Part shown: positions 1 through 36,228 of the stretch, one piece after another
Layout: each line of letters begins with the position of its first letter
How positions within the stretch are numbered: the stretch's first letter is position 1
Assembly (NCBI RefSeq): GCF_014879935.1
Contig: NZ_JACSRD010000114.1
Location: forward strand, 1-36,228
Direction of reading: 5' to 3'
DNA: 36,228 bases
Source: Prosthecobacter sp.
GTDB lineage: Bacteria > Verrucomicrobiota > Verrucomicrobiia > Verrucomicrobiales > Verrucomicrobiaceae
The notes under the pieces: generated by a model
Database searches by the model: none
What the model was told of the DNA's origin: nothing
The model's input: the letters and a program-made list of their open reading frames with translations, nothing else
Position numbers and translations under genes: made by a program

Positions 1-224
1 TAGCCCCCCAGCGTACTCCCCATCCAAACTCCCCTCACGCACCCTCCGCGCAGCGGCTCAGTTCAACACTCATTGTCTAAAAAACATGCCAAGCATGATG
101 CAGGCATCGCAAATGGCAAATCACTGACTTGGAACTCGTTTGGAGAGGTTTCCAACCGGACCAATCAAAACGCGAAAAACTCCGTTGCCCTGCGCCCTTT
201 GCTCTCTGCTATCAGCGCCCTCGC

Positions 225-2240
225 ATGTTTTACGTCGCCGAAGACCATGAAGAAGGCAGCCACGCGCCGCGCCGGAGCCATCCGCCGCTCGGTCCGCGCA
301 TGCGCATCGCTTTTTCTGAAGACGGAAAGCTGTCCGAGTCGCCGCAGTTCGAGTATCGCCCGCAGCAGCAGCGCATGGCGGAGCTGGTCGGAGCGGCGCT
401 GGATGGCAATCAAGCGCTGGTGTGCGAGGCGGCGACAGGCGTCGGCAAATCGCTCGCCTACCTCGTTCCTGCGGTGACTTTTGCGCTGGAGCAGCGGCGC
501 AAGGCGATCATCTGCACGCACACGATCAATCTGCAGGAGCAGCTCATCTCGAAGGACATCCCCATCGTCAAACAGATCGTCGGCCCCTTCCACGCGGAGA
601 TTCTCAAAGGTCGCGGCAACTACCTCTGCCCCACCCGCCTCAAACGGGCGCTCAATGAGTCCGGCGATCTCTTTTCGACCTCCGAGGCGTCCGAACTCAA
701 GCTGCTGCTCGACTGGGTGGCCGAAACCGAGGATGGGACGCTCAGCGATCTCGATTTCAGCCCCAGCGCACGCGTCTGGTCGCTCGTGTGCAGCGAACCG
801 CATGCCTGCACGCCACGTCGCTGCCCGCCTGGAAGCCGTTGCTGGTATCAGGACACCCGCCGGCGCATGGAGGCCGCGGATGTCATCGTGCTCAATCACA
901 CGCTGTTCTTCACGCTTCTTGCCTCCGCCGACGAGACGGGCACCGATGACTGCAACTTCCTCTTTCCACGCGACTTCGTGATCCTGGACGAGGCGCACAC
1001 CATCGAAAACGTCGCCGCGCGTGCCTTCGGCCTCCACATCAGCGAATCGAATCTCAAATTCGAGCTCGGCCGCCTGCACAACCCGAAGACGCGCAAGGGC
1101 TTCTTCCAGCTCGTGGGCGACAAGGACGGCGTGCGCGAGGTTTTGCAGACGCTTGAGGTCGTGGACACGTTTTTCCGCGCCGCCGAGGCGAGCTGCAAGT
1201 TCAACAACGTCGGCCGCGAGTTCCGCGTCCGCGAAGCCGGACTCGTCGAAGACTCGCTTTCCCTGCCGCTGCAACGTCTGGCCCAACGTGCGCTCAAGGC
1301 TGGCGACGCGGCGCACAAGGAAGGCACCAAACTTGAGCTGCACGACCTGGCCAAGCGCCTCACGTCCATTCGTGTCGGCCTGAAGGCCTTCCTGGACCAG
1401 GAAAACGAGGATCACGTGCACTGGGTGGAGCGCACCGGCATGGATCATCGCACCATCAGCTTTCACACCGCGCCGGTCGATGTCGCGCCCCGTCTGCGGC
1501 AGATCTTTTTCGCCAGCCACAAGGCCTGCATCTTCACCAGTGCCACGCTCGGCGTCGGTCATGACGAGGAGCTGAACTACTTCCGCAACCGGGTCGGCGC
1601 CGAGGATGCCAACGCCGCCTGCATCGAGAGTCCATTCGACTTCAAGCGGCAGATGAAGCTCTATCTGCTCAAGAAAATGCCGCAGCCGTCCGATCCGGGC
1701 TACCTCGACCAGCTTGAGCACTGGATCACGCATTTCATCGACCTCAGCAGCGGCCGCGCCTTCGTCCTCTTCACCAGTTACAGCCAGATGACCTCCCTGG
1801 CGGACAAACTGGAGGCGCATTGCAACCAGCGCGGCTGGCGTCTGCTGGTGCAAGGCCGCGGCATGCCGCGTCATCAAATGCTCGCCGAGTTCAAGAACGA
1901 CACCCACAGCGTGCTCTGCGGCACGGACAGCTTCTGGACCGGTGTCGATGTGCCCGGCGAGTCGCTGAGCAACGTGATCATCACGCGTTTGCCCTTCGCC
2001 GTGCCGGATCATCCGCTCACCGCCTCACGCATCGAACACCTTGAGGAGCAGGGTCTCAACCCGTTCACCGAATACAGCGTGCCCGAGGCCATCCTCAAAC
2101 TGCGTCAAGGCGTCGGCCGCCTCATCCGCACCGCCACCGACAAAGGCATCTGCGCCATCCTCGACAACCGCATTCTCACCAAGCCGTATGGCCGGGCGTT
2201 TCTGTCTTCGCTACCGGAATGCCCGACGGAGGTGCTGTAG
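225..2240 (+). CDS. dinG: DinG/XPD-family ATP-dependent DNA helicase with Fe-S cluster
   Basis: Superfamily 2 helicase that would unwind DNA 5'-3' during repair or R-loop and replication-conflict resolution in the cytoplasm. Numbering from ATG 225 (671 aa): Q-motif-like RPQQQ near residue 50, Walker A ATGVGKS at 70-76, DEAH box at 255-258, and motif VI QGVGRLIR at 628-635. Four cysteines, C135, C195, C200 and C206, have the 5- and 6-residue spacing of the DinG [4Fe-4S] cluster, so the Fe-S domain looks intact. The start is uncertain. ATG 300 (MRIAFSEDG) is an alternative, and the frame stays open to TTG 129. ATG 225 was preferred because related proteins have some sequence before the equivalent of AFSEDGKLS. 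No clear ribosome binding site precedes any of these starts. It is followed after 21 bp by the SUFU-domain gene, so the two are probably co-transcribed. Family identity is secure; DinG versus YoaA-type function is not resolved. Confidence 0.92.
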   Translation: MFYVAEDHEEGSHAPRRSHPPLGPRMRIAFSEDGKLSESPQFEYRPQQQRMAELVGAALDGNQALVCEAATGVGKSLAYLVPAVTFALEQRRKAIICTHTINLQEQLISKDIPIVKQIVGPFHAEILKGRGNYLCPTRLKRALNESGDLFSTSEASELKLLLDWVAETEDGTLSDLDFSPSARVWSLVCSEPHACTPRRCPPGSRCWYQDTRRRMEAADVIVLNHTLFFTLLASADETGTDDCNFLFPRDFVILDEAHTIENVAARAFGLHISESNLKFELGRLHNPKTRKGFFQLVGDKDGVREVLQTLEVVDTFFRAAEASCKFNNVGREFRVREAGLVEDSLSLPLQRLAQRALKAGDAAHKEGTKLELHDLAKRLTSIRVGLKAFLDQENEDHVHWVERTGMDHRTISFHTAPVDVAPRLRQIFFASHKACIFTSATLGVGHDEELNYFRNRVGAEDANAACIESPFDFKRQMKLYLLKKMPQPSDPGYLDQLEHWITHFIDLSSGRAFVLFTSYSQMTSLADKLEAHCNQRGWRLLVQGRGMPRHQMLAEFKNDTHSVLCGTDSFWTGVDVPGESLSNVIITRLPFAVPDHPLTASRIEHLEEQGLNPFTEYSVPEAILKLRQGVGRLIRTATDKGICAILDNRILTKPYGRAFLSSLPECPTEVL

Positions 2241-2261
2241 AGTCGCGAAAACCGCGCCACC

Positions 2262-4064
2262 ATGAGCACCATGCAATCGGACCTCGATTCCATCCGCCAG
2301 AAACTCGGCCAGGAGCCGCGACGCATCGGCTTCATGGGCTTTGGCTGGGGCGGACGCGTGTTTCCGATCCCGCCGGCCCTGCGCGGACTGACTCCCGAGC
2401 AGGAACCGATGATCGACACGCTGCTCCGGCAGAAAGACATCTGGCGGGGCGGCCGTATCGTCTGGGGCTACATTGTCATGGCAAACAGCGGGCTCTACAT
2501 GCCTGGGGAAGACGATCTGCCCGGCGATGTCGTTTATTCGCTTTCAGCCACCGATGATGACGCCATGGAAGCGCTGCCACAGATTGCGGAGACGTTGTAT
2601 GCCGCCAAGATGTCCAAGGACGACATCGCGGCATTCCCGGACGATCAGCAAAACATCATCGAGCACCTGCGGCAGGAGACGGATCGCGCCTTTGGACTCG
2701 TCGTTCCGCCTTCGATGAGTCATGAACTGCAGTGCCATGTGTCCAGTTTCTGGGCGCATCGACCCTTCCTGCCTGAAAAGGCCCTCGGCGGTCGATTCGT
2801 GCCGCTGCTCGTGCTCGCGGACAAGGTTCATGACGTGCTGATTATTCCGGCTGGCTTCTGGCCTTCTGATCTTCGCATTCCATGGGAGCAACGCGTGAAG
2901 GAACGCATGGTGCTGCGAGGCTTTTCGAAAGAGCGCATCTCTCAACAAAAAGCCTGGCTCGGAGCGATCAAGCGCGATGGTCCGCCCGAACCTTGGTTGG
3001 AAGCAACAGCCGAGTCGATCTCCGGTGAGTGGGCAGGTGAGTTTGAACACGAAATACCTGATGATGAGAACTCACCTCTCGTGTCCTTGCTCATGCGCCA
3101 CGAGTGGCATTTTGAAGCGGATGGTCGCTGCAGACTGGTCATCACATTGCAACCTTTGCTGAACGGCGAGGCGCCCGACTCCCACGACGCCTCCTCCCAG
3201 GAGCGAGAAGGGTGGTTCACCATCGAGGCTGGCGTTCTCACGGCCCGTTGGCACGATGCCGAGTCCGGACAGATGGATCTGATCATCGTGTCGGATGGCG
3301 AAATGTTTGATGGTGAACTCATCTGGCTGCGCCGGGCTCGTCAGCCCTCGCATGAGGAACGTGCCAGCGCGGTGACGGACGGCGGGAGCACCATTTACCG
3401 GCACAAACCGCGTGCCGCGTCGCCATTTGCCCCGCCGGACATGAGCGAGTCGAACCTTCAGGCCATCGACGACCATGTGACCGAGCACATCGGCGCAATC
3501 GAAACGGTGTGGCACGAAATCTTGTCCGACATCGTGCATATCGACATTCATGTCGTCCCGCCACGCCCGGAGCGTCCCTACTATACGCTGGTCACCAGCG
3601 GCATGAGCGATCAGGCGATGAATACCCCGGAAGGAGCCGGGGACTGGCGCTTTTCAGAGTTGATGATCTGCTTGCCGCCCGACTGGCCGCTCACAGACGA
3701 GGCATTCAAGGATGAGAACAACTACTGGCCGCTGCGCTGGCTCAAAAAGCTCGCGCGATTCCCACACGAGTATGAGACATGGCTCAGCGTGGCCCACACA
3801 ATCCCAAACGGCGACCCGCCTCAGCCGCTGGCAGACAACACCTCCCTCATCGGATTCATGCTGGTTCCGCCACTGACGACGAGCGTGGAATTCCATGAGC
3901 TCATCGTGCCGCCCCTGAAAAAGATCCACTTTCATGCCCTCATGCCCCTGACCACGCGCGAGATGGATTTCAAACTCAAACACGGAGCGGATGCGCTCAT
4001 GCAGCGACTGGAAAACGCGAAGATCACCGAGTTGCTGGATGTCGGCAGGAAAAGCGTGATCTGA
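2262..4064 (+). CDS. Suppressor-of-fused (SUFU) domain protein
   Basis: A 600-residue soluble protein. The C-terminal part, about residues 400-595, matches the SUFU fold family. It contains the typical stretch around GMSDQAMNTPEGAGDWRFSE, the NYWPLRWLKKLARFPHEYETW block, HTIPNGDPPQP, and the terminal MDFKLKHGADAL. In bacteria SUFU domains are known mainly as immunity-type or protein-interaction modules, and in animals they bind Gli factors. The N-terminal 250 residues (GFMGFGWGGRVFPIPPALRGL and following) and the middle segment (about 250-380, a lipocalin-like run of beta-strands starting SGEWAGEF) are not recognised. There is no signal peptide or membrane segment. The gene starts 21 bp after the dinG stop on the same strand, suggesting one transcript. 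No toxin with a polymorphic-toxin architecture is visible nearby, so a classic immunity role is not supported by context. Confidence 0.85.
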   Translation: MSTMQSDLDSIRQKLGQEPRRIGFMGFGWGGRVFPIPPALRGLTPEQEPMIDTLLRQKDIWRGGRIVWGYIVMANSGLYMPGEDDLPGDVVYSLSATDDDAMEALPQIAETLYAAKMSKDDIAAFPDDQQNIIEHLRQETDRAFGLVVPPSMSHELQCHVSSFWAHRPFLPEKALGGRFVPLLVLADKVHDVLIIPAGFWPSDLRIPWEQRVKERMVLRGFSKERISQQKAWLGAIKRDGPPEPWLEATAESISGEWAGEFEHEIPDDENSPLVSLLMRHEWHFEADGRCRLVITLQPLLNGEAPDSHDASSQEREGWFTIEAGVLTARWHDAESGQMDLIIVSDGEMFDGELIWLRRARQPSHEERASAVTDGGSTIYRHKPRAASPFAPPDMSESNLQAIDDHVTEHIGAIETVWHEILSDIVHIDIHVVPPRPERPYYTLVTSGMSDQAMNTPEGAGDWRFSELMICLPPDWPLTDEAFKDENNYWPLRWLKKLARFPHEYETWLSVAHTIPNGDPPQPLADNTSLIGFMLVPPLTTSVEFHELIVPPLKKIHFHALMPLTTREMDFKLKHGADALMQRLENAKITELLDVGRKSVI

Positions 4065-4070
4065 GCCGGC

Positions 4071-4679
4071 CTACCGTCCCTTGCGAAACTCCCGCACCGC
4101 CTGCGAGGTGCTGTGGCAGGTCGCCAATGTCCCCGCCAGCGCGATGTCGAACTTCGGCAGCAGCTTGCTCTTCTTCGCCTTCTTGTAACGACCACCGTCG
4201 AGAACGAACACCCTCAACCCGGAACTCTCCCACACCCAGACTTCGGGAATGCGGAATGGCGCGTAGAACTCCAGCTTGTCGATGGAGCCGCTGGTGATGA
4301 CAACCTCCAGCACCATGTCAGGCCGTGTTTTCTTCAATTCACCGAATACAAAGCTGTCGTCCGGCTCTTTGCCTCGATCCCGTGGAATGCGCAGTGTGGC
4401 GCTTCCTTGCGTGGCGAATTCAACGCCTTCGTCCAGGCAGTGCGACGCAATCAGATGCGACAGGTTTCCTTTGATGCGTTCGTGATCAATCGAGAGCGTC
4501 ATGATGTCGAGCCTTCCTTTCAAATAGCTGACGCGTGAGCTGGAGCCTTCCAGCTTGGCATCAAGCTGGAGGTAGAACTGCCATGTGGTGTCCCACACGA
4601 CTGTCAGATGATCGTGGGGTGGAGCCAGTTCCGGCGGCGAAGAACGCTTGCGGCGGGGTGGGTCAACGACAGCAGGCAT
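4071..4679 (-). CDS. Uma2-family (DUF820) restriction-endonuclease-fold protein
   Basis: About 202 residues from ATG 4679 (MPAVVDPPRRKR). The core matches the Uma2/DUF820 family with a PD-(D/E)xK nuclease fold. RPDMVLEVVITSG supplies the acidic strand, followed by KLEFYAPFRIPEVWVWE, the usual Uma2 helix-strand pattern of lysine, Tyr-Ala and P-E-x-W. These proteins are abundant in Cyanobacteria, Planctomycetes and Verrucomicrobia, and their biological role is still unclear. A longer reading from 4748 would overlap the glutamate dehydrogenase stop, so the internal ATG is preferred. It lies 34 bp downstream of that gene in the same direction and may be read from its transcript. It is convergent with the SUFU gene, with only 6 bp between the two stop codons. 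Confidence 0.82.
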   Translation of the reverse strand: MPAVVDPPRRKRSSPPELAPPHDHLTVVWDTTWQFYLQLDAKLEGSSSRVSYLKGRLDIMTLSIDHERIKGNLSHLIASHCLDEGVEFATQGSATLRIPRDRGKEPDDSFVFGELKKTRPDMVLEVVITSGSIDKLEFYAPFRIPEVWVWESSGLRVFVLDGGRYKKAKKSKLLPKFDIALAGTLATCHSTSQAVREFRKGR

Positions 4680-4713
4680 GATGAATTTTAGCTGTGAACC
4701 GACGTTTTGCCAA

Positions 4714-5985
4714 TCACGGAAACAAACCGCGGATCGCCTTCGCCTCATGCACGCGCTGGATGCCGAGGCTGAGGGCGGCGAAGCGCATGCCGACCTTGCG
4801 TTTCTTCGCGAAGTTCACGGTCTGCATGAAGGAGGTCTCCAGGATGCGATAAAGCTTGCTCATCACCTCGCCCTCGTCCCAGAAGAAGCTCTGCAGATCC
4901 TGCACCCATTCGAAGTAGGAGACGATCACGCCGCCGGCATTGCAGAGAATGTCGGGAATCACGAAAATCTCCGGTCGCTTGGCGATGATCTCGTCCGCTT
5001 CAGGCGTCGTGGGGCCGTTCGCGCCCTCGGCCAGGATGCGACATTGGATTTTCGCGGCGTTTTCGACCGTGATCTGCCGCTCCAAGGCCGCTGGCACGAG
5101 AATGTCGCAAGGCGTGACGAGCAGTTGCTCATTCGTGATCGCCTCCGCTCCATCAAATCCAACCACGCTGCGTGTTTTGGCGACATGTGCGTCCAGTTTG
5201 GCGAGGTCGATGCCGTTGGCGTTGTAGAGGCCGCCGAATGCGTCGCTGATGGCGATGATCTTGATGCCCTGTCGTGCCATCGTGGCCGCTGCGATGCCGC
5301 CGACGTTGCCATATCCCTGAACAACTGCCGTCGCTCCGCTGGCAGGGATGCCGAGTGTGTCCATGGCACGCGAAACGAGATAGGCGACGCCACGTCCGGT
5401 GGCCTCGCGGCGTCCGAGCGATCCACCGAGGCTCACCGGTTTCCCGGTGACCACCGCCGGCACGCAGTGACCGCTTTGCAGCGAATACGTGTCCATCATC
5501 CACGCCATCGTCTGCTCGTTCGTGCCCATGTCAGGAGCTGGAATGTCGGTCTGCGGTCCGATGAACGGAATCAGTTCCTGTGTGTAACGCCGTGTCACGC
5601 GCTCCAGTTCGCCGATGGAAAGCTCGCGCGGATTCACTGCCACACCGCCTTTCGCACCACCATACGGCAGGCCGGTCAGGGCGCACTTCCAGCTCATCCA
5701 CATCGCCAGCGCGGCGACTTCGCCGAGCGTCACATCCGGATGGAAACGCACGCCGCCTTTCGTCGGGCCGAGCGTGAGGTGATGCTGCACGCGATACCCC
5801 ATGAAGGTGGTCACGCTGCCATCATCCCGCCGCACCGGCATGGCGACACTGACGCTGCGTTTTGGGTATTTGAGGCGATCCCGGGCTGAATCGGGGATTT
5901 CGAGAAAGTCGGCCACCAGATCAAACTGCTGGCAGGCCATGCGGAAGACGGGCGTGTCATAGACTTGCGGGACGGAAGCGCTCAT
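4714..5985 (-). CDS. gdhA: Glu/Leu/Phe/Val dehydrogenase (glutamate dehydrogenase)
   Basis: A 423-residue NAD(P)-dependent dehydrogenase that interconverts glutamate with 2-oxoglutarate and ammonium in the cytoplasm. The catalytic block TGLPYGGAKGG places the active-site lysine at K112, preceded by GPTKGGVRFHP, which binds the dicarboxylate. The nucleotide-binding motif GYGNVGG lies near residue 218. The length is normal for the 410-430 residue hexameric class. The start is ATG 5985 (MSASVPQVYD). An upstream extension in frame to 6273 runs across the divergent deoC gene and is unlikely. The leader immediately before the ATG is ccatcacc, without a Shine-Dalgarno sequence. The family includes leucine and phenylalanine dehydrogenases; glutamate is the most probable substrate from overall similarity, but this is not proven. 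Confidence 0.93.
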   Translation of the reverse strand: MSASVPQVYDTPVFRMACQQFDLVADFLEIPDSARDRLKYPKRSVSVAMPVRRDDGSVTTFMGYRVQHHLTLGPTKGGVRFHPDVTLGEVAALAMWMSWKCALTGLPYGGAKGGVAVNPRELSIGELERVTRRYTQELIPFIGPQTDIPAPDMGTNEQTMAWMMDTYSLQSGHCVPAVVTGKPVSLGGSLGRREATGRGVAYLVSRAMDTLGIPASGATAVVQGYGNVGGIAAATMARQGIKIIAISDAFGGLYNANGIDLAKLDAHVAKTRSVVGFDGAEAITNEQLLVTPCDILVPAALERQITVENAAKIQCRILAEGANGPTTPEADEIIAKRPEIFVIPDILCNAGGVIVSYFEWVQDLQSFFWDEGEVMSKLYRILETSFMQTVNFAKKRKVGMRFAALSLGIQRVHEAKAIRGLFP

Positions 5986-6076
5986 GGTGATGGAATTACG
6001 TCGCAGGGCGGATTTTTGCCACACGCTAAAATTGGCATCTTGACAGCGCCGCCTGACGCCAAGCAACATCGCGCCC

Positions 6077-7015
6077 ATGTCCGCCGCCAAAGCGCCCGCC
6101 AGCCTCCGCCACCTGTTTGATGAGATCGGCACCGTCGACCATGTGGGCATCGAGGAACGCGTGGCGAAGTACACCACTCGCAGCCTCAAGAAGAAGTCGA
6201 AGGTCTTCGGTCTGCGTCTCGCCGTGTCGATGGTCGATTTGACCACGCTCGAAGGCAAAGACACACCCGGCAAGGTTGCTTCCCTCTGTCAGAAGGCGCT
6301 TTGTCCGCATGATCAAGGCGACATCCCGCAAACTGCCGCGGTCTGCGTTTATCCAGCGATGGTGAAGCACGCCAAGAAGCACGTCGGCGGAACAAGCGTG
6401 AAGATCGCCTCCGTCGCGACGGCATTTCCATCCGGCCAGGCTCCGCTCAAAACACGCCTCGCTGAGGTTCAGGCCGCCGTGAACGACGGTGCCGACGAAA
6501 TCGACATGGTGATCAATCGCGGCGCGTTTCTCGCCGGCGAATTCGGCCGCATGCAGGACGAAATCGCCGCCGTGGTCGAGGCTTGCGGCAAAACGACGCT
6601 CAAGGTCATTCTCGAAGTCAGCGAACTCGAAACCTACGACAACATCCGTGCCGCGAGCTTCCTGGCGATGCGGGTCATTCGTCCGGGCGACTTCATCAAG
6701 ACCAGCACGGGCAAAACGTCCTCAAATGCCACGCTCGGCAACAATCAGGTCATGATTGAGGCCATCCGCGATCACTACCTGGCCACGGGCGTGCCGATCG
6801 CCATGAAACCCGCTGGCGGCATCCGCACCGCGAAGCAGGCGCTGCAGTTCCTCATCGCCGTCAAAGAAACCCTTGGCGACGAATGGCTGAACAACCGCCG
6901 CTACCGCTTCGGCGCCTCCGCCTTGCTGAACGATCTCGTCCGCCAGCTCGAAAAGGAACGCACCGGCGCTTATCAGGCCCCATGGAACTTCAGCGAGGCG
7001 ACGGAGGGGTATTAA
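6077..7015 (+). CDS. deoC: Deoxyribose-phosphate aldolase
   Basis: Class I aldolase that splits 2-deoxyribose 5-phosphate into glyceraldehyde 3-phosphate and acetaldehyde, feeding deoxynucleoside carbon into central metabolism. In this 312-residue protein the Schiff-base lysine is K208 in FIKTSTGK, the proton-relay lysine is K244 in MKPAGGIR, and D143 lies in ADEIDMVIN, all as in the DeoC family. The protein is about 50 residues longer than the E. coli enzyme, with an extended N-terminus (about 1-45) and a C-terminal tail ending in APWNFSEATEGY, as in the eukaryote-like longer DERA forms. It is divergent from the glutamate dehydrogenase, with 91 bp between the start codons. No other nucleoside-catabolism gene is adjacent. 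Confidence 0.95.
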   Translation: MSAAKAPASLRHLFDEIGTVDHVGIEERVAKYTTRSLKKKSKVFGLRLAVSMVDLTTLEGKDTPGKVASLCQKALCPHDQGDIPQTAAVCVYPAMVKHAKKHVGGTSVKIASVATAFPSGQAPLKTRLAEVQAAVNDGADEIDMVINRGAFLAGEFGRMQDEIAAVVEACGKTTLKVILEVSELETYDNIRAASFLAMRVIRPGDFIKTSTGKTSSNATLGNNQVMIEAIRDHYLATGVPIAMKPAGGIRTAKQALQFLIAVKETLGDEWLNNRRYRFGASALLNDLVRQLEKERTGAYQAPWNFSEATEGY

Positions 7016-7045
7016 TCGTCGAGGGAGTGTCGAAACTGATCGCGA

Positions 7046-7069
7046 AGATTCGCCCCCGGGTTCGAATCT
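7046..7069 (+). other. Small hairpin downstream of deoC
   Basis: A perfect 7-bp inverted repeat, AGATTCG at 7046-7052 and CGAATCT at 7063-7069, with a 10-nt C/G-rich loop. It lies 30 bp after the deoC stop. No T-tract follows on either strand, so an intrinsic terminator is not clear. The loop side resembles a tRNA T-loop by sequence, but no tRNA can be folded around it. Confidence 0.3.
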
Positions 7070-7073
7070 AACT

Positions 7074-7099
7074 TGCCGATGCCTCAAGGTCCTTATATT
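7074..7099 (+). promoter_or_regulatory. Possible sigma70-like promoter before the L,D-transpeptidase operon
   Basis: TTGCCG at 7074-7079 and TATATT at 7094-7099 resemble -35 and -10 boxes. The intervening distance is short, at about 14-15 bp. It lies in the 329-bp gap between deoC and the lipoprotein gene. It would fit transcription of the small open frame at 7142 and the transpeptidase at 7345. Support is by consensus match only. Confidence 0.22.
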
Positions 7100-7141
7100 C
7101 CAGCGCAGAAACCTGGGCCTGAAAATCGACGTGAGATCGAC

Positions 7142-7348
7142 ATGGCCTCGGAGGTCAAAAAGGTTATCGCCGCCGTCCAAGCTGCCATAAACCTGGCCAG
7201 CAGCGGCGACAAGCTGGCACCCTTCGCCCAGGACCCAAAAGGACGCGTAGTGAGTGTCCGTCTCCCAACCGATGGATTGACGCTGGACAGATGCCCCGGA
7301 AAAGGCATGTATCGCGGCGAGAAAAGCGTCCGTAATCCCCTAGCATGA
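7142..7348 (+). CDS. Small hypothetical ORF, possibly coupled to the L,D-transpeptidase
   Basis: A 68-codon open frame (MASEVKKVIAAVQAAIN...) in the deoC to transpeptidase gap. Its TGA stop overlaps the next ATG in an ATGA arrangement, the usual sign of translational coupling and the main reason to list it. The first 25 residues could form a helix; the rest is basic and featureless. There is no signal peptide, membrane segment or recognised motif. The frame stays open upstream to TTG 7073. It may equally be non-coding leader, because its composition is not strongly protein-like and no family is recognised. Apart from this frame, the hairpin at 7046 and a weak promoter match, the 329-bp spacer shows nothing. 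Confidence 0.3.
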   Translation: MASEVKKVIAAVQAAINLASSGDKLAPFAQDPKGRVVSVRLPTDGLTLDRCPGKGMYRGEKSVRNPLA

Positions 7349-7959
7349 GCCATCTGGAGCCCTCGAAAATCATCCGCCTCCTTCTTCCTGCCGCATTGGC
7401 GCTGCTGGCCTCCTGCCAGAACACCGCCAGCCGCGGCCAGACGCAGTACCTCGAAGCCTTCGATCCCGGCAGCGTCCCGCATTCGGCGATGTACAATGCC
7501 GACCAGGTCTCCTACTGGGACGGCGACGGCGTGGGCGGCTTCCCGAGCATTACCATCGACCTCAGCGACCAGAAGGCCTATTTCTACAAAAGCGGCTCCC
7601 TGGTGGGCGTCTCGGCGCTGTCCACGGGCGACGAGAAGCACCCGACCAAGACAGGCAGCTTCAAGATTATCGAAAAAGACCAATGGCATAAATCCAACCT
7701 CTACGGTGACTTTGTCGATGGTGTCGGAAACGTGGTCGTCGCCAACATTGACATCACCAAGGACAAGCCCCCGGCCGGAACTCGCTTCGAGGGCTCGAAA
7801 ATGCATCACTTCATGCGGTTCACCGGCGGCATCGGCATGCATGAGGGCTTTCTTCCAGGCTACCCAGCTTCTCATGGCTGCGTGCGCATGCCTGGCCACA
7901 TGGCGGCCATTTTTTACCACAACGTCGTTAAAGGCACGCCCGTCACCGTGCGTCCGTGA
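7345..7959 (+). CDS. L,D-transpeptidase (YkuD) lipoprotein
   Basis: Cell-envelope enzyme of 204 residues expected to act on peptidoglycan stem peptides, by 3-3 crosslinking or attachment of proteins to the wall. The signal peptide has a hydrophobic core IIRLLLPAALALLASC with a lipobox ending at C24, so it should be lipid-anchored. The catalytic YkuD motif is clear: H166, then GYPASHGCVRMP with nucleophile C179 and R181. Residues 65-150 form the beta-rich catalytic domain. The motif is complete, so it should be active. The start overlaps the stop of a small upstream frame (ATGA), and a rhodanese gene follows after 12 bp, which suggests a short operon. Whether it crosslinks peptidoglycan or does another YkuD reaction cannot be told from sequence. 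Confidence 0.92.
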   Translation: MSHLEPSKIIRLLLPAALALLASCQNTASRGQTQYLEAFDPGSVPHSAMYNADQVSYWDGDGVGGFPSITIDLSDQKAYFYKSGSLVGVSALSTGDEKHPTKTGSFKIIEKDQWHKSNLYGDFVDGVGNVVVANIDITKDKPPAGTRFEGSKMHHFMRFTGGIGMHEGFLPGYPASHGCVRMPGHMAAIFYHNVVKGTPVTVRP

Positions 7960-7971
7960 AATCCTGAACGT

Positions 7972-8316
7972 ATGACCCCGGACACGCCGATCGAGATCAG
8001 TCCCACGGACGTGTCCTACCTCCTCGGCCGGCCCGGCCCGCGCACCTGCCGCATCATTGATTGTCGTGAGGAGAGCGAGTGGCAGGTGTGCCGCCTGCCG
8101 GAAGCGCAACTCGTCCCGCTGTCCCGCTTCGGCGAACTGGCTCCCCAGGCCTTCCCGAACACGCAGGAGCACCTCATCATCTACTGCCACCACGGCATGC
8201 GCAGCCTTCGTGCCGCGCAGTGGCTGCGCGAGTACGGATTCATCCACGCGCAAAGCATGCGCGGTGGAATTGATGCCTGGGCGGATCTCGTCGATCCCGA
8301 AATGCCGCGTTATTGA
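7972..8316 (+). CDS. Single-domain rhodanese-like protein
   Basis: A 114-residue protein made of one rhodanese domain. The active-site loop is C72-HHGMRS, matching the CxxGxR pattern of sulfurtransferases, so the cysteine needed for persulfide transfer is present. RIIDCREESEWQVCRLPEAQLVPLSRF and the terminal GGIDAWADLVDP are the usual flanking rhodanese segments. There is no signal peptide, so it is cytoplasmic. It starts 12 bp after the transpeptidase and is probably co-transcribed; no functional link between the two is evident. Such small rhodaneses (GlpE/PspE type) often deliver sulfur, but the partner is unknown. Confidence 0.9.
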   Translation: MTPDTPIEISPTDVSYLLGRPGPRTCRIIDCREESEWQVCRLPEAQLVPLSRFGELAPQAFPNTQEHLIIYCHHGMRSLRAAQWLREYGFIHAQSMRGGIDAWADLVDPEMPRY

Positions 8317-8335
8317 CGGCGACCCCGTCGCGAGC

Positions 8336-8512
8336 GTGGACGGATGGAGTGTTGGACGGATGGATTATTGGATGGATGGCCCGGCGTGGCGATCATCGCT
8401 CCAGCGATGGCCATTCAATCCCCTGGACTTGATGAGATGTCTTTGTTGCTCGTTTCCACTCACGGTCCAGCCACTGCCCACGATCCAATAATCCATCAAT
8501 CCAGTCGTCCAC
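8336..8512. repeat. TGGAT-rich imperfect inverted-repeat element
   Basis: In the spacer between the rhodanese and corA genes, ATGGATTATTGGAT at 8360-8373 has a perfect 14-bp inverted copy at 8483-8496. The outer ends GTGGAC (8336-8341) and GTCCAC (8507-8512) also pair. The arms are filled with degenerate TGGA/GGAT units, and a further related stretch (CCAACAATCCACC) lies at about 8531-8543. The centre (8390-8450) is not repetitive except for a short GCGATCATCGC palindrome. No ORF of credible composition occupies it. It looks like a dispersed palindromic repeat rather than a promoter. No transposase is present. Confidence 0.6.
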
Positions 8513-8612
8513 GGCCCCTGCCATCCTCGCCCAACAATCCACCGCTCCGCGGCTCTTTGTTCTAGCGCGGCTCTCCGTGGCGAACTATCGTCCCTGCCCC
8601 CCAAACGCCAGC

Positions 8613-9587
8613 ATGGTTCGCCTCCTCACCCAGCAAGGACAGCTCATCGATTGGAACGATGAAAAGACGCATCCGTTCCCGGACAATCTTGTCTATCTCG
8701 ACCTGCTGAACCCCGGCCGTGGCGAGGAACTGGAGGCGGAAAAGTGGCTCGAATACCAGCTCCCCACGCGGGAGGAGATGCAGGAGATCGAGGAGTCCAG
8801 CCGACTCTACATGGAGAAGGGTGCGCTCTACATGACGGCGTGGATTCCCGTCGGTCTCGACACGCCGGACCCGGAGAACACCTCCATGTCCTTCGTCATC
8901 GCGCCAGACTGCCTCACCACCGTGCGCTACGCGGATCCCATGGCCTTCCGCGTGCTCGCCGACCAGGTGCGGAGGCAATGCAGCACGCCTCTGAGCAGCG
9001 ACGCCGTCTTCCTCACTCTGCTGGAACTCATCGTCGCCCGCATCGCCGACGCCTTGCAGAGCGTCGAGGGCGACATGAAAAAAATCTGCCGCGACATCTT
9101 CAATCTCGACCCGCACAAGGCGCACGCGGGCGTGGAAAAGGACCTCAGCGATGTCGTGAAACTCCTCGGCCGCCGCAGCGCCCTCGTCGCCAATTTGCGC
9201 GAGAGTTTGCTCAGCCTCAGCCGCATGCTGCAGTACTTCCTCAACAACGCCGCCACCTGGATGCGCGGTGATCTGGCCGCGCAGTTCCGCAGCGTCATGC
9301 GGGACATCAAGAGCCTCGATGACTACACCAACCAGCAGACGCAGGAGATGACCTTCCTGCTGGAGTCCACGCTCGGCCTCATCAACATCCAGCAGAACCA
9401 GATCATCAAGATCTTCACCGTCGCCAGCGTGCTCTTCATGCCGCCCACGCTCATCGCCAGCATCTACGGCATGAACGTCGGCCTCCCCGCCGCCGAAAAC
9501 CGCTGGGCCTTTGTGTTCGTCATGCTGGTGATCGTCCTCTCCGCCGTGCTGCCGATCTGGTTCTTCAAGCGCAAACGGCTTCTGTGA
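8613..9587 (+). CDS. corA: CorA-family divalent cation (Mg2+/Co2+) transporter
   Basis: Inner-membrane pentameric channel-type transporter, 324 residues from ATG 8613 (MVRLLTQQG). A GTG at 8577 would add 12 residues (ANYRPCPPNAS) of unlikely sequence. The long N-terminal soluble domain (1-260) is rich in acidic helices, as in CorA. Two C-terminal membrane segments follow: IFTVASVLFMPPTLIASIYG (about 267-286) and WAFVFVMLVIVLSAVLPIWFF. Between them is the signature Y-GMN at 286-288, which forms the selectivity filter. The short basic C-terminal tail KRKRLL is typical. It stands alone, downstream of the repeat spacer and convergent with the DUF1501 gene. Mg2+ is the most probable substrate; Co2+, Ni2+ or Zn2+ efflux variants exist in the family. 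Confidence 0.93.
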   Translation: MVRLLTQQGQLIDWNDEKTHPFPDNLVYLDLLNPGRGEELEAEKWLEYQLPTREEMQEIEESSRLYMEKGALYMTAWIPVGLDTPDPENTSMSFVIAPDCLTTVRYADPMAFRVLADQVRRQCSTPLSSDAVFLTLLELIVARIADALQSVEGDMKKICRDIFNLDPHKAHAGVEKDLSDVVKLLGRRSALVANLRESLLSLSRMLQYFLNNAATWMRGDLAAQFRSVMRDIKSLDDYTNQQTQEMTFLLESTLGLINIQQNQIIKIFTVASVLFMPPTLIASIYGMNVGLPAAENRWAFVFVMLVIVLSAVLPIWFFKRKRLL

Positions 9588-9604
9588 GCCGCCGCTGGTG
9601 CGCA

Positions 9605-11041
9605 TCAGGTGAGGATCTCGCGGATCACGTGCCCAAAATCACGCTCCAGCCGCTTGCGGCCAGGTACTTCGAGTTTGTGCGGGTCGAGACCCAGTTGATG
9701 CAGGATCGTCGCATGCACATCGGTGACGTAGTGCGGGTGCTCCACCGCGTGGAAGCCGAGTTCATCTGTCGCGCCGTGGATCGTGCCGCCTTTCACACCG
9801 CCGCCCGCCATCCACACGCTGAAACCATACGGATGATGGTCGCGACCGTCCGCGCCTTGCGATCCCGGCGTGCGGCCGAACTCCGTGGCGAAGACCACCA
9901 GCGTGTCGTCTAGCAGGCCACGCTGCTTGAGATCCTTCAGCAGGCCTGAGATCGGCTTGTCCACCTGCTGCGCGAGCATGGAATGGTTCTTTTTCAGGCC
10001 CGAGTGCGAATCCCACGCGCCGGCAGCACCATCGCCATGCTGGAGCTGGATGAAACGCACCCCGCGCTCGGCGAGACGACGCGCGACGATGAGCTGTCGG
10101 GCAAAAGGTTCGGTCACCTTGTCATCGAGGCCGTAGAGCTTCTTCGTCTCGGCGCTCTCGCTGTCGAGATTCATCGTCTCCGGCACGGCAGTCTGCATGT
10201 TGAAGGCGAGCTGGTAGCTTTTCATGCGCGCGGCCAGCGTCTTGTCGCCGGGATACTGCTCCGCAGTGAGCGTGTTCAGACGGTGAATGAGATCAAACTG
10301 CGCCGCCTGCTCGCTTTTGCCAATTTGAAACTCCGGCGCGGCAAAGGTGAGCGGATTCTTCGGATCGACCTTCAAGTTCACCGCGTCGTAGGCCGGGCCG
10401 AGGTAGTGTCCGTCCCGCACATCGAAATAGCGCGGCCCCATGTTGATGAAGGACGGCAGATTGTCCGTCATCGAGCCCAGACCATACGTCGCCCAGGCAC
10501 CGATCGTCGGCACGCGGGGCTCCAGCATGTGCCGGCCGCTGTGGAATTGCACCTGCGCGCCGTGATTGTCATCCGTCGTCCACATGCTGCGGATGAAGGC
10601 GATCTCATCCGCGCAGGAGCCGATGTGCGGAAACCAGTCGCTGACCTCCATCCCGCACTGCCCGTATTTCTTCCAGCCGGTCTGCAGCGGGTAGATCGTG
10701 TTGCGCTGCTTGCCGTTGGCGTCGTTCACCACCACCACGCGCACCTTCTTGAGCTTCTCGGGATCCTGCACGCTGGAAAAGGGCGTCTCGCCGATCGACT
10801 TGCCCGCATACTGGTTGATCGCCGGTTTCGGGTCGAAGCTCTCCATGTGGCTCACGCCGCCGCGCATGAACAGCCAGATCACCCGCTTCGCCCGCTGCGG
10901 CATCATCGGCAGTCCGTCCGGCGGCTGCCATGCCTCCTCGCCACGCAAATCACGCGCCAGCATCGCCGTGACGGCGATGCTTCCCAGTCCGCCGAGGATA
11001 TCGCGGCGGAGGAAGGGGCTCTGCTGGTTTGTGAGGTTCAT
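9605..11041 (-). CDS. DUF1501 domain-containing secreted protein
   Basis: A 478-residue DUF1501 protein, a sulfatase/alkaline-phosphatase-superfamily relative common in Planctomycetes and Verrucomicrobia. The N-terminus has a Tat-like signal, FLRRDILGGLGSIAVTAMLA, consistent with export. Family stretches include RAKRVIWLFMRGGVSHMESFDPKP near the N-terminus, STMWTTD-type sequence (IRSMWTTDDNHGAQVQFHSGR), and the C-terminal FATEFGRTPGSQGADGRDHH followed by GGVKGGTIHGATDE. Its start codon overlaps the stop of the PSD1 gene as ATGA, so the two are translationally coupled. This pairing is one of the most conserved in the phylum. The biochemical function is not established; metal-dependent hydrolysis of an extracellular ester is plausible from the superfamily. 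Confidence 0.9.
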   Translation of the reverse strand: MNLTNQQSPFLRRDILGGLGSIAVTAMLARDLRGEEAWQPPDGLPMMPQRAKRVIWLFMRGGVSHMESFDPKPAINQYAGKSIGETPFSSVQDPEKLKKVRVVVVNDANGKQRNTIYPLQTGWKKYGQCGMEVSDWFPHIGSCADEIAFIRSMWTTDDNHGAQVQFHSGRHMLEPRVPTIGAWATYGLGSMTDNLPSFINMGPRYFDVRDGHYLGPAYDAVNLKVDPKNPLTFAAPEFQIGKSEQAAQFDLIHRLNTLTAEQYPGDKTLAARMKSYQLAFNMQTAVPETMNLDSESAETKKLYGLDDKVTEPFARQLIVARRLAERGVRFIQLQHGDGAAGAWDSHSGLKKNHSMLAQQVDKPISGLLKDLKQRGLLDDTLVVFATEFGRTPGSQGADGRDHHPYGFSVWMAGGGVKGGTIHGATDELGFHAVEHPHYVTDVHATILHQLGLDPHKLEVPGRKRLERDFGHVIREILT

Positions 11042-14000
11042 CGCAAAGTGACGAAGTCGTTGTGACTGAGCAGGGCCTGCAAAAACAGGCTGCGGTTCTG
11101 TTTCAACGCGGTGAAACCCTCCAAACTCGCCACGCGCTCGGCATCGGTCGGCAGCCGGTTGAGGATGGCGAGGAAGCTTTGCTCAATGAAGGCCTTCTCG
11201 TCCAGCCGGCTCATCTTTGCGGCCAGCGCGTCGGCGCATTCGCGGCTGAGCTTGCTGTTAGTCAGCGCGAGCGCTTGCTGCGGCACGACGCTCTCATTGC
11301 GACGGTAGCATTCGAGGACGTTGCTGTTGTCAAAGGTGGCGAGAAAGCGGTGCTCCGTGTCGGTGGTCTGGATGAAGTAGAGTGAGCGCCGCGGGCTGGA
11401 CTCTGCCTTGTCGGGATCGAGGCTCGGTCCGCCAAGGGAAAGATCGAGCTTGCTGGCGAGGTGCAGCAGGCTGTCCCGGACCACCTGGCTTTCCATGCGG
11501 CGCGGGTTCATGCGCCAGAGGTAAAAGTTGTCAGGATCGTCGGCAGCGGTGGCGGCATCGGCGTTCGCGTTCGAGGAACTGCGCCGATACAGTTCCGACA
11601 GCACCATGGCGCGGTGCAGGTGCTTCAGGCTCCAGCCATTGGCCATGAAATTGACGGTCAAGCTGTCGAGGATGTCCCGATGCAACGGCGCAGGGCTGCG
11701 CAGCCCGAAATCATCGGCATTGGCCACGAGCGACGTGCCGAAATGCCGCGTCCACACCTGGTTGACGAGCACGCGCGCCGTGAGTGGATTGCGTTTGTCC
11801 GCGACCCACCGTGCAAAAGCCAGCCTGCGGCCGGTGCTGCTGTCAGGATACGATTGCACCGTCGCGTTGTTGCTCTCCTCAGGCCCTTCCTGGGCCTTCA
11901 AACTCGCTGGCAGCGAGGTGTAAGTCTCTCCGGGCGCTGCGACCTTCTGCCTGGCCTTTTCCAAGGCTTCGCGTGCGGTTTTGAGCTTCTTGTCGGCGTC
12001 CTTGGCCTTCGGATCGGCCTCGGCTTTGGCGAGCTCGAGTTCAGCCTGCGCCAGTTGGTACTCCGCATCGGCCGCTGCGGCGGCTTGGGCGAGCTTTTTG
12101 TCGTTCCTGGCCTTCTCCGCGGCAAAAACGGCACGAATCATCGGCACGCGAGCCTTGGCGGCGGCGAGTTGCTTCTCAGCGAGAGCGACGGCCTTCTTCA
12201 CATCGCCCGTTGAGGCGAGTTGACCGGTGCCTGCCTCGCGCAGAACGGCGTCTGCATCGAGATTCGCGAGCTGGAAGCGGTGGAACTCGACATCGCAGTC
12301 GAAAGCCGCGAGCGCCATTGCTCCGGCCCGGCGCGGCTGCGTGAGGCGATAGGCCAGAACGTGCTCGCCATTGATGCTGGCATTCAGAAGCTGGCCACGA
12401 ATGCGCACATTGAGCGTGTGGCGCACGTCCTGCTGGATCAGCCGTGCGACGGCTCCGCCGGCTGGATAAGTCGATTTGCCGTCCTTGCTCGTTGTGAGCT
12501 GGATCTTCGAGGCGCCACTGGCGGCGCTCATGTAAACCATCGCATCCTCGCCATTCGCGCTGTCGAAGACGAGGCCGACGGATTTCCACTTCTGGCCACC
12601 GCGGATGGTGAAGCTCACCGTGGCGTCGAAATCGGCCGGTGCAGCCGTTTTGAGCTGCAGCACGCGACGCTCCGCACCGGTCTCGCGTTGCCGCACACCG
12701 TTCGGAGAGTGCTGCCAGTCGCCTTTGACGACCTGCCAGCGATCGGGCGCTGGCTGCGTGAAGTCGTCCGTGAGGCTGACCTTGGCGGCGACGGCTGTTT
12801 TTGGCGCGGCGGGCGGCGATTTGGCGAGTTTGGTCTTCGCATCGTCCAGCGTCTTCTGCGCTGCGGCGATTTCGCGCTCCGCGGCCTTGAGTTGGTCATC
12901 GAGAACGAAGGCAAGGAGCAGCGGTTTGGCCGTCGAAGCGGGCAAAGCCACCTTGGCGGGCTGGAACGCGGCGAATTCGAGCACGGGCGGGATGCCGGGC
13001 TGCATCGGCTTCGATTTGTCCTCGTTCTTCTCGTCGCCGCGCACGTGGCGGAAGGTTTTCTGGTCGAGATGCAGGTCAAAGGCGCGCGGCAGGCCGTTCT
13101 TCTCGAAGTTGGTCTCCCCGGGCCACGGATCGAGGCGCACGTGCATCGGCTCAAAGATGGCGCGCATGCGGTAGTAGTCGGGCTGGTCGATGGGATCGTA
13201 TTTGTGGTCGTGGCATTTCACGCACTGCATCGTCAGGCCGAGGAACGCGCGGCAGGTGTGCTCGATCGTTTCGTCGAGCCAGGTGGTGCGGTTGAAGAGG
13301 TAGTAGCTGCGGGCGAGGAAGCCGGTGGCGCGCAGGTTGTCGCGATCGTCCGGCGCGAGTTCATCCGCCGCGAGCATCTGCACGATCATCTGGTCGTAGC
13401 CTTTGTCGGTGTTGAGTGACTCCACGATCCAGTCACGCCAGTGCCAGAGGTGCTTCTGCGAATGACGAAGCTGCGCGCCGAGGCCATACCAGTCGCAGTA
13501 ACGCCAGATGTCCATGAAGTGCCGTGCCCAGCGCTCGCCGTATTGCGGGGTGCCGAGGAGGTGATCGACCACGGTTGCGCAGGCTTTCTGTGCGGCGGGA
13601 GAAGACAATGAGACCGTGAGATGGGGAGACAGGGAGATGGCCGGCCTCTCCTTGTCTGACGGTCTCCGTGTCTCATTGTCTCCGCTGCATTCGCTCAAAA
13701 ACGCCGCAATCTGCTCCGCCGTCGGCGGCAGGCCGATGAGATCGAGATACACGCGGCGCAGCCAGATCTCCGGCGTGGCATCGGGCTGCGGCTTGAGGTT
13801 CTTCGACGCGAGACGTGCCGCCAGCAGCGCATTCATCGACTTCCCGGACGATTTCGGCGGTTGGTAGGCCCAATGGGCACGCGGATCGGCCTCGGGTTGT
13901 TCCTGGGACGGCGATGGAGCGCCTGCATCGAGCCAGGCACGCAGCTTCAACACCTGATCCGCGTTCAAGGTGGCACCCTCGCCCTCCGGCGGCATGCGAT

Positions 14001-14268
14001 CGGCCTTTTTCGCCGTCGTCACACGGTCAATGAGCAGATGGGTGGCGTCACCGCTGTCACCGCCTTGTTTGAGGGTCGCGACCGTGTCGAGGCGCAGTCC
14101 GCCTTTTTGCTTCAAGGCACCGTGACAGGCGTAGCAGCGCTCTTTGAGCAGCGGCTTGATGTCCTTCTCATAGTCCGCGGCCAACGCAGGCGCCGCGGCC
14201 AGGGCAAACGCCGGCCATCCTCGCGTGAGGAGCTGGCGGAGGGCGGATGAGGCGCGGGACGGGATCAT
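11038..14268 (-). CDS. PSD1 / planctomycete cytochrome c (DUF1549-DUF1553) protein
   Basis: Exported protein of 1076 residues from ATG 14268, with signal peptide MIPSRASSALRQLLTRGWPA and a following Ala-rich core. Order of parts: PSCyt1 cytochrome-c domain with heme motif CYACH at 45-49; DUF1549 (about 125-400) with a second CxxCH in QCVKCHDHKYDP; a beta-sandwich LamG/DUF1080-like domain (about 500-670); an Ala/Lys/Glu-rich coiled coil (about 680-770); and DUF1553 to the C-terminus (RRLAFARWVADKRNPLTARV onward). Residues about 197-224 are encoded by a palindromic repeat (13599-13684) that interrupts DUF1549 in frame. The start could be ATG 14313 instead. It is coupled to the DUF1501 gene. Redox or polysaccharide-degradation roles have been proposed for such proteins; none can be assigned here. 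Confidence 0.9.
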   Translation of the reverse strand: MIPSRASSALRQLLTRGWPAFALAAAPALAADYEKDIKPLLKERCYACHGALKQKGGLRLDTVATLKQGGDSGDATHLLIDRVTTAKKADRMPPEGEGATLNADQVLKLRAWLDAGAPSPSQEQPEADPRAHWAYQPPKSSGKSMNALLAARLASKNLKPQPDATPEIWLRRVYLDLIGLPPTAEQIAAFLSECSGDNETRRPSDKERPAISLSPHLTVSLSSPAAQKACATVVDHLLGTPQYGERWARHFMDIWRYCDWYGLGAQLRHSQKHLWHWRDWIVESLNTDKGYDQMIVQMLAADELAPDDRDNLRATGFLARSYYLFNRTTWLDETIEHTCRAFLGLTMQCVKCHDHKYDPIDQPDYYRMRAIFEPMHVRLDPWPGETNFEKNGLPRAFDLHLDQKTFRHVRGDEKNEDKSKPMQPGIPPVLEFAAFQPAKVALPASTAKPLLLAFVLDDQLKAAEREIAAAQKTLDDAKTKLAKSPPAAPKTAVAAKVSLTDDFTQPAPDRWQVVKGDWQHSPNGVRQRETGAERRVLQLKTAAPADFDATVSFTIRGGQKWKSVGLVFDSANGEDAMVYMSAASGASKIQLTTSKDGKSTYPAGGAVARLIQQDVRHTLNVRIRGQLLNASINGEHVLAYRLTQPRRAGAMALAAFDCDVEFHRFQLANLDADAVLREAGTGQLASTGDVKKAVALAEKQLAAAKARVPMIRAVFAAEKARNDKKLAQAAAAADAEYQLAQAELELAKAEADPKAKDADKKLKTAREALEKARQKVAAPGETYTSLPASLKAQEGPEESNNATVQSYPDSSTGRRLAFARWVADKRNPLTARVLVNQVWTRHFGTSLVANADDFGLRSPAPLHRDILDSLTVNFMANGWSLKHLHRAMVLSELYRRSSSNANADAATAADDPDNFYLWRMNPRRMESQVVRDSLLHLASKLDLSLGGPSLDPDKAESSPRRSLYFIQTTDTEHRFLATFDNSNVLECYRRNESVVPQQALALTNSKLSRECADALAAKMSRLDEKAFIEQSFLAILNRLPTDAERVASLEGFTALKQNRSLFLQALLSHNDFVTLR
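13599..13684. repeat. Palindromic repeat element inserted in frame in the PSD1 gene
   Basis: A self-complementary stretch of about 86 bp. The outer arms AGACAATGAGAC (13603-13614) and GTCTCATTGTCT (13670-13681) are perfect over 12 bp. Inner segments such as GAGACAGGGAGATGGCC and GGCCTCTCCTTGTCT also pair with few mismatches around a GGCC centre near 13641. It encodes the polar, low-complexity segment at residues about 197-224 (DNETRRPSDKERP...SLSS) exactly where the conserved DUF1549 sequence is interrupted. This resembles palindromic elements that tolerate in-frame insertion, such as those of Rickettsia. No transposase is encoded. Confidence 0.72.
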
Positions 14269-14392
14269 GCGACAGGCAGAGTTTGAAGTACGCCCGTGAA
14301 GGGGTGACTCCATCGTCGTCTGAGCGATGCGGGATTGAAAAAACCGCATCCAGCGGAAGATGTCGGCCTGCCTTCCTCCCCTGGCACCTGTC

Positions 14393-15811
14393 ATGAACAC
14401 TTTCTTCACCCTCCACCTCGCGGCGACCTGGATGCTTGTCGGGCTGATCTGGATGGTGCAGCTCGTCGTGTATCCGCAGTTCCTCGGGATCCAGGAGGCG
14501 GACTTTCCGGCCTACCATTTCCGGCACTGCTTCCGGATCGGGCTCATCGTCGTGCCGCTGATGCTGCTGGAGGCTGGCACAGGGGCGTGGCTTCTTTGCC
14601 ACAGCGAAGGCTCGGCCGTCTTTCTCCTGGGGGCCGGATTGATCCCTGTGATCTGGCTCTCGACCGCCTTGGTGCAGGCCCCTATCCACACCCGCCTGAA
14701 GAGCGGCCAGGACAGCCGCCTTGTGCGTCGTCTCATCCTCACGAACTGGATCCGCACGCTCGCATGGACAATCCGCGGCCTGCTCGTTAGCCTCACGCTC
14801 ATGAACCACCACCTCCTGCTCTCCCTTTTCACTGTCGGCAGCCTTCTTCAGGCGCAAACCACGGTGGTGCCCGCTCCGCCGGCGATCCGCACGTCTGCGG
14901 ACGGCACGGTGACTCTGAGCTCCAGCGAACCGGGGACCGTCATCCTCTACACGCTGGATGACACGCCCCCGGTGGCCAAATCAAACCCCTACCTGGCACC
15001 GATCGACCTGGGCAGTGGCGGTCATCTGATGGCGGCCTCCTTCACCACGGACCGTCGGGCAGTCAGCAGCATCGCCGAGGTCACCTTGGACCCCGTGGCC
15101 GGACGTGAGCCACTTCCCAGCACGCGCGTCCCGGTCACGCAGGATCGTAGCTGGCCGCAGTATGACTGGGAAAAGCGCCACGAGCTCACCAGCGCCGCGG
15201 TGAAGCGTGCGAAGCCGCAGATCCTCTTCATCGGCGACTCCATCACGCATTTCTTCGGTGGCGAGCAATTCGACAGCTACGCGCTGCGTGGCACAAACAC
15301 CTGGGACGAGTTCTATGCGCCGCGAAACGCCGGGAACCTCGGCTTCGGCTGGGACAAGACCGAAAACGTGCTCTGGCGGCTCCAGCACGGAGCGGTGGAC
15401 GGCATCTCGCCAAAACTCATCGTCATGATGATCGGCACGAACAACACCGGCAACATGGGCCCGAACCACAAAGGCACCTGCTCCGCGGCCGACATCGCCG
15501 GCGGCATCGAGGCCATCGTGCTGGAGCTGGAGAATCGCCTGCCCGCGTCAAAGATCCTGCTGCTGGGCATTTTCCCACGCGGTGAAAAGCCGAACCCACA
15601 GCGCGAGAAGATCGCCCAGGTGAACCAGATCATCGCCAAGCTCGACGGCTCCCACCATGTGACCTTCCTAGACATCGGGCCGAAGTTTCTCACGCCTGAC
15701 GGACGGATCACCAAGGACATCATGCCCGACTACCTCCACCCGAACGAAAAAGGCTATCGCATCTGGGCGGAGGCCATCGAGCCCACGGTGAAGCGCCTGA
15801 TGGGCGAGTGA
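14393..15811 (+). CDS. Membrane domain + CHB_HEX + SGNH/GDSL hydrolase fusion
   Basis: A 472-residue reading frame from ATG 14393. Residues 1-136 form a four-helix membrane domain (hydrophobic runs near 5-25, 46-65, 70-92 and 117-135). From M137 (ATG 14801) the sequence looks like a fresh signal peptide, MNHHLLLSLFTVGSLLQAQ, followed by a chitobiase C-terminal-like beta domain (about 160-230) and an SGNH hydrolase. Catalytic blocks are intact: FIGDSIT with S283, GTNNTGN, and D446-YLH449. The last part resembles platelet-activating-factor acetylhydrolase-type carbohydrate esterases. The joint suggests two formerly separate genes fused by loss of a stop, or a second internal start that still makes an independent exported esterase. 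It is divergent from PSD1, with 124 bp between the start codons. Confidence 0.83.
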   Translation: MNTFFTLHLAATWMLVGLIWMVQLVVYPQFLGIQEADFPAYHFRHCFRIGLIVVPLMLLEAGTGAWLLCHSEGSAVFLLGAGLIPVIWLSTALVQAPIHTRLKSGQDSRLVRRLILTNWIRTLAWTIRGLLVSLTLMNHHLLLSLFTVGSLLQAQTTVVPAPPAIRTSADGTVTLSSSEPGTVILYTLDDTPPVAKSNPYLAPIDLGSGGHLMAASFTTDRRAVSSIAEVTLDPVAGREPLPSTRVPVTQDRSWPQYDWEKRHELTSAAVKRAKPQILFIGDSITHFFGGEQFDSYALRGTNTWDEFYAPRNAGNLGFGWDKTENVLWRLQHGAVDGISPKLIVMMIGTNNTGNMGPNHKGTCSAADIAGGIEAIVLELENRLPASKILLLGIFPRGEKPNPQREKIAQVNQIIAKLDGSHHVTFLDIGPKFLTPDGRITKDIMPDYLHPNEKGYRIWAEAIEPTVKRLMGE

Positions 15812-15833
15812 TCTGCCGCACCTGTCGCGCCCC

Positions 15834-15965
15834 ATGAAACGCCGCGAGCTCTTTCACGCCAGCCTTGGTGCTGCGTGCCTCACAGCCCACGCCATCCACC
15901 GCGGCTACGCCGACCCCGCCTACTTCATGTATGAGGCCTATCGCGTGATGCCGCAGGCGAAGTGA
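15834..15965 (+). CDS. 43-residue Tat-signal-like mini-ORF
   Basis: A short frame 22 bp after the SGNH gene: MKRRELFHASLGAACLTAHA, then HRGYADPAYFMYEAYRVMPQAK and stop. The N-terminus has a twin-arginine-like KRRELF motif with a modest hydrophobic stretch, the typical beginning of Tat-exported proteins in this phylum. Nothing follows, so it is either a truncated remnant of an exported enzyme or a genuine small exported peptide. An 8-bp inverted repeat, GCGTCTTC (15969-15976) and GAAGACGC (16014-16021), starts 4 bp after its stop. No homologue is recognised. Confidence 0.4.
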   Translation: MKRRELFHASLGAACLTAHAIHRGYADPAYFMYEAYRVMPQAK

Positions 15966-16057
15966 AGAGCGTCTTCGACCGCTCATGTCATGCAGGCGGA
16001 GAGGGGGCTCTCGGAAGACGCAGCGCTCGCGGCATTTTGTGTCCAGCAGGTCGGTGC

Positions 16058-16087
16058 TTGCACTGATCCCGCCCGGATGGATATGAT
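16058..16087 (+). promoter_or_regulatory. Possible promoter of the beta-solenoid gene
   Basis: TATGAT at 16082-16087 matches the -10 consensus at five of six bases and lies 24 bp before the ATG at 16112. TTGCAC at 16058-16063 is a poor -35 candidate with an 18-bp spacer. This is a consensus match only. Confidence 0.25.
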
Positions 16088-16111
16088 CCATCTCGACAAC
16101 CACCTGACGCC

Positions 16112-17584
16112 ATGAACGATGACTTGCAGCAGTTGAAGGAAGCGATGGAGGCCATGCGCACTGACATGGATGCCATGAAAGCGAAGCTGGAGAAGATCGG
16201 GAGGGTGGTGACCATCCACGAAAAGGAGGACGGGAACTGGTTTGCCCACATTCGCTGCGCGCGCCTGAATGTGACACAAGGCCCGGAACATGAGCGCACG
16301 GCCGTGCACATCGGCTATAGCGAGATGGGCGGCATGATTTGGATCAACCGCCCCGAAGGGGAGCACCGTCGCGCCGTTTGGGTGGGCATGAATGACGAAG
16401 GCGAGCCCCAGGTGAAGCTGACTGGCGAGGACGGCCAAATGCGGGCCAACCTCTTCTGTGAGCGAGATCATGGGACACTGGCCGTGCTGGGGCCAGACAA
16501 TGCCGCAGGTGCGGTGATGCGCGCTCGTCCGGGCGGCGGCATGATGGCCGTGCTGCAGCCAGATGGAAGGGCGCGCGGGGTGTTGATTCACAGCGGGAGT
16601 GGCCCGAATCCAGGCGAGGAAGACGCGTCGGCGACGGAGCTGATCTTTGCGCGGGCCAATGGACAAACCACACTGAAACTGCGGTCCGATGACGGTGGCG
16701 GCATGGTCTTTACCGGCACACCCGATCAAACGGGCACGGCGGTCATGACGGCACGAAAGGGCGGCCCAGCGATGATTCTGCGAGGCAAGCAGGACGGCAC
16801 CACGGTCAGTCTGATGGCAGGTGATGACCTGGCCCGGGTGTCCGTGAATCAAGGCATGGTCGGCGACAAGCAGGCGGAAGCCGCCCTGATGGCGGGCGCC
16901 ACCGGCAGCTCGATCACGCTGAATGAATGTGATGGCACGAACCGCGTGGACATTTCTGCGAAACAGGACGGGGCGGTCCTTCAGCTTCTGGACGTCCATG
17001 GCAAAGCTGGCGTCGCTTTGAGCCACTACTCAGACAGTCATTCCAGCCTCGCCATGTCCGGCTCCGCTGCCCACGGCTGCGTGCGCATTGTGGCAAACAA
17101 AGACGCCGCGCTGCTGCGTGTTTCGTCTCCGGAAAACCCGGACACGGAAATCACTGCGGGGATCTACGAGGAGAAGCCCATGCTGATGATGCGGCAGAAC
17201 AAGGTGCCGCTGGTCATGGCGGGGCAGACGGAGCATGGCGGCGTGGTTTGTGCCTACGGTTCTCAAGAGGTGCAGGGTGGGATCGCCTCCCTGTCTGGAG
17301 GGCCGATGAGCGGCGTGCTTTCCATCAGCGCCCGGGATGGCACGCAGTTGATGACGTTGGATGGCACCGATCATGGCGGCCGGCTCATGATCAACAACGA
17401 CCTGGGTTTTCAGCGCATCATCATGGGCGTGCATCAGGAGGCGGCCTCGCTCGTTCTCAACAATACTGGCAGTAAGGGCGTGATCGCCGCCGCCCTCCCT
17501 CAAGGCGGCGTCATCAGCGTGTGCGATGCCGAAGGCCGTGTGACGCAAAGTTTGCCGTCCCCCGAGAATGAAGACGGGAATTAG
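16112..17584 (+). CDS. Hypothetical coiled-coil + beta-solenoid-like repeat protein
   Basis: A 490-residue protein of no recognised family. The first 32 residues (MNDDLQQLKEAMEAMRTDMD...) form a heptad-type coiled coil. From about residue 40 to the end it is a continuous run of short beta-strands separated by Gly/Asp turns, with degenerate units of about 20-25 residues such as GTLAVLGPDNAAGAVMRA, GGGMMAVLQPDGRARGVLIH and GGRLMINNDLGFQRIIMG. The pattern suggests a beta-solenoid, perhaps trimeric like phage fibre proteins with a coiled-coil stalk. There is no signal peptide or transmembrane segment, so it is cytoplasmic or released by another route. Its 3' end abuts the point where the ECF sigma remnant on the opposite strand breaks off. 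A function cannot be stated. Confidence 0.75.
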   Translation: MNDDLQQLKEAMEAMRTDMDAMKAKLEKIGRVVTIHEKEDGNWFAHIRCARLNVTQGPEHERTAVHIGYSEMGGMIWINRPEGEHRRAVWVGMNDEGEPQVKLTGEDGQMRANLFCERDHGTLAVLGPDNAAGAVMRARPGGGMMAVLQPDGRARGVLIHSGSGPNPGEEDASATELIFARANGQTTLKLRSDDGGGMVFTGTPDQTGTAVMTARKGGPAMILRGKQDGTTVSLMAGDDLARVSVNQGMVGDKQAEAALMAGATGSSITLNECDGTNRVDISAKQDGAVLQLLDVHGKAGVALSHYSDSHSSLAMSGSAAHGCVRIVANKDAALLRVSSPENPDTEITAGIYEEKPMLMMRQNKVPLVMAGQTEHGGVVCAYGSQEVQGGIASLSGGPMSGVLSISARDGTQLMTLDGTDHGGRLMINNDLGFQRIIMGVHQEAASLVLNNTGSKGVIAAALPQGGVISVCDAEGRVTQSLPSPENEDGN

Positions 17585-17590
17585 GGGGGG

Positions 17591-17719
17591 AGGTGACCAG
17601 TAGGACTCGCACAACGCGGACAGCGCCTGGAGCGCCTCTTCATCAATGCCGCCGTTCGCCTGCTGGACGAGGCTCCAGCGGGTGGTCTTGAAAGTTTGCG
17701 GGAGCACGGCTGTCGGCAT
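17591..17719 (-). pseudogene. Truncated ECF RNA polymerase sigma factor (N-terminal remnant)
   Basis: Reading leftwards from ATG 17719, about 42 codons give MPTAVLPQTFKTTRWSLVQQ, then EALQALSALCESYWSP. This is the characteristic N-terminus of planctomycete/verrucomicrobial ECF sigma factors (TTxWSLV, then a helix ending in xLCxxYWxPL). Similarity stops abruptly after the YWSP position. Beyond it the frame stays open only as the antisense of the beta-solenoid gene and no longer resembles region 2 of a sigma factor. The functional regions 2 and 4 are therefore missing. An A-rich run at 17755-17762 lies upstream. It is a dead fragment, probably cut by the rearrangement that brought in the neighbouring gene. 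Confidence 0.65.
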
Positions 17720-17775
17720 GCCCGCTTCTACCGGATCAGCGGCGGGAGGTCACAAAAAAAACGTTCAAGCGATGC

Positions 17776-18483
17776 TCAACCGCGCTTCTGCGCGAAGAGC
17801 CACTCCCAGAACTCGGGGTTCGCATACGTCTGTGTCCACGAGTCGTGGCCGACGCCGGGATAGATGGTGAGTTTGACCGGTGCGTTGATCTTCTTCAGCG
17901 CGTCGAAGATCTTCTGGCTGTTTTCGACAGGCACCGCGCCGTCTTTGTCGCCGTGGAAGATCCAGCACGGCATGGATTTGAGGCGCTCGGCCGTGACCCA
18001 GCGCACACCGGCACCGCCGCAGACAGGTGCGATGGCGGCGTAGGTCTCCGGATACTCAAACGCGGTCTCCCAGGTGCCGAAGCCGCCCATGCTGAGGCCG
18101 GTGAGGTAAACGCGGCTGGTGTCGATGCGCTCCGTCTTGATGAGATGATCGGTGACGGCCTTCACCCCGTGCGGATTCCACAGTTCATTTTTCGGGCACT
18201 GCAAACTGGCGATCACGGCGGGGAGTTTCTCGCCGGCGGCGATGAGTTTCGGCGGGCCGTGCTTCTTGAGCTGCTCCAGATCGCTGCCACGCTCGCCACT
18301 GCCATGCAGAAAGATGACGAGCGGCCATTTCTTCTTCGCATCGGCCTCGTAGCCCTCCGGCTTGCTCAGCAGGTAGCTGTAATTGACCTTGATGACGAAA
18401 TCGCCGCTGAAGTTCTGCGGCGTCTGCGTGTCGGCGAGGGCGAGGGTGGCTGCGGCGAGGAAAAGGAAGGACGTTTTGACCAT
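17776..18483 (-). CDS. Exported alpha/beta-hydrolase (dienelactone hydrolase/esterase-like peptidase family)
   Basis: A 235-residue secreted hydrolase from ATG 18483, with signal peptide MVKTSFLFLAAATLALA. Residues 52-60 (KWPLVIFLHGSGERG) give the oxyanion-hole HGSG block. The nucleophile elbow is GLSMGG with S131, the acid is D181 in HGDKDGAVP, and the base is H213 in GVGHDSW, so the triad is complete. The architecture matches the short predicted-peptidase/phospholipase-carboxylesterase group often found in Bacteroidetes and Verrucomicrobia, where many act on polysaccharide-linked esters. An in-frame extension upstream to 18702 is composed of the REP-like array and is not coding. It is downstream of the zinc peptidase on the same strand but separated by the repeats. 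The substrate is unknown. Confidence 0.88.
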   Translation of the reverse strand: MVKTSFLFLAAATLALADTQTPQNFSGDFVIKVNYSYLLSKPEGYEADAKKKWPLVIFLHGSGERGSDLEQLKKHGPPKLIAAGEKLPAVIASLQCPKNELWNPHGVKAVTDHLIKTERIDTSRVYLTGLSMGGFGTWETAFEYPETYAAIAPVCGGAGVRWVTAERLKSMPCWIFHGDKDGAVPVENSQKIFDALKKINAPVKLTIYPGVGHDSWTQTYANPEFWEWLFAQKRG

Positions 18484-18545
18484 GCGAGCATAACGCGAGG
18501 TGGGAGGGACCCTTGCAGCGCAGGCGAGCGACGTGCTGGTCGCGT

Positions 18546-18714
18546 CGTAGGGCGGATGTGTTGGGCGGAAATAGTGCCGCTTCGTTCTGATGGGTCGTCG
18601 CCCAACTATCCGGCTCTGGGCGTATTCGCAACGTCCTCCAAAGCAGCCGGATAGTTCGGCGAACACGCCTCTCGTGCTGGTGAGGCTCAATGCGCCGAAC
18701 ACATCCGGCCTACG
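18546..18714. repeat. Four-copy alternating REP-like palindromic array
   Basis: A 17-22 bp motif with core CCGGATGTGTTCGGCG or CCGGATAGTTCGGCG occurs four times in alternating orientation: + at 18546-18567, - at 18599-18615, + at 18645-18661, - at 18693-18714. The gaps are 31, 29 and 31 bp. Copies 1 and 4 are inverted repeats matching 20 of 22; copies 2 and 3 match 16 of 17. The whole can fold into nested hairpins. It fills the space between two minus-strand genes and ends 1 bp before the stop of the zinc peptidase. The arrangement is like bacterial interspersed mosaic elements built of REPs. No RAYT transposase is in the window. Confidence 0.75.
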
Positions 18715-18715
18715 T

Positions 18716-19411
18716 TCAGCCCGGCCGTGATTTTCCCGTGCCGGGCAGGGCGCTGAGGAAGAAGTAGCGTGGGGAGCTGAAGAGATCGCCCACCTCGCGG
18801 ATGGCCATGCAGAAGAGCAGTTCGTTCAGGCGGCTGTGCGCCTGGCCGTGATTTTGCAGATGATCTTCGAGGAAGCGGCGGAGGCGCTTGTTGGCGTTCA
18901 GTTCGGTCGGAACGCTGCCGAGATTCAGCAACAGGAGGATCAGCAGGACGCCTGCGGTGATCAGGATGGCCATGCGCGGCACCAGCACGCGAAACAAGGT
19001 GAGCCCGGTGATGAGCAGAACGGCGACTGTGGGCAGATAGCGGCTCATGCGGATGCAGCTTTGCCTCCATTTGAGTTCGCCGAGGCTGTCGCCAGTCTGC
19101 AAGGCGTGCCCGGCTTCATGCAAGGCGACGGCCCAGGCGCTCAACGTGGTGCCCTGGGCGATGCTGCTGTGCAGAAAGAGGCGGCGGCGGACGGGATCGA
19201 AGTAATCGGTGACCAGCGCGTTGTGCTCGACGACCTGCACGTCCTCCACGCCCTCGGATTGGAGGAAGAGCAGGGCGATCTCCGCGCCGTTGTGCGCGGT
19301 GGGGGCGTTTGCCCGTGAACCCTTCGCCATCATCGAGGCATGCCTGCCCTGCGCCCAGCGGGCGAGGGCCATGCCAGCGAACAAAACGATGCCGAGAAGG
19401 ATGAAGGGCAT
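18716..19411 (-). CDS. Membrane zinc metallopeptidase (Zn_peptidase_2 / YugP-like)
   Basis: A 231-residue membrane protein. It has one hydrophobic segment at the N-terminus (MPFILLGIVLFAGMALARWA) and further segments around 125-143 and 148-165 (LPTVAVLLITGLTLFRVL, MAILITAGVLLILLLLNLG). The zinc-binding motif HEAGH is at 98-102 and is followed by ALQ, as in the YugP family; family members carry the third ligand after it. Peptidases of this family are uncharacterised or linked to membrane-protein turnover. The C-terminal tail (about LPGTGKSRPG) runs right up to the REP-like array, so its last residues may have been altered by repeat insertion. It is divergent from the beta-propeller gene, with 87 bp between the start codons. 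Confidence 0.87.
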   Translation of the reverse strand: MPFILLGIVLFAGMALARWAQGRHASMMAKGSRANAPTAHNGAEIALLFLQSEGVEDVQVVEHNALVTDYFDPVRRRLFLHSSIAQGTTLSAWAVALHEAGHALQTGDSLGELKWRQSCIRMSRYLPTVAVLLITGLTLFRVLVPRMAILITAGVLLILLLLNLGSVPTELNANKRLRRFLEDHLQNHGQAHSRLNELLFCMAIREVGDLFSSPRYFFLSALPGTGKSRPG

Positions 19412-19498
19412 GATTTCACCCTCGCAGCATTACGCGGGCAGGCAAATCGTGTGTTCGGCGTTCTTGCGTGTCCTCCGGGCGCATGATTGGATGGCGGC

Positions 19499-20515
19499 AT
19501 GATCCGCTCCATCGCATTGCTCGCCATCAGCCTCCTGAGTTCCGCCTTGGCTGCCGAGGAGATCCTCGGCCAGGGCGAGTTTCGCTACCGTGTGGTGCCA
19601 GACTGGGGACGCGAGGCGCTGAAGCAGGTGAGCGTGAAGAACGGCCACGCGGTGGTGATCGACTCGCAAGGCCGGCTGCTGTTTCTCACGGACGATGCGC
19701 GGAACAACGTGGTCATCCTGGATGCGAAGAGCGGCGCCTTGATCAAGCACTGGACGGCCCGCATGCCGGGAGCGCATGGCATGAGCCTGGTGAAGGAAGG
19801 CGGACGCGAGGTGCTCTTCATCACCGACACGCAACTGCATGAGGTGCGCAAGCTGACGCTGGATGGCGAGGAGCTGGCGGTGTTTCCCTGGCCGGAAAAG
19901 GCGAAGCTGCATGCCGATGCGAAGGAGTATCGCCCTTCAAAGACGATTCACTTTCCGAATGGCGAGTTCGCCGTGTTCGACGGCTACGGGAAGGACTACA
20001 TCTTCCATTACCGGGCGGATGGGACACTGGTGCGCTCGTGGGGCGGGAACATCGGCGATCCACGCGACCAGTTGAAGCACTGGGGGCCGCATGGCGGCGC
20101 CTTTGATGATCGCGATGGCACGCCGCGAGTCGTCATCGGCATGAGTGACCAGCAGGAGATCCGCCGCTTCACACCCGAGGGCCATTTCATCGATCAGCGG
20201 CCGTTTCCCGGCGGCAATCCGCGCGACATCGTGCCGTTCGGTGCCTTCACGATCATCCCGCATCTCGGTGATCAGTGGCCGAAGGACAAAAACTCGCCCG
20301 GCTTCATCTCCATCGTCGATTCGCAGTGGAAGATCGTGTCGAACATCGGCGCACCCGCCGCGGTGTATCAAGACGGCGTGCTGCAGCTGATGAAGAGCGA
20401 TGGCAAAACCTTCATCCATCCGCATGGCGTGGCGGCGGACGCGACAGGCAATCTCTACGTCGCACAATTTGCCTCGCCCGCAGCTCCGCTGCTGAAGCTC
20501 GAGTGCGTGAAGTAG
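19499..20515 (+). CDS. Exported NHL/six-bladed beta-propeller protein
   Basis: A 338-residue protein from ATG 19499, with signal peptide MIRSIALLAISLLSSALAAEE. The mature part is made of beta-propeller blades of the NHL type. Examples are VSVKNGHAVVIDSQGRLLFLTDD, MPGAHGMSLVKEGGREVLFITDT, FDGYGKDYIFHYRADG and the last FIHPHGVAADATGNLYVAQF, each a strand run with a D-x-x-G-x-L/V-Y pattern. This shape is shared with peptidyl-alpha-hydroxyglycine lyases and 6-bladed TolB-like proteins. No catalytic set can be identified by eye, so a binding role is equally possible. It is followed after 37 bp by the Pro-rich exported protein. Confidence 0.85.
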   Translation: MIRSIALLAISLLSSALAAEEILGQGEFRYRVVPDWGREALKQVSVKNGHAVVIDSQGRLLFLTDDARNNVVILDAKSGALIKHWTARMPGAHGMSLVKEGGREVLFITDTQLHEVRKLTLDGEELAVFPWPEKAKLHADAKEYRPSKTIHFPNGEFAVFDGYGKDYIFHYRADGTLVRSWGGNIGDPRDQLKHWGPHGGAFDDRDGTPRVVIGMSDQQEIRRFTPEGHFIDQRPFPGGNPRDIVPFGAFTIIPHLGDQWPKDKNSPGFISIVDSQWKIVSNIGAPAAVYQDGVLQLMKSDGKTFIHPHGVAADATGNLYVAQFASPAAPLLKLECVK

Positions 20516-20532
20516 CTGCAACTTCGAGCCTG

Positions 20533-20552
20533 CGGGCTGGTTATTAAGCCCG
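20533..20552 (+). promoter_or_regulatory. Hairpin directly before the Pro-rich protein gene
   Basis: CGGGCT at 20533-20538 and AGCCCG at 20547-20552 form a perfect 6-bp stem with an 8-nt loop. It ends immediately before ATG 20553 and starts 17 bp after the beta-propeller stop. It could be an attenuator or weak terminator, or could favour translation from the later ATG at 20604. No T-tract follows. Confidence 0.3.
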
Positions 20553-21380
20553 ATGAAAACAGCCCGCCGTCCCAAGGTTGCCAAACAAACGCAGCAGCGG
20601 AAAATGCCCGCCATGCGCCTCCTGGTCCTTGTTTCCGCTCTAGCCGCCACCGCTGCCGCCCAGCAGCCGTCAGGAGACAAGCCGCCTCCGCCTCCGTCAC
20701 GGCCGGATGGACCGCCGCCACATCGCGAAGGTGATCGTCGTGGCCCGTCCGGCGGCCCGCAGGGGGGGGCAGGCATGATGCCCGGCATGGGGGGCAAGCC
20801 ACGCGGCTGGGACGGCTTTGAAAAACTGTCCGAGGAGGAACGTGCGAAGGTGCGTGCGGCGTTCGACAAGGCGTGGCAGCGCCCGGAGGTGATTGAATCC
20901 CGCGACAAGGCGATGCGGGCGAACGAGGAGATGCGCGAGCGTCTGCGCAAGGCCCTGCAGGAGATCGATCCCGAGGTGGCGAAGATTTTGGAGAAGGTGA
21001 AGCCGCCATTTCCGATGGATCAGCGCGGCCTGCCTGAGATGCCGAAGCCCGAATCTCCGGAATTTGGCCGCATGGCCATGATGCGGCTGGCCGCGGAGAT
21101 GATCGCGATGGCCCGCCCGGAGAGACGTGAGGAGACCCGCCGCTTCCATGACCGCATCATGCAGATGCCGCGCCTGAAGGAGGCGCTGGCGAAACTCGAT
21201 CAACTGCCGCCGGAGCAACGCATCGACGCCTTCAAAAAGCTGCGTGAGACTTATCGTGAAGTGGTGGGCCAGGAGTTCGCTAAGCTCCGGGAACGTGCGG
21301 CCGAACCGAGGGAGGGCCGAGAGGGCGGGTTCCGGCGTCCGCCGGAAGGTGGCAAGCCACTGGAGCCGGAGAAGAAGTGA
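20553..21380 (+). CDS. Exported Pro-rich, helical protein of unknown function
   Basis: Up to 275 residues. ATG 20553 gives a long basic leader; ATG 20604 (MPAMRLLVLVSALAATAAAQ) gives a more typical signal peptide and may be the true start. After cleavage comes a 45-residue Pro/Gly-rich segment (KPPPPPSRPDGPPPHREGDRRG), then a long charged helical region with heavy-metal-sensor-like spacing (FEKLSEEERAKVRAAFDKAW ... RRFHDRIMQMPRLKEALAKL), recalling periplasmic Spy/CpxP/CnrR-like helical chaperone folds, although no LTxxQ motif is present. The C-terminus is Arg/Glu/Pro-rich. Its TGA overlaps a GTG that can start the next gene (GTGA), suggesting coupling. The family is unrecognised. Confidence 0.7.
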   Translation: MKTARRPKVAKQTQQRKMPAMRLLVLVSALAATAAAQQPSGDKPPPPPSRPDGPPPHREGDRRGPSGGPQGGAGMMPGMGGKPRGWDGFEKLSEEERAKVRAAFDKAWQRPEVIESRDKAMRANEEMRERLRKALQEIDPEVAKILEKVKPPFPMDQRGLPEMPKPESPEFGRMAMMRLAAEMIAMARPERREETRRFHDRIMQMPRLKEALAKLDQLPPEQRIDAFKKLRETYREVVGQEFAKLRERAAEPREGREGGFRRPPEGGKPLEPEKK

Positions 21381-21793
21381 AACCGCGCCATCGGGTCCTC
21401 ATGCGTCTGTTTGCTGTGCTGTGGCTGGTCATCGGTGCGACATCCCAGGCCGGAGACATTCGTGTGCGTGGTTCGATCGCGGGCCGCGTTGAAAATGATG
21501 GCACGATCCGCGTCGGTGGCAGCATCGTTGGCAAATTCGAAAGCGGCGGCGACATCCGCGTGCGCGGCAGCATCGCTGGCCGGATCGAAAGCGACGGCTC
21601 CATCCGCAAGAACGGCAGTCTGGTCGGCAAGGTCGAGTCCAACGGTGATGTTCGCCGAAGCGGGAGCATCGTCGGGAACATCGAATCGAACGGTGACGTG
21701 CGCGAGCGGGGCAGCATCATCGGCCGCGCCGAAGGCATGACCAGAGCGCAGGCGGCTGCGCTGTTCTTTTTTGAATTCTTTGACCTCCGATGA
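21377..21793 (+). CDS. Exported hexa-repeat (16-residue) beta-solenoid protein
   Basis: 138 residues from GTG 21377, whose GTGA overlaps the previous stop. ATG 21401 is an alternative and also gives a good signal peptide, MRLFAVLWLVIGATSQAG. Residues 27-120 are six tandem 16-residue units of the form (D/S/T)-I/V-R-x-x-G-S-I-x-G-x-x-E-x-x-G: 27-42, 43-58, 59-74, 75-90, 91-106 and a shortened 107-120. At DNA level these are 48-bp units from 21455 to 21736. The regular I-R / G-S-I / G spacing predicts a compact beta-solenoid, similar in logic to bactofilin-like or polymer-forming domains, but I cannot name the family. It ends in an aromatic tail, ALFFFEFFDLR. A strong terminator follows. Confidence 0.75.
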   Translation: MKPRHRVLMRLFAVLWLVIGATSQAGDIRVRGSIAGRVENDGTIRVGGSIVGKFESGGDIRVRGSIAGRIESDGSIRKNGSLVGKVESNGDVRRSGSIVGNIESNGDVRERGSIIGRAEGMTRAQAAALFFFEFFDLR

Positions 21794-21794
21794 C

Positions 21795-21825
21795 AAAAAA
21801 GCCCGGCTTTGAGCACCGGGCTTTT
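21795..21825. terminator. Bidirectional intrinsic terminator
   Basis: A GC stem, GCCCGG (21801-21806) with CCGGGC (21816-21821), is extended by A4/T4 pairs on both sides, with a 9-nt loop. T-rich runs follow on both strands. It separates the convergent hexa-repeat gene (ends 21793) and sdhB (ends 21851) and should serve both. Confidence 0.85.
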
Positions 21826-21850
21826 CATTCGGGAATCTGAGGCTTGAAGC

Positions 21851-22639
21851 TCAATCTCCTCCGCCGGCTTCCTTGCGGGTGTTGCCGGTGCCTTCTCTGA
21901 GCGCGGCCATGGCATAGTCACGATTGAGCTTGGTGATCCAGCGGACGCTGATCTCTTTCGGGCAGGCGGCTTCGCACTCGTATTGGTTGGTGCAGTTGCC
22001 GAAGCCTTCCTTGTCCATCTGGCGGACCATGCCGAGCGTGCGGCGGTCCTTCTCGGGCTTGCCTTGTGGCAGCAGATTGAGCTGTCCAGCCTTCGCGGAG
22101 ACGAAGAGCATGGCGCTGGCGTTTTTGCACGCGGCCACGCAGGCACCGCAGCCGATGCACGCGGCGGCATCCATCGCGGCGTCGGCGACTTCTTTGCCGA
22201 TCGGCAGCGCATTTGCGTCCTGCGGCGCACCGGTGCGCACGGTGACGAAGCCGCCGGCCTGCTGGATGCGGTCAAACGCATAGCGATCAACGACGAGATC
22301 CTTCACGACTGGGAAGGCCTTCGCGCGGAAGGGCTCGATCCAGATCGTGTCACCCGTGCGGAATTTGCGCATGTGAAGCTGGCAGGTCGTCGTGGCCTTC
22401 TCGGGGCCGTGCGGCACGCCGTTGATCTGCATGGAGCACATGCCGCAGATGCCTTCGCGGCAGTCGTGATCAAAGGCGACGGGCTCCTGGCCTTTGGAAA
22501 TGAGGCGTTCGTTCACGATGTCCATCATTTCGAGGAACGAGGCATGATCAGGGATGTCCGGAGCTTCGATGTCCTGGAAGTGACCGGGCTGGCCTGCGTT
22601 CTGACGCCAGACTTTGAGGTGAAGATTGAGTTGGGACAT
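21851..22639 (-). CDS. sdhB: Succinate dehydrogenase/fumarate reductase iron-sulfur subunit
   Basis: Electron-transfer subunit of complex II, 262 residues. The [2Fe-2S] ligands are C60, C65, C68 (CREGICGMC) and C86 (TTTCQL). The [4Fe-4S] motif is [13 protein letters not shown], and the third cluster motif is [13 protein letters not shown]. All are intact. Sequence style matches the type B enzymes of Bacteroidetes and related phyla that use menaquinone. It is separated from sdhA by three small genes (22645-23651), which is abnormal: sdhA and sdhB usually abut. The 5-bp gap to the preceding 96-residue ORF implies that it is still expressed from the same transcript. The C-terminal tail RKEAGGGD is followed by the terminator at 21795. 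Confidence 0.96.
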
Positions 22640-22644
22640 GGGAT

Positions 22645-22935
22645 TTAGACGGGAAAATTGAGTTTACGCTTTAGGCGCGACGCAAAGCGAGGGAGGTCAA
22701 ACTTCAGTTCAATAACCAGTTTGGCGACAGAGATGGTTGCTCCATCGAGCAATTTACGAGCGGCGCTTCGCAAACCACCCTCATGACCAAACCAGTCCAC
22801 ACCGGCAAGAAACAGGCACACCACAGCCATTTCACGCTTTTCGACGCCATCGAATTGTGTCCACGCGTCCGCACGAAAGTCCCCGCGCTGGGCAGCGCAG
22901 AAACTGAGCAGTTCGGACTCGGATTCGCGGGTCAT
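22645..22935 (-). CDS. Hypothetical 96-residue protein in the sdh operon cassette
   Basis: [28 protein letters not shown]... continues to a basic end, [14 protein letters not shown]. No family is recognised. It has a short hydrophobic patch, [16 protein letters not shown], not long enough for a convincing membrane helix, and a helical basic C-terminus. It sits 6 bp after the putative antitoxin and 5 bp before sdhB, all on the minus strand. This tight packing, rather than sequence similarity, is the reason to call it a gene. It could be a third component of the TA cassette or an unrelated passenger. Confidence 0.5.
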
Positions 22936-22941
22936 GAAAGA

Positions 22942-23166
22942 CTAGCTTTGTGCAGGATGCGCAAGCTTTTGAAGCTCGTGAAATTTTCGACGCCCAAGCT
23001 CGCGGAGTTGGGCAAATTTTGCTGGATCGCTCTTCTGACGTGTTTTGAGCGAGTCGAAGATGCGGTTCAAATCGAAGCCATGCTCGGAAGCAGCACTACG
23101 TTTGAGTTCCAGCATCTCGTCGAGAGTGGAATCACCTGTGTTGAATGGTTCGTGCTGAGTGTTCAT
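22942..23166 (-). CDS. Putative antitoxin of the PIN-domain toxin
   Basis: A 74-residue charged protein: MNTQHEPFNTGDSTLDEMLE, then LKRSAASEHGFDLNRIFDSLKTRQ and a basic helical end. Its start overlaps the stop of the PIN gene as ATGA, giving toxin-then-antitoxin order. The D-E-x-x-x-x-K ... H/Y-G/D-F-D-L-x-R-I-F/C-x-x-L/I-x-x-R-Q pattern is like small proteins found beside PIN toxins in Cyanobacteria and other groups. There is no ribbon-helix-helix or AbrB motif, so the assignment rests on size, charge and coupling. It may neutralise the toxin by binding and may not repress DNA. Confidence 0.65.
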   Translation of the reverse strand: MNTQHEPFNTGDSTLDEMLELKRSAASEHGFDLNRIFDSLKTRQKSDPAKFAQLRELGRRKFHELQKLAHPAQS

Positions 23167-23650
23167 GCAGGCAAGTTTAGCAGTTCGAGCGGGCTTAACA
23201 AGACCGGGAGGGAACAGTCAAAACGAGCCACGACAGCCTCAAGGCGTCGCTCAACGTTCGGGTTGTCGATGTGCTTGAAATTGTAGGTGACTAGAAAATC
23301 CATTCCCCACCAGGATGCGGTGGCTATGTGGAGGGCGTCTTCGACTGCCGTGGCAGGAACAATGCCGCTCTTTTGCAGGTCCTCGGCGAGGTCGCGGATT
23401 TCTACCGTCAGTGGGAGGCTGGGAATGTCTTGCAACAGTTGGAGTCTTTTCTCCGCCAGATCTGCGCGGCCTTTGGAAGCTTCAGAGAGTACGACCTCTG
23501 AAACATAAAGCTCGAATTGTGACTCTTTTACACGCCAGAACGCCTCCGCATGTTGGCGGCGGAAGCTTTGGATGGAATCTGGCGCTGAGGTCCGCATCGG
23601 CGTGAGGTATCCGAGGATCGTGGTTTCGAGATAGACCTTGGGTTTCGGCA

Positions 23651-23651
<1 letters not shown>
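23163..23651 (-). CDS. PIN-domain ribonuclease, probable VapC-like toxin
   Basis: 162 residues with a PIN fold. The first acidic residue is E9 in KVYLETTILGYLT (Glu replaces the usual Asp, as in a common PIN subgroup), the second is E57 in SEVVLSEASKG, and the third is D105 in VEDALHIATASWWGMDFLVTYNFKHI. Such proteins cleave RNA with Mg2+ and act as TA toxins. Its ATG overlaps the sdhA TAA (TAATG on the coding strand), so translation is probably coupled to the dehydrogenase flavoprotein. Its own stop overlaps the start of the small downstream gene. The toxin is thus embedded in a housekeeping respiratory operon. Catalytic residues appear intact; the RNA target is unknown. Confidence 0.85.
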
Positions 23652-25567
<1,916 letters not shown>

Positions 25568-25582
25568 GGCGAGAGAAAGGTC

Positions 25583-25608
25583 GAATGACGAATGCAGAAT
25601 GACGAATG
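25583..25608. repeat. Direct repeat in the sdhC-sdhA spacer
   Basis: GAATGACGAATG occurs twice without mismatch, at 25583-25594 and 25597-25608, separated by CA. Each copy is itself built of GAATG units. It fills most of the 43-bp spacer between the sdhC stop and the sdhA start. On the sdh coding strand this reads as CATTCGTCATTC, giving a pyrimidine-rich leader before sdhA. No attenuator-like hairpin is formed. Confidence 0.6.
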
Positions 25609-25610
25609 AA

Positions 25611-26312
25611 TCAGCGGACGAAGCCAAACCAGACAGCGAGGACGATGGCTGAGTTTCCAATGAAGATCAGGCCGGCGAAGGCGCGGCCGAGGCGCTTGAA
25701 GACGACCTCTGTCTTGTCCGTGCTGATGCCGAGTGTTTGGAACACGCTGCTGAAGCCATGGCTCAGGTGGCTGCACAGCAGCGCCATGGCGATGAGGTAG
25801 AAGATCGACGCCGGAGCCCAGGAGAAGCCCGCGATCACCATGCGATACACGTCATGCACGGTCTCGCCATGCAGCGTGGTCTTGTAAGTCGCGTAATCGT
25901 TGCCGATGCGCACCGTGAAGTGCAGCAGGTGGTAAACGATGAAGGCCAGGATCGTCAGGCCGCTCCAGATCATGATGCGCGAGGAGGGCGAGCACACCTG
26001 CTGCTTGTGCTGGCCGTATCTGTCAGGCCGTGCGGCGCGGTTGGCTTTCGTGAGCTGCACGGTCGCCACGATGTGGATCACCACCGCTGCCAGAAGGCCC
26101 AGACGGGCGATCCAGACGCCGCCGCCGTGAAGGGCGGTCTGCAGCATGTGACCGTATTCATTGATCGCATCCGGACCGGCGAAGACCAGCAGGTTGCCGA
26201 CCATGTGACCGAGGACGAAACCCATCAGGACCAGGCCCGTCAGGGCCACCAGGATCTTTTTGCCGATGGAGGAGGTGTAAAACCGTGAAAAGGAGTCAAA
26301 AACAGCGCTCAT
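25611..26312 (-). CDS. sdhC: Succinate dehydrogenase cytochrome b subunit
   Basis: Membrane anchor of complex II, 233 residues from ATG 26312 ([19 protein letters not shown]). There are five hydrophobic helices: about 20-44, 68-90, 110-135, 160-185 and 205-230. Conserved histidines for two b hemes lie in [31 protein letters not shown] and [14 protein letters not shown]. This single-subunit, five-helix, diheme type (SdhC without SdhD) is that of Bacteroidetes, epsilon-proteobacterial Frd and B. subtilis and is generally linked to menaquinone. ATG 26333 (MMAAHSPM) is an alternative start. It is first in the sdh operon. The 89-bp gap to the thiolase upstream contains a small CCCCGC/GTGGGG hairpin and probably the promoter. 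Confidence 0.93.
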
Positions 26313-26401
26313 GGGAGAGTGGGCAGCCATCATGGACATACGCCGCCCCCACGCAAGCGGGGTGTACATTTTTCCTTGTGAACAACCGCTGCGAACGCGT
26401 C

Positions 26402-27544
26402 TCAAACGCGCTCCACCGCCATCGCGATGCCCATGCCGCCGCCAATGCACAGGCTGGCGATGCCACGCTTCAAACCGTGACCTTCGAGATGATGCAGCAG
26501 CGTCACCAGAACACGAGCGCCGCTGGCACCTATCGGATGACCGAGCGCGATGGCTCCTCCGCGTGGATTGAGCTTCGTCGTGTCTAAATTGAGCTCTTTG
26601 GCGCAGCCGAGTGTTTGAACCGCGAAGGCCTCATTGATCTCGATGGCATCGACCTGATCGAGATTCCAGCCGGTTTGGGCGCAGAGTTTGCGGATCGCGC
26701 CGACAGGGCCAAGGCCCATCACCGCTGGATCGCAGCCGACGGCAGCGCAGGCGATGATGCGGGCTCGCGGTTTCAAAGCATGACGCGCAACCGCCTCTTC
26801 CCCGGCCACGAGGACCAAGGCAGCGCCGTCATTGATGCCGGAAGCATTTCCGGCCGTCACGGTGCCGTCCTTGCGGAAGGCGGCCTTCAGTTTCGCGAGC
26901 GATTCGACGGTCGTGTCGGCACGCGGATGCTCATCGGCAGTCACATCGCCCACCGGCACGATTTCGCGGGCCAAAGCCGCACGACTGGCCGCGACGCGGC
27001 TTTGACTGAGCGCGGCAAAGGCGTCCTGCTCCTGGCGTGTGATGCCGTGTCTGTCGGCGATGCGCTCGGCAGTCTCGCCCATGCCGATCCCGAGCAGCGG
27101 ATCGGTCAGACCATCGACGAACATCGCGTCACGCAGCGAGGAATCGCCGAGCTTTTTGCCCCAGCGCAGATCCATCGCGTAATGCGGTGCGCGGCTCATC
27201 GATTCGACACCGCCAGCAAGAACGAGATCGCTTTCGCCCGCACGAATCGCATCGGCAGCGAGCGCCACAGCTTTCAAAGACGAGCCGCAAGCCATGTTGA
27301 CCGTGAATGCGGGCACTTCCTGTGGAAGACCGAGCTTCAGGCCGATTTGACGCGCCACGTTCATGCCTGCGCCTGCTTGCAGCACCTGGCCGAGAATGAC
27401 CTGCTGGATGTGCGGGCGGAGTTCCTTGGCCAGAATGGCTTCGCCGAGGGCAAAACCGAGGTCTGTGGCACTGAGATCCTTCAATCCTCCTCCGAACCGG
27501 CCGATGGGAGTGCGCTTGGCTTCGATGATGTAAACAGGCTTCAT
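26402..27544 (-). CDS. Acetyl-CoA C-acetyltransferase (thiolase)
   Basis: A 380-residue thiolase that condenses two acetyl-CoA to acetoacetyl-CoA or runs in reverse. The nucleophile is C86 in NMACGSSLKA. H336 is in GGAIALGHPIGASG, and the second cysteine, C366, is in SLCIGGGMG. The NEAF motif is present in IEINEAFAVQ. The length is slightly shorter than the usual 390, with no obvious gap in the motifs. Its ATG overlaps the stop of the CoA-transferase gene, so the two are co-translated. Together with the CoA-transferase and the nearby reductase they suggest acetoacetate/hydroxybutyrate metabolism (ketone-body use or PHB-type chemistry). No PHA synthase is in the window. Confidence 0.94.
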   Translation of the reverse strand: MKPVYIIEAKRTPIGRFGGGLKDLSATDLGFALGEAILAKELRPHIQQVILGQVLQAGAGMNVARQIGLKLGLPQEVPAFTVNMACGSSLKAVALAADAIRAGESDLVLAGGVESMSRAPHYAMDLRWGKKLGDSSLRDAMFVDGLTDPLLGIGMGETAERIADRHGITRQEQDAFAALSQSRVAASRAALAREIVPVGDVTADEHPRADTTVESLAKLKAAFRKDGTVTAGNASGINDGAALVLVAGEEAVARHALKPRARIIACAAVGCDPAVMGLGPVGAIRKLCAQTGWNLDQVDAIEINEAFAVQTLGCAKELNLDTTKLNPRGGAIALGHPIGASGARVLVTLLHHLEGHGLKRGIASLCIGGGMGIAMAVERV

Positions 27545-29001
27545 GGGATGGTGGCGATGGTTTCGGCGATCAGTGGCTTGAATTGCATCAGATCGAGCAC
27601 GTCGCGTTGCAAATCGAGTCCGGCGGCGATTTCGATGAGGCGCAGGCCGTCTGGCGTGAGTTCAAACACGGCGCGTTCGGTCACATAAAGCACCTGCTGG
27701 CCGTTTTTCAGGGCCGTGGGGCCGTGGAAGCAGACGTGCTGGATGTTCTTCACGAACTTCGCGTTTCCTTTCGCCTGGAAGGTGCAGCAGAAGACGAGAC
27801 GGCGGGCGCTTTGCGCGATGTTCACGAAACCGCCGACGCCCGCGAAGCGTCCGGCGAAACTGGCGACGTTCACGCTGCCTTCCGCATCGATTTCCACGGC
27901 GCCGAGCACGGCGATGTCGAGCCCGCCGCCGTCGTAGAAGTCGAACTGCGATGGCTGGTCGATCACGGCTTCGGGAAAGTGGCTGCAACCAAAGCTGAGG
28001 CCGGATGCGGGAACCCCGCCCGTCGGGCCGCTTTCGACGGTGAGCGTGAACTCCTGCAAACGACCGGTTTCCGCCGCCACCATCGCCACGGCTTCCGGCA
28101 AACCGATGCCAAGGTTCACGATGTCGCCTTTGCGGATCTCACGCAGCGCTCGCGAGCCGATGCGTTTGCGTTCCGAATCGGGCATCGGCGGCAGCTCGAA
28201 GTGGCCGTCGCCGGTGACGACGAAGTCCTCGTTGAAGACTTCAGCGAAGGTCTGGTCGTGATGCACGCCGCCGGATGGGACGATGTAATCGATGAGAATG
28301 CCCGGAACACGCACCGCCTTTGGGTCAGGCAGTTGTTCGACGACGCTTTCGACCTGCGCGATGACGATGCCGCCATGGTTCTTCGCCGCCTGCGCCATCG
28401 GCAGCACTTCGCTGATCAAGCCTTCGCACTCCATGCTGAGATTGCCTCCAGCGTCGGCATAGCTGCCGCGGATCAGTGCCACATGGATCGGCATCGGCTT
28501 GTAGCGCAGCCAGGTCTGGCCATCGAGCTCGATGCGTTCGACCAGCGGCTCAGTCGTGCAGGCGTTCAGGCGTCCGCCGCCATGAATCGGGTCGATGAAG
28601 GTGTTCAGGCCGACCTTGGTGATCAATCCGGGTCGTTTGGCCGCGATTTCACGCGTCAGCACGCTCAAGACGCCTTGGGGCAGGTTGTAGGCCTCGACTT
28701 CGTTCGCCAATGCCAGCGCCCCGAGCGTCGGCGCGAGGTTCCAGTGCCCGCCGACGATGCGTTTGAGCAGGCCGCGATGCGCGAGGTGGTTCAATCCGCG
28801 TTCAGCCCGGTCTCCTTGCCCCGCACAGTAATAGAGCGTGATATCGCGAGGCGTTCCGGTTTCGAGAAAACGCCGTTCAAGGGCCCGCGTGACCATTTCT
28901 GGATGCCCGGAGCCGACGAATCCGCTCACGGCAACGGTCGCGCCGCTCGGAATGGCGGCGACGGCTTCGTCAGCAGTGGTGATGTGTGCGGGGGAACGCA
29001 T
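27541..29001 (-). CDS. Acyl-CoA:acetate/3-ketoacid CoA-transferase (YdiF-like, fused A and B halves)
   Basis: A 486-residue family I CoA-transferase from ATG 29001 (MRSPAHITTADEAV). Both halves are on one chain: an alpha part with VAVSGFVGSGHPEMVTRAL at the N-terminus and a beta part after about residue 280. The catalytic glutamate, which forms the covalent CoA thioester, is E323 in TLTVESGPTGG, the motif seen in YdiF and propionate CoA-transferase. The length is a little below the 520-530 usual for YdiF. Its stop overlaps the thiolase start (ATGA). The leader is cctcccctc before the ATG, without Shine-Dalgarno. The likely role is activating acetoacetate or short acids with CoA from another acyl-CoA; the specific donor and acceptor are not known. 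Confidence 0.9.
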   Translation of the reverse strand: MRSPAHITTADEAVAAIPSGATVAVSGFVGSGHPEMVTRALERRFLETGTPRDITLYYCAGQGDRAERGLNHLAHRGLLKRIVGGHWNLAPTLGALALANEVEAYNLPQGVLSVLTREIAAKRPGLITKVGLNTFIDPIHGGGRLNACTTEPLVERIELDGQTWLRYKPMPIHVALIRGSYADAGGNLSMECEGLISEVLPMAQAAKNHGGIVIAQVESVVEQLPDPKAVRVPGILIDYIVPSGGVHHDQTFAEVFNEDFVVTGDGHFELPPMPDSERKRIGSRALREIRKGDIVNLGIGLPEAVAMVAAETGRLQEFTLTVESGPTGGVPASGLSFGCSHFPEAVIDQPSQFDFYDGGGLDIAVLGAVEIDAEGSVNVASFAGRFAGVGGFVNIAQSARRLVFCCTFQAKGNAKFVKNIQHVCFHGPTALKNGQQVLYVTERAVFELTPDGLRLIEIAAGLDLQRDVLDLMQFKPLIAETIATIP

Positions 29002-29017
29002 GAGGGGAGGACTGGCA

Positions 29018-29093
29018 AGGTGCAACCTGTCAACGCCAGGCCAAAGTCTTCTTTGGCAGCTTGTTGCCATTTTTGCGAGTATTGATTCATACT
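29018..29093 (+). promoter_or_regulatory. Promoter/operator region of the MqsRA-like module
   Basis: Three perfect palindromes occur in 76 bp: AGGT-gca-ACCT (29018-29028), GCCAAAG-tctt-CTTTGGC (29040-29057) and AGTAT-tgattc-ATACT (29078-29093). TTGCCA (29064-29069) and CATACT (29088-29093) make a plausible -35/-10 pair with 18-bp spacing, so the third palindrome would overlap the -10 box. It starts 17 bp from the CoA-transferase start on the other strand. Autoregulation by the HTH antitoxin is the likely use, since MqsA-type antitoxins bind such palindromes. Confidence 0.5.
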
Positions 29094-29122
29094 TTCCATT
29101 GCATGGCCCGGACGAATGAAAC

Positions 29123-29494
29123 ATGATCTCACGCAAGATGCCGCAACCCGAACGCCTGGCCGCACCCGCAATCCTGGCAGCCATCACCGCCGCGTTGGCG
29201 ACAGGCAAATTTCACCTCAGCGGAAAAACTGATCAGTGGATCAAGCGACATGACCTCACGACCGATATTGTCATTGATGCGCTGCTGTCTCACATTGCCA
29301 GCGGTGCCAAGGTGCATGCCAAGACGTATCCCACAGGCAGCACCGGCGTTCAGGGGAATGTCCGCCTGCCACACAGCCGCGGGGAAGATGCCTACTTTGA
29401 TATCAAACGCATGAAGGACGGCGCTATGTTCCTGGATCTGTGGTGGGTTCAGGTTCATTCGCATGACACCGGCTATCCACCACTCTCACGCTGA
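29123..29494 (+). CDS. Putative type II toxin (MqsR/RelE-like, by context)
   Basis: A 123-residue basic protein. The N-terminal half is helical (APAILAAITAALATGKFHLSG ... TDIVIDALLSHIASG) and the C-terminal half is strand-rich (KVHAKTYPTGSTGVQGNVRL ... YFDIKRMKDGAMFLDLWWVQVHSHDTGYPPL). The ending H-x-T-G-Y-P-P-L is like that seen in toxins paired with YgiT-type antitoxins. It precedes such an antitoxin by 17 bp in toxin-first order, as in mqsRA. Catalytic residues cannot be assigned confidently, so the toxin call rests mainly on the neighbour. It is placed between the CoA-transferase and reductase genes on the opposite strand. Confidence 0.6.
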   Translation: MISRKMPQPERLAAPAILAAITAALATGKFHLSGKTDQWIKRHDLTTDIVIDALLSHIASGAKVHAKTYPTGSTGVQGNVRLPHSRGEDAYFDIKRMKDGAMFLDLWWVQVHSHDTGYPPLSR

Positions 29495-29511
29495 TAAATT
29501 TTTGTCCCCCC

Positions 29512-30036
29512 ATGAATGACTCCAGATCCATCACCTGCCCCGCTTGTGAAGCGGCGATTATGAAAGCTGTGCGCGAGGACATGACCTACACGCTGAGCGA
29601 CGGAACCAAAGTAGTTGTGCCGAAACTCGCCTTCCACCGCTGTCCTGCTTGTGGAGAAACCAGCATTCCGGCGGAATCGGCGAGACGTGCCGATGCCATG
29701 GTGGCAAAAGCCACCGAGCAAATGGCACCAGAGGAGGTGGCTGCATTTCTCAAGGCATTGAAGCTCGATCAAAAAACCGCAGCTCAGGCCTTGGGACTCG
29801 GTGAAAAGACGTTTCACGCCTGGGTGTGCGGCAAGCAGACTGTCTCGCGTTCAATGAGTTTTTATCTTCGGGCCTTGAAGGCCAATCCAGACTTCTTTCG
29901 CTTCATCCAGAACCGTGGCTGGCATGAAGTCCTGCCTTCGGTCGCATCGGTCCGTTCAACGAGCCGGAAGAAGCCGGTGACACGTAAACGGAAGGCGCCG
30001 CACAAGTCGAACCTCAACCTCTCCAGCCGCCGTTGA
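29512..30036 (+). CDS. MqsA/YgiT-type zinc-finger HTH antitoxin
   Basis: A 174-residue DNA-binding protein. The N-terminal zinc-binding site is C9-PA-C12 with C44-PA-C47, the YgiT/MqsA pattern, which contacts the toxin. The C-terminal half (about 73-130) has an XRE-like helix-turn-helix: APEEVAAFLKALKLDQKTAA, QALGLGEKTFHAWVCGKQTV and SRSMSFYLRALKANP. A basic Lys/Arg-rich tail follows (about 148-174). It probably represses its own promoter through the palindromes at 29018-29093. Its last 23 bp overlap the 3' end of the convergent reductase gene, so the basic tail may be a late extension. It starts after the C-rich leader tttgtcccccc. Confidence 0.83.
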   Translation: MNDSRSITCPACEAAIMKAVREDMTYTLSDGTKVVVPKLAFHRCPACGETSIPAESARRADAMVAKATEQMAPEEVAAFLKALKLDQKTAAQALGLGEKTFHAWVCGKQTVSRSMSFYLRALKANPDFFRFIQNRGWHEVLPSVASVRSTSRKKPVTRKRKAPHKSNLNLSSRR

Positions 30037-30772
30037 TCTCGATGGTCTGGCCCGTCACGTAGCTGGCCAGCGGCGAGCAGAGGAACAGGACCACGTTCGC
30101 GACTTCTTCCGTCGTGCCGAAACGGGCGAGGGGGACGTTCTTGAGCATCTCAGCCCGGACGTTCTCAGGAATGGTGGCGGCCATCGCAGTGTCGATGACG
30201 CCTGGGGCGATGGCGTTGGCGCGGATCTGCTTGCGGGCGGCTTCGCGGCTGAGCACGCGCATCATCGCCTGCACACCGGATTTCGCGGCGGCGTAGTTCG
30301 CCTGGCCGAAGAAGCCCTGGATCGCGGCGATGCTGCCGAAGCTGACGATGGCCCCGTGGTCGCGCATGATTTCGAGCGCGAATTTGCAGCAGTAAAACAC
30401 GCCGGAGAGGTTCACATCGATCACGGCGTCCCATTCATCGAGCCCCATCTTCGCAATGGTGCGGTCCTTGATGATGGCGGCGTTGTTGATGAGAAAATCG
30501 AGTCCGCCATGGCGTGCCTGGATCTCTCCCATCATGTTTTTGACCTGATCAGGCTGCGAAACGTCGGCGGCGATGAGGCTGGCGCTGTCGGTGCGGAGGA
30601 GATTCAGCCCGTCTGCCAGCGATTGCGCATCCGCCGTGGTGCCGGGCGTGCCGAGGTGATTGAGAACGACGGCGGCACCGGCCTGATGGAAGGTCCGGGC
30701 GACCTGCGCGCCGATGCCTTGGGATGCTCCGGTGATGAGAGCGACTTTGCCTTTGAGATCGATGGGGATCAT
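30014..30772 (-). CDS. SDR-family 3-oxoacyl reductase (FabG/PhaB-like)
   Basis: A 252-residue short-chain dehydrogenase. The NAD(P) motif is TGASQGIG at 14-21, NNA is near 96-98, and the catalytic set is S147, Y160 and K164 (YAAAK). The C-terminal end SYVTGQTIEINGGW is typical of FabG and PhaB. It would reduce 3-oxoacyl-ACP or acetoacetyl-CoA. The nearby thiolase and CoA-transferase on the same strand favour a hydroxybutyryl/acetoacetyl-CoA role, but the MqsRA-like genes lie between them. A stand-alone FabG cannot be excluded. It is divergent from the glyoxalase gene, with 101 bp between the starts. Confidence 0.9.
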   Translation of the reverse strand: MIPIDLKGKVALITGASQGIGAQVARTFHQAGAAVVLNHLGTPGTTADAQSLADGLNLLRTDSASLIAADVSQPDQVKNMMGEIQARHGGLDFLINNAAIIKDRTIAKMGLDEWDAVIDVNLSGVFYCCKFALEIMRDHGAIVSFGSIAAIQGFFGQANYAAAKSGVQAMMRVLSREAARKQIRANAIAPGVIDTAMAATIPENVRAEMLKNVPLARFGTTEEVANVVLFLCSPLASYVTGQTIEINGGWRG

Positions 30773-30873
30773 GGAATCAAGGTTTTACGAGACGGCTTCC
30801 GCAGGATCAAGCTTTCCGCCTCAGGGAGGATCATTTGCCTCGGCAGTCAGCCTGTGGCATGGGACCGGCAGCC

Positions 30874-31251
30874 ATGGTCAAAAAACTCCTCCACACCCGT
30901 TACCGGGTGAACGATCTCGAGAAGACGGTGAACTTTTACACGCAGGTGCTCGGCCTGAAGGAAGTGCGCCGCCACAAGTCGCCGCGCGGCTCGGAACTGG
31001 TCTTTTTGCAGACGCCGAACAGCGACGAGCTCATTGAAATCTGCAGCTATCCGTCCAGCGGGCCGGTGACTTTCTGCAGCGACCTGACCCACCTGGCCTT
31101 CGAGGTGGACAGCATTGAGGAATTTGCGAAACACTCCGCTGCGCTTGGTTATCCGCTCTCTGACGGACCGACGCAGAGCTCCAGCGGCGTTTTCGCCTTC
31201 ATTGACGCCCCGGAGGGGTATGAGATAGAACTGATCGAATACCGGAAATAA
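30874..31251 (+). CDS. VOC-family glyoxalase (lactoylglutathione lyase-like)
   Basis: 125 residues from ATG 30874 (MVKKLLHTRYRV). A frame extension to 30835 is unconvincing. The four metal ligands of glyoxalase I are in place: H7, E55 (ELIEIC), H73 (LTHLAFEV) and E119 (GYEIELIEY). The two beta-alpha-beta-beta-beta modules are complete, so the protein looks active. It would isomerise hemithioacetals of methylglyoxal in the cytoplasm, or act on another substrate of the vicinal oxygen chelate fold. Its strand and spacing (21 bp) suggest co-transcription with the BrnT-like pair that follows. Confidence 0.88.
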   Translation: MVKKLLHTRYRVNDLEKTVNFYTQVLGLKEVRRHKSPRGSELVFLQTPNSDELIEICSYPSSGPVTFCSDLTHLAFEVDSIEEFAKHSAALGYPLSDGPTQSSSGVFAFIDAPEGYEIELIEYRK

Positions 31252-31272
31252 CCTCTTCCCACGACCACCCTC

Positions 31273-31551
31273 ATGGACTTCGACTGGATCGGCGCCGCCT
31301 TTGACCTCACGCAACTTCCGCCGAAGGACATCGAGGAGTCGTTTGAAGATCCGTTTTCCCTCAAGCTGCTGCCCGATGGCCAGAATGAGAGCGCCGAGGC
31401 CCGCTACTACAACCTGGGCAAGTCGCTCCAGGGTAAGCCGGTGTTCAGCGTGTTCTGGACGGATGGGAAAAAGTACCGCGTGATCTTCGCGCGGCTGATG
31501 ACGCCATCGGAGCACGACTTCTTTGAGCGCAAGAAAGCGGAAGACATCTGA
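31273..31551 (+). CDS. BrnT-like toxin
   Basis: A 92-residue protein beginning MDFDWIGAAFDLTQLPPKDIEESFEDPFS, with YYNLGKSLQGKPVFSVFWTDGKKYRVIFARLMTPSE. This follows the BrnT/DUF497 pattern: F-x-W start, E-x-F-x-D-P, R-x-x-x-L-G-x-S, V-F-x-V-x-x-x-x-x-x-R-V-I-x-A-R-x-M. BrnT is a RelE-fold ribonuclease toxin. A small protein with C-terminal RHH-type features follows after 11 bp, as in brnTA. The family fit is good by eye, but it belongs to a divergent subgroup. Confidence 0.75.
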   Translation: MDFDWIGAAFDLTQLPPKDIEESFEDPFSLKLLPDGQNESAEARYYNLGKSLQGKPVFSVFWTDGKKYRVIFARLMTPSEHDFFERKKAEDI

Positions 31552-31562
31552 GTTCTCATTTC

Positions 31563-31859
31563 ATGCCCATGGACACCGCCCCTGCCGACTTGAAGCCGAT
31601 CCGTGCCTGGCGGGAAGTGCCTGCCTTCGATTCCGAGGAGGCGGAAGGGCATTTCTGGGCCGCGCACCAGCTCGATGCACGCCTGATGCAGTCCTCCATT
31701 CATCGCGCGGATGTGCGTGAGTCCACCACGATCACGCTGCGCTTTGATCCGCGCATGCTCAGCCGCATCAAGCGGGTCGCCCGTCGTCGCTACCTGAACT
31801 ACCAGAGCATGATCAAACAATGGTTGAGCGAGCGGATGGAGCAGGAACTGAAGGACTGA
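31563..31859 (+). CDS. BrnA/CopG-like ribbon-helix-helix antitoxin
   Basis: 98 residues; ATG 31569 is a second possible start. The N-terminal part has REVPAFDSEEAEGHFWAAHQ, the segment that in BrnA/CopG antitoxins of this type wraps the toxin. The C-terminal half is a ribbon-helix-helix: strand STTITLRFDPRML, helix SRIKRVARRRYLN and helix YQSMIKQWLSERMEQEL, which would dimerise on the operator. It is coupled by proximity (11 bp) to the BrnT-like toxin. An intrinsic terminator belonging to the opposite-strand HU gene starts immediately after its stop. Confidence 0.82.
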   Translation: MPMDTAPADLKPIRAWREVPAFDSEEAEGHFWAAHQLDARLMQSSIHRADVRESTTITLRFDPRMLSRIKRVARRRYLNYQSMIKQWLSERMEQELKD

Positions 31860-31861
31860 AC

Positions 31862-31893
31862 AAAAAAGCCGCGCCTCGTGGACGAAGCGCGGC
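31862..31893 (-). terminator. Intrinsic terminator of the HU gene
   Basis: Reading the minus strand, stem GCCGCGC (31893-31887) pairs with GCGCGGC (31874-31868) around a 12-nt loop that itself contains TCG/CGA pairs. A run of six T (complement of 31862-31867) follows. It lies 20 bp after the HU stop and directly beyond the end of the convergent antitoxin gene. Confidence 0.8.
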
Positions 31894-31912
31894 CGGCGGT
31901 GGCTGAGACCGG

Positions 31913-32185
31913 TCAAACCGAGGCCTTCAGTGCCGCTGAGGGCGTGAAGCGCACGGTGGAGGAGGCTTTGATCTCGACCGGTTCCTTCGTTTTCGGATTT
32001 CGACCCATGCGCGCGTTGCGCTTCACTGGTTTGAAGGTGCCAAAGCCGACGAGCATCACCGGCCCCTCCTTCAAGCCACCGGCGATGGCGTCGAGCACCG
32101 CGTCGAGGGCCTCCGTGGCGGCACGTTTGGTGGTGTCGCCGCCGAGGATCTTCTGCACTTCGTCGATGAGCTGGGCTTTGTTCAT
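31913..32185 (-). CDS. HU-family nucleoid DNA-binding protein
   Basis: A 90-residue histone-like protein: MNKAQLIDEVQKILGGDTTK at the start, VMLVGFGTFKPVKRNARMGR followed by NPKTKEPVEIKASSTVRFTPS. This is the canonical HU/IHF dimerisation core and DNA-bending arm with the G-F-G-T-F and R-x-G-R-N-P motifs; the arm proline is in the NPKTKE segment. It bends and compacts DNA non-specifically. It is divergent from the carbonic anhydrase gene. The leader is C-rich (cattcccccATG) without Shine-Dalgarno. HU and IHF cannot be separated with certainty, but the single-gene context favours HU. Confidence 0.95.
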   Translation of the reverse strand: MNKAQLIDEVQKILGGDTTKRAATEALDAVLDAIAGGLKEGPVMLVGFGTFKPVKRNARMGRNPKTKEPVEIKASSTVRFTPSAALKASV

Positions 32186-32304
32186 GGGGGAATGATGGGA
32201 TTCGTTGTTGGTGAAGACGCGGGTCCGTTCCAGAATGAATGTGGCGCGGCCTTTTTTATGGCGTGCGCTGTTGGTTTCTCAAACATAAAACTCACCGCAA
32301 AAAC

Positions 32305-32850
32305 ATGGAGCTCTTGAAAAATTTCCTGCTTCCGCAATTCCAGCCGTCCATTGGAGAGGGCGTTTTCATCGCGCCGTGTGCCGTGGTGCTCGGTGCGGTC
32401 GAGATGGGCGCGCAGTCCAGTGCCTGGTATGGAGCGGTGCTGCGTGGTGACATCAACCGCATCGTCGTCGGCGCGCAGAGCAATGTGCAGGATGGCAGCG
32501 TGCTGCATGTGAGCGATGACTGTGCCTGCGTGCTGGGAGAACGCGTCACGGTGGGGCACCGGGCCGTGGTGCATGCCTGCACGGTCGGAGATGAGGTGCT
32601 CGTGGGCATGGGTGCGATCATTCTGGACGGTGCTCAGATCGGTCCGCGCTGCACCATCGCCGCAGGTGCCTTGGTGACGAAGAACACGGTGCTCCCTGAG
32701 GGTTCGCTCGTGGTCGGATCACCCGCGCGTGTGGTGCGGCCGCTGTCAAAGGAGGAGCAGGCGGCGAATGCGCGGCTGGCCCTGAAATACGTGGAGGTCT
32801 CGCGTCGCTACCTCGAGCTTGGGCTCGGTGCTGCACGTGCCGGCGCATAA
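32305..32850 (+). CDS. Gamma-class carbonic anhydrase family protein
   Basis: 181 residues from ATG 32305 (MELLKNFLLPQ). A left-handed beta-helix made of hexapeptide repeats (for example VFIAPCAVVLGAVEMGAQSS, IVVGAQSNVQDGSV, EVLVGMGAIILDGAQIG) ends in a helix at 145-175. The three zinc/iron-binding histidines H68, H85 and H90 are present. R47 (VLRGD) and Q62 in NVQDGSVLH are also conserved positions. It probably hydrates CO2, although many members of this YrdA/PaaY/CaiE group have other or unproven activities. The 119-bp space to the divergent HU gene should hold both promoters; no clear boxes were found. Confidence 0.92.
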   Translation: MELLKNFLLPQFQPSIGEGVFIAPCAVVLGAVEMGAQSSAWYGAVLRGDINRIVVGAQSNVQDGSVLHVSDDCACVLGERVTVGHRAVVHACTVGDEVLVGMGAIILDGAQIGPRCTIAAGALVTKNTVLPEGSLVVGSPARVVRPLSKEEQAANARLALKYVEVSRRYLELGLGAARAGA

Positions 32851-32904
32851 AAACCCATGGTGCATGTTGCCAGCGGGCGACGGGCGGCGTTTAATCTGAT
32901 CATC

Positions 32905-33558
32905 ATGAACAAGGATGTCATCGAAGTGCAGGTGCGTGCCGTGCTGCCGCTGGAGGGCAGCTTCGCCGTGTTCCTGGGCAATGAGTCGAAGGTTTTTGTC
33001 ATCTACATCGACGAATCCGTCGGCACCGCGATCTCCATGTTCATGCGCGGCGTGTCAAAGGAGCGCCCGCTCACGCACGATCTCGTCGGCCACCTGCTGA
33101 TGGCTTTTGGCGCGAAGGTGGAGCGCATCATCATCAACAACATCAACGGCAGTGTCTTCCATGCGCGTCTGATCATCTCCGCTGAGAACGAGCTGCACAC
33201 GACCCGCAAGGTGATCGAGCTCGACGCGCGGCCCAGCGACAGCATCGCGATGGCGGTGCAGCAGAGCGCGCCGATCTTTGTGGCGAAGAAAGTGTGGGAC
33301 TCCGTCGAGGACGTCAGCGAGACGCTCGCCCAGATCGAAAAGCGCGGCCTTGAGGCGCAGCAGGCGGCCGAAGCCGCCGCCGCCAAGGGCGAGGAAGGCG
33401 ATGAGGAGGACGAATTGGAGGAATTGAGCGACGAGGACATCAACAGCATCGCCGGAATCGCCAGTCCTGGCGGAGATGGTGATGATGACGAGTACGATGA
33501 TGGCTTCGGCGATGACGATGACGACGAAGGCGAGGAGTGGAAGAAAGCCGACGGCTGA
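32905..33558 (+). CDS. Bifunctional nuclease (DUF151) domain protein with acidic tail
   Basis: 217 residues from ATG 32905 (MNKDVIEVQVRAVL). Residues about 1-135 are a BFN/DUF151 domain: FLGNESKVFVIYIDESVGTA, RPLTHDLVGHLLMAFGAKVE, and IELDARPSDSIAMAVQQSAPIF, which is the family hallmark D-A-R-P-S-D-A/S-I-A. In plants and some bacteria such domains have been reported as RNase/DNase; in most bacteria the role is unknown. The remaining 80 residues are an Ala/Glu-rich helix followed by a very acidic Asp/Glu tail (about 185-210). The tail is unusually long for the family and resembles histone-mimic or DNA-mimic tails. It is likely read on from the carbonic anhydrase gene. Confidence 0.9.
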   Translation: MNKDVIEVQVRAVLPLEGSFAVFLGNESKVFVIYIDESVGTAISMFMRGVSKERPLTHDLVGHLLMAFGAKVERIIINNINGSVFHARLIISAENELHTTRKVIELDARPSDSIAMAVQQSAPIFVAKKVWDSVEDVSETLAQIEKRGLEAQQAAEAAAAKGEEGDEEDELEELSDEDINSIAGIASPGGDGDDDEYDDGFGDDDDDEGEEWKKADG

Positions 33559-33607
33559 GCCCTGATGCAGGCGCTCGTGCCTTGCCGAGGGCGCCAGGAA
33601 CTCCATC

Positions 33608-33625
33608 GCGGGCATGGGGGCCCGC
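33608..33625. terminator. Possible hairpin between convergent genes
   Basis: GCGGGC (33608-33613) pairs with GCCCGC (33620-33625) around a 6-nt loop in the 77-bp gap between the BFN gene and the octaheme cytochrome gene, whose 3' ends face each other. No T-tract follows on either strand, so it may be a weak or Rho-assisted terminator. Confidence 0.35.
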
Positions 33626-33635
33626 ATCACTTCGA

Positions 33636-35951
33636 TCAGCGCCTCGTCAACGCCGCACGTAGTTGCAAGGCATCGCCGTGACCAGGGGCGATGTTGAGCG
33701 TCCGATCCAGTGCCGCGACGGCTTCTTGAATCCGGCCCTGCTGGGCGAGAATCGTCGCACGGGCGTATGGGATGCCGGGATCACGCGGATTGGCCAGTTC
33801 GCCACGTTGCAGGGCGTCGAGAGCGCCCGGAATGTCCTTTTGACCATTGCGGGCGAGGCCGAGGTTGTACCACGCACGTGCGAGCGACGGATCAAGGCGC
33901 ACGGCTTCCTGCAATGACGTGATGACACCGGGCATGTCGCCGGTCTCGGCGAGGGCGAGGCCGAGTTCGTAGTGATACTCGCCATGGTTGGGCGCCAGCT
34001 TGATCGCATCGCGCAGTTTGCCGATGGCGAGCTGTGTCTGGCCGGTGGTGCTGTACATCATCGCCAGATCGTGATGGAAGGGTGGTGAGTTCGGGTCCCA
34101 CTGGATGGCCTTTTCCATGTGCTGGATGGCAGCGGCGGCGTTGCGCCGTGAAAACTCGAACTGCGCGAGCTGCATCTGGCCGCTGGGCTGGTCGGCGTTG
34201 AGGTTCAGCATGTGCTGGAGGTCCTTTCCGGCGGCGGAATCGAGATGAAGACTGTCCCGCAGGGCCCAGGCGGCTGAAACACGCACACCACGCACGGCGT
34301 CGGTCAGCAGTGGTTCGATCGCGGAGCGGATGGAGCCGTCCTGGATCATGGGTTCCAGCGTGCGGATGGCGCTGCTGCGCACCAGCGGATGCGGATGTTG
34401 CAATTGCGCTGTGACGGCCGCTTGGACGTCAGCTTGATCCATCCAGCGGTCCAGCAGCAGCGTGGCGCTGGCTTTCCAATGCGGGATCTCATCGCTGCCG
34501 AGCAGGGCGACGAGGCCTTCGCGGGCTTCCGAGTCACCCTGACGAGCCTTGGCGATCAAAGTGGCCCGCGTGCGTGTCCTGCGGTTCATCTTGTCCCCCC
34601 ACCACTTGTCCGTGGCTGTCAGCGCCCAGTCGGTGTCCTTGTCCGTGTGGCATTTGTTGCAGGCGTTCGGCACGTTGAACTGCTTCGTCAGCAGCGGATC
34701 GGGAATGGTGAAGCCGTGGTCGTGACGCGGGTGGCGCTGCATGTACACCGTCTGCGGCATGTGGCAGTTCACGCACTGGTTTCCGGTGCTGGCGGCTTGA
34801 TGGAAGCTGTGCGCCTCCGGCAGGATGACCGGCGCGTTGGGAAAGCCGCCCTGCGTGTGGCAGCGCATGCAGAGCTGGTTGCCAGGCAGGAGGGTCTTCA
34901 TGCTGTGCATGTCGTGGCAGTCCATGCAGCGCACGCCCGCGTTGTGCATGCGGCTGCTCAGAAAGCTGCTGAATTCGTAGTTTTCATCGCGGATCTGGCC
35001 GTCGGGATAAAACGTGTCGCTCTGGTCGGTGATCGTGAGGTGGTAGTGGTCCCAGAAGGACTCGCCGGGCGCAAAGTCGCCCGTGATCTCGCCCCGCCGC
35101 GCATGACAGCCGGCGCAGTTGTCGATGTGCTGGTCGCGCGTCCATTTCGTCAGCGTGGGATCGCCCTTCTGGCCGCGATGGGCCTTCTGCCACTCGTTGT
35201 GGGACTTCATCGGGCCGTGGCAGGCCTCGCAGCTCACGGTCATCTCCGCCATCGTCGTTTTGTAGCCGTCCGTGGCGGTGTCGTAGTTTTTGCGCAGGCG
35301 CGTGTTGTGGCAGGTGGCGCACATCTGGTTCCAGACCATGCCGCGGCCGGTCCAGTGGCCCCATTCGCCGGGTTTGCGGTCCTCGTTGCCATAGACGTTG
35401 AACCAGTCGCCCTTGTGCGGATCAAAGCAGGCCTCCATCGCCTGCAGACGGCCGTTTCCGCCATCCACCAGGAACTGCCGCAGCGGATCATGGCCGATCA
35501 CGCGTTCGACCTTGTAAGGCGCGACTTTGTCGCCAAAACCCAGCGCGGTGAGGATGTAGGCCGCATCCTGCTTCGCCGCGGTCGTGGTCTGGCTGCCGTG
35601 GCTGAAGGTTTTCGCCGGCACAAAGGCCGGATCATCGAGTTTCGCGTCCGGATTGCGCTCCGCCAGGCCGTGATGCGAGTCCTGCCACTTCGCGAACTGG
35701 TCGGCGTGACACTCCCGGCAGGACTCCGAGCCGCCGTATTGCGCGAAAACGACCTTTTCGTCCGGCATCACAAACGGTTCGGCCTTCGCGAGAGAGATCG
35801 TGGGCGGCACCGGCACCGGCGTGTATTTTTTCCGCGGCCAGAAGGCCCACGCGATCAGCCCGGCCAGGACCAGCGTGATCCCCGCCATGAACAGAACCGC
35901 CTTCGACGACGATGCGGGTGTTTCAGGAGCGGGCGGGGCTTGTTTCTTCAT
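33636..35951 (-). CDS. Octaheme cytochrome c with HEAT-like and TPR repeats
   Basis: A 771-residue membrane-anchored protein. N-terminal helix AVLFMAGITLVLAGLIAWAFW is at about 18-38; the rest is outside the membrane. Eight CxxCH heme motifs are present, in order CRECH, CATCH, CEACH, CAGCH, CMDCH, CMRCH, CVNCH and CNKCH, within residues about 78-440. Extra histidines that could serve as distal ligands are scattered (HHG, RHPRHDHGF). After the hemes come a HEAT-like helical region (about 465-570) and at least four tetratricopeptide repeats (about 590-770). This matches multiheme-cytochrome/TPR proteins found in Planctomycetes and Verrucomicrobia. A redox role (nitrite/hydroxylamine, extracellular electron transfer or doxX-like chemistry) cannot be decided. 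It is convergent with the BFN gene. Confidence 0.9.
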   Translation of the reverse strand: MKKQAPPAPETPASSSKAVLFMAGITLVLAGLIAWAFWPRKKYTPVPVPPTISLAKAEPFVMPDEKVVFAQYGGSESCRECHADQFAKWQDSHHGLAERNPDAKLDDPAFVPAKTFSHGSQTTTAAKQDAAYILTALGFGDKVAPYKVERVIGHDPLRQFLVDGGNGRLQAMEACFDPHKGDWFNVYGNEDRKPGEWGHWTGRGMVWNQMCATCHNTRLRKNYDTATDGYKTTMAEMTVSCEACHGPMKSHNEWQKAHRGQKGDPTLTKWTRDQHIDNCAGCHARRGEITGDFAPGESFWDHYHLTITDQSDTFYPDGQIRDENYEFSSFLSSRMHNAGVRCMDCHDMHSMKTLLPGNQLCMRCHTQGGFPNAPVILPEAHSFHQAASTGNQCVNCHMPQTVYMQRHPRHDHGFTIPDPLLTKQFNVPNACNKCHTDKDTDWALTATDKWWGDKMNRRTRTRATLIAKARQGDSEAREGLVALLGSDEIPHWKASATLLLDRWMDQADVQAAVTAQLQHPHPLVRSSAIRTLEPMIQDGSIRSAIEPLLTDAVRGVRVSAAWALRDSLHLDSAAGKDLQHMLNLNADQPSGQMQLAQFEFSRRNAAAAIQHMEKAIQWDPNSPPFHHDLAMMYSTTGQTQLAIGKLRDAIKLAPNHGEYHYELGLALAETGDMPGVITSLQEAVRLDPSLARAWYNLGLARNGQKDIPGALDALQRGELANPRDPGIPYARATILAQQGRIQEAVAALDRTLNIAPGHGDALQLRAALTRR

Positions 35952-36084
35952 GCGTGCGCCAGACTAGCCCGTGGTTCTCACGGCAGGCAAGCACGAGGAT
36001 CACGGCCAAGCCATGCCTGTGCTGCCGCTGACCCGTCTCAAAAGCCTCTCCGCAGGTGAACCGCACACCCCTCCGCCCCGCAAT

Positions 36085-36223
36085 CGAGTCGGCGGATTCA
36101 CGACTCGAGTCGAGGCGGCGGGTGGTGGAGTGGGTGACCCCGTTGACTCGGGTCGCCCGGTTTTCGACCGGAGTCAGGGCCGGGTTCATGTCAGGTCGGC
36201 CTGCGTTCGAGTCGAGTCGGCGG
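36085..36223. repeat. GAGTCG-type repeat region at the window edge
   Basis: CGAGTCGGCGG occurs identically at 36085-36095 and 36213-36223, with a variant CGAGTCGAGGCGG at 36106-36118. A perfect 12-bp palindrome CGACTCGAGTCG lies at 36101-36112. A TGACTC/GAGTCA pair at about 36143-36176 flanks a CCGG hairpin. The 277-bp stretch upstream of the cytochrome gene carries no credible gene; the minus-strand frame there has low-complexity composition. The repeats may continue past the window. Confidence 0.5.
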
Positions 36224-36228
36224 TGGGT

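Follow-up and report, generated by a model that had tools for sequence, protein, structure and literature searches.

A head-to-head pair of long-loop, GTAG-footed REP hairpins beside a Prosthecobacter zinc-peptidase gene, probably mobilised by a cognate RAYT transposase

The window, i.e. the whole stretch of 36,228 nucleotides analysed here, is contig C283 of a 7.74-Mb Prosthecobacter genome (G000; "own genome" below). It includes a gene for a putative neutral zinc metallopeptidase followed on the same strand by an alpha/beta hydrolase gene, and a compact repeat array lies between the two, bounded by GTAG and CTAC. The features of the locus are as follows.

17776–18483, minus strand: alpha/beta hydrolase gene (Pfam Peptidase_S9 / Abhydrolase_2), downstream gene, start 63 bp from the dimer
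18547–18550, plus strand: GTAG foot of the left hairpin (motif search)
18547–18614, plus strand: left REP hairpin (covariance model 69.4 bits; family pair counts; DNA fold)
18551–18557 with 18608–18614, plus strand: lower stem of the left hairpin, one mismatch
18558–18559 (GT) against 18607 (T), plus strand: internal loop of the left hairpin
18560–18567 with 18599–18606, plus strand: upper stem of the left hairpin
18568–18598, plus strand: loop of the left hairpin
18615–18645, no strand: spacer of 31 nt between the hairpins (15–43 nt among 12 dimers)
18646–18713, minus strand: right REP hairpin (covariance model 77.1 bits; DNA fold z −5.6)
18662–18692: loop of the right hairpin
18710–18713, minus strand: GTAG foot of the right hairpin (CTAC on the plus strand)
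18716–19411, minus strand: putative neutral zinc metallopeptidase gene (Pfam Zn_peptidase_2), upstream gene, TGA stop 2 bp from the dimer

Four related motifs in alternating orientation, directly beside a stop codon, had been predicted for this place, and both statements hold. The motifs occupy 18551–18567 (+), 18599–18614 (−), 18646–18661 (+), and 18693–18709 (−), with gaps of 31, 31, and 31 nt; the earlier figures of 31, 29, and 31 had used slightly different unit ends. Two kinds of unit follow each other in the order A(+), B(−), B(+), A(−), i.e. A, B′, B, A′. Unit A (GCCGGATGTGTTCGGCG) has GTAG directly 5′ of it, both window feet being GTAG, and unit B (GCCGGATAGTTCGGCG) is footless; the left A and B of the window are altered (GGCGGATGTGTTGGGCG and GCCGGATAGTTGGGCG). 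The significance of the array rests in this arrangement rather than in the number of cores, as the core alone is not rare within the window (7 found with up to three mismatches vs 8.2 expected). Across the own genome, the short motif core occurs 25 times, against 3 for its control. An Rfam scan of the window yielded no family reaching the gathering threshold.

The array was also expected to be REP- or BIME-like and dispersed, and it is. Allowing up to three mismatches, the footed 21-mer occurs 26 times in the own genome and its reversed control 0 times. Twenty-four own hairpins were used to build a covariance model, which returned 42 matches in this genome, namely 27 primary hairpins (including all 24) and 15 opposite-strand readings of them, counts that represent a lower bound given that 150 of 8043 first-look candidates were scored. 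Overall, this gives a minimum of 13 head-to-head dimers plus a lone hairpin (C255) for the own genome, a modest number beside REP-rich genomes. These copies are dispersed and mainly intergenic, as in GTAG REPs, and none lies within a called gene. The same model matched 24 of 56 genomes (own included), all from the own genus (24 of 35), and 0 of 21 genomes from other genera of the same order. The array is thus not the isolated case, without further copies in the genome or in relatives, that would have spoken against a REP identity. In one relative, four dimers stand in tandem at ~190-bp steps, forming a higher-order array (G009:C74:42614–43371).

Two hairpins, standing head-to-head with their feet outermost, have the four motifs as their arms and together make one REP dimer. 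Each A pairs with the adjacent B into a single hairpin, composed of a GTAG foot, a 7-bp lower stem, a 2×1 internal loop, an 8-bp upper stem, and a loop of ~31 nt. The 24 own hairpins measure 66–70 nt with loops of 29–33 nt; in relatives, loops span 28–35 nt, with 31 or 32 nt in 99 of 122 hairpins. A reading as four separate REPs was rejected: the inner motifs are footless, and a single motif closes just a 4-bp stem. The A, B′, B, A′ plan was found at all 12 dimers laid out and at a 13th read by eye, and two oppositely oriented REPs, the hallmark of a BIME or REP dimer, recur in 13 head-to-head dimers of the own genome and 39 distinct ones of relatives. The original prediction had taken the even spacing for duplication of a BIME-like unit, an idea that the hairpin plan replaces. 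If four REPs had arisen here by copying a two-REP unit at ~48-bp steps, as a single local event, the equal 31-nt gaps of the window copy would follow; however, 12 other dimers follow the four-arm plan with middle spacers of 15–43 nt, the inner motifs lack feet, and neighbouring arms covary, all of which makes such a duplication extremely improbable. The even 48-bp step is instead accidental, since hairpin loops are steady in length (29–33 nt) and the middle spacer is variable (15–43 nt over the 12 dimers).

Pairing within each hairpin is supported by covariation. In the own set of 24 hairpins, pairing holds in 99.2% of cells, and double-sided changes occur at 5 of 15 stem pairs, a result reached in 0 of 500 shuffles; the most telling pair reads C-G in 11 hairpins, T-A in 11, G-C in one (window left), and T-G in one. 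In relatives (122 hairpins, 110 distinct), for which the alignment was model-fitted and hence biased towards structure, 98.7% of cells pair, double changes affect 9 of 15 pairs (matched by 8 of 500 shuffles), and the covariation score reaches 0.430, compared to an average of 0.180 for shuffles (0 of 500 as high); the measure of further pair types in these hairpins did not exceed that of shuffles (159 of 500). The foot is GTAG in 113 of the 122, GCAG in six, GTGG in two, and GTAC in one. Loops are barely more alike than shuffled ones (identity 0.517 vs 0.463), compared to 0.93 and 0.89 for the arms. Some loop positions nonetheless hold a purine or pyrimidine despite base change, e.g. A or G at loop position 7 in 23 of 24, which hints that loops are decaying by transitions from a common loop.

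The same arms could also form one long palindrome, outer arm with outer and inner with inner, acting as a cruciform or transcript hairpin in which the two-hairpin form would be incidental. Energy prediction for the whole element indeed favours one long hairpin over two, the minimum-energy RNA folds of 12 elements pair the outer arms together, and the window transcript folds at −97.3 kcal/mol (z −3.3). Sequence conservation, however, argues for the local form: Watson-Crick pairing of upper stems is better locally than across the dimer (0.947 vs 0.782), in 49 of 51 dimers, and lower stems are neutral, without discrimination between the two forms (0.969 local vs 0.972 across, 51 dimers). We therefore consider the long palindrome quite improbable as the functional form and retain the pair of hairpins.

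A candidate mover is encoded elsewhere in the own genome, where a Y1 transposase (RAYT) gene of 233 codons (G000:C157:25258–25959) sits exactly between two dimers, starting 6 nt past one of them and using a TAG stop that is within the GTAG of the next. This is the arrangement of a REPtron, a RAYT gene flanked by the same repeats. The protein has the features of a RAYT: HUH motif and catalytic Tyr are in place in the RAYT alignment (15 of 18 loci, excluding L131, which has an internal stop, and the partial L141 and L142; the ortholog L126 reads HAH), the NCBIfam model for REP-associated tyrosine transposases is passed narrowly (80.9, cut-off 80), and the family profile matches the solved TnpArep 4er8 (E 8.4e-6). 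Relatives of this RAYT with at least 53% identity were found in 18 of 48 genus genomes (own included). Hairpins of the window family were detected at 18 of 18 fetched loci of this RAYT clade (17 with E <1e-6, L139 weakly), and at 1 of 31 other Y1 transposase loci (C204, dimer ~1.4 kb away), a set of 12 loci from relatives and 19 of the own genome's 26 further Y1 matches. As originally suggested, the array is likely a substrate of its cognate RAYT, given this flanking and the tracking of RAYT divergence by the lower stems described below. Conversely, 14 of 24 hairpin-bearing genomes show no RAYT of at least 53% identity, which may reflect gene loss, draft gaps, or another mover, and G021, one of 11 surveyed RAYT-bearing genomes, gave no match in the genome survey and weak hairpins at its RAYT locus.

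The nearly identical inverted ends, dispersed copies, and empty sites would also be expected of a MITE that carries terminal inverted repeats of 21 bp and is mobilised by a conventional DDE transposase. The gene between two copies, flanked across its clade, is however an HUH/Y1 RAYT, and no constant target duplication appears at the few sites read by eye, making a MITE very improbable and leaving the RAYT as the preferred mover. In a generic GTAG hairpin scan of 20 Y1 loci including C157, candidates were scattered and the window family was unlisted at C157, having been missed because the scan tolerates no more than one mismatch over the first nine stem bases. Other Y1 genes of the own genome (L013, L016, L019, L023, L027) are flanked by different repeats of their own, and several RAYT/repeat systems may thus coexist in this genome.

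The two parts of the stem have distinct histories. Within the 39 distinct dimers of relatives, drawn from 41 loci (including two G014 regions and one G026 region), partner hairpins share an identical lower stem in 33 cases and an identical upper stem in one. An expectation for this comparison from random cross-species pairing (1.5 of 39) was discarded as an unfair null, given the relatedness among copies and among species. Partners in the own genome carry different upper-stem bases at pair 17 in 11 of 12 dimers (C31 dimer uncounted). Lower stems differ by lineage (GCCGGAT, GGCGGGT, GTTGGGT, GTTGGGC, GTCGGGA, GTCGGCC, and others), and their distance tracks RAYT distance (Mantel r 0.566, 0 of 20000 permutations, 13 loci), a correlation in which the species tree is still contained. 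The 13 are those of the 15 aligned RAYT loci with stems in that set (L134 and L139 dropped), stems of P0001 and L126 being entered by hand, and both the stem-identity and Mantel counts represent related copies rather than independent events. Across the genus, changes in the lower stem thus appear to go with the RAYT, and those in the upper stem with the paired arm alone. According to passages of PMC8266576, E. coli TnpAREP requires the foot, the bulge, and two lower-stem positions, upper stem and loop being structural only. The pattern observed here is the one that this mechanism predicts, and it fits a RAYT reading foot and lower stem, as published for E. coli.

A more speculative extension, possible in our view yet rather doubtful, is that the dimer has a selected division of labour. 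Foot and lower stem would form a recognition module common to both hairpins, required to be the same in each and co-evolving with the RAYT; upper stems would be kept unlike, letting every hairpin fold by itself and keeping the pair from closing into a long cleavable palindrome; and the fixed loop length would serve as a spacer or ruler. If true, this would explain the preference for REP heterodimers, for which Di Nocera et al. saw no obvious explanation in the passages of PMC3733652.

Comparison between genomes suggests that the window array is an insertion. The peptidase–hydrolase intergenic region is ~30 bp and element-free in G004, G067, G025, and G008, and the site is too short for the element in the more distant G030, G002, G027, and G020. 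Among the ten sequences compared, out of 45 of 48 genomes with some match, the site is empty in these eight relatives and filled in G026, whose element has loops that do not align with those of the window and may go back either to one old insertion shared with the window or to a second event. In G014, the peptidase-side copy keeps the stems, and its loops are 87% (right) and 64% (left) identical to the window's; judged from this sequence similarity, it is clearly the same element. At six other own gene ends, the element is absent from 29 of 30 fetched relative loci (65 places found).

G014 is peculiar in that its hydrolase and peptidase lie on separate contigs (L255, G014:C256; L256, G014:C411), each beside a dimer and a foreign gene. 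The two foreign genes adjoin each other in G067 (L289, G067:C11), where a palindrome pair of another kind, with short loops and with GTAG and CTAC at its ends, was seen by eye between them (~16716–16768). The layout in G014 resembles a reciprocal exchange whose two breakpoints both fall at REP dimers, although misassembly or mixing in this draft genome may also account for it. At another site (L062, G000:C37:60099–60274), convergent genes seem by eye to overlap in five relatives, and the own genome keeps both gene ends around the dimer, as if ~14 bp had been duplicated on insertion.

Own-genome copies lie close to stop codons. Based on gene calls from a simple codon model, 17 dimer or hairpin edges face a gene 3′ end, and the TAG of GTAG is the stop codon itself in eight of them; seven more lie 1–4 bp past the stop, and the remaining two are 30 bp (C95) and 413 bp (C255 single) away from it. 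GTAG as a pre-existing insertion target found no support at the sites read by eye: of nine relative loci at C157, L268 has GTAG at its end and the other eight TGA or TAA; of three empty loci at C127, L278 has GTAG and the other two TGA; and of seven loci at C204, three have TAG, which in one of them (L267) is part of GTAG.

The position of 15 of the 17 edges, overlapping a stop codon or no more than 4 bp away, could also be read as the sign of a host regulatory element at gene 3′ ends, such as an mRNA stabiliser, attenuator, or gyrase/nucleoid site, kept by selection and with mobility being secondary. Stems that stay paired while loops drift, as in the G014 peptidase-side copy, would agree with this. 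Yet insertions are mostly confined to few lineages at the examined sites (29 of 30 relative loci empty), and a transposase gene is framed by two dimers, so that we regard a primarily regulatory element as unlikely; a regulatory function is compatible with the RAYT-mobilised dimer as a secondary role. A transcription stop, another function initially proposed, was not borne out, as a promoter and terminator scan picked up no T-tailed terminator within the array. The one terminator-like site that it did report (18826–18845) lies inside the peptidase gene and is within chance expectation.

Taken together, the array is very likely one copy of a non-autonomous mobile element, a head-to-head, GTAG-footed REP dimer (BIME/REPIN-like) mobilised by a cognate RAYT. 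The basis for this consists of dispersion, dimer architecture, covariation, RAYT flanking, empty sites, and the tracking of the RAYT by lower stems; the RAYT as mover, its cleavage, and a single-stranded intermediate are what we infer from these. In the proposed scenario, the RAYT (HUH/Y1, C157) would bind the foot and lower stem of each hairpin in single-stranded DNA, and cleave and rejoin beside them, so that the dimer would move as a unit. One such dimer would have inserted directly past the zinc-peptidase stop, splitting a gene pair that is closely spaced in relatives. In any transcript that covers both peptidase and hydrolase, the element would form strong hairpins, which could shield the end of the peptidase mRNA and reduce expression of the hydrolase.

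The array belongs to a known kind of element, the GTAG-REP/RAYT system, in an unusual build. The window family has its lower stem, GCCGGAT/ATCCGGC, in common with an E. coli REP whose sequence was found in 5375 of 5426 E. coli genomes. This may be convergence, since other Prosthecobacter lineages carry other lower stems. Further likenesses to the E. coli y-REP/BIME with TnpAREP (RAYT group 2, Quentin subclass 2.2) are the GTAG foot and the internal mismatch between lower and upper stem, and E. coli likewise has inverted pairs of unlike REPs (y with z); the loop, in contrast, is a few nt there and ~31 nt here. Bertels and Rainey reportedly described the REPIN in 2011 as two inverted REPs forming a mobile unit together with a RAYT. 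The window family resembles REPINs in its inverted REP pair and RAYT and differs in that each half is a long-stem, long-loop hairpin.

Passages of Di Nocera et al. 2013 (PMC3733652) list 24 GTAG REP families, including one from Opitutus terrae (Verrucomicrobia), and describe features also seen here, i.e. the GTAG tag, head-to-head dimers, heterodimers, REPtrons, and location past genes; that GTAG ends often provide the TAG stop is already reported there. By the text and legends of that source, loops of these families are mostly 2–3 nt (9–15 in GTAG-15), and Bradyrhizobium REPs have loops of up to 27 nt with a complementary inner part, whereas those of the window family are 28–35 nt without conserved sequence. 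The family therefore has the GTAG-type foot and palindromic stem-loop of GTAG REPs and departs from their 20–40 bp unit with a short loop; lacking this short-hairpin feature, it is classed as a REP variant.

For the transposase, passages and tables of Quentin et al. 2018 (PMC6006769) give WE and DHLH for E. coli TnpAREP, vs WQ and NHVH in the 233-aa C157 RAYT, which marks it as a different type of RAYT from the E. coli protein. The C157 RAYT resembles subclasses 2.4 and 2.7, which share NHVH, WQ, and Y---NP and have long, GT[AG]G-footed REPs. Judged by motifs alone, HUH and WQ fit these two subclasses and Y does not: the tabulated Y motif is YIxNNP (2.4) or YI[LR][NQ]NP (2.7), and the 15 aligned orthologs mostly read YIA[KR]NP, with one YIANNP and one YLAKNP. 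The HUH-to-Tyr distance also differs, at 60 aa compared to a median of 88 in subclass 2.4 (PMC6006769). The automatic REP search described in passages of that source admits loops of 2–5 nt, or a further stem of 1–10 nt past the bulge, and hairpins of the window family would thus probably be missed. Passages of PMC3733652 and PMC6006769 carry no mention of a near-fixed long loop or of a shared-foot, private-top pattern tracking the RAYT. Similarly, Prosthecobacter is without mention among the REP/RAYT literature matches listed, a statement confined to those matches.

Overall, these results extend RAYT/REP systems by a long-loop build that short-loop searches would probably miss, and do so in Verrucomicrobia, for which Opitutus terrae is the example named so far in the passages of PMC3733652. 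The window itself offers a case of an insertion that splits a gene pair and is sited at a stop codon. More broadly, the diverged versions across the genus amount to a natural mutational scan of RAYT recognition, and the question of why REPs form heterodimers becomes directly testable.
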